Source: Acidobacteriota bacterium (GTDB lineage: Bacteria > Acidobacteriota > Blastocatellia > Chloracidobacteriales > Chloracidobacteriaceae). Taken from it: DNA of 64,000 nt. Position 1 is the first letter of the stretch. Each line of letters opens with the position of its first letter. The notes beneath the pieces are model-generated. The model had not been told where the DNA came from, did not search any database, and saw only the letters and a list, made by a program, of their open reading frames with translations. Shown here one piece after another: positions 1 through 64,000 of this stretch. Position numbers and translations under genes: made by a program. The DNA lies in the NCBI GenBank assembly GCA_016208495.1, contig JACQXX010000085.1, forward strand, positions 1-64,000, written 5' to 3'.

Positions 1-44
1 AAATCTGACGCAATGAGTCAAAAGGGTTGACGAAGGAAAAAGAA

Positions 45-92
45 ATGAGTATTCCCGACAGAACAAAAAATAGACAGAAGGAGAATACTCAT
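45..92 (+). promoter_or_regulatory. Inverted repeat in transposase leader
   Basis: A perfect 10-bp inverted repeat, ATGAGTATTC at 45-54 and GAATACTCAT at 83-92, encloses a 28-nt loop and ends two bases before the transposase ATG. The Shine-Dalgarno-like AGAAGGAG (77-84) touches the right arm. Folding in mRNA could hide the ribosome site, as is known for other insertion sequences; it could instead be part of the element's end. Confidence 0.45.
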
Positions 93-93
93 C

Positions 94-1161
94 ATGGTGG
101 CCTATCATAGTCTGGATTCAGCCTATCGGAAAGTGGTGAAGCAGGCGCTGGCGAATGCAAGGAAACTGGGACAGGAAAAAAAGGCGAGGCGGTTGGGAGC
201 AATCCTGGCGTTGGATCAGGGAATCCGGATTGAGGAAGTGGCGAAGTTGAGCGGGGTGACGGTGGAGACAGTGGCGGAGTGGGTGAAACGATTTTTGGTG
301 GGGGGAATCCGGGGATTGATGGCGAAAAAAGCGCCGGGACGACCGGGAAAACTGACACCGAAGCAAAAGGCGGAAGTGAAGGCGATGGTGGTGGCGGGGC
401 CGAAGGCGGCAGGGTTTGAAGGGGGGTGCTGGCGAACGCCGATGATTCAGGATTGGATCAAACGGCGGTTTGGAGTGATGTACAATGTGCATTATCTGAG
501 TGAGTTGCTGAGAAATTTGGGGTTATCGTACCAGAAAGCCAAATTTGAGTCGGATCATTTGAATGACATTGCGCGCCACAAGTGGAAAACACAGACGTTT
601 CCGGCGCTGGTGGCCGAAGCCAAAGCCAACGGGGCCTGGTTATTATTTGGAGACGAAGCCTCGTTTCCGCAATGGGGGACCTTATCCTATACCTGGGCGG
701 AACGGGGACACCAACCCGTGGTCAAAACCTCGGGGAAGCGCAAAGGCTACAAAGTGTTTGGGGTGATTGATTATTTCAGTGGCCGGTTTTTTGGCCGGGG
801 TCAGGAAGGCAAGTTCAATTCCGAATCCTACCAGGCATTTTTGACTCAGGTGATGGCCCAAACAGGTGAGCGGTTCGTGATCTTGATTCAGGATGGAGCC
901 AAATATCATACCAGTGCCGCCATGAACGTGTTTTTTGCTCAGCATCAGGATCGGTTGCGAGTCGAGCCGTTGCCGACCTACTCTCCCGACTATAACCCGA
1001 TTGAGAAATTGTGGAAGCGGATCAAGGAAACGGAAACGCACCTTCACCATTTCCCGACTTTTGAATCGCTGGTGACCAAAGTTGAGCAGGCGATTGCCCG
1101 ATTTCAAAATAGACAAGAAGAAATTTTGGCGTTGTGTGGGTTGAAGGTGCAGAAACGGTGA
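94..1161 (+). CDS. IS630-family DDE transposase
   Basis: Transposase that cuts and rejoins the ends of its own insertion sequence. A helix-turn-helix region (about residues 35-75) precedes an RNase H-like core. The D-D-E triad is visible as D187 (LLFGDEAS), D267 (ILIQDGAKYH) and E304 (SPDYNPIEKLW); the DGAKYH and SPDYNPIE signatures are typical of the IS630/Tc1-mariner group. The 355-residue frame is unbroken, so the gene may be active. ATG at 94 follows AGAAGGAG. The stop lies only 57 bp before xseA, so any right end of the element must sit at or close to the xseA promoter. I could not identify both terminal inverted repeats or a TA duplication; the left end may lie at or beyond base 1. Confidence 0.9.
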   Translation: MVAYHSLDSAYRKVVKQALANARKLGQEKKARRLGAILALDQGIRIEEVAKLSGVTVETVAEWVKRFLVGGIRGLMAKKAPGRPGKLTPKQKAEVKAMVVAGPKAAGFEGGCWRTPMIQDWIKRRFGVMYNVHYLSELLRNLGLSYQKAKFESDHLNDIARHKWKTQTFPALVAEAKANGAWLLFGDEASFPQWGTLSYTWAERGHQPVVKTSGKRKGYKVFGVIDYFSGRFFGRGQEGKFNSESYQAFLTQVMAQTGERFVILIQDGAKYHTSAAMNVFFAQHQDRLRVEPLPTYSPDYNPIEKLWKRIKETETHLHHFPTFESLVTKVEQAIARFQNRQEEILALCGLKVQKR

Positions 1162-1218
1162 TTTTTCCTCATATCATCAGTTTCAATTTTTTCCGCATGC
1201 CTTCTTTGTCTGAACCTG

Positions 1219-2601
1219 ATGAGCCTTTTTGATTTACTTACCCAATCTGAAGAACGCCGACCACTTTCTGTTTCTGAACTCACTGCCCAAATTCGCCGCC
1301 GCCTGGAAGGTGAATTTGGCGCAGTGATCGTTCAGGGTGAAATCTCAAATTTCAAAGCCCACTCTTCAGGGCACTGGTATTTCACGCTCAAAGATGATCG
1401 GGCGCAAATCCGCGGCGCCTGTTTTCGCAATGCCAATCAGCGTATTCGATTTCGCCCAGCCGATGGGCTGAGTGTGATCGTTCGTGGAAGCCTGTCGGTC
1501 TATGAACCTCGTGGCGATTATCAATTGCTGGCCACGATGATTGAGCCGGTTGGTGTTGGTTCACTTCAACTTGCCTTCGAACAATTAAAAGCCCGACTTG
1601 AAAAAGAAGGACTCTTTGACCCGGCGCACAAACGGCCCATTCCGCTCATGCCACGTCGGGTAGGTGTGGTGACGTCTCCGACTGGAGCCGCCATTCGCGA
1701 TATTGTCCGGGTTCTTTCGCGTCGCAACGATACGGTCAGCCTTTTGCTCTATCCAGCAGCGGTTGAAGGCGAGAGCGCGGCCAAAGAAATTCGGGCTGGA
1801 ATTGAATATTTCAATACCCACAACACCGGCAACACAGCAGTTGATGTGCTGATTGTCGGGCGCGGCGGTGGTTCGGCTGAATCACTCTGGGCGTTTAATG
1901 ACGAAGCCTTGGCGCGGGCCATCCATCACTCTCAAATTCCAGTTATTTCAGCCGTCGGCCACGAAGTTGATTACACGATTGCTGACTTTGTGGCTGATTT
2001 GCGTGCCCCGACGCCATCGGCAGCCGCAGAAATGGTGGCGATTCAGAAAAGTGAAGTCATTGGGCAGTTAAACCGGGCGGAAGTGACCCTGGAGCGGCAC
2101 ATTCGATATAAACTCCTTGTTGCCAGGTCACGCTGGCAGGAGCTGGCCCGACATCAGGTCTTTTCGGATGTTCAATCCCGATTGCGTGACACCCAGCAAT
2201 GGCTTGATGAATTGTCGCAACGATTGGAAACCAGCATGGTGACTGGCCTGCGGTCACTTCGCGAACGTGAACAGCGAGCGTCGCAGCAACTTTATTCATT
2301 TGACTGGTCACGCTATTTTCAACTTCAACGCCAGCGTGTCGGGCAAACCGAAGCCCGGTTGCATAATGTGCTTGCTCATCAACTGGAAGCCCGCCAGGCA
2401 CGGTTCGAGCAGGCAGCGGCCCGTCTGGAAATGCTCTCGCCGTTGCGGGTGTTGAGTCGTGGGTATGCACTGGTGTGGAATCAACAGGGGCAACTGGTCA
2501 AGCGTGCGGTTGACATCAAATCCGGAGAACTTCTTCGCATTCGAGTCAGTCAAGGTGAATTCAACTGTACTGTTCTTGATTCTCAACCTGAAGAATCCTA
2601 A
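1219..2601 (+). CDS. xseA: Exodeoxyribonuclease VII large subunit
   Basis: Catalytic large subunit of exonuclease VII, which with several XseB copies degrades single-stranded DNA to oligonucleotides in repair. The 460-residue length is usual for the family. An N-terminal OB fold (about residues 15-115, with VQGEISNFKAHSSGHWYFTLK) is followed by the exonuclease domain with PRRVGVVTSPTGAAIRDI and GRGGGSAESLWAFND, both hallmark stretches of XseA. The C-terminal half is rich in charged helices, as expected for the XseB-binding coiled coil. No xseB reading frame follows; the next gene is unrelated, so the small subunit must be elsewhere. The ATG at 1219 has no clear Shine-Dalgarno, and the IS630 gene directly upstream may have replaced its natural promoter. 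Confidence 0.93.
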   Translation: MSLFDLLTQSEERRPLSVSELTAQIRRRLEGEFGAVIVQGEISNFKAHSSGHWYFTLKDDRAQIRGACFRNANQRIRFRPADGLSVIVRGSLSVYEPRGDYQLLATMIEPVGVGSLQLAFEQLKARLEKEGLFDPAHKRPIPLMPRRVGVVTSPTGAAIRDIVRVLSRRNDTVSLLLYPAAVEGESAAKEIRAGIEYFNTHNTGNTAVDVLIVGRGGGSAESLWAFNDEALARAIHHSQIPVISAVGHEVDYTIADFVADLRAPTPSAAAEMVAIQKSEVIGQLNRAEVTLERHIRYKLLVARSRWQELARHQVFSDVQSRLRDTQQWLDELSQRLETSMVTGLRSLREREQRASQQLYSFDWSRYFQLQRQRVGQTEARLHNVLAHQLEARQARFEQAAARLEMLSPLRVLSRGYALVWNQQGQLVKRAVDIKSGELLRIRVSQGEFNCTVLDSQPEES

Positions 2602-2709
2602 TCTCTCGAAATTCCAAATCTTCACCATTTCCGCACCCACTCAACCCGTTTCAACTCGAAGGAATACAGTTGTTTCCTTCTTTCCTGCCCATTTTCATTC
2701 TCAAACCTT

Positions 2710-3189
2710 ATGCACCCAAATGAACAGCTCATCAACAAGTTCTACTCAAGTTTCCAGAAGCGCGACCACGTCGGAATGAATGAGTGTTATCACCCCAATG
2801 CGGAATTCACCGATGAAGCGTTCGTCGGCTTAAAAGGCAAAGAAGTCCATGCCATGTGGCACATGCTGTGTGAGCGGGCAAAAGACTTCGACATGACATT
2901 TAGCAATGTGCAGGCTGATGACCGCAAGGGATCGGCCAACTGGGAAGCCCGCTACACGTTTCGGCTGACTGGGCGACCGGTTCACAATGTCATCAAAGCC
3001 TCCTTTGAATTTCAGGATGGAAAAATCATCCGCCATCGGGACACCTTTGATTTCTACAAATGGGCCCGGATGGCCTTTGGGATGAAAGGCACATTGCTCG
3101 GAGCAACCGCGTTTTTCAAAAAAGCCGTTCAGCGAAAAGTCCAAATTACGCTTCAAGAATTCATGCAGGCCAAGAAGTACAATAGCTAG
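2710..3189 (+). CDS. SnoaL-like / NTF2-fold protein
   Basis: A 159-residue protein of the cone-shaped NTF2/SnoaL-like fold. It opens with a helix and the pattern NEQLINKFYSSFQKRD..., then CYHPNAEFTDEAF and a C-terminal FQDGKIIRHRDTFDFYKWA, which match the usual SnoaL-like order (helix, His/Asp pocket, 'F.dGkI.r..d..D'). Such proteins are small cytoplasmic isomerases, hydrolases or ligand binders; the substrate cannot be read from the sequence. It follows xseA by 108 bp on the same strand and is followed by repeat DNA and a strong hairpin terminator at 3423-3451. No signal peptide is visible. Confidence 0.75.
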   Translation: MHPNEQLINKFYSSFQKRDHVGMNECYHPNAEFTDEAFVGLKGKEVHAMWHMLCERAKDFDMTFSNVQADDRKGSANWEARYTFRLTGRPVHNVIKASFEFQDGKIIRHRDTFDFYKWARMAFGMKGTLLGATAFFKKAVQRKVQITLQEFMQAKKYNS

Positions 3190-3422
3190 GAGTTGGGCTG
3201 AAAAAACCAGGGCTTGGGGCAATCAAAGGGATGAGGGATGAAGGATGAGGGATGAAATAAAACCAGGTCTTCAACCCCAAGCTCTCAGCCCCAAACCCTC
3301 AGCCCTGGTTTTTCAGCCCTAAGCCCTGAGCCCTGAGCCCCAAGCCCGAAGTCTTCAAAGTCACCTTTTGAGTCATTTTCACCGTGGCTATTGAGCAAAT
3401 GAGGCAAAATTGCACAGTTTTG
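3190..3422. repeat. Gap with degenerate 7-bp repeats
   Basis: Non-coding. It holds degenerate heptamer-period DNA in two blocks: GGGATGA-type units around 3228-3262 and CAGCCCT/GAGCCCC-type units around 3270-3345. Similar mixed blocks recur near 5640, 30070, 34130, 42750 and 58740. No credible gene is seen. Confidence 0.6.
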
Positions 3423-3451
3423 AAAACCTTCCCCATCGGGAAGGTTTTTTT
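3423..3451 (+). terminator. Intrinsic terminator after SnoaL-like gene
   Basis: AAAACCTTCCC (3423-3433), loop CATC, and GGGAAGGTTTT (3438-3448) form a perfect 11-bp stem with a tetraloop. T residues continue to 3451. It lies 230 bp after the SnoaL-like stop, and its A-rich left arm could also serve the other strand. Confidence 0.7.
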
Positions 3452-3637
3452 ATGCGCGGAAAACTCCTGGAACGTGAGTGGAACCAAAGGTTTAGAAAGG
3501 CCGTAGGACAAAAGTGAGTAATCACTTACTTTGGCACAAAGGTTGCTCTCTTAATTCTCAGAGAGCGCAAACCACAACCACGTGAGCCCGATGGCAAAAC
3601 GGAGGAGGTGGTAATTTGGTAACAGGAGACAACCAAT

Positions 3638-4564
3638 ATGAAATCCACATTTATTCAAAAAGTTATTTACACGGTGCTGGTCGGATTGGTGGTAGGCAGT
3701 TTCATGACCCCAGCGGCACTGGCCCAAACCAATTCCAATACCCGATTAAAAACCGTAACTGTCACCGTGAATGTTGAAGGCAACACAACCCTTGATCCCA
3801 AAGACTTTATGGTTTTTGAAGATCGCATTCAGCAAACCGTCGTTTCAGCCATTCCAGCATCAAGTGAAGCGGCACCGCTCAATCTGGCGATTGTGATGGA
3901 AACGGCGTTGCCTCAAATCAATGTCGAATTGCAACGACTCCGAACATTTGTGCGGGAGCTTCCGGCTGGTTCGCGAGTCATGGTGGGCTATGTTTGGGGC
4001 AACTACCTGACGGTGCAACAACCATTTTCAACTGATCTGGATGCCGTTGCAGCCAGCATGCACGTGGTACCGGCAACGCAAAACGGAGTCTGGAGCCCAT
4101 ACCTGCCATTGATGGATGTCTTGAAGAAATTCAATGGATTACCTGAAGGACGCAATGAAATCCTGTTCATTTCCAATGGGTTTGACCCATTTAATGGTTC
4201 ATTTTCCTCACCCTCGTCAAATCTTTACCTGGATCGAGCCGTGAGACAGGCCCAGCGGTCAAATATCACGATTCACACGGTTTTCAGTCCGGCGCCGTAT
4301 GTCAGACGCTTTAATGCGGTGTTAACTGGTCAGAGCGCATTGGCCTACGTTGCCGAAGAAACCGGCGGGCAGGCTTACATCGGGACCAGAACCGGTTTTG
4401 TGACATTTGATTCACCACTGAAGAACCTGAGCAATGCGCTCAAAAATCAGTATGTGATTACCTATCAGAGCACAAACCTCGACAAGAAATTCCATAAAGT
4501 CGAGGTCAAAACCGATTACTCAAATGTGAAAGTGTCGGTTTTGAAAGGGTATTCAGTGAAGTGA
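3638..4564 (+). CDS. Secreted VWFA-related protein
   Basis: A 308-residue exported protein with a clear signal peptide (about residues 1-29: KK-free basic start, hydrophobic TVLVGLVVGSFM, cleavage after AALAQ). The rest resembles the 'VWFA-related domain' proteins abundant in Acidobacteria: an N-terminal strand region ending in DFMVFEDRIQQTV, then a von Willebrand A-like Rossmann domain with NLAIVMETALP where a canonical MIDAS would read DxSxS, then FISNGFDPF and a C-terminal YVITYQSTNLDKKFHKVEV. The MIDAS is degenerate, so metal-dependent binding is doubtful. Function is unknown; a role in adhesion or envelope assembly is only a guess from the fold. Upstream GGAGGAGG (3601-3608) lies 30 bp before the ATG; a closer AACAGGAG (about 3621-3628) fits better. 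Confidence 0.8.
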   Translation: MKSTFIQKVIYTVLVGLVVGSFMTPAALAQTNSNTRLKTVTVTVNVEGNTTLDPKDFMVFEDRIQQTVVSAIPASSEAAPLNLAIVMETALPQINVELQRLRTFVRELPAGSRVMVGYVWGNYLTVQQPFSTDLDAVAASMHVVPATQNGVWSPYLPLMDVLKKFNGLPEGRNEILFISNGFDPFNGSFSSPSSNLYLDRAVRQAQRSNITIHTVFSPAPYVRRFNAVLTGQSALAYVAEETGGQAYIGTRTGFVTFDSPLKNLSNALKNQYVITYQSTNLDKKFHKVEVKTDYSNVKVSVLKGYSVK

Positions 4565-4568
4565 GGTT

Positions 4569-4618
4569 ATCAGGGTTCAGGGTTCAGGGTTCAGGGTTCA
4601 GGGTTCAGGGTTCAGAGT
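4569..4618. repeat. GGTTCAG heptamer array
   Basis: About seven head-to-tail copies of GGTTCAG starting a few bases after the VWFA stop codon. The same unit recurs in seven other gaps in this window. Confidence 0.9.
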
Positions 4619-4752
4619 TCCTAATCCCCCCGGATTTTGTGGGATATGCTCAAAATGAAGCAAAAAGTCCGAAAAATAGCCTGTTTTGAGCTGTTTTATC
4701 TGTCACCCACAAAAATGTAGGTTAGCTAAGTCCTTTGTTTTCGATATAGGGT

Positions 4753-5592
4753 TTGCCTGCTGCCAAAATTCCTGCGCCGCACCAAACAGCATCACTGCTG
4801 ATATGTGGCATTCTAAAACTGGATCAGACCACACTGATTGCCCATCCGGAAGACACTGTATCCGCTGCGGATGCTGCCAGATTGCGGAATGCTTTTTCCC
4901 GACGCGCCCAGGGTGAGCCAGCGCAATATCTCATTGGTTCACAAGAGTTTTATGGTTTGGAGTTTCGGGTGTCGCCAGCCGTTTTGATCCCACGCCCGGA
5001 AACTGAATTTCTGGTTGAAGTGGCCCTTGAATTTTGCTGTCAACAAAACCTTACCCACCCACGGATCATTGATATTGGGACTGGTTCCGGTTGCCTGGCG
5101 GTGACGCTGGCGGTGAAATTGCCAGCCGCCCAGGTCATCGCGCTGGATCTTTCCCCAGATGCGCTTGAGATTGCCCAGCAGAATGCTACGACTCATTGTG
5201 TGGCAGACCGAATTCAATTTCTGGAAAGCAATTATTTAAGCGCCGTGCGGGATCTCCCACCTTCTGAACGAGTTGATGTTGTGGTCACTAACCCTCCATA
5301 CATTTCGCAGGCAGAATATGCCGGACTCCAGCGCGAAGTCCGTGATTTTGAACCGAAAATGGCACTTGTTGGAGGTGAAGAGGGAACGGAAGGCTACGCC
5401 CAGATTCTGATTGATCTGGATCGAGTGCTCAAACCCAACGGGCTCTTTGCCTGTGAAGTCGGCTACACCCAGGCGCAAACCATTGCCAGACTTGGACTTC
5501 AAGTCGGTTGGGATGACCAGCGGATCATTGATGATTTGCAGGGAATTCCACGTGTGGTGGTTCTCAGGAAACAGCGAGTGAAGAGCGAGTAG
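4753..5592 (+). CDS. prmC: Release factor N5-glutamine methyltransferase
   Basis: Methylates the GGQ glutamine of peptide-chain release factors using S-adenosylmethionine. The Rossmann methyltransferase motif DIGTGSGCLAV (about 107-117) and the NPPY motif (VVTNPPYISQ, N180) that holds the substrate glutamine are both intact. So are the PrmC-specific stretches RRAQGEPAQYLIGSQEFYG and VLIPRPETE. The only start in frame is TTG 4753, because TAG at 4747-4749 closes the frame. Against the E. coli protein this removes roughly the first 12 residues of the N-terminal helical domain, so the start region may be eroded or a frameshift may lie upstream, where a GGTTCAG array and 130 bp of featureless DNA sit. 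The catalytic part is complete. Confidence 0.88.
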   Translation: MPAAKIPAPHQTASLLICGILKLDQTTLIAHPEDTVSAADAARLRNAFSRRAQGEPAQYLIGSQEFYGLEFRVSPAVLIPRPETEFLVEVALEFCCQQNLTHPRIIDIGTGSGCLAVTLAVKLPAAQVIALDLSPDALEIAQQNATTHCVADRIQFLESNYLSAVRDLPPSERVDVVVTNPPYISQAEYAGLQREVRDFEPKMALVGGEEGTEGYAQILIDLDRVLKPNGLFACEVGYTQAQTIARLGLQVGWDDQRIIDDLQGIPRVVVLRKQRVKSE

Positions 5593-5745
5593 TGAGATAG
5601 CGAGTAGCGAGTAGGGAAACAACCACTTCAGCCCAAAGTCTTCAGCCCTGAGCCCCATAAGCGTCAGGATAGGGGTTTTAGGCGCGCAGGGTCGTTTGTT
5701 CAATAGCGCCGTGGTGCGAAGCCCACGGTCTTCAGCCCGAAAGTA
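5593..5745. repeat. Heptamer-rich gap with half MITE-1 copy
   Basis: Between the converging prmC and CHAD genes. It starts with degenerate CTACTCG/TAGCGAG-type units (5583-5620), then CAGCCC-type units. From 5656 to about 5731 comes a one-ended copy of the MITE-1 element: the left terminus CATAAGCGTCAGGAT and the internal hairpin CCGTGG...CCACGG are present as in the copy at 32615, but the right terminus is missing. Confidence 0.6.
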
Positions 5746-6639
5746 TTAAAGTGCCAGCAAAAAATCAGTAAATCCTTCATCTACAGCCTTTTGCCAGCTT
5801 ATCAATAAACTGCCGTAGGTCGTGTTCCGGCGGTTCCGATAGTACTCAATCAGCCACAAAATGGTCGGACGTTCCAGTGTGAGACAGATGCGTTGCCGGT
5901 AGTTGAGAAATTCCACCATCACATCGCAATCGTGGAGCGTTCCAAGGTCTTCCTGAACCGTCTTGAGAATATGGAGCAATTGTCCGGCATTGGAGAGGCA
6001 ACTGGCAAAGATTTCAATGGCATACCGCAATCGTTTGCCCGCAATGCGCATGATATGTTGTTCTTCGCTGGCAGTTGGGTCCGCCAGACAGGGCTGATGG
6101 CTTAAAAATTCGTGGGCCAGGGCTGACAACACAACGTGGGCCTGTTCTTCAAAGAGCACGGCGTGGGCAAACGGGTCAGATTCCACCTGCCCAAAAAATT
6201 CGACGAATTCACCGGGATGCCACTTCTGAAGGGTTTTTGCCAGCAACGCAAACTCTTCAGCTCGAATGGTGCCGATGTAGCCATAAAATGAATCAAATCC
6301 GTCGAGGAGGTCTTTTGGACCCCGACGTTCGGCTTTTTCCAAACTTTCAAGCATCACGTCAAGGTCACGGACCGTGCCCAATGTGCGGGTGACGTCGCGC
6401 GCTTCGCGTTGAAAGCGGGCAATGCGTTTTCCAGGGAAGAGCGTGCCGAAACTCCGCCACGCAGCCCGTAATCGGCGCGAACATACGCGCATATCGTGCA
6501 AGTTTTCAATGTCGGTATCTTCCAGAACCGCATCCCGATACGAGGCCATCTGTTCAAAGCGGGCCATAATCACGTGGCGTGCCGCCGTATCGAGGTGCAT
6601 GCCCGGATGTAAATCAGGAATTTCCCAGGGTTTTGCCAT
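5746..6639 (-). CDS. CHAD domain protein
   Basis: A 297-residue CHAD (conserved histidine alpha-helical domain) protein. CHAD folds are helical bundles that bind inorganic polyphosphate and often sit near polyphosphate or triphosphate-tunnel enzymes. The defining motif is near the N-terminus, IENLHDMRVCSRRLRAAWRSF, and a second half-motif in the C-terminal repeat reads IMRIAGKRLRYAIEIF with LGTLHDCDVM. The frame is open upstream to 6792, but that extension is only translated GAAGAAT repeat DNA. The ATG at 6637-6639 (MAKPWEIPD) is the sensible start. It is divergent from the xerC-type gene, with 152 bp between the starts. No polyphosphate enzyme is adjacent, so its role here is not fixed by context. 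Confidence 0.85.
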   Translation of the reverse strand: MAKPWEIPDLHPGMHLDTAARHVIMARFEQMASYRDAVLEDTDIENLHDMRVCSRRLRAAWRSFGTLFPGKRIARFQREARDVTRTLGTVRDLDVMLESLEKAERRGPKDLLDGFDSFYGYIGTIRAEEFALLAKTLQKWHPGEFVEFFGQVESDPFAHAVLFEEQAHVVLSALAHEFLSHQPCLADPTASEEQHIMRIAGKRLRYAIEIFASCLSNAGQLLHILKTVQEDLGTLHDCDVMVEFLNYRQRICLTLERPTILWLIEYYRNRRNTTYGSLLISWQKAVDEGFTDFLLAL

Positions 6640-6657
6640 AGAAAGAAGAATGAGGAG

Positions 6658-6700
6658 TTGAAAATGAAGAATGAAGAATGAAGAATGAAGAATGAAGAAT
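6658..6700. repeat. GAAGAAT heptamer array in CHAD leader
   Basis: About six units of GAAGAAT (read as ATTCTTC on the CHAD strand), ending 19 bp upstream of the CHAD start codon and thus inside its presumed 5' leader. Confidence 0.85.
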
Positions 6701-6705
6701 GCAGT

Positions 6706-6731
6706 GTCAGTACCACCTGCGTGAGCGGGTG
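6706..6731. repeat. REP-like palindrome, copy 1
   Basis: A 26-bp sequence (GTCAGTACCACCTGCG..., ending GCGGGTG) identical to the one at 17858-17883. It contains the stem CACC...GGTG around TGCGTGAGCG. It lies in the divergent CHAD/xerC gap. Confidence 0.7.
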
Positions 6732-6791
6732 AGTTTTCCATTCTACATTCTAAATCAAACATTCGACATTCGGCCTTCCCGGAGGATTGCA

Positions 6792-7709
6792 ATGGAGCAG
6801 TATTTGGAGGACTTCAAAAAACATCTGATGTACGAGCGCAACGTTTCGGAACATACCTTGCGCAACTACCTGAGCGATTTGGAACAATTCCACGATTATC
6901 TGTGCCCGGTTGATAAACAAGGTGTTCGCCGTGAAGTCAATATCCGCGATATTGATAACATCACGATCCGCGAGTATATGGCGACGCTATATAGCAAAAA
7001 CAAAAAGAAGACCTCAATTGCCCGCAAACTCGCCACACTCCGCACCTTTTTCAAATACTTATGCCGTGAAGGGATCCTGGAAATGAACCCGGCCCGGCTG
7101 GTTTCGTCGCCCCGGCTTGAGAAAAAGCTTCCGAATTATCTCACGGTTGAAGAAGTCATCCGCTTTATCGAAATCCCAGATTTGGAAACAGTGCTCGGGA
7201 AGCGGGATCGCGCCATCTTGGAAATGCTGTATGGAACTGGCGTTCGCGTCTCGGAACTGGTCAATTTGAACTTGCAGGATATAGATTTCACCCAAATGAC
7301 GGTGCGTGTGCGAGGAAAAGGCCGGAAAGAACGCATTGTTCCATTTGGTGAATATGCCAAAAAAGCAGTGGAACTCTACCTTGGCGTGCGCGGCGAACTG
7401 ATGATGAATGCGCCGGAAGACAAGCGGGTACCGAACGCGGTCTTTTACAACTATCAGGGAACACGCATCACGACGCGCTCCGTTGGGCGAATGATTGACA
7501 AGTACATCAAAGAATGCGCCGACCTGCACCACATCAGCCCACATAGTTTGCGGCACTCGTTTGCAACCCACCTGCTCAATGCCGGAGCTGATTTGCGTTC
7601 CATCCAGGAATTGCTTGGCCACGCCCGGCTGTCAACCACCCAGCAATACACCCACATTTCACAGGATCGGCTGATGGAAGTGTATGACAGAGCCCATCCA
7701 AAAGCCTGA
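6792..7709 (+). CDS. xerC: Tyrosine recombinase, XerC/XerD type
   Basis: Site-specific tyrosine recombinase of the Xer group, which resolves chromosome dimers at dif before division. From ATG 6792 (GGAGG at 6781-6785, 6 bp spacing) it is 305 residues, the usual Xer size. An N-terminal SAM-like core-binding domain (about 1-95) precedes the catalytic domain, where R152 (GTGVRVSEL), K176 ([11 protein letters not shown]), H251 and R254 ([12 protein letters not shown]), H277 ([10 protein letters not shown]) and the nucleophile Y286 (QQYTH) are all present. The ending [14 protein letters not shown] is XerC-like. A longer frame back to 6699 reads through repeat DNA and is rejected. Whether it is XerC or XerD cannot be settled without the partner. 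Confidence 0.9.
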
Positions 7710-7710
7710 T

Positions 7711-7878
7711 TAGTGGCTAGTGGTTAGTGGTTAGTGGTTAGAAATCAATACTTTCGAAGAAAAACCCTGAACCCTGACAAGATGACCGACTGACAAGGTG
7801 ACAAGGTGATTTTTTCATCCCTCATCCTTCATCCCTCATCCCTTCCGAAAACCCTGAACCCTGAGATGGTATTCAACA
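7711..7878. repeat. TAGTGGT array and mixed repeats
   Basis: About four copies of TAGTGGT (7711-7741) are followed by fragments of the CCCTGAA (7763-7778), GTGACAAG (7788-7808) and GGATGAG-type (7816-7841) repeats. The last part (7846-7864) is again CCCTGAA. No promoter stands out for the following gene. Confidence 0.7.
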
Positions 7879-9276
7879 ATGACTGACTTCGATTTAATTG
7901 TGATTGGTGCCGGCACTGGCGGATATGTCGCGGCGATTCACGCTGCCCAGGCTGGTTTGCGAACTGCACTGATTGAAAAAAATGAAAACCTTGGCGGCGA
8001 TGCGATTTTGCATGGGCTTGTACCGCGTCGGTCCTGGCAACAGAGTGCTGCGGTCTTTGAACAAACCCAATCGGCAGCGGAGTTTGGCGTCCTGGCAAGC
8101 AATGTGGCGCTCGATTTCGAAGCGGTGCAGCGCTACAAAAACAAAACGGTGCTCAAATCGGTCAAGGCCCTTGATTACTTGATGAACAAGAACAAAGTCA
8201 AAGTCTTAAAAGGGCAGGGAAAGCTTGAAGACCCAACCACGGTTGTTGTGACCACTCCGACCGGAGAGCAACGGATAACCACAGGGAAGATCATCCTGGC
8301 GACGGGTTCCACTTCGCGAACACTGCCTGAACTTCCGATTGATGGGCAGTTTATTCTCAATAGTGCGCAACTGGTTGAAATTGGGTCGCTTCCGAAATCG
8401 CTGGCGATTGTCGGTGCCGGGTCAACGGGTGTTGAACTGGCATCAGCGCTGGCCAGATTTGGCGTCGCGGTGACGTTGATCGAACAGCAAAACCGGGTGC
8501 TCCCACACGAAGACGAAGCCATCAGCCTGGAATTTGAACGGTCGCTCCGGGGCCTGGGCATCAAGATCAAAAATCATACCTACTGTGAACACGCCGAAGT
8601 AACCGGCACGGGCGTTGAACTGACGCTCAGGAATCAGGTCGGAGAGCGGCTTTCTCTGTCGGTTGATAAAGTGTGTGTGACTGTCGGGCGAGTTCCCCAG
8701 AGCGCCGGGCTGGGATTGGAGTGGACCCAGGCGGCGATCAAAAAGGGCTACGTTCAGGTCAACAAAATGCTGCAGACGGCAGAACCGACGATTTATGCCG
8801 TGGGCGACGTGGCCGACACGGTCTGGTTGCCTCACGTCGCGGCTTCGGAAGGTTTGCTGGCGGTTGGGCACATTCTCGAACGCGACGAAGTTGACCCGAT
8901 CAATTACGCCCACGTGCCGAGTTGTACCTACAGCGACCCGGAAGTGGCCAGTGTCGGGTTGACCGAAGCCGCCGCCAAAGCCCGTGGACACAAAGTCCGA
9001 ACTGGATCGTTTCCCTTTGTCGCTAACACCCAGGCGCGGGTGCTCAACCAGACCGAAGGCATGGTCAAACTGGTGAGCGACGCGCAATATGACGAACTCC
9101 TCGGCGTCCACATTGTCGGCGCGCGAGCTACAGAACTGATTGCCGAAGCGTGCATTGCCCTGCGTGGAGAAATGACAATTGACGAACTGATTCGCACCCT
9201 GCATGCCCATCCGACGCTCTCCGAGGCTTTGTGGGAAGCCGCGCTGACGATTCACAGCCGTCCAATTCGGTTTTGA
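7879..9276 (+). CDS. Lpd-like flavoprotein lacking redox cysteines
   Basis: A 465-residue FAD/NAD(P)-dependent oxidoreductase of the dihydrolipoyl dehydrogenase family. It has the N-terminal FAD dinucleotide motif GAGTGGYVAAIHAAQ (10-24), a second nucleotide-binding motif (AIVGAGSTGVELASALARFG), the FAD motif IYAVGDVAD and the C-terminal interface motif HAHPTLSEALWEAA carrying the His-Glu dyad. The active-site segment, normally GGTCLNVGCIP, reads GGDAILHGLVP (39-49), so both redox-active cysteines are replaced (A42 and L47). It therefore cannot run normal lipoamide dithiol chemistry. Known relatives that lost this disulphide act as NAD(P)H:quinone reductases or transhydrogenases, which is the best guess. 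No E2 gene is adjacent. Confidence 0.85.
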   Translation: MTDFDLIVIGAGTGGYVAAIHAAQAGLRTALIEKNENLGGDAILHGLVPRRSWQQSAAVFEQTQSAAEFGVLASNVALDFEAVQRYKNKTVLKSVKALDYLMNKNKVKVLKGQGKLEDPTTVVVTTPTGEQRITTGKIILATGSTSRTLPELPIDGQFILNSAQLVEIGSLPKSLAIVGAGSTGVELASALARFGVAVTLIEQQNRVLPHEDEAISLEFERSLRGLGIKIKNHTYCEHAEVTGTGVELTLRNQVGERLSLSVDKVCVTVGRVPQSAGLGLEWTQAAIKKGYVQVNKMLQTAEPTIYAVGDVADTVWLPHVAASEGLLAVGHILERDEVDPINYAHVPSCTYSDPEVASVGLTEAAAKARGHKVRTGSFPFVANTQARVLNQTEGMVKLVSDAQYDELLGVHIVGARATELIAEACIALRGEMTIDELIRTLHAHPTLSEALWEAALTIHSRPIRF

Positions 9277-9300
9277 GAGCCAGGGTTCAGGGTGGAAAAC

Positions 9301-9329
9301 CAGGGTTCAGGGTTCAGGGTTCAGGGTTT
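9301..9329. repeat. GGTTCAG heptamer array
   Basis: Four GGTTCAG units shortly after the Lpd-like stop codon; a further unit lies at 9282-9290. Confidence 0.85.
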
Positions 9330-9365
9330 CTTTCACAAATAGGTTTTTGGTTTGCACCTCGAAGA

Positions 9366-9562
9366 GTTGCAGTTCGGATAGCCGGTTGGTTGGCCGCTTT
9401 GGGCCTACCACCGGACCCAAGGCCATCTGTTTGTTTCTCCACGCGTCCCCCGCGCCTCAAGGCGCGGGGGACGCGTGGAGAGATGGAGAGAACGAACTTT
9501 TTTCCGGTGGTAGCTCGCAAAGCCTCGTAACCGACCGGCTATCCGAACGGCAACCCTTCGGG
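9366..9562. mobile_element. Palindromic MITE-like element
   Basis: Nested inverted repeats fold this segment on itself. The outer arms are TTGCAGTTCGGATAGCCGGT (9366-9385) against ACCGGCTATCCGAACGGCAA (near 9543-9562), the middle arms CTACCACCGGA against TCCGGTGGTAG, and the inner arms form a perfect 21-bp stem (9436-9456 with 9461-9481). There is no coding potential. The outer arms match the repeat that also brackets the large NACHT gene. Such a structure is typical of non-autonomous miniature elements; no matching transposase is identified here. Confidence 0.6.
9436..9481. terminator. Perfect 21-bp GC-rich hairpin
   Basis: Arms 9436-9456 and 9461-9481 are perfectly complementary around the tetraloop TCAA, with a run of five C paired to five G in the middle. 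It sits between the converging Lpd-like and NACHT-WD40 genes and could block transcription from both sides. There is no T-tract, so a classical intrinsic terminator is not shown. Confidence 0.55.
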
Positions 9563-9577
9563 ATGCTCAATCCAATT
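9511..9577 (-). repeat. 67-bp inverted repeat, left copy
   Basis: Matches the reverse complement of 14964-15030 at about 63 of 67 positions. The two copies face each other across the NACHT-WD40 gene. Similarity continues inward through GCTCAATTC...CCTTTCGAA into heptamer arrays on both sides. Confidence 0.8.
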
Positions 9578-9597
9578 CTTGAAGCTCAATTCCTTTC

Positions 9598-9650
9598 GAA
9601 CCCCGAACCCCGAACCCCGAACCCCGAACCCCGAACCCCGAACCCCGAAC
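9598..9650. repeat. CCCCGAA heptamer array
   Basis: About seven copies of CCCCGAA, directly abutting the stop codon of the NACHT-WD40 gene (stop at 9652-9654 on the minus strand). It is a one-base variant of the CCCTGAA unit. Confidence 0.9.
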
Positions 9651-9651
9651 C

Positions 9652-12600
9652 CTACCTCACATATTTGTCCAGCACGTCTTTCACGGCTTGTGGCTGGTAA
9701 AATTCTTTCCAGAGGTCTTCGGCGGGGTATGATCTCAGCGTGCCGAGTTCGGTATAGCGCAAATAGCGCATGCCTTCGGGGCTGCCGTCAAACCGGCCAT
9801 CCGGCAACAAATCGAGCCACGCCCCCGGTCCAAACGCGTAGCGATACAAAAACGTCTCTTCGCGTTCAAAATCCCAAAATTGCAACCGCCCCGCAGCACC
9901 TGCCGCGACCAGATATTTCCCGTTGGGTGCAAAACTGACAGTATAAACCGGCCCTAAATGTCCGTATTTGCTTTTGCTTCCAGGCGCTTTGCCCAATATG
10001 GCCAGACACTGACTGGTCTCCACATCCCACAATCGCACTGTTCCATCATCGCTTCCACTCGCTAGTCGTTTCCCATCTACCTCAAACGCCACTGAAACTA
10101 CTGGAAGCTTATGCCCTGATAGTACTCGTACCACGCGCTTTTGCTCTACATCCCACACATGCACTGTTCCATCATCATTTCCACTTGCTAGTTGCTGCTC
10201 TTCTACTCCAAAAGCTACGGAACTAACCCCAGATTGATTGCTTCTCAGTACTTGTATTGCATGTCCTTGCTCAATATTCCATATTCGCACTGTCCCGTCA
10301 GCACTTCCACTTGCCAACGACCTTCCATTTATCCCACCAAATGTTACTGATGTTACCCAAGATTTGTGGCCTTCCAGCGCCTGCACTAACTGTCTTTGCT
10401 CCAAGTCCCACACCCGTACTGTCATATCCCCACTTCCACTTACTAACTCTTTCTTATCTATCCCAAATGTTACCGAACTTACCCAAGCTTGATGGCCTAT
10501 CAATACCTGCACTACTTCTCCCCGCTCCACATTCCACACCCGCACCGTCCCACCATCACTGCCACTGGCCAACCACTTCCCATCCCTCCCAAATGCCACT
10601 GACCAAACCCTAGACTTATGGCCTTCCAACGCCTGTGCCTCCTCGCTCCGCTCCACATTCCACACCCACACCGTCCCATCGTGATTCCCACTCGCCAATC
10701 GTTTCCCATCCACCCCAAACGCTGCCGATTTTACTTCTGACTGGTGGCCTATCAATACCTGCATCACCTCACCTCGGTCCGCATTCCACACCCGCACCGT
10801 CTTGTCAGAACTCCCACTCGCCACCTGCCTCCCATCCACCCCAAACGCCACCGACCTCACCCCTGACTGGTGGCCTTCCAACACCTGCACCACCTCGCCC
10901 CGCTCTACATCCCACACCCGCACCGTCTTGTCAGAACTCCCACTCGCCACCTGCTTCCCATCCACCCCAAACGCCACCGACCAAACCCCTGACTGGTGGC
11001 CTTCCAATACCTGCACTACCTCTCCCCGCTCCACATCCCACACCCGCACCGTCCGATCAGCACTCCCACTCGCCAACCGCTTCCCATCCATCCCAAACAC
11101 CACCGAACTCACCCCTGATTGGTGACCTTCCAGCACCTGCACCACCTCACCTCGCTCCACATCCCACACCCGCACCGTCTTGTCATAACTCCCACTTGCC
11201 ACCCGCTTCCCATTCATCCCAAACGCCACCGAACTCACCCCTGATTGGTGACCTTCCAACACCTGCATGACCTTTCCCCGTTCCACATCCCACACCCACA
11301 CAGTCCCATTATTACTGCCACTTACCACCCGCTTCCCATCCACCACAAACGCCACCGAACTCACCCAATCCTGGTGGCCTTCCAACACCTGAACCACTTC
11401 ACCTCGTTCCACATTCCATACCCGCACCGTCCCATCATAACTCCCACTCGCCACCCGCTCCCCACCTCCCCCAAACGCCACCGAACTCACCCAATCCTGG
11501 TGGCCTTCCAACACCTGCACCAGTACTCCTGTCTGACTCTGGTAGAGGTACACCAGATTGCCGCTGCCAACCGCGATCAGGTTTCCATCCGGGCTGTAGG
11601 CAACTGCATTTACCTGGTTTGAATGCCCAAGCTGAACCATTGGAATCAGGTTTTGCAAATCCAGGGTAAGTGAGATCAATCCCTGACAATGCTCAATGAC
11701 AACTGTGGCAAGAATGGATGGGTCATAGTTTGCACCGCGAAAATCACAATTCCTCAACTTTGCTGAGGTAAAAGAAACACTCTCAAATTTGGCCGCTTGA
11801 AAATTGGTTTGCTCAAACTCAGCATGATTAAGGTTAGCTTTGGTAAATTCGGCATGGTGAAAGTTGGCATTGGAAAAACAGGCTGCCTCCAGCATCATGC
11901 CTTCCAGTTTGGCCTCCGGCATCTGAATTCCTGGTGGGATCCGAGTTGAAAATTCAGCTTGTAGCTTTGCCAAGTCATTGATTTTTTCTTCCATTCGACA
12001 GCGAATCCGACCGCTCCAGTACAAAAGCTGGAGCGCGTTTTCTGAGACTTTCGCTGTGTAGGGTGCCGTTAGAATCCCGCGCAAAACTTCGGCTATCTGG
12101 TCGGTTTCATCCAGCAAAGCCAAAAAGAAGACCACTTTTTGTTCAAAGCGTTTGGTGTTGAGGACTGAGCGGGCACTTTCGTCTGAGGCAATCAGGCATT
12201 CGTGGAGTTTGCAGGCCAGAAAGAACTCCATAAACGAGCGGTGCATAAACAAAAAGTTCCCGCTGTGGTCACGTTTGAGGAAGCTGGCGGCCTGGATTTC
12301 GCGGTCAACCAGTTCGGGTTCTTCGTCACCGACCGCAATCACCCGTTCGGTCATGAGCTTTTTCACAAAGGTCAAGAGTTCGCTAAAGTGAATCGCCGTC
12401 TGGTCGGTATTCCACATTTGCCACGCCAGTTCGAGCATCAGCCGGTAGCGTGTTTCACCACTCAGGATGCGGTTTTTCTTTTCGGTGTCTTCGCGTTCAA
12501 TCCACAAATCGGTGTAGACCCGATACAGCGTGGCGGTGGTCACTTTCTGGTTAGTTTGATCCAGCTCCGGCAGTGACTTGACGATCATATCCAGCAGCAA

Positions 12601-14823
12601 CGGACGATGGGCCAAATCCGCCAGATTGTGGATCTTGCGAAGTTTGCGAAGCGTCTTGACTTGTTCTGCTGGTCTGACCACCTGTCGGATGTACTGGCGA
12701 ATTTGCTTTTTATTAAACTCTTGCAGATACAGTACCTCGGCATCAGAACGCTGCCGAAGATCCCGCTTCAATTTGGTTTCTGTTTCAGAAAGTGTCGGCC
12801 CCTGGCCAATCACACGGGCCTGTTCCTCGCGGTTCTTGAAATAGTGGGTGCGACAGGTGATGAGGACCTTTCCGTTCTCTTTGGCAGCGCGGCTTAATTG
12901 GTTGAAATTGTTGCGGATTTGATCTGAAAGCATCCGGTCAGCCATTTCATCAAAGGCGTCAAAGAGCACGATGATCTTGCCGGTTTTCACCAGGTGTTCA
13001 AACCGTGAAAACAGAATGTCGCGCAGTCCCTTTTCATCAAAATGGCTGACGATGATGCCCGGAAGCGAAATCTCTTTCCGCACATCCTTTAAAGAAATCA
13101 GCACCGGCGCCGGATGCCGCACCGGGTCCAACAAGAACGCCTGTGCCCAGTTGCAGGCTAAAAAGCTGGAAATCGTCGTTTTGCCAGTGCCTAAATCCCC
13201 CAGCAGCACGAGCAGGTTTTCACGGCTGTCACCCAACCAGTCAGCGATGTATTTCAGCGCCGGAGTTGGTTTCGGGTTTTCGTACTGCCGGAGCACTTTG
13301 TCAGCCACAACGTCAGGCCGGATAAACCAGTCGTTTCCCAACCAGCGACGTTGCCGCCAGTCTTCATATTCGGCAATGAGTTTTCGGGCATAGTGCTCAA
13401 GCGGGACCAGTTCACTGAGCAATTCACCATAGGTCAGGCAGGTGATTCCGGCTTCTTCAAGCGACGTTCGTGAGCCGGCGGCAAATCCCTGGGCGGAAAT
13501 TGCAATCCACCGCATCATTGGGAGTTTGCGTTGGGCCAGGTTTTGTTGAGCCAGAATCTGGTCACGTTCCTTGCTGGTAATTTGGGTGTCTTTGCATTCG
13601 ACAATCGCCTGGATGGTAAAACCGGCTTCTTTTTTCTGAACCTGGAGATCAATCTGAATGCTGTGAAGTTCAAAGTTCCGTTTCACTTCAAAGCGCAGCA
13701 ACCGGTAGATGTCGGCGACCTCGTCTTCAAACCGCTTTCCTTTGCGATAACTTTCAGCGCCTGAAAGTCTTCGGTCTTCACGGTCAAATTTGCGCTCCCG
13801 GTGCGGGGCGTCTTCCAGTTCGGGTGCTTCACGAAGAAACCGATGTAACGGCAAATCAAGTGCTTCCAACAGTTGCCGGAAGCGAAGGTCAAAATCATCT
13901 GCCCGTTGAAAGTCAATCACTGGAATCTGTTGCAAAACTTCTGGCGTTGGGCAGAGCTTCAACAAAAGCGGAATCACCAGTCGCTCGCTGGGCGGTGCAT
14001 CCGGGTGTGATTTGAGGAATGAAGCCAGCGATTTTTGAAAACTCTGGTGACGAATCGCCTCTGGAGAAAGTCCGATGATCAGCTTGCGTGAATTTTTCAG
14101 CGCGCTGTCAAGGTTGGCGGTTTGGTGACCAGACAGAGCTGAGACGCCGGCGTCCTTCAACTTTTTGGCAAGGGTTTCGGCCCATTCGTGATCTTCGGGA
14201 GCAAAGTTGAGAAACACGTCTACGTGGGGCACCCATAACGCCTGGATTTGCTGTTGCGCCAGTTGCAATTGATTTTGGAAGCTTTCGGCCAGGGCAGGGG
14301 ACAGGTTGGGACGTGCCAGCATGTCTTCAAAGCGTTTCGCCTGTTGGAGCAGGTGGGCGACTTCCTCAGAGATTTCAAACGAGACGTGACTGGTCACCCA
14401 GTCGGAAAAATCGGCTGCTCGTGTCTGCAAATCTTTTTCGCGTTCAGGAGTCATCCACAGAATCACGGCGCTTTTGGTATCGCGAATGTCCTCCCGATGG
14501 CTGTTAAGCAGTGACAGAGCGGTGTCATATCGCTGGCGGCTTTGCTGGTGCAGATCGTCGAGTCCAATCGCAAACACACAGGCCGGCTGATGGAGCGTCC
14601 GACAAAACCGGGGCAGGCTCAACTGGTCATCCGGCTGATTGGCGAAGTCAAACTCAACGAACGAATACCCCGTGACCGTCTCCCGAAGTCGTTTGAACAC
14701 TTCACTTTGCAGCACCGCCGAATTGGCGACAAGAAAGATGATGTGTGAACGCCCCGGATTGCGCAGGCTAATCTGGAGGCGTTCCATTTGTTCGAGGAGC
14801 AACGTGTCGGAGGTATTGGCCAT
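9652..14823 (-). CDS. TIR-like/Mrr nuclease/NACHT/WD40 STAND protein
   Basis: A 1723-residue multidomain STAND NTPase, organised like an immune sensor. In order: residues about 1-160, an alpha/beta domain like a P-loop fold without Walker A (VFAIGLDDL, AVILWMTPE); about 200-330, a TIR-like domain (DVFLNFAPEDHEWAETLAKKL) with no obvious Glu at the usual NADase catalytic site; about 360-470, an Mrr-like PD-(D/E)XK nuclease (GKRFEDEV, IDL, IVECKD; D and ExK present); about 530-700, NACHT with Walker A GDLGTGKTT (near 541) and Walker B IIVLFDAFDE (near 614); about 800-960, helices; about 965-1040, pentapeptide repeats (ANFHH, ANLNH, AEFEQ); about 1060-1660, fourteen 42-residue WD40 repeats, enough for two seven-bladed propellers. 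The ATG at 14823 has a GGTTCAG array in place of a ribosome site. Phage defence or self/non-self sensing is inferred, not shown. Confidence 0.85.
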   Translation of the reverse strand: MANTSDTLLLEQMERLQISLRNPGRSHIIFLVANSAVLQSEVFKRLRETVTGYSFVEFDFANQPDDQLSLPRFCRTLHQPACVFAIGLDDLHQQSRQRYDTALSLLNSHREDIRDTKSAVILWMTPEREKDLQTRAADFSDWVTSHVSFEISEEVAHLLQQAKRFEDMLARPNLSPALAESFQNQLQLAQQQIQALWVPHVDVFLNFAPEDHEWAETLAKKLKDAGVSALSGHQTANLDSALKNSRKLIIGLSPEAIRHQSFQKSLASFLKSHPDAPPSERLVIPLLLKLCPTPEVLQQIPVIDFQRADDFDLRFRQLLEALDLPLHRFLREAPELEDAPHRERKFDREDRRLSGAESYRKGKRFEDEVADIYRLLRFEVKRNFELHSIQIDLQVQKKEAGFTIQAIVECKDTQITSKERDQILAQQNLAQRKLPMMRWIAISAQGFAAGSRTSLEEAGITCLTYGELLSELVPLEHYARKLIAEYEDWRQRRWLGNDWFIRPDVVADKVLRQYENPKPTPALKYIADWLGDSRENLLVLLGDLGTGKTTISSFLACNWAQAFLLDPVRHPAPVLISLKDVRKEISLPGIIVSHFDEKGLRDILFSRFEHLVKTGKIIVLFDAFDEMADRMLSDQIRNNFNQLSRAAKENGKVLITCRTHYFKNREEQARVIGQGPTLSETETKLKRDLRQRSDAEVLYLQEFNKKQIRQYIRQVVRPAEQVKTLRKLRKIHNLADLAHRPLLLDMIVKSLPELDQTNQKVTTATLYRVYTDLWIEREDTEKKNRILSGETRYRLMLELAWQMWNTDQTAIHFSELLTFVKKLMTERVIAVGDEEPELVDREIQAASFLKRDHSGNFLFMHRSFMEFFLACKLHECLIASDESARSVLNTKRFEQKVVFFLALLDETDQIAEVLRGILTAPYTAKVSENALQLLYWSGRIRCRMEEKINDLAKLQAEFSTRIPPGIQMPEAKLEGMMLEAACFSNANFHHAEFTKANLNHAEFEQTNFQAAKFESVSFTSAKLRNCDFRGANYDPSILATVVIEHCQGLISLTLDLQNLIPMVQLGHSNQVNAVAYSPDGNLIAVGSGNLVYLYQSQTGVLVQVLEGHQDWVSSVAFGGGGERVASGSYDGTVRVWNVERGEVVQVLEGHQDWVSSVAFVVDGKRVVSGSNNGTVWVWDVERGKVMQVLEGHQSGVSSVAFGMNGKRVASGSYDKTVRVWDVERGEVVQVLEGHQSGVSSVVFGMDGKRLASGSADRTVRVWDVERGEVVQVLEGHQSGVWSVAFGVDGKQVASGSSDKTVRVWDVERGEVVQVLEGHQSGVRSVAFGVDGRQVASGSSDKTVRVWNADRGEVMQVLIGHQSEVKSAAFGVDGKRLASGNHDGTVWVWNVERSEEAQALEGHKSRVWSVAFGRDGKWLASGSDGGTVRVWNVERGEVVQVLIGHQAWVSSVTFGIDKKELVSGSGDMTVRVWDLEQRQLVQALEGHKSWVTSVTFGGINGRSLASGSADGTVRIWNIEQGHAIQVLRSNQSGVSSVAFGVEEQQLASGNDDGTVHVWDVEQKRVVRVLSGHKLPVVSVAFEVDGKRLASGSDDGTVRLWDVETSQCLAILGKAPGSKSKYGHLGPVYTVSFAPNGKYLVAAGAAGRLQFWDFEREETFLYRYAFGPGAWLDLLPDGRFDGSPEGMRYLRYTELGTLRSYPAEDLWKEFYQPQAVKDVLDKYVR
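10490..11530 (-). repeat. Near-identical 126-bp WD40-coding repeats
   Basis: Tandem 126-bp units encoding WD40 repeats 2 to about 9 of the NACHT protein. Neighbouring units share long identical stretches; the blocks around 10860-10980 and 10980-11100 differ at only a few sites. The flanking WD repeats (1, 10-14) are much more diverged, so the central block was amplified or homogenised recently. Confidence 0.85.
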
Positions 14824-14827
14824 AGGA

Positions 14828-14898
14828 CTAGGGTTCGGGGTTCAGGGTTCAGGGTTCAGGGTTCAGGGTTCAGGGTTCAGGGTTCAGGGTTCAGGGTT
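14828..14898. repeat. GGTTCAG array abutting NACHT start
   Basis: About nine units of GGTTCAG/GGTTCGG, beginning 5 bp upstream of the NACHT-WD40 start codon and filling its expected ribosome-binding and leader region. Copy-number change here would alter the leader length. Confidence 0.9.
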
Positions 14899-15225
14899 TT
14901 CGAAAGGGATTGGGGTTCAAATATTGAATTGAGCATCCGAAGGGCTGGCGTTCGAATAGCCGGAATTGGATTGAGCATCCCGAAGGGCTGCCGTTCGGAT
15001 AGCCGGTGTGTTGCGAGGCTTTGCGAGCTATAGAATTTCAGATAAGGAAACCACGAAATACACGAAATACACAAAAAATAAATCCAAATATTTCAATGGT
15101 TTCTGAACTATGATTGCCGAAAACGCCACGGAAATAGTTATCTGAAAACCTATACCGCCGGGAAAAGAGATTGAGTTTCAAGAATTGGATTGAGCATCCC
15201 GAAGGGCAACGCTCCGTGGTGCAAA
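14899..15225. repeat. Gap with bracket repeat, right copies
   Basis: Non-coding gap upstream of the NACHT gene. It contains a shorter first copy (about 14931-14962) and then the full 67-bp repeat (14964-15030), the inverted partner of 9511-9577. A third fragment with the same GAGCATCCCGAAGGGC core is at about 15182-15210. Between 15040 and 15160 is AT-rich DNA with no recognisable gene. Confidence 0.75.
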
Positions 15226-16539
15226 TCAAAGTTTGTCCCAGGTGAGCGGATGAGCGTCGTACCAGAGCCCAGGATCCCGATAGGCCACAATGTATCGTTT
15301 ATCCAGCAAGTCTTGACTGACAGGCGTTCCCGAATGGGATTTGGTCGCGTGAACTTCCTGTAATTCTTTGATTTGATTCCGGTTGAGCGGACCGGAAAAC
15401 TTCACGGCACGGTTCTCGATGGTTTTTTGGGCCGCTACGTGGTTGATTTTTTCAATTCCCAGCAATTCAGCCTGGGTACAGACTTCCTGAATCATTCCGA
15501 TGAACGTGCGAAGGACGCCTCCACTGTGCTGAATGAGAGGATCCAGGACATCGGGTTCAAACAGATCAGAGTTGGAGAGTGAAATTTCTACCAGCCGGGT
15601 TCTGACAACCTCAGTGAAGGTGGTGTAACCCTCATCGTGTTTGGAATAAGACGTGTGAGTTGAATTTTTCTTGAACAGCTTGATATTTGGCACAAAGTAG
15701 GACTTGCATCCATCGCCAAGTTGATCAAACCCCAATGAATGAAAGACATACATCGGGACAGTATAAACCACATTACAGATTGGCCCTTTGAGCGCCTGGC
15801 TTTCCAGGAAAATCAAATCTGCCTGTTCGGGTTTGGAAAGTTTGTCGAGTCCATCAACCACAATCAGAAATCGGCGATTCAGCTTCGTCTCAATCTCAGC
15901 AATGATGAGGTTGACCGCCGTGATGATATTTTGGATTTGGGGCTCAAGTTCACGTTTGCGGGCTACTTTCTCCGTAATCCCCGAACTCATTTTAAAAGGT
16001 TTGAGCACTGATTCAGCGAGTTTGCCCCCATACTTTGATCCAACCATTTCGGCACCAAAACAGATCACGTTTTTGGCAAATTCAGCCGCATCGAACGCCT
16101 GATTGGTTACTTCTTCATCCTGGTAAATGGTGAGGTTAAAAATGGATCGTTCCAGGTCTTTGAGCAAAGATTTATCTGGATTGGCGCCATGATTCTGACC
16201 TGCTTTAAACGCCGCAATTCCCAGCAGGTACAAGATATCTATCTGGTTGGTTTGGCTCAGATCAAGATTGTGCTGGGCGTCAAAATACAGAATCAGGTAC
16301 TGAGAGGCATATTCCTTGAGGAATTTCAGGAGCAGAGAGCTTTTCCCGCTCCCACGGTGACCGATAAGGAATCCGCGCGCCGGGGATTTTCGGGCTGGAT
16401 TGCGAAAATCAATGATCATTTCCTGCAAAGGGTTGTGCTCACGTTCGCAATAGAATTGCTCCCCTCGGTTTCCTGTCAAAACTTCTGACGGGTCGAATAC
16501 ATTTTTCACCTGATCCCAAAATTCCGGAGGCCGTGGCAT
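15226..16539 (-). CDS. P-loop ATPase upstream of NACHT gene
   Basis: A 437-residue ATP-binding protein with Walker A GHRGSGKSSLLLKF (near residue 59) and Walker B RFLIVVDGLDKLSKPEQ (near 230), an ORC/STAND-like AAA arrangement. The C-terminal half (after VYTVPMYVFHSLGF) looks like a lid plus winged-helix region. Its last residues (YIVAYRDPGLWYDAHPL) could be a second small domain. There is no signal peptide or membrane segment. The ATG at 16539 has GGAG (16550-16553) about 10 bp upstream. It is the next gene upstream of, and co-oriented with, the NACHT-WD40 gene, but 402 bp of repeat DNA separates them, so an operon is doubtful. A joint role in one system is an inference from position and from shared P-loop logic. 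Confidence 0.75.
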   Translation of the reverse strand: MPRPPEFWDQVKNVFDPSEVLTGNRGEQFYCEREHNPLQEMIIDFRNPARKSPARGFLIGHRGSGKSSLLLKFLKEYASQYLILYFDAQHNLDLSQTNQIDILYLLGIAAFKAGQNHGANPDKSLLKDLERSIFNLTIYQDEEVTNQAFDAAEFAKNVICFGAEMVGSKYGGKLAESVLKPFKMSSGITEKVARKRELEPQIQNIITAVNLIIAEIETKLNRRFLIVVDGLDKLSKPEQADLIFLESQALKGPICNVVYTVPMYVFHSLGFDQLGDGCKSYFVPNIKLFKKNSTHTSYSKHDEGYTTFTEVVRTRLVEISLSNSDLFEPDVLDPLIQHSGGVLRTFIGMIQEVCTQAELLGIEKINHVAAQKTIENRAVKFSGPLNRNQIKELQEVHATKSHSGTPVSQDLLDKRYIVAYRDPGLWYDAHPLTWDKL

Positions 16540-16734
16540 AGTGGTTTATCTCCAGGTCATTGATGAAGTTGTGATACAGCAAGGATTGTGGGCGGAAAGG
16601 AATACCACTTTACCGAATTGCCACCATTGATGCCACGAAAAAATGAAGTGGAACTGTTAAAAATTCTTTTGTTTGGATTGATCATTCAACGTCCAAAATG
16701 ATGTCGCTTCCTGAGGGGGAAAAAAGATCAGTGA

Positions 16735-16764
16735 TTCCCAATTCACGTCGGCTTGCGATATAAT
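16735..16764 (+). promoter_or_regulatory. Sigma70-like promoter of E1-alpha gene
   Basis: A perfect -10 box TATAAT (16759-16764) with a weak -35 TTCCCA (16735-16740) at 18 bp spacing. It lies 17 bp upstream of the first ATG, so either the later ATG at 16836 or a short leader is used. Confidence 0.5.
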
Positions 16765-16781
16765 CCGCGCCCTGTCATTTT

Positions 16782-17837
16782 ATGCACTCTTCAAATTCTG
16801 AATCGTTCGGTTTGAAACTACATCTTCAAAAATCTATGACCACTTCTGTAACCACCAGCACTGTAACCACTTCGCTCACGCGTGAGCAGAAGCTTGAACT
16901 CTATCACTATCTGCGGCAGACCCGCTTGCTCGAAGAACGACTGACCAATCTCTATCGCCAGACCAAGGTCATCGGCGGTCTGTTTCGCAGCCTTGGCCAG
17001 GAAGCCAATGCCGTTGGAACGGCCTACGCGCTCGATAAATCCAAGGGCGATATGATCACGCCGTTGATTCGCGACCTGGGCGCCGTCCTTGTGATGGGTG
17101 GGACGCCACGCGAGATTTTGCTTCAATACATGGCCCGCCGCGATGGTCCAAGCCGTGGACGCGACCTCAACATTCACTTCAGCGACCTGAATCGCGGATT
17201 CATCGGCCCAATTTCGCACCTTGGCGACCTGATGCCGGTGATGACTGGTGTGGCGCTCGCTTCGCGGATGAAAAAACAGGACCGTGTGTGCATGGTGTAT
17301 ATGGGCGATGGCGCGACTTCGACCGGCGCCTTCCACGAAGGACTCAACTTTGCTGCCGTCCAGCGGTTGCCGATTGTGGTGGTGGTTGAGCACAATGGGT
17401 ATGCCTACTCAACGCCGACGTCAAAGCAAATGGCGGTGGACAACATTGTTGAAAAGGCCGCTGGATATGGTATCCGCGGGGAAATGGTGGATGGAAACGA
17501 CGTGCTCGCGGTGTATGAAACCACCCGCGACGCGGTCGAATATGCCCGCTCCGGTCAGGGAACCGTGCTCATCGAATCCAAAACCTTCCGGATGAAGGGC
17601 CACGCTGAACACGACGACCAGCGGTATGTGCCAAAGGAATTGATCGAATACTGGACCGCCCGCGATCCGATTGCGCGCTACGAAAGCTATCTATTGGAAA
17701 ATCAAATCGCGACCCAGGAAGATCTCGACGGTATTGTCGCCAAAATCAACGCTCGTCTTGATGAAGACGTCGCCTTTGCCGAAGCCAACCCGATGCCGGA
17801 CGGCCCAACGGCGGCTGAAGGGGTGTATGCTTCGTGA
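16782..17837 (+). CDS. 2-oxoacid dehydrogenase E1 alpha subunit
   Basis: Thiamine-diphosphate-dependent decarboxylating subunit of a 2-oxoacid dehydrogenase (pyruvate or branched-chain type). The ThDP signature is intact: GDG at 175-177 (VYMGDGATSTGAFHEGL) and the closing Asn in VVVVEHNGYAYSTPT. RDLNIHFSD and TFRMKGHAEHDD fit the phosphorylation-loop region of E1-alpha. The E1-beta and E2 genes do not follow; a terminator lies 72 bp downstream, so the subunit is encoded alone here. An ATG at 16836 (MTTSVTTST) would shorten the protein by 18 residues and is plausible, because the promoter leaves little leader for the first ATG. Branched-chain versus pyruvate specificity cannot be told from motifs alone. 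Confidence 0.88.
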   Translation: MHSSNSESFGLKLHLQKSMTTSVTTSTVTTSLTREQKLELYHYLRQTRLLEERLTNLYRQTKVIGGLFRSLGQEANAVGTAYALDKSKGDMITPLIRDLGAVLVMGGTPREILLQYMARRDGPSRGRDLNIHFSDLNRGFIGPISHLGDLMPVMTGVALASRMKKQDRVCMVYMGDGATSTGAFHEGLNFAAVQRLPIVVVVEHNGYAYSTPTSKQMAVDNIVEKAAGYGIRGEMVDGNDVLAVYETTRDAVEYARSGQGTVLIESKTFRMKGHAEHDDQRYVPKELIEYWTARDPIARYESYLLENQIATQEDLDGIVAKINARLDEDVAFAEANPMPDGPTAAEGVYAS

Positions 17838-17857
17838 GACCAGCGAAGTCGCAATCT

Positions 17858-17883
17858 GTCAGTACCACCTGCGTGAGCGGGTG
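17858..17883. repeat. REP-like palindrome, copy 2
   Basis: Identical over 26 bp to 6706-6731. Here the stem extends to CCACC...GGTGG. It lies 20 bp after the E1-alpha stop. Confidence 0.7.
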
Positions 17884-17909
17884 GGAAGCTCAACGAAGTT
17901 GCAAAAAGC

Positions 17910-17950
17910 AAAAGCTGCCTGAAGTCACCGACTCAGGCAGCTTTTCTTTT
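17910..17950 (+). terminator. Intrinsic terminator of E1-alpha
   Basis: AAAAGCTGCCTGA (17910-17922) pairs with TCAGGCAGCTTTT (17933-17945) around a 10-nt loop, and CTTTTT follows. A strong rho-independent shape. Confidence 0.85.
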
Positions 17951-18005
17951 TGGAGTGCGGCCCACTTGACGCCACTTTATTTTCGTATGCCTTGCCCAAA
18001 AATCA

Positions 18006-18032
18006 AAAAGCCACGAACGTGTCGTGGCTTTT
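18006..18032 (-). terminator. Intrinsic terminator of tRNA-Ser
   Basis: On the minus strand AAAAGCCACGA, loop CACGT, TCGTGGCTTTT, then TGATTTTT. A perfect 11-bp stem, 24 bp past the 3' end of the tRNA. Confidence 0.85.
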
Positions 18033-18056
18033 AAAACAACTTTGTTTGAGAAGTGA

Positions 18057-18142
18057 TGGCGGAGGCAGAGGGACTCGAACCCCCAAGCGGTTCCCCGCGC
18101 CAGTTTTCAAGACTGGTGACTTACCAATTAGCCTATGCCTCC
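18057..18142 (-). tRNA. tRNA-Ser (UGA anticodon)
   Basis: 86 nt on the minus strand including an encoded CCA. The acceptor stem GGAGGCA/TGCCTCC pairs fully, with discriminator G. The anticodon stem CCAGT/ACTGG carries the loop CTTGAAA, so the anticodon is TGA (reads UCA). A long variable arm with the stem GCGG/CCGC marks it as a type II serine tRNA, and the T arm GGGGG-TTCGAGT-CCCTC is present. Confidence 0.95.
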
Positions 18143-18154
18143 GGGGAATTTGAG

Positions 18155-18183
18155 ATAATAGTCAGACTGACCTCGAAGATCAA
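18155..18183 (-). promoter_or_regulatory. Promoter of tRNA-Ser
   Basis: Read on the minus strand: -35 TTGATC (18178-18183), a 17-bp spacer, -10 TATTAT (18155-18160). The spacing is optimal and a start about 7 bp downstream would leave a very short leader before the tRNA. Confidence 0.7.
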
Positions 18184-18276
18184 GCAAAAACTTCAGGCAA
18201 CCTGGATCTATTGCCAAATGACTGTAAGTTGGAAAAGATGTCTACTCAGGATACATTTCAAAAAGAAAGGAATCGT

Positions 18277-18978
18277 ATGAGGACCATTGTTACATACCAA
18301 CAAACAGACTCGGTTGCGACCATCACCATGGATGATGGGAAGGTAAATGCCATGTCGGTGACCATGATCTCGGAAGTAAATAATGCCCTGAATCAGGCGC
18401 TGGTTGATAAATCCGCCGTGGTGTTGACGGGAAGAACGGGTCTGTTCTCGGCGGGTTTCGATCTGCCAGTGCTCAAAGCAGGCGGTGCCCAGGCCCGTGA
18501 GATGCTCAGGACGGGTTTTGAACTGGCGGAACGGTTATTGTCATTTCCAAAACCAGTTGTCATTGCCTGTAGTGGACACGCCTTAGCCATGGGGGTTTTC
18601 CTGGTACTGTCCGGCGACTACCGGATTGGCGCCGAAGGTGACTTCAAAATCGGCGCCAACGAAGTGGCCATTGGGTTGACGATGCCCGACTTCGGCATTG
18701 AAATCTGTCGGCAACGACTTGCGCCAGCCCACTTCAATCGTGCGGTGATCAATGCTGAGATCTACACTCCTGGCCAGGCAGTTCTGGCTGGATTCCTCGA
18801 TCAGGTTGTCCCTATGGCAGAGTTATTGGATGTGGCGCAACAAAAGGCGATACAACTCACCAAACTCAATATGCCAGCCCATGCCGCAACGAAGTTACGT
18901 GCCAGAGGGGAAACGCTGAAGGCGCTGCGCCGGGCAATCGAAATGGGCGATGACATCCCCTGGGCTCAAGAGGAATGA
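18277..18978 (+). CDS. Enoyl-CoA hydratase/isomerase family protein
   Basis: A 233-residue crotonase-fold protein; family members hydrate, isomerise or hydrolyse acyl-CoA thioesters. The oxyanion-hole segments are recognisable: LFSAGFDLPVL and VIACSGHALAMGVFLVLSGDYRIGA, followed by FKIGANEVAIGLTMPDFGIE, where a Glu sits close to the usual catalytic position. It is shorter than typical hydratases (about 260), lacking some of the C-terminal helices. ATG 18277 with AAAGG about 6 bp upstream is chosen over a frame start at 18211. It stands alone, divergent from the tRNA. The exact CoA substrate is not predictable. Confidence 0.85.
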   Translation: MRTIVTYQQTDSVATITMDDGKVNAMSVTMISEVNNALNQALVDKSAVVLTGRTGLFSAGFDLPVLKAGGAQAREMLRTGFELAERLLSFPKPVVIACSGHALAMGVFLVLSGDYRIGAEGDFKIGANEVAIGLTMPDFGIEICRQRLAPAHFNRAVINAEIYTPGQAVLAGFLDQVVPMAELLDVAQQKAIQLTKLNMPAHAATKLRARGETLKALRRAIEMGDDIPWAQEE

Positions 18979-19002
18979 AACAGGAACTTTGGAGAAAATA
19001 AT

Positions 19003-19728
19003 CTATCTGGAATTGGGAAATCGGGGCGGGCCGAAATGCCAGTCGCGCATAAATTCATGCGTCCAGGCGGCACCGGCCTTGGGCTGGATCATCGGGATTC
19101 CCGGCGAATGAATATAATGATGGTGTTTGTAATGCACGACGTCCGGATGGTCTTCACCGGCCCTGGCCTGGGACAGGTTTGGCAGGTAAGCGGATTGAAG
19201 CGTGGCCTGGAGGTAGGCATTGAAGGCTTTACGAACTTCTCCCAGCACGCTGATGGAACCCGAAGCAAAAATGGCCCAGGGTTCGGCGATTTCCTGAAAC
19301 CAGCCTGGGCGTTCGGCGATAGTTTCAAAATGTGGGCCAAAGCGTTCCGCGAGAGGTTGAAAAACTGAAACCACCTGAGCTTTCAGATGTGGCTGTTGAC
19401 CGGCAAATTCAACGTCAAGCACCAAAACGTGAGCCCGCTCGCCAACCACAACCCATTCTGAAGCAAAAATCGGCAGAAGTTCCGGGCTGGCGGTTGGATA
19501 CACCATAAGCGTCGCGACGTCAGCCACAACTGATTGAATCCGGGAATATTTCAGATTTAACCGACTATCCGCCAGAATCCATCCATCGCTGGTGACCTGG
19601 AGCATTTTAGCTGATTCACCAAACACAGCATGGCGAAACGTTTCGGGACGAGATTCCTGGACCATTCCGAGTGGCGAAATCAATTCAATTGCGTTCTCCA
19701 GTGTCCAGCCAACTGCATCTTTGAGCAT
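19003..19728 (-). CDS. Ferredoxin-dependent bilin reductase-like protein
   Basis: A 241-residue protein resembling, by eye, the HY2/PcyA/PebA-PebB fold. It aligns in order with a KFRxxR-like start (NLKYSRIQSVVADV), the 'yP....LPifg.dlv..g....vlDl' core (MVYPTASPELLPIFASEWVVVGERAHVLVLDVEF), a wF...sp..iF segment, a helix of the form V..aFn.YL (EVRKAFNAYLQATL) and a C-terminal WTHEFMRDWHFGP reminiscent of the family's DWT...h.vLF end. The DPAR motif of the true bilin reductases is absent, and the usual catalytic Asp cannot be placed. Phycobilin reductases use ferredoxin to reduce biliverdin; no haem oxygenase or phytochrome is next to it here. It lies 137 bp downstream of gatA. Confidence 0.5.
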   Translation of the reverse strand: MLKDAVGWTLENAIELISPLGMVQESRPETFRHAVFGESAKMLQVTSDGWILADSRLNLKYSRIQSVVADVATLMVYPTASPELLPIFASEWVVVGERAHVLVLDVEFAGQQPHLKAQVVSVFQPLAERFGPHFETIAERPGWFQEIAEPWAIFASGSISVLGEVRKAFNAYLQATLQSAYLPNLSQARAGEDHPDVVHYKHHHYIHSPGIPMIQPKAGAAWTHEFMRDWHFGPPRFPNSR

Positions 19729-19809
19729 TGTGAGATCACCTTACCGAAAAATCCGGCGGGACCAGGAATTTTCAACCAGCTTTTCCAGGGAAATCGCGGA
19801 ACAATTCAG

Positions 19810-19850
19810 CCGTGGTAGCACACGGCCTTTGGAGCCGTGCGCTATCGCGG
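19810..19850 (-). terminator. Hairpin after gatA
   Basis: CCG...TAGCACACGGC pairs with GCCGTGCGCTA...CGG around CTTTGGA (19826-19832), with one internal mismatch. It follows the gatA stop by 16 bp, but no T-tract follows on the gatA strand, so it may be a palindromic repeat instead. Confidence 0.4.
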
Positions 19851-19865
19851 AGTGGGAAGTTGTCT

Positions 19866-21323
19866 TTAAAGCGCAGGTGATTTTGGAAATGGGTACGCCT
19901 GTTCATAGGCAAAAGCAGTGTTGAGCAACCGGCTTTCGGCAAAATGGGGTGCAATCAACTGCATGCCGATTGGAAGACCCGCTTCGCTCAGACCGCAGGG
20001 CAGGCTCAGGCCCGGAACTCCCACCATGTTGAGTGTGACCGTGTAAATATCGGAAAGATACATCTGGAGCGGATCATCGGTTTTTGAACCAAGTTTGAAG
20101 GCCGGCGTGGGCGATGTCGGTGTCAACAGGACGTCACACTGTTCAAAGGCACGTTCAAAATCCTGGCGCAACAGCGTCCGGACTTTTTGGGCTTTGAGGT
20201 AATAGGCGTCGTAGTACCCGGAGGACAGCGTGTAGGTCCCCAGCATGATTCGGCGTTTGACTTCGGGGCCAAACCCAAGATCACGGGTTTTCTGATACAT
20301 CTCGTGGAGTGATTTGACGCCTTCAACGCGGAATCCATAGCGGACACCATCAAACCGGGCCAGGTTGGCGCTCGCTTCGGCGGTGGCAATGATGTAGTAA
20401 TCCGGAATCGCATACCCTGAGTTGGGAAGTGACGTCTCGACCAGTTCGGCGCCTAATTCCTGATACCGGGTCAGCGCCTGCTGAATTACGGCATTGACTT
20501 CCGGGTCCAGTCCATCACCAAAGGCTTCTTTCGGAATGCCAATTCGCAAACCTTTGATAGTGCCGGTCAATTCAGCCAGATAATCCGGTACTTCGACCTG
20601 AGCTGATGTCGCGTCGTGGGTGTCGCGACCAGCCAGGACGCCGAGCATGCGGGCCACATCCTGGGTGGTTTTCGCCATAGGCCCAATCTGGTCCAACGAT
20701 GATCCAAATGCCACCAGTCCATAGCGTGACACTCGACCATAGGTTGGCTTTAATCCAACGATGCCGCACAAACTGGCTGGCTGGCGGATTGATCCGCCGG
20801 TGTCAGAACCAGTCGCCAGGACACACAGGTCAGCGGCGACGGCGGCGGCACTTCCGCCACTTGATCCACCGGGCACACAGGTCAAATCCCAGGGGTTGCG
20901 AACCGGGCCAAACGCTGAATTTTCATTCGACGAACCCATGGCGAATTCGTCCAGATTGGTTTTGCCCACGATGATGGCACCCGCCGCTTCGAGTTTTTCC
21001 ACCGCAGTCGCAGTGTAGGGAGGCTGAAAATTTCCCAGGATTTTCGAAGCGCAGGTGGTTCGGACACCCTTGAGGCACTGATTGTCTTTGACCGCAATCG
21101 GGACACCAGTCAGGGCCAGAAACGGCTTCCCGGTGGCCAGATCGGCATCCACTTGCGTCGCTCGGGCCATGGCTCGATCCCTGGTGATGGTAATAAAAGC
21201 ATTCAATTCTGGATTCAGCGCTTCAATGCGGTCCAGCACGGCTGTGCAAACTTCAGTGGCCGTTGTTTCGCGTGCGGCGAGCGCTTTCTGAAGCGCCTCG
21301 ACGGTTAAACCGATGGTGTTCAA
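19866..21323 (-). CDS. gatA: Asp/Glu-tRNA amidotransferase subunit A
   Basis: Glutaminase subunit of the GatCAB complex, which converts Glu-tRNA(Gln) or Asp-tRNA(Asn) to the amide form. 485 residues, the normal size. The amidase signature is complete: catalytic Lys in [11 protein letters not shown], the cis-Ser region [16 protein letters not shown] and the nucleophile Ser in [16 protein letters not shown]. Downstream lie [25 protein letters not shown] and a C-terminal LSLPCGL...PIGMQLI. gatB and gatC are not adjacent. The start at 21323 is preceded on its strand by AGGGGAGGACTC, a good ribosome site, and then by a long GTGACAAG-type array. Confidence 0.95.
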
Positions 21324-21349
21324 GTTCAGAGTCCTCCCCTAAAAGAATG

Positions 21350-21533
21350 AAGAATGACAGAGTGACAAGATGACAAGATGACAAGGTGACTTTTTGACAA
21401 GGTGACTTTTTGACAAGGTGACTTTTTGACAAGGTGACTTTTTGACAATCATTTTGTCACCCTGTCACCTTGTCACTTTGTCACTTTGTCACCCTGTCAC
21501 CTTGTCACCTTGTCAAAAGTCACCTTGTCATTT
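21350..21533. repeat. GTGACAAG octamer array
   Basis: About 20 units of an 8-bp repeat (GTGACAAG and variants such as TTTTTGAC). The middle part is a 16-bp double unit and the right half reads on the opposite strand, so the block is an imperfect large palindrome (GTGAC... then GTCAC...). It overlaps the last codons of the LON-domain gene (stop at 21520). Confidence 0.85.
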
Positions 21534-22236
21534 CATCATTTTCCAGCAACTGGGCGAGCGTTTTGTGTGAGCCATGCCCGTTGGTCCTGGCTTTTTCATG
21601 AACGGCGGCGCGGAGTTCATATTGTCCGACGACGCCCTGGAGCATTTTTTTCAGGCGCTCCAACCGTGCTTGAACCGATATCAGTTCAAGCAGTTCAAGT
21701 CGGTGAGCTGTACTTAACTGGAGTGTGCTCGCAATCGAAAACGACAGTTCCTCTGGATCATCAGGTAATTCGTCTTCAGTCAAATCGTTGTTTTGAATGA
21801 CCTGGGTGGCGCGGATGGTACGCCGGTACAACGTTGTGACCTGATCAGCCAATTCATTGAGGTCCTGGTCGGTCAAATTATCCTGAAAGAATTCAACTTT
21901 TGCCTGAAGATAAGATTTGGTTTCGATATATTCAAGGGTTCGATAGCGCATTACCCCAGTCGTTAGCAGGTTCAGGCGGCCTTCTTGAAGCGGAACCGTC
22001 GCCAGGATAAAGGCTGCACAGCCAACTCTTGCGGTTGGCGGCGGCCAGCCTTCTTTACTGTCCAGAAACGTGATTCCAAACAACCGGTCGTTGTCCAGGC
22101 AGTCTTTGATCATTTCCTTGTACCGCTCCTCAAAGATGTGGAGCGGCAGCATCGCGCCTGGAAACAACACCAGCGGCAAGGGAAACAGTGGCAGTGTTCG
22201 TGAACCTTCTAAACTTGGAATCGGAGGAATTGACAT
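21520..22236 (-). CDS. LON substrate-binding domain protein
   Basis: A 238-residue stand-alone homologue of the N-terminal domain of Lon protease (PUA-like fold). LPLFPLPLVLFPGAMLPLHIFEERYKEMI near the start and the strand order through TARVGCAAFI and GRLNLLTTGVMRYR are diagnostic. No AAA or protease domain follows. Such proteins are thought to bind unfolded peptides, but their role is not established. The start is set at ATG 22236 (MSIPPIPSLEGSR); the open frame further upstream to 22401 is only the translated MITE-1 element. The last residues (LLENDEMTR) run into the octamer array, so the extreme C-terminus is probably repeat-derived. Confidence 0.85.
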   Translation of the reverse strand: MSIPPIPSLEGSRTLPLFPLPLVLFPGAMLPLHIFEERYKEMIKDCLDNDRLFGITFLDSKEGWPPPTARVGCAAFILATVPLQEGRLNLLTTGVMRYRTLEYIETKSYLQAKVEFFQDNLTDQDLNELADQVTTLYRRTIRATQVIQNNDLTEDELPDDPEELSFSIASTLQLSTAHRLELLELISVQARLERLKKMLQGVVGQYELRAAVHEKARTNGHGSHKTLAQLLENDEMTR

Positions 22237-22272
22237 AGGAACGGTTTGGGTTCGGGGTATGGGGTTCGAGGT

Positions 22273-22479
22273 ATAAGCATCAGGATAAGGAAATGTGAAC
22301 CTGTTTGAGACAAGAAGCGGAGGAGAAACGGGAACAGGGAGACCTTCCGCGGAGGTTGTACGGTTGAATGAACTCCGGTTGGGAGCAGAGGAAGGAGGCA
22401 ATTGAATGTGTCTCGGTGTCCCCCTGTCCCTCTGTTCCCTTGTCCAGATCGGACGGTGTTCCCTTATCCTGGCGTTTAT
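22273..22479 (+). mobile_element. MITE-1 copy A
   Basis: 207-bp element with terminal inverted repeats ATAAGCATCAGGATAAGG (22273-22290) and CCTTATCCTGGCGTTTAT (22462-22479), matching at 15 of 18. The interior begins AAATGTGAACCTGTTTGAGACAAG and contains GGGAGACC/GGTGTCCCC-like inverted segments. There is no coding capacity. It shares its left part with copy B (41241) and with the reverse of copy C (58834). Confidence 0.7.
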
Positions 22480-22500
22480 AATCCTGAACCCTCAGATGGA

Positions 22501-24300
22501 TTATTCACTGACACGAAGGACCGCCAGAAACGCTTCCTGCGGGATTTCAACCCGTCCGACACGCTTCATCCGTTTTTTGCCTTCCTTTTGCTTTTCAAGC
22601 AGCTTCCGTTTCCGCGTAATATCGCCGCCGTAACATTTGGCCAGCACGTTTTTACCGGCGGCTTTGACCGTCTGGCGTGAAATGACTCGATTTCCAATCG
22701 CCGCCTGAATCGGAACTTCGAACAACTGTCGGGGAATAAGTTCCTTCATCTTGTCAACCAGCAGTTTGCCGCGTTGATAGGCGTTGTCACGATGGACAAT
22801 GAGTGAGAGCGCGTCGAGTGGTTCGCCGGCAACCATCACATCCAGTTTCACCAGATCCGAGACCTGATAGCCATTTAAATGGTAATCAAGCGAGGCATAT
22901 CCGCGGGAAACTGATTTCAATCGGTCAAAGAAGTCAAGCACCACTTCGAGTAATGGCAGGTCATAGGTCAACATGACGCGTTGGGGGCCGACGTACTCAA
23001 AGCCTCGTTGGGTACCGCGTTTTTCTTCCAAAAGCTTCAGGATTGGCCCCAGGAAATCATCATGGGTCAAAATGACCGCCCGGATGATTGGTTCTTCAAT
23101 GTGTTCGATCTTGGAAGGATCTGGAAGCCGGGCCGGGCTGTCAATACTGAGGACTTCACCTGCCGTGGTCGTGACCAGAAAACGAACGCTGGGGGCCGTG
23201 GTGATCAAATCGAGGTTGAACTCACGTTCGAGCCGCTCCTGGACAATTTCCATGTGCAGCAACCCGAGGAACCCGCACCGAAAGCCAAAACCCAGGGCCA
23301 TTGAGTTTTCCGGCTCATAAAAAAATGACGAATCATTGAGCCGCAATTTCTCAAGCGCGTCGCGAAGTTCCTCATACTTATCGCTTTCAACCGGATACAA
23401 GCCTGAAAAGACCATCGGCTTGATTTCTTGAAAGCCGGCACAGGGTTCGGCGGTCGGGTTGGCGGCACTGGTGACGGTGTCGCCAATTTGCACGTCCGCG
23501 ATGGTTTTGATATTTGAGACAATGAATCCGACTTCACCGGCGCCCAACTCATTGATGGTTTGGGCTTTGGGGGTGAGGACACCCAGTGCTTCAACCTGAT
23601 AATCACGCCCAGTCGCCATAAATCGGAATTTCATGCCTGGGCGAATCGTTCCGTCAATCAGCCGGATCATCACAATCACCCCACGGTACGGATCAAACCA
23701 GGAGTCAAAAATCAGTGCCTTGAGGGGTTCCTCGCGGCTGCCTTTCGGTGGTGGAATATGCTGAATAATGCCTTCCAGAACATCTTCCACGCCCTGGCCG
23801 GTTTTGGCGCTGGTCAGGACCGCGTTTGAGGCGTCAAGTCCAATGACCTGTTCGATTTGTTCCAGGACCCGGTCCGGGTCCGCCGACGGCAAATCAATCT
23901 TGTTAATGACAGGGATCATTTCAAGATTGTTATCGAGCGCGAGGTAGGCATTGGCCAGTGTTTGGGCTTCCACTCCCTGAGACGCGTCCACAATCACCAG
24001 TGCCCCTTCGCAGGCCGCCAGCGAGCGGGAGACTTCATACGAAAAATCAACGTGGCCAGGCGTGTCGATCAGGTTCAGGATATAGTCCTCGCCGTCTTGG
24101 GCCCGATAATTGAGCCGCACGGCGTGGGCTTTAATTGTAATGCCGCGTTCTCGTTCAAGGTCCATGGCATCGAGGACCTGCTCGGACATTTCCCGTGAGG
24201 AGAGCGCCCCGGTTTTTTCCAGGATGCGGTCGGCCAGCGTTGATTTTCCGTGGTCAATGTGGGCAATGATTGAAAAATTCCGAATTCGTTCTGTGTTCAT
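22501..24300 (-). CDS. lepA: Elongation factor 4 (LepA)
   Basis: Ribosomal GTPase that remodels stalled or mistranslocated ribosomes. 599 residues from ATG 24300 ([18 protein letters not shown]). The G1 (AHIDHGKST), G3 ([12 protein letters not shown]), G4 (NKIDLP) and G5 (SAKTG) motifs are all intact, and the LepA-specific C-terminal domain ends with [26 protein letters not shown], the family signature. The frame upstream to 24426 (MCGFHHHS...) is not conserved LepA sequence and is rejected. The next gene on the strand (LON-domain) starts 264 bp downstream beyond a MITE, so they are not an operon. Confidence 0.96.
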
Positions 24301-24706
24301 AAAGCCGTTTCGAGAAAAAGTCCTTGGAAGTAGAAATGTGCCTGCCCTTTGGCAGCCCGATCCTGGAAAAGTGCTTTCCACAAAGCACATCCAGACTGTC
24401 AAACTGTGGTGATGAAAACCACACAATATATCTTATTTACCGGGAAAGCCCAACCTTTCATTCCTAAAGGCAGTTAAGTTATTCAATAAAAAGCAAAAGA
24501 AAAAAGGAAACAGCCTGTACTGTTTCCTTTTTGTGCTGTTTGATCGGAATTGACAAAGTGACAGGTGACAGGGTGACAAGGTGACAAGGTGACAAGGTGA
24601 CCAGATGACAGGGTGACAGGGTGACAGGGTGACAGGGTGACTACTCGCTACTTGCTTCTCACTTTGTCTGACTACTCGCTACTCGCCACTCGCTTCTCAC
24701 TTTGTT
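24301..24706. other. Gap with terminator and two tandem arrays
   Basis: Between lepA and the ROK gene. From left: about 200 bp of unique sequence that must hold the lepA promoter (none clear to me), a terminator at 24501-24532, an octamer array GTGACAGG/GTGACAAG (about 24554-24638) and a CTACTCG heptamer array (about 24641-24700). Confidence 0.7.
24501..24532 (-). terminator. Terminator downstream of ROK gene
   Basis: AAAAAGGAAACAG (24501-24513) pairs perfectly with CTGTTTCCTTTTT (24520-24532), loop CCTGTA. On the minus strand the stem is followed by T-rich sequence, which suits the ROK gene even though the arrays lie between. Confidence 0.75.
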
Positions 24707-25660
24707 TTAGCAGAGACTATCTCGGGCGAGCATTGCGGCCCCGATCATGCCGGAATTGATGCCAAGTTGGGCAGCGACGATTCGGCATTGTTTGAAAGCT
24801 GGTTCATATGACCGGCGCTCCGCTTCGGCAATCACTGGCTTGAGTAGCAGGTCACCAGCCGCCATGCCGATACCGCCGACCACGACCAGTTCCGGATTCA
24901 GCAAATTGATAATGCCGGATAACCCAACGCCAAAATAGAGTCCGGTTCGTTCAAGTACGACCTGGGCCAGTTCATCACCAGACCGGGCTGAATTGACCAC
25001 GTCTTCGAGTTCCATTTCCCGGTCTCGGGGGATGGACAGGCGTGAAAGTGAAGAGGTCCGATCACGATGCAGCCGTTTTTGAACCCGCCGAACGATGCTG
25101 GCACCCGAAACATAACTTTCCAGGGTGCGCTCTCCATCCAGGTCAATCGTGGTAAATCCGATTTCCCCGGCATAGCCCGTCGAACCTCGCCACATCAGTC
25201 CATTTAAAATCATGGAAGACCCCATTCGGTGACCAAGATCCACATAATAAATATGCCGAAATCCACGGGCGACACCACACTGCCACTCACCATATGCCGC
25301 CACGTTACTATGGTTATCAATCACCGTGGGTAACTGGGTCGCCCGCAACAGAGCGTCATAAATGGCAACCGCGGATAACCCCGGAAACCCGGACCACGAT
25401 TCAATTTGGTTGGTCTGCAGGTTGACCAATCCCGGCACACCAAATCCGACGCCAATAATCGTCCCCGAATCACTTTCAGCCGCCTGTAAATCCTGAATGG
25501 TATTGCCGACCAGGGTAATGAGTTCGGGAAACGTTGTCGCCGCTACAGCTTGCCGGCGCTGAGTCAGAATCTGGCCGGTTGGATCGCACACGGCAGCCCG
25601 GAGGTGTTTGCCTTCGATATCAAGTCCGATGTAAAGCGGTGAAGTCGGTTCTGTCGTCAT
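24707..25660 (-). CDS. ROK family sugar kinase / regulator homologue
   Basis: A 317-residue ROK protein (glucokinase-like). It has the phosphate-1 motif YIGLDIEGKHLRAAV, GVGFGVPGLVN, the catalytic Asp in TVIDNHSNVAAYGEW, and the adenosine motif LNPELVVVGGIG. The zinc site of canonical ROK proteins (GHxxxxxxGxxCxCGxxGCxE) is lost; the segment reads GEIGFTTIDLDGERTLESYVSG without any Cys, although the following E is kept. There is no N-terminal helix-turn-helix, so it is kinase-like and not a repressor. Start set at ATG 25660 (MTTEPTSPLYIG); a longer frame to 25819 reads repeats. Its sugar substrate is unknown. Confidence 0.85.
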   Translation of the reverse strand: MTTEPTSPLYIGLDIEGKHLRAAVCDPTGQILTQRRQAVAATTFPELITLVGNTIQDLQAAESDSGTIIGVGFGVPGLVNLQTNQIESWSGFPGLSAVAIYDALLRATQLPTVIDNHSNVAAYGEWQCGVARGFRHIYYVDLGHRMGSSMILNGLMWRGSTGYAGEIGFTTIDLDGERTLESYVSGASIVRRVQKRLHRDRTSSLSRLSIPRDREMELEDVVNSARSGDELAQVVLERTGLYFGVGLSGIINLLNPELVVVGGIGMAAGDLLLKPVIAEAERRSYEPAFKQCRIVAAQLGINSGMIGAAMLARDSLC

Positions 25661-25888
25661 GAAAAGTCTCTTCAACGGTAGCAAGGTAGTGAAGTGGTGA
25701 GACAACGTGAGTCGTGAGTAGCGAGTAGTCAACCCGAGGAACAAGCAAGCAGGCAAACAAAACCTGATTATCTTTTCTCGCCCTGGGTACTCTGGCGTTA
25801 CTGAATAACAATTTTTCAATCAAATGAGAAGATTTTCTTCTGACCACTCGCTACTCGCTACTTGCTCTAAATTGCTACTCACCACTCG
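25661..25888. repeat. Gap with CTACTCG-type repeats
   Basis: Leader of the ROK gene followed by TAGCGAG units at about 25705-25730 and ACTCGCT units at about 25845-25888, the latter abutting the kinase stop codon. Between them is about 100 bp of unique DNA. Confidence 0.6.
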
Positions 25889-27739
25889 CTAGTTATTTGG
25901 CTGTTCAGGTGGTCGGCGTTTTCGGTTTTTCTGAGCTTCTATCGCCATCTGACGCTTGATTTCCCGTTCAAGCCATTTGGATTTTATTTGCCATTCTTTT
26001 GCCTGACGGATTTGTTCACGTTGTTCAGGTGTCAGTTTCGGTGAATCCTTTTTCACGGTTGAGGTTGATTTGGGAGGCGCCGATGGGTCTTTCGGGGTAT
26101 CAATCGTGATGACTTCATCCCCATCTCTGACTGTAATGCGTTCCGTCGTTGATTGGCCACTGCCGCTGGAGGTCGGCGTTTTCGGAGGTGTCGGTGGTTT
26201 GGCCGGATCTGGAAATTCTGGGTGGCCATTTCCCTGGGCTTCCTTCGGATCCAGTTCAGGGAGTGGTTCCTCAGGCAAAGTTGGGTCGCCCGGTTGGATA
26301 TCTCCTGGCTTTGATGGGGCTGACGGTGGCGTTGGAACCACAATCTCAACTGGTGTTGGGGTTGGTTGGCCCATGAAAAAGTGGCGATAGACCATAATGC
26401 TCAAGCCACCAACCAGCAACAGAAGCGCGAGCAAAAGTTTGTAAGCCAGTGGCCGCCTGGTGTTTGCCACGGCCACCAGGGTATCCACGGCAGTTGGGGT
26501 GGGGGAACTGGTATCGGGCTTTTGGACCGGGCGAGTGACCAGCGGCGCCGACGATGCCAGCGGCATGGTTTCCAACGGGGCCCCGCTTGATGGGGTTGAA
26601 ACAAGCAGGTTGGTGCCTGCCGCGTCTTCCAACCTGACCGGAGCTGGGGCATTGGGTCTGGTCTCAAGGTTTTGAATCTGTGGTGTCCCCAGAATGACTT
26701 CCGTTTGTGGCAGCTCAAGCGGTGTGCTGGGCGCAATCACCGTCATGGCTTCGGTGTCAATGAGCGGATGGGCCGGAGTCGTCGGGAGCATGCCAAAATC
26801 GCTGGCGGTGCTTAGTCCCGCGATCAGCATTGGCCCAGAGGAAGCCTGAATTTTCACGCCAACCGCCTTGGCAAATTCTTGCGCCAGTTCCGCCGGTGTT
26901 GGGCGCGTCGCCGGGTTTTTGTGCAGGGCTTTAAGCACCACAGCTTCAACTGTTTCTGGAATCGCTGGATTCAAATCGCGCAGCCAGGGAGGCTCCTCGG
27001 TAACCTGCATCAGAATCACCGCCGCCAGATCACCGCTTTCGGTGGCTTCAAACGGCAGCCGACCGGTCAGCATTTGAAACAATGTAATCCCCAGGCTATA
27101 CACATCGGCTTTGCCGTCATAGGGGCGATTCCGGAGACGTTCTGGCGCCATGTAGGCGGGTGTACCAATCAAGCCAGCGGTTGGCGTTCCCTGACGGCCA
27201 GACGTGGTCGTGTGGTCAATCAACTTGGCAATTCCAAAATCCACGACCTTGACCACTTCACCGCGCTTGGTCTGGTGGAGGAAAATATTGTCAGGTTTAA
27301 TGTCGCGGTGAATGACGCCCTCGGCGTGGGCTTCAGCCAGCACATCACAGACTGGGATCAGAATTTCGGCGGCACGCAAGGGCGTGAGCGGGCCTTTAAG
27401 ATTGAGTTCCTGAACCAGCGAGTGCCCTTCAAGCAACTCCATCACCAGGTAGGCAAACCCCGAGGAGGACATTCCAAAATCGTAGACCGTCACGGCATTG
27501 GGGTGTTTGATGCGACAGGTTGAGGCCCCTTCCTGTCGAAATCGGGTCAGATCCTCTGGGGACGGTGAGGTAATCGAGGTCTGTAGGATTTTGACCGCCA
27601 CGGCCTGACTCAGTCCAAGGTGTGTGGCCCGATACACGGTGCCAAACCCACCCGCGCCGATTTTCGATTCGAGGCGATATTTCTCGTCCAGAACCGTTCC
27701 CAGCAAGCCGTTATTGATTGGAGATACAGCAGAATCCAT
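25889..27739 (-). CDS. PknB-type Ser/Thr protein kinase
   Basis: A 616-residue membrane-anchored serine/threonine kinase. The catalytic domain (about 20-285) has the glycine loop GAGGFGTVYRATH, Lys50 (AVAVKIL), the catalytic loop VIHRDIKPDNIFL, the DFGIAK magnesium motif and GTPAYMAPERL. A Pro/Thr-rich linker is followed by one transmembrane segment (KLLLALLLLVGGLSIMVY, about 435-452). After it comes a Pro-rich, then a basic C-terminal region (about 160 residues) without a recognised sensor domain, presumed periplasmic. The next gene upstream is another kinase of the same design, separated by tandem repeats. Confidence 0.92.
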   Translation of the reverse strand: MDSAVSPINNGLLGTVLDEKYRLESKIGAGGFGTVYRATHLGLSQAVAVKILQTSITSPSPEDLTRFRQEGASTCRIKHPNAVTVYDFGMSSSGFAYLVMELLEGHSLVQELNLKGPLTPLRAAEILIPVCDVLAEAHAEGVIHRDIKPDNIFLHQTKRGEVVKVVDFGIAKLIDHTTTSGRQGTPTAGLIGTPAYMAPERLRNRPYDGKADVYSLGITLFQMLTGRLPFEATESGDLAAVILMQVTEEPPWLRDLNPAIPETVEAVVLKALHKNPATRPTPAELAQEFAKAVGVKIQASSGPMLIAGLSTASDFGMLPTTPAHPLIDTEAMTVIAPSTPLELPQTEVILGTPQIQNLETRPNAPAPVRLEDAAGTNLLVSTPSSGAPLETMPLASSAPLVTRPVQKPDTSSPTPTAVDTLVAVANTRRPLAYKLLLALLLLVGGLSIMVYRHFFMGQPTPTPVEIVVPTPPSAPSKPGDIQPGDPTLPEEPLPELDPKEAQGNGHPEFPDPAKPPTPPKTPTSSGSGQSTTERITVRDGDEVITIDTPKDPSAPPKSTSTVKKDSPKLTPEQREQIRQAKEWQIKSKWLEREIKRQMAIEAQKNRKRRPPEQPNN

Positions 27740-27777
27740 AGCGTTCTTACCAATTGATGGTTATGGGCTAAAAGAGA

Positions 27778-27960
27778 GAATGAAGAATGAAGAATTGAGA
27801 ATGAAGAATGAAGAATGAAGAATGAATTTGGTTTTTAGTTCTTGGTTCTTGGCTTCGAAAACCCTGAACCCTGAACCCTGAACCCTGAACCCTGAACCCT
27901 GAACCCTGAACCCTGAACCCTGAACCCTGAACCCTGAACCCTGAACCCTGAACCCTGAAC
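27778..27960. repeat. GAAGAAT and CCCTGAA heptamer arrays
   Basis: GAAGAAT units (about 27778-27826), then 35 bp of unique DNA, then about 14 perfect CCCTGAA units (27862-27960), the longest such run here. The array ends at the stop codon of the upstream kinase gene (27961-27963). Confidence 0.9.
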
Positions 27961-29892
27961 CTAGCGGTCTTTCTTTTTCTTGTCATCTTTCTTTTTCTTG
28001 TCATCGTCTTTGCCGGCGATTTTTTCCAATCCCTTTTTGATCCCTCCGCCCACTTTCCCCCAAAATCCTTTCTTTTCTTCTTTTTGGGCTACCGGTTCAG
28101 GTTTGGTGCTGGTCGTGGGTGGTGGTTTCGGTGACGCCGTATCGGGTTCAGTTTTGACTTCGGTGGTATCTGGACCGGCATCCGGGGTGGCGTTCACTGG
28201 AGTGGTTGGTTTGGTTGATCCCGTTTTGTCTGGTGAGCCGGTCTCGCTTCCTGGATCTGTTGTGCTTGACCCATTTTCAGAGAGAGGCGGCACAGTGGTT
28301 GTCGGCGCTCCAGAGTCAACTGGTTGGGTCGTTGCCGGTGGCTTTACCAGTGGCGTACCGTTGGTTGAAGAACCTGGACTGAGCAACGACATTGTCCCCA
28401 GGGCTGCCCCTCCGACCCCAATCAAGAGAACGGCGCCGATGGCCAGGGGACGCCACCGGTTTGGCTGGCTGACTGGTCCGGTTCCAGCACTGGTGGCCAC
28501 TACCAGGCTGGTCGGTGCACTGAGTGGTGTGGTTTCATCAATTGCCCTGGTGGCCGGTGTGGTCAGAACCTGAGTGGCGACGGCGGCTTTGGCTTTCCGT
28601 TCCTCGATCAAAGGGATGTCTTTGATGGGGACTTGCTCGGTTGATTGAATGGTGACATAGGCGGCGGCATCAGGATATTCCTCCGCCACCGGTGGCACGG
28701 GTGGCAGTGTCTCCAGATGCTCCGAGTGGGACTGGTTGCCCGATGAAAAGCTGGGACCGGTGATGGTGAGTGCGGCGGGGGTCGCGTTTCCCTGAACGGT
28801 TAAAAATGATTCCGGCGGAGCGAGTGAACTCGAAACCAGAGGTGCCGACACTGGCGTGTCGGTGTTTTCGATGGCGCGGGTCGCCTGGGTTCGAGTTCGT
28901 GCAAATGCCTGCTCGATTTGCTCAAAGAACTTTCGAACTGAAGCTGGCCGCGCGTCTTTTTCTTTTTCCAGCGCGTGCATAATCGCATCGCTGATATCAA
29001 CTGGAATATGTGGGTTGACCTGAATCGGCGGCTCGGGTTTTTTGGTCAGATGGGCGCTTAACACACTGACGACTCGGCCCCGAAATGGTGGTTGCCCGGT
29101 CAGCATTTCATAGAAAATCACCCCCAGGCTGTAAATATCGGCCCGGTGGTCGAGTTCACCACCGTCACAATGTTCCGGCGACATATAGGCCGGAGTCCCC
29201 AAAATTTCCCCCGTCCCGGTCAGATTGGCAATCGAGTCTGAAGATTCAATCAGTTTGGCCAGTCCAAAATCGAGGATTTTCACCAGGACATCGCCCTGCT
29301 CATTGTCTTTGAGCATGATGTTTTCCGGTTTCAGGTCACGGTGAATGATGTTTTTGGTATGGGCGGCGTCAACACCCGCGCAAATCTGTTGAACGAGTTG
29401 AAATGTAGTGGAGATTGGAAGCGCGCCTTGAGCCTTTAATAACTCACGCAACGACTGGCCTTGAATATATTCCATAACCAGATAGGCATTGCCATCGCCC
29501 AGGATCCCAAAATCATAGACGGTAATGATGTTGGGATGTTCGATCCGGGCGGCGGTGCGTGCCTCGCGCAGAAACCGATCACCCAGATTCTGAGTGCCCA
29601 GCAAATCAGCGCGCAATACTTTCACGGCCACGACCCGATCCAGCAAGAGGTGACGGGCACGATAGACTGCCCCCATGCCCCCACGCCCAAGGACAGATTC
29701 AATCTGAACTTTGCCGTCAATGACCTGGCCAACCAGGGCTTCGAAGGGGGATGTTATTGAAGCCGGAGCCGGGCCCACACCAGCCACCGTCATGGCGGCA
29801 TCTGGTGAGACGAGCTTGAGTTCTGTCCCATCAGCGGAACAGAAGGCAATAGCATCAGGATACTGTTTCTGACAGACCGGGCACTGTTTCAT
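27961..29892 (-). CDS. Zinc-ribbon Ser/Thr protein kinase
   Basis: A 643-residue kinase. An N-terminal zinc ribbon (CPVCQKQYPDAIAFCSADG) is followed by a linker and the catalytic domain: GRGGMGAVYRARH, VAVKVL, HRDLKPENIM, DFGLAKL, GTPAYMSPE. A long Pro/Thr linker leads to one transmembrane segment (LAIGAVLLIGVGGAALGTM, about 510). The tail ends in a Lys/Asp-rich stretch (KKGFWGKVGGGIKKGLEKIAGK and then alternating D and K), encoded partly by 15-bp repeats. Start ATG 29892 (MKQCPVC) is fixed by the ribbon; the frame to 29955 adds nothing conserved. Zinc-ribbon-to-kinase fusions of this type are common in Acidobacteria. Confidence 0.92.
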   Translation of the reverse strand: MKQCPVCQKQYPDAIAFCSADGTELKLVSPDAAMTVAGVGPAPASITSPFEALVGQVIDGKVQIESVLGRGGMGAVYRARHLLLDRVVAVKVLRADLLGTQNLGDRFLREARTAARIEHPNIITVYDFGILGDGNAYLVMEYIQGQSLRELLKAQGALPISTTFQLVQQICAGVDAAHTKNIIHRDLKPENIMLKDNEQGDVLVKILDFGLAKLIESSDSIANLTGTGEILGTPAYMSPEHCDGGELDHRADIYSLGVIFYEMLTGQPPFRGRVVSVLSAHLTKKPEPPIQVNPHIPVDISDAIMHALEKEKDARPASVRKFFEQIEQAFARTRTQATRAIENTDTPVSAPLVSSSLAPPESFLTVQGNATPAALTITGPSFSSGNQSHSEHLETLPPVPPVAEEYPDAAAYVTIQSTEQVPIKDIPLIEERKAKAAVATQVLTTPATRAIDETTPLSAPTSLVVATSAGTGPVSQPNRWRPLAIGAVLLIGVGGAALGTMSLLSPGSSTNGTPLVKPPATTQPVDSGAPTTTVPPLSENGSSTTDPGSETGSPDKTGSTKPTTPVNATPDAGPDTTEVKTEPDTASPKPPPTTSTKPEPVAQKEEKKGFWGKVGGGIKKGLEKIAGKDDDKKKKDDKKKKDR

Positions 29893-30248
29893 GACACGAT
29901 GACCCAACTGGGATTTGGAAAAATGTTTGGGGAGGTGTAAGTGCCAGAATACCACTAAAGGATGATTTTGAACACTTTGAACTCGGAGACCAGACTTTCT
30001 TTCGGCGTTGCTTGCCAGAACACATCCTGTCAGCTAAAACAACACATCCTGAAAATCTTGGGGCTGAAAAATCCAGGGCTGAGGGCTGAGGGCTTGGGGC
30101 TGAAGACTCGCAAGCTCGGAGCGATTGAAGGGATGAGGGATGAAGGATGAAGGATGAAATAAAACCAATTCTTCAGCCCTCAGCCCTGGTTTTCTCAGCC
30201 CTGGTTTTTTCAGCCCAACTGAAGCGAATCTTACTCCAGAGAGGTTGC
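29893..30248. other. Divergent kinase/OPT gap with heptamer repeats
   Basis: The first about 170 bp are unique and should hold the kinase promoter. From about 30066 to 30214 there are degenerate heptamer units (GGGCTGA, GGATGAA, CAGCCCT). The OPT ribosome site AGAGAGG lies at 30238-30244. Confidence 0.6.
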
Positions 30249-32582
30249 ATGGCATCCCACGTTGACCCCGATTCACGTTCAAAAACGATTGAACACCCCC
30301 ACTTCAAACCATTTATCAGCAGCGCCACGATTCTGCCGGAATTTACCCTGCGAACCGTCATTCTGGGCTCGATTCTGGGGGTTATTTTTGGTGCCTCCTC
30401 GGTGTATCTGGCACTGAAAGTCGGCCTGACCGTCAGCGCTTCAATTCCGATTGCGGTGCTCTCCATTACCATTTTTCGGGCTTTTGGGCGGGCGTCAATC
30501 CTGGAAAACAACATGGTCCAAACCATTGGCTCAGCGGGTGAGTCAGTGGCCGCCGGGGTCGTGTTTACCATTCCGGCATTGCTGATTATGGGGTATTCGC
30601 TTGAAATTTCGCGGGTAGCGCTCATTGCTTTGACTGGAGGCTGGCTGGGAGTGTTGATGATGATTCCACTCCGCCGCGCCCTGATTGTGAAAGAGCATGG
30701 AAAATTGACTTATCCGGAAGGAACCGCCTGTGCCGAAGTCCTCATTGTCGGCGAAGAGGGCGGAAGTCAGGCGAAAACAGTCTTTTCAGGATTTGGGTTG
30801 GGAATTTTCTACAAATTTCTGATGTCGGGCCTTCATTTATGGAAGGAAGTTCCCGAGAAAGTCATCCATCGCTTTCCTGGCGCTTCGGTCAGTGCCGAAG
30901 TTTCACCGGAATTGATGGGGGTGGGCTACATCATTGGTCCCAAGGTGGCATCGGTGATGCTGGCTGGCGCCGTGCTGGCTTATCTGGTCTTGATGCCAGC
31001 CATTAAGTTTTTTGGCAGTCTGGTGGCGACCCCGCTCTTTCCGGGGACGATTCCAATTGCTGAAATGACGTCTGACCAGTTGCGTGATGCTTATATTTTG
31101 TATGTCGGCGCTGGTGCGGTGGCAACTGGCGGCATCATCAGTTTACTTCGCTCGATGCCAATGATTTTGTCAGCGTTTCGCTCCAGTTTGGGGGGATTAA
31201 AAGCCGGACTGGTCGGGGGGAGCACCGAAGCCCGAGTTGAACGCGACCTGTCCATGAATTATGTTCTTTTTGGGTGCGGGATCCTGGTGCTGGTCCTGGC
31301 TTTTTTGCCGCAACTCCAACTCAACTTTTTCGGAGCGGTGCTGATTCTGGCCTTTGGTTTTTTCTTTGTCACCGTCTCATCACGCATTACTGGTGAAATC
31401 GGGGCTTCCTCAAACCCAATTTCCGGAATGACCGTGGCCACGATTTTGTTGACCTGCATTATTTTCCTGTTTATTGGGAAAACGGGCCCAGAATGGCGGG
31501 TTGTGGCACTCTCAGTGGGCGCTGTGGTGTGCATTTCCGCCTCGATTGGCGGGGCAACGTCACAGGATTTGAAAACCGGTTTTCTGGTTGGTGCCACTCC
31601 CAAATATCAACAAATGGGCTTGATGATTGGTGTGACTGGCTCCGCCATTGCAATTGGCTGGGTGCTCTTTTTCCTCAATGAATCGGCCACGATCCATTAT
31701 CCAAAAGACTTTCCACAGTACACAGCCACTTCAAATTTTGTTGGTTCACAGACCATGCCCGGCGGAAAGACCTATCGCATCCACAGCATTCCGGTTGCCA
31801 CCAATGGTATTTTGCCGGGCCGCTATCTGGTTGATGACTCAGGCAAAATTCGCTTTTCGATTGATCCAGGGGTTGGCGGTCGCGAATCAACCCAACTGAT
31901 GAAAAGCTCAGGCAAAGTGGCTGAAACCGCGAAGCCAATCGGGATGATGCGTGGGCTGGATGGCGTTGAATATCAACAAGTTGCGGTGACTGTCGGCGAG
32001 GTTGAAACTCAATATCTGGTTGATGAAAGCGGGCAGGTTCAGTATAAATTTGAGCCGCGCAAATCGCGCTACGATGCTCCCAAAGCCACCCTGATGGCAC
32101 TGATCATTGATGGTATTCTGACCCAGAAACTTCCGTGGAGTCTGGTTTTTCTGGGGGTCTTCATTTCAATCACCCTGGAATTATGCGGAGTTGCCGCCCT
32201 CCCTTTCGCGGTTGGGTTGTACCTGCCATTTTCAACCTCGTCTCCGATTTTTCTGGGCGGAGTGGTCCGCTATCTGGTGGATTTGATACTGGCCCGACAA
32301 GGCAAAGCTGCCGCCACTGAAGCCGAAGCCGAATCAGGCAATGGCGTCCTGTTTAGCTCCGGGTTGATTGCCGGTGGTGCAATGGGAGGATTGCTGGTGG
32401 CGGCGCTCAATGCCTTCAAAATCGGCGAACATGCGCTGGCTGAAAAAATCAACGTGGCCGAGCATTTTGAATGGCTGGAACACGGCACCTATGCGGATCT
32501 GACGGCGATTGTTTTATTTGCCCTGATGGGAATTGTTCTCTGGAAAGTTGGGCAGCAAACCGCACCAAACAAAGTCGAATGA
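30249..32582 (+). CDS. OPT family oligopeptide transporter
   Basis: A 777-residue polytopic membrane protein of the OPT superfamily, which imports peptides or metal chelates by cation symport. Early signatures include TVILGSILGVIFGASSVYLALKVG and SIPIAVLSITIFRAF, then NNMVQTIGSAGESVAAGVVFT and LTYPEGTACAEVL, all typical of the bacterial OPT/YSL-like group. About 14-16 hydrophobic segments are visible. Between two transmembrane blocks (about residues 490-620) there is a soluble, strand-rich insert with two similar parts (PGRYLVDDSGKIRFSIDP and ETQYLVDESGQVQYKFEP), which looks like an internal duplication not usual in the family. Start ATG 30249 with AGAGG; the frame to 30147 is repeat DNA. Confidence 0.9.
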   Translation: MASHVDPDSRSKTIEHPHFKPFISSATILPEFTLRTVILGSILGVIFGASSVYLALKVGLTVSASIPIAVLSITIFRAFGRASILENNMVQTIGSAGESVAAGVVFTIPALLIMGYSLEISRVALIALTGGWLGVLMMIPLRRALIVKEHGKLTYPEGTACAEVLIVGEEGGSQAKTVFSGFGLGIFYKFLMSGLHLWKEVPEKVIHRFPGASVSAEVSPELMGVGYIIGPKVASVMLAGAVLAYLVLMPAIKFFGSLVATPLFPGTIPIAEMTSDQLRDAYILYVGAGAVATGGIISLLRSMPMILSAFRSSLGGLKAGLVGGSTEARVERDLSMNYVLFGCGILVLVLAFLPQLQLNFFGAVLILAFGFFFVTVSSRITGEIGASSNPISGMTVATILLTCIIFLFIGKTGPEWRVVALSVGAVVCISASIGGATSQDLKTGFLVGATPKYQQMGLMIGVTGSAIAIGWVLFFLNESATIHYPKDFPQYTATSNFVGSQTMPGGKTYRIHSIPVATNGILPGRYLVDDSGKIRFSIDPGVGGRESTQLMKSSGKVAETAKPIGMMRGLDGVEYQQVAVTVGEVETQYLVDESGQVQYKFEPRKSRYDAPKATLMALIIDGILTQKLPWSLVFLGVFISITLELCGVAALPFAVGLYLPFSTSSPIFLGGVVRYLVDLILARQGKAAATEAEAESGNGVLFSSGLIAGGAMGGLLVAALNAFKIGEHALAEKINVAEHFEWLEHGTYADLTAIVLFALMGIVLWKVGQQTAPNKVE

Positions 32583-32614
32583 CGTCGTGACAAGATAACA
32601 AGGGGGCTAAACCC

Positions 32615-32771
32615 CATAAGCGCTAGAATAAGGGTTTGAGGCCCGCAGGGTCGTCGTTTAATAGCCGTGGTGCGAAGCCCACGGTCACGGCCAGAACGCG
32701 ACCCAATCCCGATAAAAGCATCGTTCAATGCCAACGGAAAGGACACAGGGATTCTTATCCTGGCGCTTATG
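32615..32771 (+). mobile_element. MITE-1 copy D
   Basis: 157 bp with termini CATAAGCGCTAGAATAAG (32615-32632) and CTTATCCTGGCGCTTATG (32754-32771), 16 of 18 matching as an inverted pair. The interior differs from copies A-C and carries the hairpin CCGTGG-TGCGAAGC-CCACGG; the half copy at 5656 has the same interior. The right end joins a CCCCGAA array directly. Confidence 0.65.
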
Positions 32772-32815
32772 ACCCCGAACCCCGAACCCCGAACCCCGAA
32801 CCCCGAACCCCGAAT
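32768..32815. repeat. CCCCGAA heptamer array
   Basis: About six units of CCCCGAA, starting inside the right terminus of MITE-1 copy D and ending about 15 bp before the DUF2330 start codon. Confidence 0.85.
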
Positions 32816-32832
32816 CCTGAATCTCCAAACAT

Positions 32833-34119
32833 ATGCTTCGAAAACAGACGCTGAAATGCTTTTTTGTCGCACTCCTGATGATCCTGTGGGTCGGAGGGCT
32901 GACCCGCCCGGTCTGGGCTGAGCGGGTCGTGACCCCAGGCGCACCAATTGTTCCGGCTGAGCAACAGGTGCTGATCTTTTATGATCCGGTCAAGAAACAG
33001 GAAACGCTGGTTTTTAGTCCAGCCTATCGGTTTCGTGAGCAGAAGTTTGTCTGGATTGTGCCGGTTCCGGCCACGCCTTCAGTCGGAACAGGTCACCAGT
33101 TTGTGTTTGAGAATTTAAAGGCCCGTGTGGCACCTGATATTGAAGTCAAAATTCGCCGACATTGGAAAGTCAGCAGCTTTCTGCTTGATCTCATCAAACG
33201 ACTGACGGCACCGCCAAAATCAGATGATCCGTTTGCCAATCTCAAACCAGGACAGGTGATTGTGTCTCGGCGCAACGCCAACCAGACGGTGCGGGTTATT
33301 GCTCCAGGGGAAAAAGACAAATTCCTGAATATTTGTCGCGAAAATTTTGAAGACCCGGACTACACCCCCCCGGCTGATCTGGTTGAGTGGATGAAACCCT
33401 ATGAAGAGCAAAAGTTTTCTTTTGTTGCGATTTCGGCATCTGCTGACCTGGTTGATCAGAACTCGGCGGCTGACGAACAGGTCTTGATGACTCCATTCCG
33501 GATTACCTTTCCGGCTGAAAAACCATTCGTTCCAATGATTCGCCCAGCCAGTGCGGTTCCTAATGGCTGGCGGCCATACAACGTGTTTCGGTATTTTGTG
33601 GTCATGCCTGAGCGGGCTGAAGTGCGCGTCGGAGACCAGCCTTTTTTTGACCAGACACATTTGGTGTATGCCAACCGGGTGTCGCGTGAGGACTGGAATA
33701 CCAAAATCTGGCCTGGATTGCGGATGACAACCGTTCAACCGACCGAACCGGCCCCCGTACCACCAAAACCTGAAGCTGCCTCCAAAACGGGGAAGTCGCC
33801 AGCTCAACCTGAGCCAAAACCTGAGTCAAAACCCGCAACCACGCCTCCATCATCCACCCCGTCCTCTACGCCACCACCGGCTGAAGAAGCACCAGTTGGA
33901 AATGATCTGTTTCTCACGGCCTATGCCCGTGCTGATCAGCAACTGACGCCAATTACCCAGGATGGCACAATTGTTCCGGCTGCCACTCAGGCAACATTTA
34001 AATTGCCCACCAAAGTGGAATTTGAGGATCGGGATGTTAGTTTTCCAATTGAAGGACCACTGCTGGTGATTGCTGGGATTGCTGTGTACTTGCGTCAGCG
34101 ACGGCAGGTGAATTCATAG
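32833..34119 (+). CDS. DUF2330 secreted/membrane protein
   Basis: A 428-residue protein of the DUF2330 family. It has a signal peptide (about 1-28, cleavage after PVWA) and then the family opening EQQVLIFYDPVKKQETLVFSP...FVWIVPVPATPSV. The C-terminal third is Pro/Lys-rich (about 305-345), and a weak terminal hydrophobic stretch (PLLVIAGIAVYL) followed by RQRRQ could be a membrane anchor with an inside-positive tail. Function is unknown; the family is common in Acidobacteria, Myxococcota and other soil bacteria. It is followed by 96 bp of heptamer-rich DNA and ruvX. Confidence 0.75.
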   Translation: MLRKQTLKCFFVALLMILWVGGLTRPVWAERVVTPGAPIVPAEQQVLIFYDPVKKQETLVFSPAYRFREQKFVWIVPVPATPSVGTGHQFVFENLKARVAPDIEVKIRRHWKVSSFLLDLIKRLTAPPKSDDPFANLKPGQVIVSRRNANQTVRVIAPGEKDKFLNICRENFEDPDYTPPADLVEWMKPYEEQKFSFVAISASADLVDQNSAADEQVLMTPFRITFPAEKPFVPMIRPASAVPNGWRPYNVFRYFVVMPERAEVRVGDQPFFDQTHLVYANRVSREDWNTKIWPGLRMTTVQPTEPAPVPPKPEAASKTGKSPAQPEPKPESKPATTPPSSTPSSTPPPAEEAPVGNDLFLTAYARADQQLTPITQDGTIVPAATQATFKLPTKVEFEDRDVSFPIEGPLLVIAGIAVYLRQRRQVNS

Positions 34120-34215
34120 TAGGGCTGAGGGGATGGAGCAATCGAGGGATGAAATAAAACCAGTTCCTCAGCCCATTTTCTTCAGCCCTCAGCCCCAAAC
34201 CCTCAGCCCTACCTT

Positions 34216-34644
34216 ATGACTCAAAACCAGCGAACCTTAGCCATTGATTGGGGACAAAAACGAACCGGTTTTGCCATCTGTGATGAACTGGGAATGACGG
34301 TTCGCCCGCTTGAAACGGTTCGTGGTCCAAAAGAGGCTGTTTTACAGCGGGTGGCGGAACTGGTTTCAGCCTATGACGTCCAGCGAATCGTGGTTGGGGT
34401 CCCGCTTGGCGCTGAAGGGCAGATTCGTGAAGCGGCTGAGCGAATCCTGGCTCTAGTTGAAGAACTCAAAAGCATGGTGACCTGTCCTGTTCACACCTGG
34501 AATGAACGATTAACCTCGTATGCCGCTGACGAGTGGATGCGCGAGCGTGGCTATTCAGCCCGTGAACGCCAGCAACGCTCAGATGAAATTGCGGCAGCGA
34601 TTCTGCTCGAAGATTTCTTGGCTTCCTGTCCGTTTTCCACATAA
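34216..34644 (+). CDS. ruvX: Holliday junction resolvase-like RuvX (YqgF)
   Basis: A 142-residue RNase H-like protein essential in many bacteria and implicated in 16S rRNA 5' processing and possibly junction resolution. It has the first catalytic Asp in LAIDWGQKRTGFAICDE, RIVVGVPLGAEG with the second acidic segment, and the third in WNERLTSYAADEWMRERG with SDEIAAAILLEDFL. Length matches E. coli YqgF (138). Start ATG 34216 follows degenerate CAGCCCT repeats, and no ribosome site is obvious. It is followed by a MITE-2 copy. Confidence 0.92.
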   Translation: MTQNQRTLAIDWGQKRTGFAICDELGMTVRPLETVRGPKEAVLQRVAELVSAYDVQRIVVGVPLGAEGQIREAAERILALVEELKSMVTCPVHTWNERLTSYAADEWMRERGYSARERQQRSDEIAAAILLEDFLASCPFST

Positions 34645-34659
34645 CTCCCGGCGCACATC

Positions 34660-34780
34660 TTATACCAATTTGTAAGGAAGTCCTTGTATGAGAAAATAGT
34701 CAAATAGTCCAATCAAATAAACTTAGTGGACTACTGACTACTGACTACTGACTACTGACTACTGACTACAAACTGGTGTT
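34660..34780 (+). mobile_element. MITE-2 copy 1
   Basis: 121 bp related to 41473-41580. It starts TTATACCAATTTGTA and ends TACAAACTGGTGTT, giving imperfect terminal inverted repeats. Between lie ATAGTCAAATAGTCCAATCAA and a run of CTGACTA heptamers (about 34726-34767, five to six units; the other copy has only two to three), so the element carries a variable heptamer array inside it. Confidence 0.65.
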
Positions 34781-34805
34781 CTTGAAATGGAACGTGTTGA
34801 TCTTT

Positions 34806-35357
34806 ATGCGATACCTGTGTGTCCGATTTGCGCTCTTGAGTATGCTGGTGTGTCTTCCGGCACTGGCTCAAACCCAACCATCAAAACCAGCGCCGGCAGC
34901 GGCTGATTCCTGCGAAACTGACCCTGGATTTCACAAACTTGATTTCTGGCTTGGGAATTGGGATGTGTTTGTCAAAGACCAGAAAGTTGGTACCAATCAA
35001 ATTGAAAAAATTCTCAGTGGCTGTGCTGTGACGGAGTACTGGACTGATGCCACCGGCAGCCAGGGCAAGAGTTTGTTTTACTACCTGCCGGCAACCAAAC
35101 GCTGGCGACAGGTGTGGGTTACGGAACAGGCCAATCGTACCGGCGGCGTCAAAGAAAAAGAATTGATCGAAGAACTCAAAGATGGCGGGTTGCGATTTCA
35201 AGGTGAAATCATGCTTCTCACAGGCAAAACCTATCTGGATCGAACCACACTCACGCCGCTCTCAAAAGACAAAGTGCGGCAAGTTATCGAGTTTTCAATG
35301 GATGGCGGCAAGTCATGGAAGTCCGCCTTTGATGCCATATATCTTAGAAAAGATTGA
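34806..35357 (+). CDS. Secreted DUF1579/lipocalin-like protein
   Basis: A 183-residue exported protein. The signal peptide is MRYLCVRFALLSMLVCLPALAQ. The mature part starts FHKLDFWLGNWDVFVKDQKVGTNQIEKIL and continues GCAVTEYWTDATGSQGKSLFYY, a pattern seen in DUF1579-like, beta-barrel secreted proteins. No catalytic motif is seen. ATG 34806 is chosen because the alternative GTG at 34776 lies inside the end of MITE-2. It converges with the pilus/secretion gene; only 11 bp separate the stops. Confidence 0.7.
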   Translation: MRYLCVRFALLSMLVCLPALAQTQPSKPAPAAADSCETDPGFHKLDFWLGNWDVFVKDQKVGTNQIEKILSGCAVTEYWTDATGSQGKSLFYYLPATKRWRQVWVTEQANRTGGVKEKELIEELKDGGLRFQGEIMLLTGKTYLDRTTLTPLSKDKVRQVIEFSMDGGKSWKSAFDAIYLRKD

Positions 35358-35368
35358 GATTCACCAGG

Positions 35369-36349
35369 TTATGGTACCATTTTCCCAATGTTGCCATAAT
35401 AACCCGCGTAAAACTGAATCACGATGCTCGCAATGTAGAGTGCGACCAGGATGTACATGGCGATTGGGAAAAAGAAGAGCACGGCTTTCAGGACTTTTTC
35501 CGATTCTTCTTCATACATTCGGGCGGTTTGTTCCAGCACCCGGTCCAAATCGCCGGTTTGTTCCCCGAGGGCAATGATGTGCACATACTCTTTCGGAAAT
35601 ACGCCAGCCGCTTCAAATCCTTTGGCCAGTCCAAAGCCTTCTTCGAGGTAGCCGAGAATAATCTGGCTTTTGCGTTTCAAGTAAGTGTTTTCAAACGAGC
35701 TGGTTGAAAGCTGCAGGCAGCGCCGCATATCAATCCCCGCGCTATAGAGCGTTGCCAGACAGCGGCTGAATCGGGCTAACGCCATTTTATGCAGGCTTTT
35801 GCCCAGGACTGGAATTTTGAGCCGTACCTGATCATAGATATCAATCAAGACACCCTGCGATAAGACAAATCCCACATAGAGTGCCACGCCAATTGCCAAA
35901 AACGGTGCCGCAGTCCAAAAAACGGCGCTCAGGTATTCGCCAAACGAGCCATTCCACCAGATTGGAATTTTCGGGACAAAAAGTGCTGCCAGAAATAAAA
36001 AGCTTGGGTAAAGCATGGCCAGCAAAAACCGGAGCTGGTTTTTGTACTGCTTTTCATACATCGTCGAAAGCTGGAACAAATTGGAATCAAGGCGGCCATT
36101 TTCTTCTCCAACCGCAATCAGCGCCGCTTGAAGTTCAGTAAACACTTGCGGTTGTCTGGCAACGGCTGATCCAAGCGTCTTTCCTCCCATCACATCGGCA
36201 TAGACCCGCTCGGTGGCTTCCCGAATTTGGGTGTCCCCACTATGCTCTGCCGCCAGAGGCAGGCTCTGGCTGACAGGGACGCCTGACTTGTAAAGCTGTC
36301 CAAGTTGTTGATAGAACAGAGAAAGATTGCGGCTTCGAAAAAGATTCAT
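35369..36349 (-). CDS. Type II secretion/type IV pilus F protein
   Basis: A 326-residue inner-membrane platform protein of the GspF/PilC family. It contains the two T2SF repeats: the first (about 1-125, SLFYQQLGQLYKSGVPVSQSLPLAAEHSGD then VGEENGRLDSNLFQLSTMYE) and the second (about 190-310, ARFSRCLATLYSAGIDMRRCLQLS then ALGEQTGDLDRVLEQTARMYEEE). Each is followed by hydrophobic segments. It is shorter than GspF (about 400), lacking the N-terminal cytoplasmic part. No other secretion or pilus gene is nearby, so it may be an orphan. On its strand AGGTAGGAT directly precedes the ATG, and a long GTGACAAG array lies just upstream. Confidence 0.88.
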   Translation of the reverse strand: MNLFRSRNLSLFYQQLGQLYKSGVPVSQSLPLAAEHSGDTQIREATERVYADVMGGKTLGSAVARQPQVFTELQAALIAVGEENGRLDSNLFQLSTMYEKQYKNQLRFLLAMLYPSFLFLAALFVPKIPIWWNGSFGEYLSAVFWTAAPFLAIGVALYVGFVLSQGVLIDIYDQVRLKIPVLGKSLHKMALARFSRCLATLYSAGIDMRRCLQLSTSSFENTYLKRKSQIILGYLEEGFGLAKGFEAAGVFPKEYVHIIALGEQTGDLDRVLEQTARMYEEESEKVLKAVLFFFPIAMYILVALYIASIVIQFYAGYYGNIGKMVP

Positions 36350-36365
36350 ATCCTACCTGGAAGAA

Positions 36366-36619
36366 AGAGTGACAGAATGACAAGGTGACAAGGTGACAAG
36401 GTGACAAGGTGACAAGGTGACAAGGTGACAAGGTGACAAGGTGACAAGGTGACAGAATGATAAAGTGACAGAATGATAAAGTGACAGAATGATAAAGTGA
36501 CAGAATGACAAAGTGACAGAATGACAAGATGGCTTTTATTCGAAACCCTGAACCCTGAACCCTGAACCCTGAACCCTGAACCCTGAACCCTGAACCCTGA
36601 ACCCTGAACCCTGAACCCT
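36366..36619. repeat. GTGACAAG array next to CCCTGAA array
   Basis: The first part (36366-36530) is an octamer array: about nine GTGACAAG units and then GTGACAGAATGATAAA double units. The second part (36541-36619) is about ten CCCTGAA heptamers. They are joined by 10 bp. This fills almost the whole gap between two divergent genes, leaving about 15 and 35 bp at the ends for promoters. Confidence 0.9.
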
Positions 36620-36653
36620 GGATACATCCAACACTGCACGTAGGAAACCAGCT

Positions 36654-37670
36654 ATGGTTCCAGTAAGTCAAATACCACATCTGTTGTGGAAAACAACCTG
36701 GGATATGTTTGACAAAGGGTGTGTCGGCTATGCCAAAGAAGCTGCCTACTCCTTTATTTTGTCCTTTTTCCCCATGTTGTTGTTTTTGACGGCGTTGTTT
36801 GCAATTTTGGGACGTGACTACATGGGTGAAATCCTCACGACGTTGCGAAATGTATTGCCGCCTCATAGTCATGCGCTGATTCAAGAATACATCCAGGCTT
36901 TTTTCCAAAACCAGCCATCGCTTGGAATTTTGTGGGCCACTGCGATTGCAACGCTGTTTCCGGCTGCCGGGTTGATGGGCACCTTTTCTAAAGCCTTTGA
37001 TCACATTTATGAAAACCCCAACCGACGATCATTTTGGGCTGACCAGGGCATTTCCTATCTCATGGTGGTGATTATCGGAGCGCCGCTCCTGGTTGCGACC
37101 ATTGCGACGGCGGCTGGAACCAGCTTTGAGCGGATGATCGTCGGGAAAATGGGCAACGAGCAAATCTTCAGTGTGGCCTGGTTTTTGGGACGCTGGGCAA
37201 TTGTGTTTGTGACCGTGATGTTGATTGCCATGCTGCTCTATCATTTTGGGCCAAGTCGAACGCCAGCCTGGCGGCACATTGTCCCAGGTGCGATGCTGGC
37301 CTCGTTTTTGTGGATTGTGCTCACGCTCGGATTTGGGGCCTATGTGTCAAATTTCGGGTCCTATACCTTGTATGGAAGTCTGGCAGTGCCCATTATTCTG
37401 CTGGTCTGGATGTATTTTTCAGCACTGGTGATGTTAATCGGAGCGGTGTTTAACCGGCAATGTGAGATCCATGTGGATTGTTCACTATCACCCGAATCGC
37501 GAAACATTTCAAACCATCCTGAATACCTGCGACGATCAATGGCACCAGAAAAAGGTTTGATCAAGGAGGCTTCGAAATCGCCCCAGCTTCGAAAGAACCA
37601 AAAGTCAAAATCAAAGTCTACCTCCCCAACCCCCAACCCCCAACCTCCAACCCCAAAGTCCAAACTATGA
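36654..37670 (+). CDS. YihY/BrkB family membrane protein
   Basis: A 338-residue inner-membrane protein with six hydrophobic segments. Family signatures: GYAKEAAYSFILSFFPMLLFLTALFAIL at the start, ALFPAAG-like LFPAAGLMGTFSKAFDHIYE, and YHFGPSRTPAWRHIVPGAMLASFLWIVLTLGF...YGSLAVPIILLVWMYFSALVMLIGAVFN. Its function is not established despite the old RNase BN label. The last about 15 residues (TSPTPNPQPPTPKSKL) are encoded by degenerate CCCCAAC heptamers (37620-37658). Its TGA overlaps the ATG of the next gene by 4 bp (ATGA), suggesting translational coupling. Confidence 0.9.
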   Translation: MVPVSQIPHLLWKTTWDMFDKGCVGYAKEAAYSFILSFFPMLLFLTALFAILGRDYMGEILTTLRNVLPPHSHALIQEYIQAFFQNQPSLGILWATAIATLFPAAGLMGTFSKAFDHIYENPNRRSFWADQGISYLMVVIIGAPLLVATIATAAGTSFERMIVGKMGNEQIFSVAWFLGRWAIVFVTVMLIAMLLYHFGPSRTPAWRHIVPGAMLASFLWIVLTLGFGAYVSNFGSYTLYGSLAVPIILLVWMYFSALVMLIGAVFNRQCEIHVDCSLSPESRNISNHPEYLRRSMAPEKGLIKEASKSPQLRKNQKSKSKSTSPTPNPQPPTPKSKL

Positions 37671-39196
37671 CTACTCCTGTAACTCCTAAACTTGCTGCCG
37701 GAATCGTTTTACTTCGCCAGTCTTCTGTGACCGGCTGGGAATTTTTCTGGGCCAGACGCTCTAACAAAATGCCGTTTATGAGCGGTTTTCATGCTTTTCC
37801 CGGTGGCCGGTTAGATAAATCGGATGCGGAACTGACAATTGAGCATTCGCTATCACCTGAACAGGCCGCCCTGTGCGTCTGTGCGATTCGCGAAGCCTTT
37901 GAAGAAGCCGCCATTTTGATTTCACCTGATGCTCACAAACTGACAGTGGAAGAACGACTTACGGCCCGTAGTGCTTTGATGCAGGATGAATTGACGTTTG
38001 CTGAATTTGTTAACCTGCACCGCCTCCGACTTGATGCGCGATTGTTGGTTCCGGCTGGTCGCTGGGTGACGCCACCCTATGCTGCCCGACGCTTTGATAC
38101 CTGGTTTTACACGGCTGAAATTCCAGAGGGGCAGGAACCCGAACTCTGGACCGATGAACTCGAACATGGCACCTGGGCCACGCCGCTGGAGGCCGAACGC
38201 CGCTGGGCGGATTTACAGGTTTTGTTGGCACCTCCAACGTTGCACACGATTCGGGGCATTGGTCGCTGGATTGAAACTGGTGCGGGAGAAAAACGGGATT
38301 GGGGACATCTGACGCGTCTTTTGACCAACATTCCCGAAGCCAATGGCAAACCAATTGAATGGATTGAAACCCGACCTGGCATTTTTGTGTTTCCAGTTCG
38401 AACACCGACGCTGCCACCGGCAACCCATACCAACTGCTATTTAATTGGAGATCAAGAGCTTATCGTCATTGACCCGGCTTCGCCCTACGCAGATGAGCAG
38501 GCGCGACTGGATGCCCATCTGGCCGGTTTGCAAGAACGTACCGGGGCTCGGGTGCGTGAAATCTGGCTCACCCATCATCATCCAGATCACGTTTCGGGTG
38601 CCGAACACGCCCGTACGACGTGGCGAGTGCCAGTCGCGGCACATCCCCGGACGGCTGAATTGCTCAAAGGCAAAGTCACGGTTGACCGATTTCTGGGTGA
38701 CGGAGACGTGCTGGAACTCGACGGCAACCCTGGCTGGCGGCTTCGTGCCATTTTCACACCAGGTCATGCGCCAGGGCATTTATGTTTTTTGGAAGAAAAC
38801 AGCCGCGCGATTGTGACCGGCGATATGGTGGTGGGGCTGGGTTCGGTCCTGATTGCCCCTCCAGATGGCAATATGCAACTCTATCTGGATTCGCTGGAAA
38901 AGCTTTCAAAACTGTCACTTACCATGATTTTGGGCGGCCACGGCCAGGCAATGGGCAGCCCGAAAAAGCACATTGCCAGCTATATCAAACACCGCCTGGA
39001 CCGCGAAGCACAGATTCTTGAAGCCATGACGACTGGGGCCGAAACGATTGATGACATTGTCAAAATTGCCTACGCGACGACCCCGGTGGAAATGCACCCG
39101 TACGCAGCGCTTTCAGTCAAAGCCCATCTGGAAAAACTTCTCAATGAACAACGGATTACTCCAGTTGGCGAAGCCCGGTGGCAGGTGGCCGGATGA
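37667..39196 (+). CDS. NUDIX-metallo-beta-lactamase fusion hydrolase
   Basis: A 509-residue two-domain hydrolase. N-terminal NUDIX-like domain (about 5-215): KLAAGIVLLRQS, FHAFPGGRLDK and AIREAFEEAAILIS, where REAFEEA matches the REUXEEXGU core but the segment between GG and RE is long, as in the CoA-diphosphatase-like subgroup. C-terminal metallo-beta-lactamase fold (about 250-450): CYLIGDQELIVIDPAS, LTHHHPDHVSGAEH with the zinc motif HHHPDH, TPGHAPGHLCF, VTGDMVV, GGHGQ. The end (DDIVKIAYATT, AHLEKLL) is the winged-helix tail of LACTB2-like proteins. LACTB2-type enzymes cleave RNA or thioesters; the NUDIX part suggests a CoA- or nucleotide-linked substrate. Coupled by overlap to the YihY gene. 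Confidence 0.85.
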   Translation: MTTPVTPKLAAGIVLLRQSSVTGWEFFWARRSNKMPFMSGFHAFPGGRLDKSDAELTIEHSLSPEQAALCVCAIREAFEEAAILISPDAHKLTVEERLTARSALMQDELTFAEFVNLHRLRLDARLLVPAGRWVTPPYAARRFDTWFYTAEIPEGQEPELWTDELEHGTWATPLEAERRWADLQVLLAPPTLHTIRGIGRWIETGAGEKRDWGHLTRLLTNIPEANGKPIEWIETRPGIFVFPVRTPTLPPATHTNCYLIGDQELIVIDPASPYADEQARLDAHLAGLQERTGARVREIWLTHHHPDHVSGAEHARTTWRVPVAAHPRTAELLKGKVTVDRFLGDGDVLELDGNPGWRLRAIFTPGHAPGHLCFLEENSRAIVTGDMVVGLGSVLIAPPDGNMQLYLDSLEKLSKLSLTMILGGHGQAMGSPKKHIASYIKHRLDREAQILEAMTTGAETIDDIVKIAYATTPVEMHPYAALSVKAHLEKLLNEQRITPVGEARWQVAG

Positions 39197-39444
39197 AGGA
39201 ATGAAGAATGAAGAAAAATTGTTTCCTGGTTTTTGTTATGGTTCTTGTAAAATATTGATCTCCAGGCACTAACGGTAACATTAGCTGATCTTGTTTCAGG
39301 CGTTCAGATAACTCTTTGAAAAATCGGATGAAAGCTCAAAATCATCAAAACAACATTGTGTGTCATTACAACGAACCGCTCATCACATTCTCAATTCTTC
39401 ATCCTCAATTCTTCATTCTTCATTCTCAATTCTTCATTCTGCCT
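39197..39444. other. Short gap before araC-type gene
   Basis: The first and last parts carry GAAGAAT/ATTCTTC-type heptamers (39197-39215 and 39385-39440). The 170 bp between look unique and may hold the promoter. Confidence 0.5.
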
Positions 39445-40353
39445 ATGTTGATTTCACTCCAGCTTGGACAAAAAAATCGTGACTATCACAGCCGCGGATT
39501 TGGCGGGCAGCTTGGGCGTCAATCGCACATTCTGATTGGCCAAACCAGCCGGCAATTTCACTGGTCTGGGCTTGGATGTCTTTCAATCAAGACCTTTTCG
39601 CAGGGAACGGCTTATTACAACGCCGGCAACGGACATTTTGCCGTGGATGACAGCCGGTACCTGGTGTTGAACGAGCATCAGCCATACACGATCACGATTG
39701 ATGTTGCCAGACCAATGTCTTCTTTTTGTTTGTTTTTTGAAGTCGGTTTATTAGGCGAAATAGCTGAATCCAGACAGTTGACCACTGAAACCTTGCTTGA
39801 GAATCCAGAAGGGAAGTCTCTGGCGTCAATTGCTTTTTTCGAGAAAACGTATCCTCACGACGATCTGCTTTCGCCCGCTTTGCGACGATTGCAATATCTG
39901 GTCAATGCCGGAGTTGTTGATTCTGGGATTTTGACTGAACACATGTATGACATTGCCGGGCGACTGCTGGCGGTTCATTCCCAAACCGTGGCTGATGTGG
40001 AACAGTTTCCAGCGGTCCGGCCTGCTACGCGTGACGAACTTTATCGCCGCTTACATCGTGCCCGTGATTTCATTCTCGCCAGATTTGACACACCGCTGAC
40101 ACTGGCTGACATTGCCCAGGTCGCCTGTCTTTCGCCAAATCATCTGCTACGAACTTTCAAACAAGCCTTCCAGATAACCCCGCATCAGATGCTGACCAGC
40201 ATCCGTCTCGAAGCAGCAAAACGACTTCTAAAAACCACAAATCATTCAGTGACTGAGGTTTGCTTGATGGTCGGTTTTGAAAGTCTTGGTTCGTTTAGCT
40301 GGTTGTTTCGGAAGAAGGTCGGGTGCTCACCTGATACATTTCGAAAAAGGTGA
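39445..40353 (+). CDS. AraC family transcriptional regulator
   Basis: A 302-residue AraC/XylS-type regulator. The N-terminal about 190 residues form a cupin-like sensing region (FHWSGLGCLSIKTFSQGTAYYNAG...VLNEHQPYTITID). The C-terminal about 100 residues hold the double helix-turn-helix: LTLADIAQVACLSPNHLLRTFKQAF and the second, HSVTEVCLMVGFESLGSFSWLFRKKVG with the family end PDTFRKR. Start ATG 39445 (MLISLQLGQ) is used because the upstream extension is translated repeats. The cupin gene 79 bp downstream on the same strand is a likely target. The inducer is unknown. Confidence 0.9.
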   Translation: MLISLQLGQKNRDYHSRGFGGQLGRQSHILIGQTSRQFHWSGLGCLSIKTFSQGTAYYNAGNGHFAVDDSRYLVLNEHQPYTITIDVARPMSSFCLFFEVGLLGEIAESRQLTTETLLENPEGKSLASIAFFEKTYPHDDLLSPALRRLQYLVNAGVVDSGILTEHMYDIAGRLLAVHSQTVADVEQFPAVRPATRDELYRRLHRARDFILARFDTPLTLADIAQVACLSPNHLLRTFKQAFQITPHQMLTSIRLEAAKRLLKTTNHSVTEVCLMVGFESLGSFSWLFRKKVGCSPDTFRKR

Positions 40354-40431
40354 TTTTCAAGAAGCATACTCTGGTTTCAAGTTCCTAAACTCCGCAGTCA
40401 ACTACGTGCTGCAGGAGGTTTCAGGAAATAC

Positions 40432-41211
40432 ATGGCTTTACCATCACCAATAATCGAAGTTTCTCCGATACCATCAGAACCCGAAGCATCAGTTCCAGGG
40501 TATGCCATCACCCGGCGGATGTTTTGCTGGCTTCCGCTGGCAATGACGGCAAGTTCATCTGTTGCCAGAGGAAACTCACTTCAAGAGCCCCAAAAAGTTG
40601 ACTCACTGGCGGCTGGACTTGATGTTTTGACGTGGGCTGAATTCCTCCATCAGGCTGAAAAGCTGGGAGGTGTCAAGTTTCTGGGCAACCAGGTTGACCG
40701 GTATGTGTACCGGGTGGCTTCGTTGGCAGCCCAGGTGCAGGGGGTTCCCGCCGCCAAAGTGTTTCCATTTGCCAGTCTCCAACCGCCAGTGTATTTCGGC
40801 CCTTCGCACAGAGGCGCTGGACTGCTCGTTATTGAATGGAAACTGGCCCCCGGTGCTGTCTTGCCACCACATAACCATCCAAACTACAGCATTTGCACGC
40901 TTGGCCTCGAAGGCGAAGCCCGGATGTCAAATTATGAAGTCGTGGGGGCGGCACCTGAATTTTCATCCAGCAAAAGCTTCCAGGTTCGAAAAACCAACAC
41001 TCAGTGGATGCGCCCAGGTGCGATCAACACGCTCTCACCACACCGTGACAACATTCATACCTTCCAGGCTGGAAAAGATGGTGCGCGTGGGATTGATATC
41101 GGAACATTACACGGCACGGATCAAGGGTTTTCCTTTTTAAAACTTACTGAAAAACCTGTTGATCCGGCACGTGATATTTTTGAAGCCCGGTGGATTGGAA
41201 CCAAACCCTGA
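40432..41211 (+). CDS. Exported cupin, thiol-dioxygenase-like
   Basis: A 259-residue cupin protein. ITRRMFCWLPLAMTASSSVA near residue 26 looks like a twin-arginine signal preceded by a 25-residue tail. The cupin part shows APGAVLPPHNHPNYSICTLGLEGEARMSNYEVVG, then a long loop and TLSPHRDNIHTFQAG. This arrangement (H.H in the first motif, NIHxF in the second, Y in SNYE) recalls the plant-cysteine-oxidase/ADO thiol dioxygenases (LHDHP...SYD...NIHCF), not storage cupins. Three His ligands for iron are thus plausible. If so, it would oxidise a thiol outside the cytoplasm, which is unusual. The neighbouring AraC-type gene may control it. Confidence 0.6.
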   Translation: MALPSPIIEVSPIPSEPEASVPGYAITRRMFCWLPLAMTASSSVARGNSLQEPQKVDSLAAGLDVLTWAEFLHQAEKLGGVKFLGNQVDRYVYRVASLAAQVQGVPAAKVFPFASLQPPVYFGPSHRGAGLLVIEWKLAPGAVLPPHNHPNYSICTLGLEGEARMSNYEVVGAAPEFSSSKSFQVRKTNTQWMRPGAINTLSPHRDNIHTFQAGKDGARGIDIGTLHGTDQGFSFLKLTEKPVDPARDIFEARWIGTKP

Positions 41212-41577
41212 CAGGGTGACAAGGTGACAGAGTGACAAGGCATAAGTGCCAGGATAAGAAAATGTGAGCCTGTTTGAGACAAGGAGCTTGGGGAGACAAG
41301 GAGACAAGGAGATTCTCCTCCCGACGGTGGGAGCGGGAGAATATTTTTTCTCCTTGTCCCCTTGCCCGCTTGTCCCCCTTGTCCAGATTGGACTCTGTTC
41401 CCTTATCCTGGCGCTTATGGGGTGACAGGCTGACCGGGTGACAAAATGACAACGTGATGTGGGGTTACCTTCTTATACCATTTTAGAATGAAGTGATCGT
41501 CTTAGAAAACAGTCAAGTAATTCAATCAATTGAAGTTAGTGAACTACTGACTACGATCTACTGACTACAAACTGGTA
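41212..41577. other. Gap with MITE-1 copy B and MITE-2 copy 2
   Basis: Begins with GTGACAAG octamers (41212-41240), then MITE-1 copy B (41241-41419), more octamers (41420-41456) and MITE-2 copy 2 (41473-41580). No gene is seen. Confidence 0.7.
41241..41419 (+). mobile_element. MITE-1 copy B
   Basis: 179 bp with termini CATAAGTGCCAGGATAAG and CTTATCCTGGCGCTTATG, 17 of 18 matching as an inverted pair. Its interior starts AAAATGTGAGCCTGTTTGAGACAAGGAG like copy A and has a central hairpin (GATTCTCCTCCCGACGG...GGGAGCGGGAGAATA). Octamer repeats lie on both sides, as if the element had inserted into an array. Confidence 0.75.
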
Positions 41578-41580
41578 TTA
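41473..41580 (+). mobile_element. MITE-2 copy 2
   Basis: 108 bp related to 34660-34780: starts TTATACCATTTTAGA, ends TACAAACTGGTATTA, with AACAGTCAAGTAATTCAATCAA inside. Its last three bases (TTA, 41578-41580) are the stop codon (TAA) of the converging DUF1648 gene, so the element defines where that protein ends. Confidence 0.65.
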
Positions 41581-42693
41581 CTTCTTCATTCCAAAGATGA
41601 GCCAGAGGGTCAGAACCGGCATCAGGAGGGTATATCCGATCAGAAACTGGGCTTCACGATGAGCGAAGTTCACCGTGTAGCCCCATCCGACAAGTTTCTC
41701 GACAAAAAACGCCGGGTCTTCCGGGTTGTAATAGATGGTTCCGCCTCCGTACCAGTGTTCGGCATCAGATGGACGCTGGACATAAACCCGACCGACCCGA
41801 GTTTTCAAATCGCGATTAACTCCAATCATTTGAAACAAATACCAGAAGCCGATCACAAACATAATGCCTGTGATTGAAAATAAGACCGTGTTGACCATGC
41901 GGGCATAGGATGCAAATTCGGGCAGGCTGCTAAACACGGTATTGAGCGCAATGGCGCCAAGCACAACCGATATCAACGCTCGCATCCAGTCCATCAACAT
42001 CAGATTCAGGTTGAGTTGGCGTTCTTTAAGTTCAAGATATTCTGCCGCATGCTCACCAGGAAGCGTCATTTTGACCCCGAGCATCCCCCGTTTCACCAAA
42101 AAAAGAAGTCCATGCATATAGAGCGTCAGCACTGGAATGGCAAAGACTGAGGTAAAACTCTTGCGCGCCCAATCGTCCACTTCGCCTTTCCAGTTCCAGT
42201 GAACTGGAATCCATTCTGGGAGTTGTGGATAGAAATACACCAGCGCCAGAAATGGTCCAATCAAGGCAATGAGAATCGCGACTTCAACCGCCAGGTTGGT
42301 ATAATCGGCCAGATGGCGGGTAATGAGCGGCGCCGCATACCGTTGATTTTCCTCCACCAACGCGAAGGGTTTGATCTGACGGGCAAACACCACATACAGA
42401 GCTGAATTGGCAAACAGGATCAGGAACACCCCAAGAATTCGGGCCAACCCAATCTCTCCGCGAAAGATCGTGACCAGCGCACCCAACACCTCAATTTGCA
42501 AAAATGTCAGGACCAGCCAGAGCCGGTATTGGAGCAGCAACCGGTGACCATGGTCACGATAAAATTCCGGGCTGACACGAACTCCAAAAAAGGCTTCTTC
42601 CGCCCGAGAAACTGGCATATACCAGCAAATCAGCACCATTAACGCATCCATCAAGAGCCAAACAATAAACGCGAGCAACATAATCCACCTCAT
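41578..42693 (-). CDS. DUF1648 membrane protein
   Basis: A 371-residue polytopic membrane protein with about eight hydrophobic segments. LPEWIPVHWNWKGEVDDWARKS is the DUF1648 motif, typical of SdpI-like and related Firmicutes/Acidobacteria proteins, and DPAFFVEKLVGWGYTVNFAHR near the C-terminus is a DUF5808-like segment that often follows it. Such proteins are usually encoded next to a GntR regulator of the YtrA type, exactly as here. Function is not established; some relatives give immunity to toxic peptides. The stop codon lies in the end of a MITE-2 element, so the natural C-terminus may be altered. Confidence 0.8.
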   Translation of the reverse strand: MRWIMLLAFIVWLLMDALMVLICWYMPVSRAEEAFFGVRVSPEFYRDHGHRLLLQYRLWLVLTFLQIEVLGALVTIFRGEIGLARILGVFLILFANSALYVVFARQIKPFALVEENQRYAAPLITRHLADYTNLAVEVAILIALIGPFLALVYFYPQLPEWIPVHWNWKGEVDDWARKSFTSVFAIPVLTLYMHGLLFLVKRGMLGVKMTLPGEHAAEYLELKERQLNLNLMLMDWMRALISVVLGAIALNTVFSSLPEFASYARMVNTVLFSITGIMFVIGFWYLFQMIGVNRDLKTRVGRVYVQRPSDAEHWYGGGTIYYNPEDPAFFVEKLVGWGYTVNFAHREAQFLIGYTLLMPVLTLWLIFGMKK

Positions 42694-42834
42694 TTCAGGG
42701 CTAAGGGCTGCGAAAGGGATGAGGGATGAAACCAGGGGATGAGGGATGAGGGATGAACTAAAACGAATTCTTCAGCCCGTTTTCTTCAGCCCCAAGCCCG
42801 ATGGTCTTCAGCCCTGGTTTTTTAGCCCCAGTCT
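42694..42834. repeat. Degenerate heptamers between gntR and DUF1648
   Basis: GGATGAG-type units (about 42716-42756) followed by CAGCCC-type units (about 42774-42825). The gap separates the regulator from its likely partner gene. Confidence 0.6.
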
Positions 42835-43221
42835 TTATTTGCTTGAAATCAATCCTTGAAGCTCCGTTCGCACCAGTTCAAAGATTTCTGCTTCAGAAAG
42901 CCCAGTTAAGACCAGGTGTGCCAGAACCGTTCGCAGTGAACGGCGAGCCGCTTCGAGCACATTTTCCGGTCTGCTGTTTCGCGACGTGACCACGGCCCCC
43001 GACCCATGTCGGATGGAAATCAAGCCTTCGGTTTGGAGTTCGCGATAGGCCGTGGCAATCGTGTTGAGGTTCACACCAAGATGAGCCGCGAGCTGGCGCA
43101 CTGGCGGAAGCGGGCTACCGTCGCGGAGTTCGCCACGGGCCATCAGGGCTTTGAGTTCATCAACCACTTGCTGGTAAATCGGACGACGGTCAGCTTCATC
43201 AATTGTGATGAACATAGGCAA
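42835..43221 (-). CDS. GntR family regulator, YtrA type
   Basis: A 128-residue repressor. The N-terminal winged helix (RPIYQQVVDELKALMARGELRDGSPLPPVRQLAAHLGVNLNTIATAYRELQTEGLISIRHGSGAVV) is classical GntR. The effector region is only about 50 residues, which fits the short YtrA subfamily where dimerisation is through two helices. YtrA regulators control transporters and membrane proteins placed beside them; here the DUF1648 gene is 141 bp downstream on the same strand. A palindrome overlapping the promoter (43243-43261) fits autoregulation. ATG 43215 (MFITIDEADRRP) is an equally good start. Confidence 0.9.
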   Translation of the reverse strand: MPMFITIDEADRRPIYQQVVDELKALMARGELRDGSPLPPVRQLAAHLGVNLNTIATAYRELQTEGLISIRHGSGAVVTSRNSRPENVLEAARRSLRTVLAHLVLTGLSEAEIFELVRTELQGLISSK

Positions 43222-43242
43222 AGTACCTTTTCTCAGGAAAAT

Positions 43243-43261
43243 TGTATAGTGTCTCTATACA
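43243..43261 (-). promoter_or_regulatory. GntR operator palindrome over promoter
   Basis: TGTATAG (43243-43249), spacer TGTCT, CTATACA (43255-43261): a perfect 7-bp inverted repeat, of the size YtrA-type repressors bind. On the minus strand a -10-like TATACA lies within it, 22-43 bp before the regulator's start codon. Binding would block the promoter. Confidence 0.7.
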
Positions 43262-43524
43262 CCAGACACTTTACGTCGTCAATGAGAATAAGTTCAGAGT
43301 CCAGGCTTGATGGCAACTCCGTTGCGGAAAGGTCGGTTTTCGCCCGGATGGACGCCGGAGAATAGCCGGACGGGAATGTCAAATTCTCGCGACCTTTCCT
43401 CAACGAAGTTTCTATATATGATTTCTTCCCAGACCATTGTGGAGTATGTTTTCATCACTTCCCCTAACTGCTCGCTTCTTACTTTTTACCTTGAGTTGCG
43501 CTCCACATTTCCCAAGAGGAATCT
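43262..43524. other. Divergent gap gntR/CHAT
   Basis: About 260 bp, mostly unique. It contains a 10-bp inverted repeat GGAAAGGTCG (43326-43335) / CGACCTTTCC (43390-43399) enclosing CGCCCGGATGGACGCCGG...CCGG, perhaps a small palindromic element. No clear promoter for the CHAT gene is seen; there is a weak AGAGGAA before its ATG. Confidence 0.45.
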
Positions 43525-46500
43525 ATGAACTTTCAGCCCAGGTCTTTCATTTTGTTTGGTTTGATGTGGTTCGTTATCGTGATGTTTGGGAATTATCCAG
43601 TGGTCAGAGCCCAGGCTTCGACTCTGGAGACGATTCAGGCTGGAACAAAACTCGAACGTGACCTGACTGGTGGGGCCAGCCAGCAGTTTTCGGTTTCACT
43701 GCAAGCAGGTCAGTTTTTGAAAGTTGTGGTTGAACAAAAAGGGATTGACGTCGTGGTGCGATTGCTTGATGCCGACGGACAAATCCTGACTGAAGTTGAC
43801 AGCCCGAACGGCACCGAAGGCCCGGAGTCACTTGCCTTTGTCGCGAAAAAACCCGGCCTGTATCAGGTGCAGGTTGAATCACTTGAAAAAGACACTCCTG
43901 CCGGGAAATACACGCTCACGGTTGACGCGATTCGGCCAGCGACCAAAGAAGATCGCGCTGGGTTACGAGTTGGCCGGCTCAATACCAAAACCCAGAAGCT
44001 GTATCAGGAAGGCCAGTCAGACGCTGCGTTTGAAGCCGCAAAGAAAGCGGCGACTGTGGCTGAGAAACGATTATCACCAGATGACCCCGAACTGGCCGTT
44101 GCGCTCAACAATCTGGCGACTTTCCATCGAGATCGGGGCGAATTCCCACAGGCAGTCCAGCTTTATCAACGGGTGATTCCCATGTTTGAAAAAGCATTTG
44201 GCCCAGAGCATCCACAACTGGCCACGGCGCTGAACAATTTGGGAATTGTCCTTCGGGATCAGGGCGAATATGTGCTGGCCGAGCCGATGCTCCAGCGGTC
44301 AAACACAATTCTGGAGAAAATGCTCGGACCGGAAGACCCAAATCTGGCGGCTGGATTTAGCAATCTGGGGCTGGTCTACTTCAATCTGGGCGAATATCGG
44401 AAGGCAGAGACGTTGCTGGTGAAAGCACTGGCGATAGCTGAGAAAGTGGCTGGTCCTGAACATCCGCTGGTTGGAACGTTCCTCAATATTCTGGCCGGTC
44501 TGTATCAGACGATGGGCGATTATGTGCGGGCCGAACCGCTCTATCAGCGCTCGCTGGCGATTCGTGAAAAAGCGTTTGGTCCAGATCATCCGACGACGGC
44601 TGCCACGCTGAACAATCTGGCGTTGCTCTATCAAACCAAAGGCGATTTTGCCCAGGCCGAACCGATTTTTCGGCGAACGCTCCGGATTTGGGAAAAGACG
44701 GCTGGTCCGGAACATCCAAACACTGCCGTTGCGCTCAACAATCTGGCCTTGCTCTATCAGGACAAAGGCGACCTGGCTCAGGCTGAAACCACTTTCGAGC
44801 GGGCACTCGCTATTCGTGAAAAAGTGCTTGGACCTGAGCATTCTGATGTTGCCATCACGTTGAATAATCTGGGTTTAATCGCCAAATCGAAAGGGAATCT
44901 GAAACTGGCGGAAGATCATTTTCGCCGGGTCCTGGCCATTCGTGAAAAAGTTTTAGGACCAGAGCATCCAGATGTGGCGGATATCCTGTGCAGCCTGGGG
45001 ATGCTCAAACAGGAGGCCGGTCATCCAGCGGAAGGTGAGCCGATGCTGCTCCGCGCCTGGGCGATTGATCAAAAAAGCCTTGGCCCTGAGCACCCAGACG
45101 TGGCTGGAACGGCCAGTTTGCTGGCTGAGTTTTACCAGCGGGAAGGTCAAATTGAAAAGGCCATCCGCTATCAGGTGCAGGCCAATGACATTCGCGAGCG
45201 CGAACTGGCGCTCAATCTGGTGGCTGGTTCAGAACGCCAAAAGTTGTTGTATCTCAATCAAAGTCAAACGGATCTGGATCAAACACTTTCACTGCTGGCT
45301 GCGGATGGCGGACGTAACCGCGACGGACTCCGGGCCGGGCTGACTGTGGTGCTGCGTCGGAAAGGACGTTCGCTCGATGCCATGGCTGACAGCATTCAGA
45401 CATTGCGGCAACGGGCATCAGCCGAAGACCGGATGTTGCTGGATGAATTGACCACCGCGAAAACCGCGCTCGCGGTTGCTTCGCTCCAGCGCGGCGGAGT
45501 CGTATCAACCACGCCGCTCGGAAAACGGATTGCCGCGCTGGAAGTCAACATTGAACGGCTTGAAACGAAAATCAGCGCCCGGAGCATTGAGTTCCGTGTT
45601 CAAACACAGCCCATCACATTGGAAGCCATTCAAAAAACACTCCCGCCGGATGCCACGCTGGTTGAATATGCCGTGTTTTATTCCTTTGACCCAAAAGCCA
45701 GGCGGCTGGGCGCTCCGCACTATGGAGTGTTTGTGCTTGGCAGCAAAGGCGAGCCGCAATGGGCCGACCTGGGAGACGCGCAAGTGATTGAATCAGCAGT
45801 GGATGCCCTCCGTCAGGCGCTTGGTCAGCGGAGTTCTGCCGTGAAACGGCTGGCTCGAAATCTTGAACAATTGATCTTTGCGCCAGTCCGAACACTGGCT
45901 GGAGCGAATGCCAGATGGTTTTTGCTCTCACCGGATGGACGGCTGTCGCTGGTGCCATTTGCGGCGCTCGTTGATACGAAAGGGCAGTTTCTGGTCGAAA
46001 ACTACTCGCTCGGCTATGTGACCAGCGGGCGGGATTTGCTCCGACTTGAAGCCAGCGTCAACAGCGGACAACCGCCGGTGATTATGGCGGATCCGGAGTA
46101 TGGCCAGGGCGACGGGCCGATGCTGGCCGGGAATCGCTACAAACCACTTTCAAGGCTGGAAGGAACAGAACAGGAAGGCCAGTTTATCCAGAAGCTATTT
46201 CCAAAAGCGGAGTTGCTGGTGAAAAGGCAGGCGACCAAAAAAGCACTGAAAGGGATTACCCGACCATTGCTGCTGCACATTGCGACGCACGGCTATTTCC
46301 TTGAAAATACTGCCCCTTTGCCGATGCCCAACGTCACGGATATGCGATTGCTGGAACGCGAAGAAAGCACCCTGCCATTTAACATCGAAGCGTGGCGCGG
46401 TGCCAGTCCGTTACTGCGGGCCTGGCTTTTTCTGGCCGGAGCCAACGCGCCTTCTCAGGATGACGACGGGACCCTGACGGCTTTGGAAGCGACTGGATTG

Positions 46501-46827
46501 GATTTGTGGGGAACGAAACTGGTGGTTCTGGCGGCCTGTGACACCGGGGTTGGCGACGTGAAAAACGGAGACGGCGTGTACGGCCTCCGACGCGCCCTGG
46601 TGCTGGCCGGGAGCGAAACCCAGATGATGAGCCTCTGGCCGGTTTCAGATACTGGCACCCGCGAGTTGATGATGGGGTTTTACCAGCGTCTCCAGGCCGG
46701 AGAAGGCCGCGCCCAGGCACTCCGCAACGCCCAACTGCACCTGCTCAAGAACCCCCGGTGGCGGCATCCTTACTATTGGGCGAGTTTTATCCAGTCCGGC
46801 GTCTGGTCACCAATTTTCACGAAGTAG
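43525..46827 (+). CDS. Secreted TPR-CHAT caspase-like protein
   Basis: A 1100-residue exported protein. Signal peptide about 1-30 (ends VVRAQ). About 35-145 is a beta-rich PPC-like domain (FSVSLQAGQFLKVVVEQ...GLYQVQVES...GKYTLTVDAI). About 150-560 contains nine to ten 42-residue TPRs of the kinesin-light-chain type (LATALNNLGIVLRDQGEY, GPEHP...). About 560-780 is helical. About 800-1095 is the CHAT peptidase fold: His in LLHIATHGYFLEN (near 918) and Cys in LVVLAACDTGVGDV (near 1003), then GLRRALVLAGSETQMMSLWPVSD. Both catalytic residues are present. CHAT domains are caspase relatives; in signal-peptide-bearing forms the substrate is unknown. Confidence 0.92.
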   Translation: MNFQPRSFILFGLMWFVIVMFGNYPVVRAQASTLETIQAGTKLERDLTGGASQQFSVSLQAGQFLKVVVEQKGIDVVVRLLDADGQILTEVDSPNGTEGPESLAFVAKKPGLYQVQVESLEKDTPAGKYTLTVDAIRPATKEDRAGLRVGRLNTKTQKLYQEGQSDAAFEAAKKAATVAEKRLSPDDPELAVALNNLATFHRDRGEFPQAVQLYQRVIPMFEKAFGPEHPQLATALNNLGIVLRDQGEYVLAEPMLQRSNTILEKMLGPEDPNLAAGFSNLGLVYFNLGEYRKAETLLVKALAIAEKVAGPEHPLVGTFLNILAGLYQTMGDYVRAEPLYQRSLAIREKAFGPDHPTTAATLNNLALLYQTKGDFAQAEPIFRRTLRIWEKTAGPEHPNTAVALNNLALLYQDKGDLAQAETTFERALAIREKVLGPEHSDVAITLNNLGLIAKSKGNLKLAEDHFRRVLAIREKVLGPEHPDVADILCSLGMLKQEAGHPAEGEPMLLRAWAIDQKSLGPEHPDVAGTASLLAEFYQREGQIEKAIRYQVQANDIRERELALNLVAGSERQKLLYLNQSQTDLDQTLSLLAADGGRNRDGLRAGLTVVLRRKGRSLDAMADSIQTLRQRASAEDRMLLDELTTAKTALAVASLQRGGVVSTTPLGKRIAALEVNIERLETKISARSIEFRVQTQPITLEAIQKTLPPDATLVEYAVFYSFDPKARRLGAPHYGVFVLGSKGEPQWADLGDAQVIESAVDALRQALGQRSSAVKRLARNLEQLIFAPVRTLAGANARWFLLSPDGRLSLVPFAALVDTKGQFLVENYSLGYVTSGRDLLRLEASVNSGQPPVIMADPEYGQGDGPMLAGNRYKPLSRLEGTEQEGQFIQKLFPKAELLVKRQATKKALKGITRPLLLHIATHGYFLENTAPLPMPNVTDMRLLEREESTLPFNIEAWRGASPLLRAWLFLAGANAPSQDDDGTLTALEATGLDLWGTKLVVLAACDTGVGDVKNGDGVYGLRRALVLAGSETQMMSLWPVSDTGTRELMMGFYQRLQAGEGRAQALRNAQLHLLKNPRWRHPYYWASFIQSGVWSPIFTK

Positions 46828-46844
46828 GGAAAAGTTCAGAGTTG

Positions 46845-46865
46845 CTGCCTTCAGGCGGGTTTTTG
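46845..46865 (+). terminator. Intrinsic terminator after CHAT gene
   Basis: Stem CTGCC/GGCGG with loop TTCA (46845-46858) followed by GTTTTTG, 18 bp after the stop. The stem is short, so moderate strength. Confidence 0.5.
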
Positions 46866-46893
46866 CGTTTGGGGTGATGCTTTTTCTTGAACA

Positions 46894-47424
46894 TTAATTC
46901 TGCCGGGTAGGGGACTCTGGTTCAGATGTTTTGCCCTGAGTACAGGTACATTCCACCCCAAGATAATAAGTCCGTCCCTGAAGAACGATATACTGTTTGA
47001 CTCGTAGCTTTTCAGTGTGTTGGGTATAAGGAATTTCCGCAACTGAAGCATTTCGAGCAGTTCTGGCATTTTTCAATGGCTGGTTGGCCACGGCCATAGC
47101 CACTTCGATAGAGTCTGAGGTTGTTTTTGATGCCATTGTTTCGTCTGTGTAGAAAACCGTTACTGTGACAAATTTTCCTCCTGGTAAGCGGTAAACCTGA
47201 GTGGTTTGTTCTTCCTCACCAATGGTTGTGGTAAACCGCCCAAGAGTTTTTTCTGCCTTTGCCATTTTCTGTTCCAGGTCACTCTCAGAAAGGTTCCGTT
47301 CGAAGATCCGCTGAGCTGTTTTGACATCAACCAGATAAACCTCGCACACATCACCAGGTGGACTTTGTGACGTGACACCCGCTGATTGGAAAGCAAGGGC
47401 TGCAGATAAAAAGAATGTAAGCAT
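46894..47424 (-). CDS. Small secreted protein, unknown
   Basis: A 176-residue protein I do not recognise. It has a short signal peptide (MLTFFLSAALAFQSAG) and a mature part with VCEVYLVDVKTAQRIFERNLSESDLEQKM and several strand-like stretches (KFVTVTVFYTD, LRVKQYIVLQG, YYLGVECTCTQG). There are three cysteines, two of them in the C-terminal ECTCTQ. It lies 9 bp after the DUF2310 gene on the same strand and is probably co-transcribed. It could be an envelope protein; no function is claimed. Confidence 0.65.
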   Translation of the reverse strand: MLTFFLSAALAFQSAGVTSQSPPGDVCEVYLVDVKTAQRIFERNLSESDLEQKMAKAEKTLGRFTTTIGEEEQTTQVYRLPGGKFVTVTVFYTDETMASKTTSDSIEVAMAVANQPLKNARTARNASVAEIPYTQHTEKLRVKQYIVLQGRTYYLGVECTCTQGKTSEPESPTRQN

Positions 47425-47433
47425 AAGTAGGGG

Positions 47434-48279
47434 TTACCTTTTGTGATTAAAAGGGTTATAGGTTTGTAGCTTTGATTCAAATTCCCCAATATGCGCTAAT
47501 TCCTCATCTTCATCTGTATCAGCTATTTGTGAAACCAATCGGCATTTTTCGCAACGAAACGGGAATTTCCAAAAGTATTCAGCTTGAAGGTTTTCCTGGA
47601 TGAGCCACTGGCCGTTGCAGCCAGGGCAGGTGCGGTTGGCTTCACCTTTTCCACGACCAAAGTACCGCATCAGAAAGTAGTAAGTCGGAATTCCCAGCGC
47701 GGCTTCAACTTTTTCAGCCAGTTGACGACCAGTTTGGGTAAGCCCAGAGTTCAGAGATGCAAGTTGCTGGTAGGCCGGGATTTCAAGCTCGCCTGAGCCA
47801 AGCCAGATGTTATCCAGATGATTATATTCACCTGCCCAGCTAAACAGGTCTTCGCGTTCAGTTTCGGTGACTGGAACAAGATAGGTTGGAACTCGGTGAC
47901 CTGTATCCCCACAACAGATAGGTGAGTCTCCATCAAAGGCTGAAGTAAACAAAAACAGGAATGATGAAGTGCGAAAATCATGAAATGTCATTGGTACTTC
48001 GTTTTCCAGGAACTTCCAGGTTGGTCCCTTTCCAAAAGTACTGATGACATGTGTCAGGTATTCAAGTCCAGATTCTGAATGGTACCCGCGTGATGCTGCA
48101 TCCGGACGTGCCAGTTTGGTATAGGCCACAAAACCATCTGGGCAAAGAGCGTGAAGAAAATCACCGCAAATTTGTCCGTTTTTCCGAAGACTGACCAGAT
48201 AAGCGGTAACGAGATCATCAACTTCAGCAAGGTCATCTGAAGGTGATGGGAAACCAAAGGTGACTCGGGCAAGATACAT
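47434..48279 (-). CDS. DUF2310 zinc-ribbon protein
   Basis: A 281-residue cytoplasmic protein matching, from memory, the DUF2310 'Zn-ribbon, possibly nucleic-acid-binding' family. The central part has GYHSESGLEYLTH and ICCGDTGHRVPTYLVP. The C-terminal ribbon is CPGCNGQWL...FRCEKCRLVSQIAD, with two CxxC pairs. Start ATG 48279 (MYLARVTFGFP) is favoured by GGAGG (48288-48292) with 8 bp spacing; an open frame continues to 48510 but has no such site. The gene heads a two-gene unit with the small secreted protein. Its role is unknown. Confidence 0.75.
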   Translation of the reverse strand: MYLARVTFGFPSPSDDLAEVDDLVTAYLVSLRKNGQICGDFLHALCPDGFVAYTKLARPDAASRGYHSESGLEYLTHVISTFGKGPTWKFLENEVPMTFHDFRTSSFLFLFTSAFDGDSPICCGDTGHRVPTYLVPVTETEREDLFSWAGEYNHLDNIWLGSGELEIPAYQQLASLNSGLTQTGRQLAEKVEAALGIPTYYFLMRYFGRGKGEANRTCPGCNGQWLIQENLQAEYFWKFPFRCEKCRLVSQIADTDEDEELAHIGEFESKLQTYNPFNHKR

Positions 48280-48739
48280 AAACTTTCCTCCAGAGAAAAC
48301 AAGCCAATTGGGACCGTTGATAACTTCTTTATGAAAAGTCTGCAAGAGTTTGCTCAGCCTGTGGGTCAGGTTTTCGGCACTCAGCATCAAAATGGTGGTG
48401 TCGAATTTCTCGAAGTCTTGCCTGGAGTGCTTCCTGGAATGCCTGACTTCGGCTGGAAAAAACTCGTTCCTGAACCAGCAAGTCAACCTGCTGAAGCAAG
48501 GTTTGGTCAATGGAAATGGTTATTTTTGAGGTGCTTATACAAATTAGGGTTCAGGGTTCAGGGTTCAGGGGGCGGGGAAATATAAATCGCTGAGAGCCTT
48601 TCGAACAAATCAGATTTTCCCTGAGCCCAATGTCTTCAGCCCGAAGATCTTCAGCCCGAAGTCTTCATCTCCAGGCCCAAAAAAAGGGAGACCGGATACT
48701 CCCGATCTCCCCCGTTTTATTTTGCTTCAAGCAAAGACC
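48280..48739. other. Gap upstream of DUF2310 gene
   Basis: About 260 bp of unique DNA, with an open frame in which no conserved protein is recognised, then a short GGTTCAG array (48546-48570), degenerate CAGCCCGAAG heptamers (about 48620-48670) and the terminator at 48680-48715. Confidence 0.55.
48680..48715 (-). terminator. Terminator of metalloprotease gene
   Basis: On the minus strand GGGGGAGATCGGGAGTATC...GGTCTCCC followed by TTTTTTT. The stem GGGAGA/TCTCCC is 6 bp with an extended inner pairing. It lies about 25 bp after the stop codon. Confidence 0.7.
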
Positions 48740-51700
48740 TTAGCGGATCTTGCTCGGAGCGCGGAACTGGCCGAGGCCGCTGCCCAGACCGTTTGGCGTT
48801 CCAACCAGCGTCCAGGTCGTGCTGCTCAAGAGCCGGCCTTGGATCCGGTTGTTGGTTGTGTCGCTGACCACCAGGAATTCACCGCCGGTCAGTGACCCAG
48901 CCGTAAACACGCTGATAGTGACGCCTTCCGGTGCGCGGACCAGACCCAGCGTTGTGCCGTTTCCGGCCAGCAACGTTGCTGTTCCCGATGTCCCTCCGGC
49001 AAACCGGATGACCCGGTTGTTGCCGGTATCGGCCACATACAGGTTATTGGCTGAATCAACCGCCAGTCCCTGTGGTGCCCGGACACCTGTCAACCCTGAA
49101 CTCAAACCAGCCAGGACGGTGCCCGTGTTGGCATTGGTTCTGGTATTGGCATTTGTGACTTTCAGGATGCGGTTGTTGAGTGTGTCGGCAATAAACAGGT
49201 TGAAGTTGCTGTCAACTGCCAGTCCGTTCGGGGTTCGCACCCGACCAGAGGTCGTTCCACTGGCTGCCAGCAGCACACCTGTTCCTGGGGTACCACCGTT
49301 GAAGCGCAGCACCCGGTTGTTGCCGCCGTCCGCCACATACAGGTTGCCGGCTGAATCCAGTGCCAGACCCCGTGGTCCGCTCACCTGACTCAATCCAGTC
49401 CCGCTGGTGGCAAAGTTGGCCCAGGTCGCACCGCTGTTGGTTGACCACTGAATGCGGTTGTTGCCCGTGTCGGCCACGTAAATCCGCACACCGTCAAGGC
49501 TTGCGGTCACCGCTTCGGGGGTCTTGAACTGGCCGTTCCCCGTGCCGGTCGTGCCCGTTCCCACCACCGTCCAGGTCGTTCCATTGAACTTCTGAACCCG
49601 GTTGTTGGTCGTGTCGGCCACATACAGGGTGGCTGAACCACTGCCGCAGCTTGCCGCCACGTCAATCACCACCTGATCAGAACTGGCCGTGCACGGTGCA
49701 TTGGTAATCGTCCACTGCAGCGTGTAGAGACCCGCTCCACCCGCTGGAGTAAAGGTCGCATTAAACGCATTCACATTGCTGAACTGCGCGGTCGAGGTTG
49801 ATGGTCCGGACGCCACTGACCACGTTCCCGCGCCGACGCCTGGGTTGTTGGCCGCCAGCGTCACATTGCCGCTGACACAGGTTGACTGGTCAGCGCCGGC
49901 ATTGGCCGTGCTTGGAGATGCCGTGTAGGTCAACACCACCGTGTCGTTGGTGGCTGGACATGGCGCCTGGGTGATCGTCCACCGCAGGGTATAAGTTCCC
50001 GCCAGGGTTGGCGTGAAGGTCGAGGTCGCTGATGCTGTGTTGCTAAATTGCGCCGTTGACGTGTTTGGTCCGGTGACCACCGTCCAGGCACCCGTTCCCG
50101 GTGATGGATTGTTGGCCGCCAGCGTGGCGGTCGTCGGGAAGCATAACGTCTGATCGCCACCCGCATTTGCCGTCGGAGGTCCGGCATTGACCGTGATGAC
50201 CACCGTGTCGGTTGATGTTCCGGCGCACGGTGCATTGCTCACCGTCCACTGCAGGGTGTAGACCCCGGTGGTGGTCGGCGTAAAGGTCGCATTCGCTGCT
50301 GTCGTGCTGCTGAATTGCGAGGTTGACGTGTTTGGTCCCGTCACGATTGACCAGACGCCAGTCCCCGTGGTTTGTGAGGCTGCCAGCGTCGTGCCACCGG
50401 TACAGATCGTTTGATCCGGTCCGGCATTGGCCCCGGCTGGAGGCTGGTTCACCGTTACCACGGCACTGCCGACATTGGTAATTGAGCAGGTGTTTGAATC
50501 GGTTCCCGACACCGTGTAGGTCGTCGTCGAAGTTGGTGACACCGGGAAGGTAAACGTTGGGCCAGCACCATTTTGCGTGCCGCCGCCGTTGCTCAGTGTC
50601 ACGTTGTACGGACCGGTGCCGCCGCTCACGGTGACTGAAACGTTGGTGCTGTTGCCGGAGCAGATGGTGGCCGTTCCGCTCACGTTTCCGTTGATCGTCG
50701 GGCAGCTTGAGCACGATGAGCAGGATGGCGTGGCAATCGAAACCGTATCCACCCGCCAGTTCGGGTTGGTATTGGCGGTTGACGTATCCCAGCCACCACG
50801 CCACCGAATCTGGATGGATTGGCCATTCAAACTGGTGGGCAGATTCACTGACGTTGTGACATAACTGGCCTGGCTTCCGGTCCAGGCTTGACGACCTGAA
50901 AGTGGGAATGACCCGGTGTTGAGGGTGCTGCTATAGCCATTGGCCGTAAAGGTTGCGCCCAGCGTGAGGGCATCGGTCCAGGTGGAACCACCGTTAGTAC
51001 TGATTTCAAGCACTCCGCCATCCCACGAAGTTTCAAAATTCCACGCATGGCGGAAACTTAAAACCGCGCTGACGCTTCCAGCCGGCAAAGCGATTGACGG
51101 TGACCTCAGTGCATTTGAAGCGGCTGAGGTAATGCCGTTGGTGAATGCGGTATTGGCTGCTGTGTCTGGATTGGTTGATGTGGTGGCCCAGTTTCCAACC
51201 GATCCGGTGAGGACTGACGTGGTCCAGCCAGAGGGCAGAGTTGGTGCTGTCACGCCGTCAAAGTTCTGGGTGAAAATGTTGGTTACCGCACCGCCGCCCA
51301 ACACAAAGGTAAAGGTGGCGTTGCCCAGATTGGTGACGCCATCCTGCAACTGGAGCGTCGCCGTGACGGTTGCTCCGCAGGTGCCGTTGGCCGTGAACTG
51401 ATATGACCGCGAGACGGCTGCTCCGCCTCCGGTGAGGGCGCCATAGGTTTGTGAGGTGGTAATCGGCGTAATCCCACCTGAATTCTGAAGTGTTGCAACC
51501 ATGTTTGAAGTACTGGTAGTTCCAGTGTTCTGGAGACCCAAACTCACCGTTACCGTTTCACCCGGATCAATGGCTGAAGTCGCCGGGCTGCCACAGTTTC
51601 CAGCCGTAATCGTCGAGCCTGCCGGAACAATCGTGATCACCGGTCCGGAAACGGTCAGGGTAAACGATCTCACAACGGCGGCTCCACAAATATCCTGAAC

Positions 51701-54406
51701 TGTCACAAACACGGTGTAGGTCCCATTCGTGGTTCCACCCGTGGTGTTGACGGTGACAACACCAGCGCTATCCACCGAGAGGGTGCCACCTCCGGGAAGC
51801 GTGGTAGGTGATACCGTAACGGTTGAAATCGCGTTGTTTCCATCTGCTGGTGGAGCCGATGGCGTTACGGTACGACTGCTGCCGGGTAACGTTGACGGCG
51901 GATTCGTGTAGTTCCCCAACGTCGGCGTCAAATTGGGTTGCACAACAATATTAATGGTTCCGGTCCTGGTGGCGCCCGCGCTATCGGTCACCGTCACTGT
52001 AATCGGATAGGTTTTCGAGGTGTTGGTCGTGACCAGCGAGCATTCCGAAGCGGCGGTCACTGACAGCGTGCCATTATTGTTAGCTGCGGTTGCCGTCAGT
52101 TCAAACGGCAAGTTTAAAAGCGCCACAGCCAGGGTTCCAGCCCCATCTTGTCCGTCGGCTACTGTGCCAACGTTGGTCGTAACGGATGGGCTGCCACGCA
52201 GAATAGTGACGCTGCCTGTGATGTTCACCGTTGGGGCCGTGTTGGTCCCGGTGATGGTGAAATTGGTGTTTGAAATGTCAAAAAAGACATTTCCGATGGC
52301 TTCGACTTTGATGCGCGCCTGGGTGGTGGCAAACGCATTGTCATTTGGAATCAAAACCGACTGGCTTCCATCATTGGGTGTGCTGGCGGTCAGCACCGTT
52401 GGGAAGGTGTAGCCGCCGTCAGTTGAAAGCAGAATCCGAACGTTGGCCGTGTTGACACCATTGGCGGTTGTTCCGGCCACGTTCCAGGTCACATTGAGCG
52501 CGGAATTGATGGCGACTGATGTGGCCGTATTTGGCGCCGTGACGGCAAATGGGCCGGCTGAAGTCGTTGAAGTGACTGTCATTTGACCCCGGTTGGAGCC
52601 TCCGCCGTTGAGTCGGTTGTCGCGGACCGTCACCCGGAAGGTCATTGTCCGGTTCGTTGTCGGCAGAAATTCACCTGAAGCAAACGTTCCGCTAATCCCC
52701 GGCAGGCTGATCGTGGCTGGTGGGACATTGGCATTATTCAAAATGTACTGAAGTGCCGGGAACGTTCGCGATGGGCTGGTCACCGGATCATAGGATCGGA
52801 AAATCGGCGATGAGCCGTTATCACGTGGGCTGACGGTTGGGTTTTGGGTTGGGCCGAGATCGAACTCTTCCCAGCAGTACGTCAGCACATCGCCGGCATT
52901 TGGATCACTGGCTGATGCTGTCAAGGTAAATGGCGTCTGGTTTGGAATGGTGAAATTGCTGAGTGCCGCAATCGTGGGCGGGGTATTCCCGGTGGCGGTA
53001 CTGGCGCCACAGTTTCCGGCACCAGTTGAGGTATATGTATCAATTTCCTGATAACTGATCGCGTGGAAATAGTCGTCGCTGTTCGGCTGAATATCCGAAG
53101 CATCACAGATACCGGCATAGGCCATAATCGTGTTGCCGCTGCCGACTTCATAGGCGGTTGATCCGTTTCGGTTTCCACCAGCACAGTTCCCAGTGTTGCC
53201 ATTAAACGGATGGTTTCCGCCAAACTGGTGACCCATTTCGTGAGCCACGTAGTCAATGTCATATGGATCACCAACCGGATTACCCGAACCCGTTTCACCT
53301 CGGGCTTTCTGTCCAGAACGGCACACAACCCCCAATCCGGCAAGTCCGCCGCCACCAGTGCTGAACACGTGGCCAATGTCATAATTGGCGGAACCGATGA
53401 CTGAATCCAGATTTGACTGGTTTTCACTCAACAAAGCTGAGGCGTTGCTGTTGCTATAAGGGTCGGTTGAAGCGTTGGTGTAAATAATCCGATCCTGATT
53501 GTTAACCAGCACCAGGCGGATAGCGAGGTCGCGTTCATACACCGCACTGACGCGGTTGACGGTCGTGATCACCGCACCAAGGCCACCAAGCAATGTGCCG
53601 CCGCCGGCTGCGGCAGTGTATTCACCCGTTGTTCCAACTGCCGTGCGATAGGTTCGCAAATTGGCACCAGTGGGAAGATTCGGCTGGAAGCTCCGGGTCG
53701 TGTGGGCTGATTCCGGATCTTCCTGAAGCGGATTTTCAAACAGGCAGCGAAATGGTTCAGCGTCTTTGCGGAAGTTCCGCTTATAGTATGACGCGTAAAT
53801 CTCAGTATTATTTTTCAAGTATGGATCAATGTAAGTTGTTCCATGGACTGACAGAATGATGGCGTGAAAGCCTTGTGGCACCGTATCGAAGCGAACCACC
53901 GCCGTTGGGTCGTCAATCCCTTGACCAGCATAGGTTTTCAAGTCCGGATATCTGGTAGCCAGCTCAGATTCCATAATCGGCGATTCAACAAAACGAAAGC
54001 GGGCGAATTTTCCATCCGGCATTGGAAGAGAAATAATCGCCGCACTGGAAACACCAGTTTCAACCGATTCAAGCGGGGCACGTTGCAAGATTTGCTCGAG
54101 TGCCGTGTGATCAAGGTTGATCGTTCGGAAGGCAATCGGGGCAACGTTTCGCTGAACGACGCCGGCAGGATACCGCGCCTGGATTTGGGACGGCTCGACA
54201 TCTTCCCAAATGCCATCATCCGATTTGCGAATCTGGAGCAGTTCCGGTTGTGGCTGAAGTTTCGAACCAGTTTGAGTGGTTGAACTCGAAGACGAAGAAT
54301 GAAAGGAAAACAGTCCACTGTTCGCACGGCTGTTGGAAAACCAGAAAGCGGTTCCAATCACAGCCAGGGCAGTGATGAAAAGAAACGGTCGGGACAATCG
54401 GTACAT
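48740..54406 (-). CDS. Giant secreted metalloprotease with NHL repeats
   Basis: A 1888-residue exported zinc metalloprotease. Signal or anchor segment about 8-27 (FLFITALAVIGTAFWF). Propeptide-like region to about 215. Reprolysin/M12B-like protease about 230-480 with HEMGHQFGGNHPF (HExxHxxGxxH, near 387) and a Met-turn (IMAYAGIC). Then Ig/cadherin-like strands (SGTFASGEF, TSVAINSALNVTWNVAG), a jelly-roll carbohydrate-binding-like part around 1080-1240 and three about 80-residue Ig/PKD-like repeats (GPNTSTAQFSN..., about 1320-1585). The last about 300 residues are NHL beta-propeller repeats (LYVADTTNNRVQKFNG, IYVADTGNNRIQW). It is likely a surface or outer-membrane-exported protease with adhesive domains. 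The combination of M12B protease and NHL propeller is unusual. Confidence 0.9.
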   Translation of the reverse strand: MYRLSRPFLFITALAVIGTAFWFSNSRANSGLFSFHSSSSSSTTQTGSKLQPQPELLQIRKSDDGIWEDVEPSQIQARYPAGVVQRNVAPIAFRTINLDHTALEQILQRAPLESVETGVSSAAIISLPMPDGKFARFRFVESPIMESELATRYPDLKTYAGQGIDDPTAVVRFDTVPQGFHAIILSVHGTTYIDPYLKNNTEIYASYYKRNFRKDAEPFRCLFENPLQEDPESAHTTRSFQPNLPTGANLRTYRTAVGTTGEYTAAAGGGTLLGGLGAVITTVNRVSAVYERDLAIRLVLVNNQDRIIYTNASTDPYSNSNASALLSENQSNLDSVIGSANYDIGHVFSTGGGGLAGLGVVCRSGQKARGETGSGNPVGDPYDIDYVAHEMGHQFGGNHPFNGNTGNCAGGNRNGSTAYEVGSGNTIMAYAGICDASDIQPNSDDYFHAISYQEIDTYTSTGAGNCGASTATGNTPPTIAALSNFTIPNQTPFTLTASASDPNAGDVLTYCWEEFDLGPTQNPTVSPRDNGSSPIFRSYDPVTSPSRTFPALQYILNNANVPPATISLPGISGTFASGEFLPTTNRTMTFRVTVRDNRLNGGGSNRGQMTVTSTTSAGPFAVTAPNTATSVAINSALNVTWNVAGTTANGVNTANVRILLSTDGGYTFPTVLTASTPNDGSQSVLIPNDNAFATTQARIKVEAIGNVFFDISNTNFTITGTNTAPTVNITGSVTILRGSPSVTTNVGTVADGQDGAGTLAVALLNLPFELTATAANNNGTLSVTAASECSLVTTNTSKTYPITVTVTDSAGATRTGTINIVVQPNLTPTLGNYTNPPSTLPGSSRTVTPSAPPADGNNAISTVTVSPTTLPGGGTLSVDSAGVVTVNTTGGTTNGTYTVFVTVQDICGAAVVRSFTLTVSGPVITIVPAGSTITAGNCGSPATSAIDPGETVTVSLGLQNTGTTSTSNMVATLQNSGGITPITTSQTYGALTGGGAAVSRSYQFTANGTCGATVTATLQLQDGVTNLGNATFTFVLGGGAVTNIFTQNFDGVTAPTLPSGWTTSVLTGSVGNWATTSTNPDTAANTAFTNGITSAASNALRSPSIALPAGSVSAVLSFRHAWNFETSWDGGVLEISTNGGSTWTDALTLGATFTANGYSSTLNTGSFPLSGRQAWTGSQASYVTTSVNLPTSLNGQSIQIRWRGGWDTSTANTNPNWRVDTVSIATPSCSSCSSCPTINGNVSGTATICSGNSTNVSVTVSGGTGPYNVTLSNGGGTQNGAGPTFTFPVSPTSTTTYTVSGTDSNTCSITNVGSAVVTVNQPPAGANAGPDQTICTGGTTLAASQTTGTGVWSIVTGPNTSTSQFSSTTAANATFTPTTTGVYTLQWTVSNAPCAGTSTDTVVITVNAGPPTANAGGDQTLCFPTTATLAANNPSPGTGAWTVVTGPNTSTAQFSNTASATSTFTPTLAGTYTLRWTITQAPCPATNDTVVLTYTASPSTANAGADQSTCVSGNVTLAANNPGVGAGTWSVASGPSTSTAQFSNVNAFNATFTPAGGAGLYTLQWTITNAPCTASSDQVVIDVAASCGSGSATLYVADTTNNRVQKFNGTTWTVVGTGTTGTGNGQFKTPEAVTASLDGVRIYVADTGNNRIQWSTNSGATWANFATSGTGLSQVSGPRGLALDSAGNLYVADGGNNRVLRFNGGTPGTGVLLAASGTTSGRVRTPNGLAVDSNFNLFIADTLNNRILKVTNANTRTNANTGTVLAGLSSGLTGVRAPQGLAVDSANNLYVADTGNNRVIRFAGGTSGTATLLAGNGTTLGLVRAPEGVTISVFTAGSLTGGEFLVVSDTTNNRIQGRLLSSTTWTLVGTPNGLGSGLGQFRAPSKIR

Positions 54407-54623
54407 AAACCCCCAGTGATTGTTGTTGTAAAAGACGAAAAAGAGCTGGATTTCTTCCGTTTACAGTGCAGTATCCAGGGTAAAGTACTCCAAAAACTGG
54501 AGATATAGCCTGGGAGAAATGATGTGTGACGGAGTCGGAACTTGAGAGGAGTCAGCAGTGAATGATCTGGCCTGGTGCTGAACTAAGGCAGGTTAGACAA
54601 CAACAAACGAGGCGGCGGGAGAG
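54407..54623. other. Short gap, nothing certain
   Basis: 217 bp of unique sequence between two minus-strand genes. I see no repeat array and no clear promoter. Confidence 0.4.
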
Positions 54624-55322
54624 TTACTGACTCTGATTTTTAAGCAATTCAGTTGTGCCTTCAGTTACGCTCACTGGTTGGCCGACAGCTTGTCGGTTTG
54701 GTAGCCCAAGGTCATCAACTGCGTTGAGATTATCACCTGGCGGCAAGGCAGCTTGCCCCGCTGGGAGGTGTTCATGGGTTGAATAACGTTGCTGGTCAGT
54801 CATCTGAGATACAGGTTCAGATCCAAAAAACTGGTGAACCCGCAAGACCAGGCGATACCAGGTAAATATAAGAAAAAGAGTCGGAATGGCAATCAATGGG
54901 ATGACTTCTATTCCCCAGAAAAAAGTTCCAATCAGCCCAATGAGCGCAGCCAAAAATGTCATGGTGGCGCCGACGGTAAGCCCTCGTCTGCGGTGTGTCA
55001 ACTGAGACAACAAAAGCAGTGTTCCGAGAGCCAGTGACAGAAGCGCCAGAATGAAAAAATAAGGATCAATCCCAAGATTGGGTGGAAATCTCAAGAACAA
55101 TGTAACTTTGATTACTGCAACCAGCATCAGGACCGAGCCCAGGTTGATGTCGCGTTGCCGCAATTGATCTTCGCCGGGTGTCAGTTTTGGTTTTTCTTGA
55201 GGATCAGGGTTCAACAGTTGAAGAATTCCATTCACCTGAGTCCCGCAGTTTCGACAAAACTTTTGGGATTCAGACGCCTGTTGATGACCGCATCGGGGAC
55301 AATAGAAAGAACCAGTTGTCAT
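54624..55322 (-). CDS. Zinc-ribbon membrane protein
   Basis: A 232-residue protein with an N-terminal double-CxxC ribbon (FYCPRCGHQQASESQKFCRNCGTQ, residues 7-30) and three to four transmembrane segments (LGSVLMLVAVIKVTLFL, PYFFILALLSLALGTLLLL, TFLAALIGLIGTFFWGIEVIP, LIAIPTLFLIFTWY). The C-terminal about 60 residues are polar. Such small zinc-ribbon membrane proteins are frequent in Acidobacteria and of unknown role. The start ATG is 8 bp from a GGTTCAG array, which replaces the usual leader and ribosome site. Confidence 0.75.
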   Translation of the reverse strand: MTTGSFYCPRCGHQQASESQKFCRNCGTQVNGILQLLNPDPQEKPKLTPGEDQLRQRDINLGSVLMLVAVIKVTLFLRFPPNLGIDPYFFILALLSLALGTLLLLSQLTHRRRGLTVGATMTFLAALIGLIGTFFWGIEVIPLIAIPTLFLIFTWYRLVLRVHQFFGSEPVSQMTDQQRYSTHEHLPAGQAALPPGDNLNAVDDLGLPNRQAVGQPVSVTEGTTELLKNQSQ

Positions 55323-55589
55323 GGTACTGCTTAGGGTTCAGGGTTCAGGGTTCAGGGTTCAGGGTTCAGGGTTCAGGGTTCAGGGTTCAGGGTTCAGGGT
55401 TCAGGGTTCAGGGTTCAGGGTTCAGGGTTCAGGGGAATACCGTTCGTGCAACCAGTTCACTCTGAATTCTGACAACCTGATGATTTGAATGATTTCGCAG
55501 GAAGATGAAAGAATAAAGAATCCAGCCTTAAAAAGGCGGAAATAAAGCTGAAATTTTTTTACTTTCTCCAGTCATTCCTTGCAAAATGC
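55323..55589. repeat. GGTTCAG heptamer array and short gap
   Basis: About 15 perfect GGTTCAG units (55329-55434), beginning 7 bp upstream of the zinc-ribbon protein's ATG. The remaining about 150 bp before the glnE stop is unique. Confidence 0.92.
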
Positions 55590-58500
55590 TCAGGAGAACG
55601 TTTCCAGGTAAACCGCTCGGATGGCTTTTGTGTGCCGTTGATAGTCTTCTTCAAAGGCTGCAGCGCCTCGATATTTGAGGATTCGCGCCAGCAACTCTGT
55701 CTGGGCTGGCAATCGGGACGTGTGACGCTCGACCAGCAGTCGCATGATGTGATCGAGGGTTCGCAAAAAGTTATACCCGTCACGCAAGATGCGACCAGCT
55801 TCGGGGCGAATTGCCTGGCGTGCGATCAGGCTATCAATCAAAGCGATAGTGCCGTATTCCGGAGGATCCGGAATTCCCTCGCGCATTTGTACATATCGAG
55901 TGATGAAGTAGACGTCCATCATTCCGCCAACACCAAATTTGAAATCGCGCTCAGGTGACCGGCCACCCCGCTCAGATTGCAACCGACTGCGGATTTCAGC
56001 CACCTCATGGCGCAAAATTTCTCCGCGTTGGCGGGCATAGTCAAAAATGACCTCGCGGGCTGCCTGTTGAAGCTCTGTTCCAAACTCCAAATTTCCAGCC
56101 ACCGGTCGCATTTTCAAATAGGCCAGATGCTCCCAACTGGCGGCTCTTCCGCGAGCATAATTCAACAAACCGCTTTTGCTCACAGCCAGCGGGCCATTTC
56201 GGCCATCGGGACGCAATCGAAAATCAACCCGGTAGAGCATTCCGTCAGCGGTAAGTGCCGTCAGAAGGCTGGAGACAGTTTCCACCATTTTCACCACGGC
56301 CTGACAGTTGGTGAGACCTGGCGAAACTGGGGGTGCCATTTCGTCATACACCACAATCAAATCCAGATCTGAACCATAATCAATTCCCTGATGACCAAGC
56401 CGACCTAATCCAAGAATTGACCAGGTTGGCATAGGTGACACAAACTCGCAGGAGCGGGCCACGTACTGGCAGGCAAACTGACAGGCGGCTTCAATCGCGG
56501 CTTCGGCCAGCGCAGTTTGGGCAAGGTTGATGACCCGGAGCGGCGCCCCTGAAATAACATCCGCACGCCCAATTTCAAGCAGTGCCACCGAATGTATCTG
56601 GCGCAAGGCTGTGTTGGCTTCGCTCAATGAACTGCACTCTCTCAGGGCGACCTCAAACTGGGCGGCAAGCGTTGCCCGCGAAAAACTGGACAGCACCGGT
56701 GGTTTTCCGAGCAACGGAAGCAACTTTGGATGACGCGTCAAATGCTGGGCAAAAAACTCACCGGCTTCACAAAACGATGCTGCCTCAGCCAGGGCCGTGG
56801 TGGTGAGGACTTCAGTTTGATCGGGTAACAGATGCTTGCGCATGTCAGTTTCCCACGGCTTGAACTCATCTTTATGATGAACCAGTCGCGTGGTAAATCC
56901 GGAGCGCGGCCCGACCTCAGCCAGTGACGATGCGGTGTTGATTTTAGAGCGGATATCGCGCACATAGGCGGCCCACGACGCAACCATATTTCGCAACAAG
57001 GTGAGCACGCGAGTGGTATCACACGACCGGGCCGAAATACTTTCAAGCAGTGAAACCCACAGACTTTGTTCGGTTTGCGCAATCCCGGAATTCGGCATTG
57101 CAAACGTTTTGAGAATTGCCTGCCGCAGGGCTTCTTCGGGGGTTGCGGCTACGGTGCGACTGGCAGTTACCGGAGGGGTAGCGGATTCAGGCGAAATGTC
57201 GGCAAAAATGCGCTGATAAATAGCGGTGACATGATCGCGGTGACGGGCCAGGGCCAGCGCAAACATTCGTGAAGCATAGGGCCCCTGATAGCCCATTCGT
57301 CGGGCGAGCAATCCTAATTTTTCTTCATCAAGGGGGATGGTATGGGTTTGGGCACCTTGCTCCATCTGGATGCGATGTTCGCATGTGCGCAAGAACGTAT
57401 AGGCTTCGGCAAGCTGGGAACGTTCGGTTTCAGAAAGGTGGCCTTTTTCAGCCAGCCGTTGGAGCGCAATCAAGGTTTGGGGAGAGCGCAGCCAGGTATC
57501 TTTGCCGCCATGGCACACCATCAACGCCTGGGCAATGAATTCAATTTCGCGGATGCCACCTTTTCCAAGTTTGACATTATAGCCGCTGCTGCGCTCGGCC
57601 TGCTTGCGGTCAATTTTTTCCTTTGACAGGCGGACATCGCGCAAAGCGATTTCAAGCGGTTCCGCCAGATAAATCGTGTCCTGGATTGATTCCAGAAAAT
57701 CCTGAGCAAGTTGGATTTCTCCGGCTGAACCGCGTGCCCGCAGCATGGCCAGCCGCTCCCAGTTTTGAGCCTCAGTTCGATAGTAGGTGGCTGCTTCAGC
57801 CGCCGGCACCACGAGCGCCCCATCGCGTCCGCGGGGGCGCAGTCGAACATCAATTCGGAAGGCAGCACCCTCCGGCGCCGTCAATGAACCCACCATCCGC
57901 AGCAGGTTTTCAGCCAGTCGGGTAAAAAATTCGCGGTTGCGTAGCGAGCCCTCGCTCCCACCTTCGGTTTCACCATGCCCTGAGTACAAAAACAACAAAT
58001 CAATGTCTGATGAATAGTTCAATTCGTGGCTGCCGAGTTTCCCTAGCGACAGCACCGCAAAGGTGGCAGGTGAGCTTCGTCCGCGTTCGTCACGAACCAT
58101 CGGGGCGCCATAACGGGAAACCAGCGTTGACCGACAGCGTTCAAGGGCATATCCCAGAATAACATCCGCCACATGTGAAAGCTCTTCCGTAACTTCTGAA
58201 AGCGAGCAGCGATTGAGGCAGTCACGCAAATAAATCCGGACCCATTCACGCCGTTTGAACCTCGACAACAAAACCGAAGGTTCAAGCGTGGACTGCATCA
58301 CGGCCATGCGCGCCAGTTCCTGCGACAGGTCATCACGTGATTTGGCTTCGTTGAGATGGGGTTCGCGTTCAAGCCAGGAAAGAAATTCCGGGCGCTGGAG
58401 GAGTGTTTCGCCGAGCCAGGAGCTGTAGGAACTCAAGGTGAGGATCCAGGTTAACACTTCAGGGCGTTGCCAGAAGCGTTCGGCCAGCATCGGGTGTTCA

Positions 58501-58604
58501 TCAACCAACCGCTCCGCAAACCTTCGGGCTGCCGCTTCATCCGGTAACGTTTCAACAAAAGACTCTAAGGAAGGTGGGAGGGATACGATCTTGGTAGAGC
58601 CCAT
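55590..58604 (-). CDS. glnE: Glutamine synthetase adenylyltransferase
   Basis: Bifunctional enzyme that adenylylates and deadenylylates glutamine synthetase in response to PII. 1004 residues from ATG 58604 (MGSTKIVSLPPSLE; GAGG 9 bp upstream). Both nucleotidyltransferase domains are complete: the N-terminal (deadenylylase) LNYSSDIDLLFLYSGHGE with the metal Asp pair plus RIDVRLRPRGRDGALV, and the C-terminal (adenylylase) IDYGSDLDLIVVYDEM plus RVDFRLRPDGRNGPLA. Each is followed by a GlnD-PII-uridylyltransferase-like helical region (YYRTEAQNWERLAML, YARGRAASWEHLAYL). Frame upstream to 58898 covers a MITE and repeats. glnA is not in the window. Confidence 0.95.
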   Translation of the reverse strand: MGSTKIVSLPPSLESFVETLPDEAAARRFAERLVDEHPMLAERFWQRPEVLTWILTLSSYSSWLGETLLQRPEFLSWLEREPHLNEAKSRDDLSQELARMAVMQSTLEPSVLLSRFKRREWVRIYLRDCLNRCSLSEVTEELSHVADVILGYALERCRSTLVSRYGAPMVRDERGRSSPATFAVLSLGKLGSHELNYSSDIDLLFLYSGHGETEGGSEGSLRNREFFTRLAENLLRMVGSLTAPEGAAFRIDVRLRPRGRDGALVVPAAEAATYYRTEAQNWERLAMLRARGSAGEIQLAQDFLESIQDTIYLAEPLEIALRDVRLSKEKIDRKQAERSSGYNVKLGKGGIREIEFIAQALMVCHGGKDTWLRSPQTLIALQRLAEKGHLSETERSQLAEAYTFLRTCEHRIQMEQGAQTHTIPLDEEKLGLLARRMGYQGPYASRMFALALARHRDHVTAIYQRIFADISPESATPPVTASRTVAATPEEALRQAILKTFAMPNSGIAQTEQSLWVSLLESISARSCDTTRVLTLLRNMVASWAAYVRDIRSKINTASSLAEVGPRSGFTTRLVHHKDEFKPWETDMRKHLLPDQTEVLTTTALAEAASFCEAGEFFAQHLTRHPKLLPLLGKPPVLSSFSRATLAAQFEVALRECSSLSEANTALRQIHSVALLEIGRADVISGAPLRVINLAQTALAEAAIEAACQFACQYVARSCEFVSPMPTWSILGLGRLGHQGIDYGSDLDLIVVYDEMAPPVSPGLTNCQAVVKMVETVSSLLTALTADGMLYRVDFRLRPDGRNGPLAVSKSGLLNYARGRAASWEHLAYLKMRPVAGNLEFGTELQQAAREVIFDYARQRGEILRHEVAEIRSRLQSERGGRSPERDFKFGVGGMMDVYFITRYVQMREGIPDPPEYGTIALIDSLIARQAIRPEAGRILRDGYNFLRTLDHIMRLLVERHTSRLPAQTELLARILKYRGAAAFEEDYQRHTKAIRAVYLETFS

Positions 58605-59069
58605 TATGACTACCTCAACCAGTTTTAAAATTGTATCAACTGTGCTTTGGAGTGGGGCAAAATCGAACACCAACAATACCTGAATGCTGAAAAGAACGGT
58701 AGCCGGATGAGCGAAAAAACAGGGTTGAGGGGTGGGGGCTGAAGACTCGCAAGCTCGGGGCAATCGAAGGGATGAGGGATGAAGGATGAGGGATGAAATA
58801 AAGCCAATTTCTTCAGCCCTCAGCCCCAAGCCCCATAAGCGCCAGGAGAAGGGAATAACGTCTGATCTGGACAAGGTGACACAAAGACAAGCAGACAACG
58901 AGACACATTCAAGCGTCTCATTCCTCCGCTCCCAACCCGAGTCCGTTCAAGCTGACACACTCGGTGAACTTGCCTCGGTGTCTCCCTGTCTCTGCTTCTC
59001 CTTGTCTCAACCAGGCTCTCATTTCCTTATCCTGGCGCTTATGGCCCCAAACCCTCAGCCCTGGTTTTC
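58605..59069. other. Gap with heptamers and MITE-1 copy C
   Basis: About 110 bp of unique DNA upstream of glnE (its promoter region), then degenerate GGGATGA/CAGCCCC heptamers (58725-58832), MITE-1 copy C (58834-59043), and more CAGCCC units up to the RidA stop. Confidence 0.65.
58834..59043 (-). mobile_element. MITE-1 copy C
   Basis: 210 bp with termini CATAAGCGCCAGGAGAAG (58834-58851) and CTTATCCTGGCGCTTATG (59026-59043). Its reverse complement aligns with copy A along most of its length: GGAAATG.GA.CCTG.TTGAGACAAG, then GGGAGAC, GGGTTGGGAGC.GAGGAA and TTGTCCAGAT. It is therefore inserted in the opposite orientation. Degenerate heptamers flank both ends. Confidence 0.75.
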
Positions 59070-59462
59070 TCAGCCCAAAACAATGGCTTCGGCTTCGATT
59101 TCAACCAGCATTTCCGGATCAATCAAACGACTGATTTCAATCATGCTGGTGGCGGGTCGGATGTCACCAAAAAGTTCACCGTGGGCTTTTCCGACCTGTT
59201 CCCAGTGTTCACTGATATTGATGACATAAATCCGGGTCCGTACCACATCTTTGAGCGTGGCACCGGCTGCCTGGAGTGCGCGTTCAATGTTGCGGATGGT
59301 CTGGACTGTTTGAGCATAGGGGTCACCAATGCCAACCAATCCGCCTTCGGGTGCCGTGGCGGTGGTGCCAGAGACATGGATGACTGAACCAACTCGAACA
59401 GCTCGTGAATAGCCAACAATTGGTTCCCATTTTGTACCGCTGGAAATATTTTGTCGGGACAT
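59070..59462 (-). CDS. ridA: RidA family protein
   Basis: A 130-residue member of the RidA/YjgF/YER057c family. True RidA proteins deaminate reactive enamines such as 2-aminoacrylate that PLP enzymes release. The fold is clear ([61 protein letters not shown]). The key Arg in VRTRIYV corresponds to the catalytic Arg of RidA. It is encoded 162 bp downstream of, and on the same strand as, a PLP-dependent aminotransferase, a context that fits RidA chemistry. The terminal residues (AEAIVLG) end next to CAGCCC repeats. Confidence 0.88.
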
Positions 59463-59624
59463 AGTAGTGAAGCGAGTTGTGAGTAGCGAGTCGTCAATTC
59501 AGGAAGAGTGAGTCGTGATTTGTGAGTAGCGAGTCGTCAATCCAGAACCAGTTAAATACGCGTCGCCTTAACCTGGGAAGAGACTTTTTCTGACTACTCG
59601 CTACTCGCTACTCACTTTCTCCTG
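59463..59624. repeat. TAGCGAG/CTACTCG heptamer gap
   Basis: Degenerate heptamers on both sides (about 59470-59540 TGAGTAGCGAGTCG, about 59585-59612 ACTCGCT) separated by about 45 bp of unique sequence. No promoter is evident for ridA. Confidence 0.65.
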
Positions 59625-60989
59625 CTAGCTGACCACTTTGAGTGACGCCGCAATGGCTTCATCAAGAATTGAGAGGGCGCAGTCAACCTGTTCTTCGTCA
59701 ATCACCAGAGGTGGTGAGAAGCGGATGGTTGATTCGCCAGCACCGAGCAGGATCAGTCCCCGGTTGAAGCATTCGGTTTCAATCTGGTTGCGCAATGCTG
59801 CCCATGGCGTCATTGAAGTGAGGTCTTTTACAAACTCAATGCCGATCATCAATCCGAGACCGCGCACGTCGGCCACGATGGTGGAGTATTTTTCCTGGAG
59901 CTTGCGCAGGCCATCCATCATCCGTTGCCCCATGGCATTGGCGTTGGCCAGCAATCCATTGTTGAGCAATTCAAAGGTTTTGAGCGAAGCCGCAATGGCC
60001 ACTGGATTGCCGCCGAAGGTTGATGCGTGGGCGCCGACGTGCCAGTTCATCAAATCTGCGCGGGCAATTGTGGCGCTCAACGGGAGACCTGAGGCAATAC
60101 CTTTGGCGCTGCAAATCACATCCGGCACCACATCATGGTGTTCTATCGCGAAGAGCTTGCCGGTACGACCCATTCCGGATTGGACTTCGTCAACCACGAG
60201 CACAATGTTGTTTTCGTCAGCGATGCGACGCAGTTCTTTCAGGAATTTTGATGGTGGTACGACATACCCACCTTCACCTTGTACGGGTTCAACCACGATG
60301 GCGGCGACTTCATCCGCCGGCACGGTGGTTTTGAAGAGACGATCTTCAATCACTTTTGCGCATTCAACGGCACAGGTATCAGGTGTTTTTCCATATGCAC
60401 AGCGTAGACAGTTGGCATAGGGAATGTGTGTGACATCGAGCGCGGCGCGGCCAAACCCAAGGCGCTGGGCTGATTTGCTGGCGGTCAGTGACAACGCGCC
60501 AAATGTGCGGCCATGGAAGCTGTTGAAGAAGGCGATGTATTTTTGCCGACGACGGGCAAAGGCGGCGACTTTCAACGCTGTTTCAACGGCTTCAGCCCCG
60601 GAATTGCCAAAGTGGACGCGTTTGGGGAAATCACCTGGGGTTTCATTTTCGAGCTTTTCGGCCAGATCGGCCAGTTGCGGGTAATAAAAATCGGCGCCGG
60701 CAATATGGACAAATTCAGCGGCCTGATCAGCAATCACTTTGACGATTTCCGGATGGGTATGACCTGTCGCCAGCACTGCCACGCCGGCGTTGAAATCGAG
60801 AAAATGGTTGCCGTCTACGTCTTCGATAATGGCGCCCCATCCGCGCTGAATGACCAGCGGGTAGCTTCGGGTGTAGCTAGGCGACACATACCGATGGTCT
60901 TTTTCAACCACTGCTTTGGCTTTGGGGCCTGGGAGTTCGGTCTTGATGTTGGGGAGTTTGAGGTGAGCTTTATTGGCATTGGCTGACAT
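59625..60989 (-). CDS. Class III PLP aminotransferase
   Basis: A 454-residue fold-type I aminotransferase of the acetylornithine/GABA/lysine group. PLP motifs: GNSGAEAVETALKVAAF, FHGRTFGALSLTASK, VVDEVQSGMGRTG with the PLP-contacting Asp, and the Schiff-base Lys in VICSAKGIASGLPLSATIA. The insert CLRCAYGKTPDTCAVEC carries four cysteines, as in archaeal and some bacterial ornithine/lysine aminotransferases annotated 'acetyl ornithine aminotransferase family', and may bind metal. ATG 60989 has GGAGG about 8-10 bp upstream. The exact amino donor is not certain. RidA downstream suggests shared regulation. Confidence 0.88.
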   Translation of the reverse strand: MSANANKAHLKLPNIKTELPGPKAKAVVEKDHRYVSPSYTRSYPLVIQRGWGAIIEDVDGNHFLDFNAGVAVLATGHTHPEIVKVIADQAAEFVHIAGADFYYPQLADLAEKLENETPGDFPKRVHFGNSGAEAVETALKVAAFARRRQKYIAFFNSFHGRTFGALSLTASKSAQRLGFGRAALDVTHIPYANCLRCAYGKTPDTCAVECAKVIEDRLFKTTVPADEVAAIVVEPVQGEGGYVVPPSKFLKELRRIADENNIVLVVDEVQSGMGRTGKLFAIEHHDVVPDVICSAKGIASGLPLSATIARADLMNWHVGAHASTFGGNPVAIAASLKTFELLNNGLLANANAMGQRMMDGLRKLQEKYSTIVADVRGLGLMIGIEFVKDLTSMTPWAALRNQIETECFNRGLILLGAGESTIRFSPPLVIDEEQVDCALSILDEAIAASLKVVS

Positions 60990-61434
60990 GAGAATTAACC
61001 TCCGTTGGATAATAAAGACAGTGAACCCTGTTTCCGGCTCACACCGCCAGTGTGGATGGATCAGGGATCAATTGGGAACAGGCCAGAGTGTGGCCTGGAG
61101 GAAAGGGTTAGCGAATAAAAGCGAAGGGCAATTTCGGGCAGGAGGATTAATCCCCGAACAGGCCGCGCCGTTGCTGGATCGGGGCCAGATGCACGGCGAC
61201 ACGGAGATGATTGGAGTGGGCGTCAGCAAAAATATGCATGATCGGCAAAAACGCAAACCAAATGAGTGGTTTTGAGATTGAGGTGTGGTCTGACAACAAC
61301 TTCAGCGGCGGAAAGGGTGAGAAGGGAAGTTGTTGCGGTGATTCAAGCGAAGCTCTCTTATCTGGGATAAGAAGCTGAGTGTACTAGCCTTACCGGGCAA
61401 AAAGCAAGGGGTTGATTTGGCCGGTGAACCTACC
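60990..61434. other. Gap of unique DNA upstream of aminotransferase
   Basis: 445 bp between two minus-strand genes. A hairpin lies at 61357-61371 (CTTATC-TGG-GATAAG, with an outer AGCT pairing), about 65 bp after the SufR-like stop and without a T-tract. No ORF here shows conserved features, and there are no tandem repeats, in contrast to most other gaps. Confidence 0.45.
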
Positions 61435-62076
61435 TTACGAGGGGAGCATCGTCACCTGGAACCGGCAAAATCCTGACCCTTCAGACAAGGCGCATTTTCG
61501 CTCGACCTTGGCCTGCAACGACTCGCGAACAATCCGACAATCGGTATCGCACACTTCCTTATATTTCCCTGCGATTCGAAGCACCGGGCAGTGATGAATC
61601 AACAAGCAGGACTCGGTCTTGGATTTGTGTTCGGCGCGGGTCATATAGCCCATGCTGTTGAGCACATGCGAAAGCTCCTCGACTTTTTCATCAAATGATT
61701 TATTTTCCAGTGTCGGTTTGAGCTGCCGGATCAATTTGTCCGCCCGGCCTTCCAGGATGTCACGAACGGCCTGACGGCCAAACAATTGTTCAACCTGTTC
61801 AAAGATATCTACACTGAGGGTGTCGTAGGCATGCGGGAAGAGTTCATGGCCACGTTCGGTCAAAAAGTAAAGACTCGTTGGACGACCGCGCTCGCGTTTA
61901 TGAACAATTGAACAGACCAGTTCATCCCGTTCCATCACGTCCAAATGCCGACGAACATTGACACCGGATTGATCGAGTTCACGTGCCAGGTCATCAACGC
62001 TCAGTTTGCCGCGAGTTTTTAACAGGTAGAGGATTTTGCCGTGAGTATCTTCGTGATTCAGAGTTCTTACGCGCAT
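61435..62076 (-). CDS. SufR-like Fe-S winged-helix regulator
   Basis: A 213-residue regulator. The N-terminal winged helix (HGKILYLLKTRGKLSVDDLARELDQSGVNVRRHLDVMERDELV) with the wing KRERGRPTSLYFLTERG is typical of SufR/DeoR-like regulators. The C-terminal third has cysteines spaced as in SufR: CLLIHHCPVLRIAGKYKEVC, DTDC, KC and GFC. In SufR these bind a 4Fe-4S cluster that sets DNA binding and represses suf genes. No suf genes lie next to it; the neighbours are a thioredoxin-like gene (divergent) and an aminotransferase. The ATG at 62076 sits 158 bp from the divergent gene's frame. Confidence 0.85.
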   Translation of the reverse strand: MRVRTLNHEDTHGKILYLLKTRGKLSVDDLARELDQSGVNVRRHLDVMERDELVCSIVHKRERGRPTSLYFLTERGHELFPHAYDTLSVDIFEQVEQLFGRQAVRDILEGRADKLIRQLKPTLENKSFDEKVEELSHVLNSMGYMTRAEHKSKTESCLLIHHCPVLRIAGKYKEVCDTDCRIVRESLQAKVERKCALSEGSGFCRFQVTMLPS

Positions 62077-62139
62077 GATGGGCGTAACTGTACCACATGC
62101 AGTTATTGAGCCAGAACCCGCATCTCCGGTTCCTCAGCC

Positions 62140-62172
62140 CAATTATGAATTATGAATTATGAATTATGAATT
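62140..62172. repeat. TGAATTA heptamer array
   Basis: Four TGAATTA units in the divergent sufR-like/thioredoxin-like gap, AT-rich unlike the other arrays but again with a 7-bp period. Confidence 0.85.
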
Positions 62173-62258
62173 CTCTAAATATTTGTTGTTCAATGAGATA
62201 ATCGTTTCACAATGTAAGTAAGCCAGCTCCCACTTTGAAACCAGAAAGGATGTCACTG

Positions 62259-62816
62259 ATGGTCCGCACATACTCAACCATGGTTGAACTGGGAACCCCC
62301 ATCCCAGCTTTTTCACTGCCCTGTGTCGTAACCGGCCAAACCATTTCTCCTGAAACCTTTGCCGATCAAAAAGCTTTGCTGGTGATGTTTATTTGCCAGC
62401 ATTGCCCCTATGTCAAACACGTCCAGTCAGAACTGGCGCAAATTGGCCACGATTATGCCGGGAAGGGGTTTGGGATTGTGGCGATCAGTTCAAATGATGT
62501 TGTGAATTATCCTGACGATTCCCCTGAAAACCTCAGGGCTCAGGCCGTCGCGCTCGGGTTTACCTTCCCCTATTGCTATGACGAAACCCAGGAAGTCGCC
62601 CGTGCTTTCTCAGCCGCCTGCACACCAGATTTCTTCTTATTTGGTGAAAACCGACAGCTTGTATATCGTGGGCAACTTGACGAAAGTCGTCCAGGAAATG
62701 AAAAACCATTGAATGGAAAAGATTTACGAGCCGCAATTGATGCGGTGCTGGCTGGTCAGTCAGTTCCAGAAGAACAAACCCCAAGCCTGGGATGCAACAT
62801 CAAGTGGAAGATTTAA
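62259..62816 (+). CDS. Thioredoxin-like / redoxin family protein
   Basis: A 185-residue peroxiredoxin/thioredoxin-fold protein of the type often called 'thioredoxin family protein' near redoxin enzymes. It shows VELGTPIPAFSLPCV, ALLVMFICQHCPYVKHVQSEL with a CxxC-like CQHCPY active site, then FGIVAISSNDVVNYPDDSPE and the cis-Pro region ACTPDFFLF. The end SLGCNIKWK is conserved in this group (CSIKWK type). The active-site residues are present, so redox activity is likely. Start ATG 62259 follows AGAAAGGA (62243-62250). Divergent from the SufR-like regulator, which may control it. Confidence 0.88.
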   Translation: MVRTYSTMVELGTPIPAFSLPCVVTGQTISPETFADQKALLVMFICQHCPYVKHVQSELAQIGHDYAGKGFGIVAISSNDVVNYPDDSPENLRAQAVALGFTFPYCYDETQEVARAFSAACTPDFFLFGENRQLVYRGQLDESRPGNEKPLNGKDLRAAIDAVLAGQSVPEEQTPSLGCNIKWKI

Positions 62817-63122
62817 TCCAATGAGCGAAATAGTGAAGTAGCGAAATAGTGAAGTCGTGAAGTAGTAAAAATCACAGAATTTAAGAATGTTGACAGACCA
62901 GCCCAGTAAATCAAGACTGAGCTACTCGCTACTCGCTACTCGCTACTCGCTACTCGCTACTCGCTACTCGCTACTCGCTACTCGCTACTCGCTACTCGCT
63001 ACTCGCTACTCGCTATTCACTATTCACTATTCGCTCCCTGTGTTAACGCTTGTTTCACATCAGTCCTCTAAGGTAGAGTCCTTGCTTTCGATTTTAGCTG
63101 TCTTGTCTCTTTGTGGTCTGCC
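62817..63122. repeat. CTACTCG heptamer array and gap
   Basis: About 12 perfect CTACTCG units (62919-63015) that drift into CTATTCA units up to about 63029; GAAGTAGC-type units lie at 62830-62865. The remaining about 90 bp before the next ATG have no ribosome site I can name. Confidence 0.92.
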
Positions 63123-64000
63123 ATGCTCCGTATTCTTGATCGGTACGTTATCCGTGAAATCCTGCCATATTTCCTACTCAGCTTTTTTCTGCTGACGTCC
63201 ATTATTTTTGTCCACGAAGCCAATCGTTTCTCAGAATTATTCGTCGTTTTTTCACAGCGGGGAATTTCCAGTACCCCGTTGTTGATGCTGGTGATTTCAC
63301 TCCTGCCAAGCATTGTCATTTTCACGATTCCAATTTCATTTCTGCTGGGCGTGATGCTGGCCATTGGGCGATTGTCAGGCGATAGTGAGATTGTCGTGAT
63401 GACGGCTGGTGGAGTGAGTCCGTTGCAACTGTTGCGCCCAGTGATGTTGGTGGCACTGATTGCCTGCACCATTACTGCCTACAACACCTTTTATTTGCTA
63501 CCCGTGGCTGTAAATTCGCTCAACCAGTTGAAGCAAAAGCGCAACCAGATTCTGGTTCAGAGTATTTCAACCCAGATTAAACCAGGGATGTTTGCCGAGA
63601 ACCTGCCTAATCGTGTGCTCTATATCGAGCAAAGCGACCGGGCCAGTGACACCTGGAAAAATATTTTTATTGCTGAGCAGGAAGAAAGCGAAAAGGACAA
63701 CAAAGAGCCGAAAATCTACACGGCGCAAAGCGGTAACCTGGTGCTTGGTGAAGATCTGGCCCAGACGGAATTATGGCTGGACCATAGTTTTGTCTATGCC
63801 TCGGAAGCCCGGAAGTTCGCCAAGCAAAAAGACACCATGTCAACCTACTCCAAACGGGCGGTGATTCGCTTTGACCTCAGCAGCGACCGCGACCAGAAAA
63901 AGCCTGAGCCGCCGCCCGCCAGCACGGTTCAGGATTTGGACCCCTTACCGCCTGGCCCGGATTTGATGACGTTGCCCCAGCTCTGGCGAGCCGTGCCCGA
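63123..64000 (+). CDS. LptF/LptG permease, partial at window end
   Basis: The first about 292 residues of a YjgP/YjgQ family permease, cut by the window edge. LptF and LptG form the inner-membrane part of the lipopolysaccharide transporter with LptB. The start MLRILDRYVIREILPYFLLSFFLLTSIIF, the motif ISTPLLMLVISLLPSIVIFTIPISFLLGVMLAIGRLSGDSEIVVM-like stretch and AGGVSPLQLLRPVMLVAL are the family pattern, with the periplasmic beta-jellyroll beginning at SLNQLKQKRNQILVQ. The Pro-rich segment near residue 265 (KKPEPPPAS) would lie in the middle of the periplasmic domain. LptF versus LptG cannot be told from this half. It implies an outer membrane with LPS or a similar lipid. Confidence 0.9.
   Translation, partial: MLRILDRYVIREILPYFLLSFFLLTSIIFVHEANRFSELFVVFSQRGISSTPLLMLVISLLPSIVIFTIPISFLLGVMLAIGRLSGDSEIVVMTAGGVSPLQLLRPVMLVALIACTITAYNTFYLLPVAVNSLNQLKQKRNQILVQSISTQIKPGMFAENLPNRVLYIEQSDRASDTWKNIFIAEQEESEKDNKEPKIYTAQSGNLVLGEDLAQTELWLDHSFVYASEARKFAKQKDTMSTYSKRAVIRFDLSSDRDQKKPEPPPASTVQDLDPLPPGPDLMTLPQLWRAVP

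Follow-up and report, generated by a model that had tools for sequence, protein, structure and literature searches.

bNACHT and Avs proteins combine an N-terminal effector, which can be a nuclease, with a central NACHT/STAND module and a C-terminal repeat sensor. Both the bNACHT (bacterial NLR-related) proteins and Avs are cited in PMC13236601. The same article describes the LypABC/CARD-NLR systems, in which an Orc1-like active ATPase-TPR protein is paired with a protein bearing a Walker-less ATPase domain (PMC13236601). In nSTAND2 systems, one of two adjacent genes encodes an active STAND-type NTPase and the other an eroded NTPase that carries variable effectors, and hetero-assembly of the two has been predicted (Kaur et al. 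2021, eLife, PMC8195603, Fig. 6C); the effectors described are GT4 and HEPN (PMC8195603). The MoxR-vWA ternary systems are NTPase-thresholded modular conflict systems in which repeat or effector modules are swapped (2020, eLife, PMC7159879).

We focus here on a locus in a 64,000-nucleotide stretch of DNA from a soil-type bacterium of the Acidobacteriota (class Blastocatellia; contig JACQXX010000085.1), referred to below as the window. Its features are as follows:

7879..9276, plus strand: flanking gene for dihydrolipoamide dehydrogenase (lpd), next to pdhA in several relatives
9652..14823, minus strand: whole receptor gene, N-domain-TIR-Mrr nuclease-NACHT-pentapeptide-WD40, 1723 aa (ORF and Pfam)
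9844..11628, minus strand: 14 WD40 repeats, residues 1066-1660 (Pfam)
11689..11922, minus strand: pentapeptide repeats, residues ~968-1045 (Pfam)
12676..13215, minus strand: NACHT NTPase core, residues 537-716, with Walker A GDLGTGKTT (542-550) and Walker B LFDAFDEM (620-627)
13429..13731, minus strand: Mrr-like PD-(D/E)XK nuclease, residues 365-465, with D392 and E409-x-K411 intact (motif, fold and homologue)
13867..14217, minus strand: TIR domain, residues 203-319, with ~8 BB-loop residues missing, Q in place of the W and A in place of the catalytic Glu (TIR_2, predicted fold)
14344..14823, minus strand: N-domain, residues 1-160, of degenerate P-loop type, with GLDDL at 87-91 and no Walker A
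15226..16539, minus strand: 437-aa partner ATPase, an AAA+ protein in the ORC/Cdc6-STAND group, next gene upstream of the receptor
16782..17837, plus strand: flanking gene for pyruvate dehydrogenase E1 alpha (pdhA), on the other side of the insertion

We read this locus, with a probability of roughly 0.58, as a two-gene NLR-like conflict cassette, probably anti-phage, whose nuclease output is gated by an ATPase/pseudo-ATPase pair. The known part is an NLR-like STAND conflict system; the new part, apparently undescribed, is the paired ATPase and pseudo-ATPase. No description of this pair was returned by a search of mainly open-licence literature, in which absence is weak evidence. Like bNACHT/Avs proteins, the receptor has an N-terminal effector, a central NACHT/STAND module and C-terminal repeats, but it stacks the N-domain, a degenerate TIR and a nuclease, carries both pentapeptides and WD40 repeats, and has an obligate-looking partner ATPase. 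Comparison of the receptor with PADLOC models gave no Avs match, only chance-level or WD40-driven matches, none of them beyond noise for the core. With nSTAND2 the cassette shares the pairing of an active NTPase gene with an eroded-NTPase gene carrying variable modules, an analogous organization only; unlike the GT4 and HEPN of nSTAND2, these modules are TIR-Mrr-NACHT-WD40, TPR, NB-ARC and nSTAND1-WD40. Because the nSTAND2 model PF20702 is not among the Pfam matches listed for the window ATPase, the N-domain or the N-terminal half of the receptor, the cassette is, as far as tested, an analogue of nSTAND2 and not a member. In the same genome, PF20702 matches only one gene, an unrelated one (contig C37, L160 6186-8294, E = 6.5e-88), whose ~700-aa nSTAND2 product has no evident second NTPase gene beside it. 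The MoxR-vWA systems are similar in their modular swapping, and one homologue of the ATPase occurs in a SAV_2336 protein beside MoxR, but the window cassette has no MoxR or vWA gene next to it, its neighbors being lpd, pdhA and the ATPase only. The combination of an active ATPase with a Walker-less ATPase-domain partner also recalls LypABC/CARD-NLR, a likeness drawn from the description of those systems; they differ in their peptidase effectors and CARD domains.

Receptor Architecture and Effector Domains

The receptor gene is one uninterrupted ORF of 1723 codons. A first-pass annotation, made without database searches, had described a single 1723-residue multidomain chain with an intact NACHT NTPase, and both statements are borne out, the former by the ORF together with Pfam matches to TIR_2, the NACHT group, pentapeptides and 14 WD40 repeats, the latter by the presence of both Walker motifs. 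Residues 537-716 match the Pfam families NACHT, nSTAND3 and NPHP3_N, with NPHP3_N above its cut-off and NACHT (E = 9e-6) just under. The receptor qualifies as STAND/NLR-like by its intact Walker A and Walker B, by the position of the Mrr-like nuclease N-terminal to NACHT, and by its sensor-type repeats (14 WD40 plus pentapeptides) at the C-terminus. This layout is not a chance arrangement, because close relatives repeat the TIR-REase-NACHT-pentapeptide order at 45-54% identity.

In the WD40 region, nine consecutive 42-aa units form a 126-bp tandem array at 10472-11522 with a mean DNA identity of 77%, which suggests recent amplification and a diversified surface. Replacements within the 42-aa unit of this array are concentrated at positions 5, 7, 13, 17, 23 and 25. 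At the "hypervariable" positions pN/pS exceeds 1, a ratio that is biased because the positions were chosen for their variability.

TIR_2 matches residues 203-319 with an E value of 2e-13, above the Pfam cut-off, and structure comparison of the predicted model also finds a TIR fold. The domain lacks both the BB loop and the WxxxE-like Glu expected of a catalytic TIR NADase. TIRs of relatives without the ATPase/N-domain pair carry WFD...LQPGD as their BB-loop motif and, within W-x-x-A-E, a Glu at what we take to be the site of the SARM1-type TIR catalytic Glu. Both features are kept in three relatives (G040, G044 and G034) and lost in the window.

The nuclease is weak in Pfam alone (REase_MTES_1575, E = 5e-4, below cut-off). 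Its residues D392...E409-x-K411 are conserved and intact in the window, G040, G044 and G105, and the G105 homologue, which has no TIR, matches Mrr_cat (E = 9e-11) ahead of its NACHT and pentapeptides. In the predicted structure of residues 1-501, the nuclease part resembles archaeal NucS/EndoMS and AF1548 (2vld, 5gke, 1y88), and the D...ExK active site of an Mrr/PD-(D/E)XK nuclease is located on the predicted fold. The first-pass annotation had named the D and ExK residues, had suspected the TIR of lacking its catalytic Glu, and had proposed structure prediction as a check on both folds. Conserved motif, Mrr_cat homologue and predicted fold back the nuclease; the suspicion about the TIR is confirmed, with orthologues lacking the N-domain that do carry the Glu; and prediction, run on residues 1-501, recovered both folds. 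Since the TIR motifs are lost and the nuclease residues intact, the receptor is likely to act by cleaving DNA; on the best reading the nuclease is the warhead and the TIR plays a structural part.

Loss of the TIR catalytic residues could also be a first step in the decay of an inactive insertion, leaving a non-functional gene, and several relatives are broken (G034 by a split frame, G080 by a stop in its ATPase). We regard decay as highly improbable, however, given 1723 codons without a stop and Walker motifs and nuclease residues that are intact across both genes.

The Partner ATPase and the N-Domain

The partner ATPase contains Walker A GHRGSGKSS (60-68), Walker B IVVDGLDKL (226-234), an invariant R315 and a predicted winged-helix-like C-terminus. 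Its predicted model (pLDDT 88.6) is similar to ORC/Cdc6, TnsC, RuvB and the defense ATPase RdrA. The receptor and ATPase genes lie on the same strand, and in the 402 bp between them no promoter or terminator signal is strong. Membership of the ATPase in the DS41 and Sll1717 families was rejected, the matches being too weak; the Sll1717 P-loop ATPase family (NCBIfam NF047389) scored 24.9 bits (E = 1e-5) against a cut-off of 75 bits. Neither the Sll1717 family name nor the partner ATPase family appears in any paper found by the literature search, again mainly of open-licence papers.

No Pfam family matched the N-domain (the first 160 residues), and a PDB sequence profile search returned nothing useful. 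In the predicted model (pLDDT ~90) it adopts a P-loop-like alpha/beta fold of five strands, in which GLDDL resembles Walker B and Walker A is missing; fold and sequence agree with the earlier description of a P-loop-like N-domain without Walker A. Residues R110, W123, A136 and D138 are nearly invariant. A Foldseek search with the model of residues 1-501 also retrieved AAA+ structures (ORC, CbbX, Vps4, FtsH); we infer that these belong to the N-domain from length and strand order, because Foldseek gave no matched residues. Profile-profile comparison of the N-domain with the ATPase aligns Walker B and the next strand sensibly, at a level that is not significant alone (E = 0.012, probability 4%).

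The first-pass annotation read one gene as the unit and missed the adjacent AAA+ ATPase gene; because that gene belongs to it, the unit is two genes. A paralogous locus in the same genome (contig C74) encodes the same pair, with an ATPase 29% identical to that of the window and an N-domain-NACHT protein 16 bases downstream, and the genome has four such pairs (C85, C74, C155 and C45). Searching named genomes with a profile of six ATPases gave 66 loci, which span Acidobacteriota, Cyanobacteria, Chloroflexota, Bacillota, Bacteroidota, Proteobacteria/Desulfobacterota and the candidate phylum UBP6. For the 64 of these that were checkable (not cut by a contig end), an iterated profile placed the N-domain in the directly downstream, same-strand gene in 50 cases (one of them fused, L071) and in an adjacent gene on the opposite strand in one; 13, all cyanobacterial, have no N-domain neighbor. 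In the reverse direction, an N-domain profile applied to 162 genomes of the class placed 21 of 21 checkable N-domains just downstream of an ATPase. Both components occur in 14 of these genomes, the ATPase only in 1, the N-domain only in 2 and neither in 145 (Fisher p = 3e-17), the three single-component genomes comprising two weak matches and one contig end.

Across 63 pairs, the ATPase and N-domain distance matrices correlate with r = 0.877 (permutation maximum 0.236), a value that partly reflects shared phylogeny; less affected is the matching within genomes carrying several copies, where each ATPase and its N-domain mostly share nearest relatives. The ATPase and N-domain co-evolve as a pair, and their linkage and co-variation suggest physical contact between them.

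Two variants depart from this arrangement. Seven of the 13 cyanobacterial ATPases without an N-domain are of a ~960-aa Calothrix type (L098 4279-7170 and six similar loci), in which another domain with weak ATPase-profile matches precedes the ATPase and a conserved ~430-aa gene comes before. In a Deltaproteobacteria MAG (L071 1536-6068), the ATPase and N-domain are fused in one frame ahead of NACHT-HEAT. This fusion was set aside as structural evidence: mixed alignments were misaligned, and neither the tail of the ATPase nor the first helix of the N-domain is present at the junction, which a deletion or an assembly chimera could explain.

Module Swapping and Insertion at the Locus

The modules behind the N-domain vary and include TPR, NACHT, NACHT-HEAT, NB-ARC-TPR, nSTAND1-WD40 and TIR-nuclease-NACHT-WD40. 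Of 32 N-domain proteins, mostly from outside the cyanobacteria, 22 have TPR and 8 have NACHT, and WD40 occurs in 22/23 cyanobacterial ones (nSTAND1-WD40 in the member taken as example). Relatives occur on plasmids, including a pair on a conjugative plasmid beside NB-ARC, TIR and TPR genes, and many cassette copies stand isolated between unrelated genes, not in an obvious defense island. A scan of viral contigs found no relatives of the core protein, and phage records gave no ATPase match. On a Nostoc sp. C057 plasmid (L170 4246-7170), a protein with a SAV_2336 N-terminal domain has a relative of the partner ATPase as its C-terminal module and lies beside a MoxR-type ATPase; judging from this gene, the partner-ATPase family serves also inside a MoxR-type system.

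The many TPR partners without a recognized effector, the phage records without a match and the copies away from defense genes would suit a general signaling or chaperone switch (development, stress), with this copy wired to a nuclease for phage-unrelated programmed cell death. Such a switch is improbable, as the intact nuclease, the apparently recent WD40 amplification, the plasmid copies and the fusion to conflict-system parts point to conflict instead. Still, the pair need not always be immune, because TPR-only versions have no visible effector.

The first-pass annotation could match the domain order of the receptor to no described class. The odd layout is real, but the order TIR-nuclease-NACHT-pentapeptide-WD40 is not unique, since G040 encodes a near-complete orthologue of 1541 aa that starts at the TIR. 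G040, G044 and G034 hold the three nearest relatives of the TIR-nuclease-NACHT module, all without the N-domain and ATPase; neither component was found at these loci or at that of G105, the G044 contig ending nearby. The window pair groups with pairs whose N-domain precedes NACHT, yet its NACHT is 54% identical to those of N-domain-less TIR-REase-NACHT proteins and only ~33% identical, over 100 residues, to that of an N-domain cousin. Because the NACHT is closer to the N-domain-less proteins and G040 still has the bare form, it appears that a TIR-nuclease-NACHT-pentapeptide-WD40 protein, complete beforehand, acquired the N-domain and its ATPase ahead of it. The Mrr-NACHT-pentapeptide gene of G105 is the fourth in a type I HsdM-HsdS-HsdR operon (L033 75-9089), its start being one base beyond the end of HsdR.

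Complete-looking orthologues without the N-domain and ATPase, such as that of G040, along with the bare Mrr-NACHT-pentapeptide form of G105, are what would be seen if the receptor acted alone like bNACHT/Avs, defending through its Mrr nuclease after ligand binding, with the ATPase and N-domain as a regulator unneeded for triggering. We consider independent action rather unlikely, because the pair is kept in both directions and co-evolves, and the TIR has decayed only in the version having the pair.

In G001, the nearest relative searched, 135 bases separate the homologues of lpd and pdhA, which share a strand, and the two genes are also adjacent in G010, G015, G017 and G014. This adjacency in several relatives shows that the two-gene cassette was gained by insertion between lpd and pdhA. 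The first-pass annotation had held that homologues always found in housekeeping operons would speak against its reading; this objection fails, the cassette being an insertion into such an operon. Between genes of the window, many 7-bp tandem arrays (mostly CCCTGAA/AGGGTTC) lie at 9597-9652, 14830-14898, 27860-27961, 36544-36620, 55333-55434 and other positions; one ends 7 bases short of the ATG that starts the NACHT gene, and another extends to the stop codon of that gene. A further candidate conflict or signaling protein, of 1100 aa with TPR and a CHAT-like C-terminal region, is encoded at 43525-46827.

Proposed Mechanism and Implications

The preferred reading of a gated two-gene cassette draws on computed support for the architecture, residue states, ATPase-N-domain linkage and co-evolution, module swapping, TIR decay and insertion at the locus. 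The defense contexts of relatives, namely the HsdM-S-R operon of G105, the pair on the conjugative plasmid and the SAV_2336 fusion beside MoxR, also speak for it. The first gene of the cassette would provide an active ORC/STAND-group AAA+ ATPase, and the second a receptor whose leading domain is an inactive P-loop unit reserved for this ATPase. Held off by its WD40 propellers and pentapeptides, the receptor would use them to detect a molecule of the invader, while the active ATPase and the pseudo-ATPase N-domain would join in a mixed assembly to license or drive receptor opening. Oligomerization of NACHT would then bring the Mrr-like nucleases together to cut DNA (phage, host or both), and the TIR, its catalysis lost, would serve as a structural or assembly part. 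The probable role of the cassette is phage defense.

A broader proposal, tentative and somewhat short of an even chance, is that of an undescribed multi-phylum immune module made up of a dedicated ORC-like ATPase and a pseudo-ATPase adaptor; the adaptor would have been put before unrelated receptors (TPR, HEAT, NB-ARC, nSTAND1-WD40 and TIR-nuclease-NACHT-WD40), bringing them under the control of the partner ATPase, much as in a bacterial counterpart of helper/sensor NLR pairs. At the present locus, TIR catalysis would then have been lost, leaving the nuclease as sole output. A testable rule follows the pair: where the N-domain is present, an ATPase gene precedes it, whatever module comes after. 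The rule predicts a two-ATPase switch in receptors of cyanobacteria and other phyla for which "WD40" or "TPR repeat protein" is usually the only annotation. Because orthologues exist both with the pair and without it, and with live and dead TIRs, they offer a natural comparison for the licensing of bacterial NLR-like proteins, and the same comparison bears on which of two stacked effectors, TIR or nuclease, kills.
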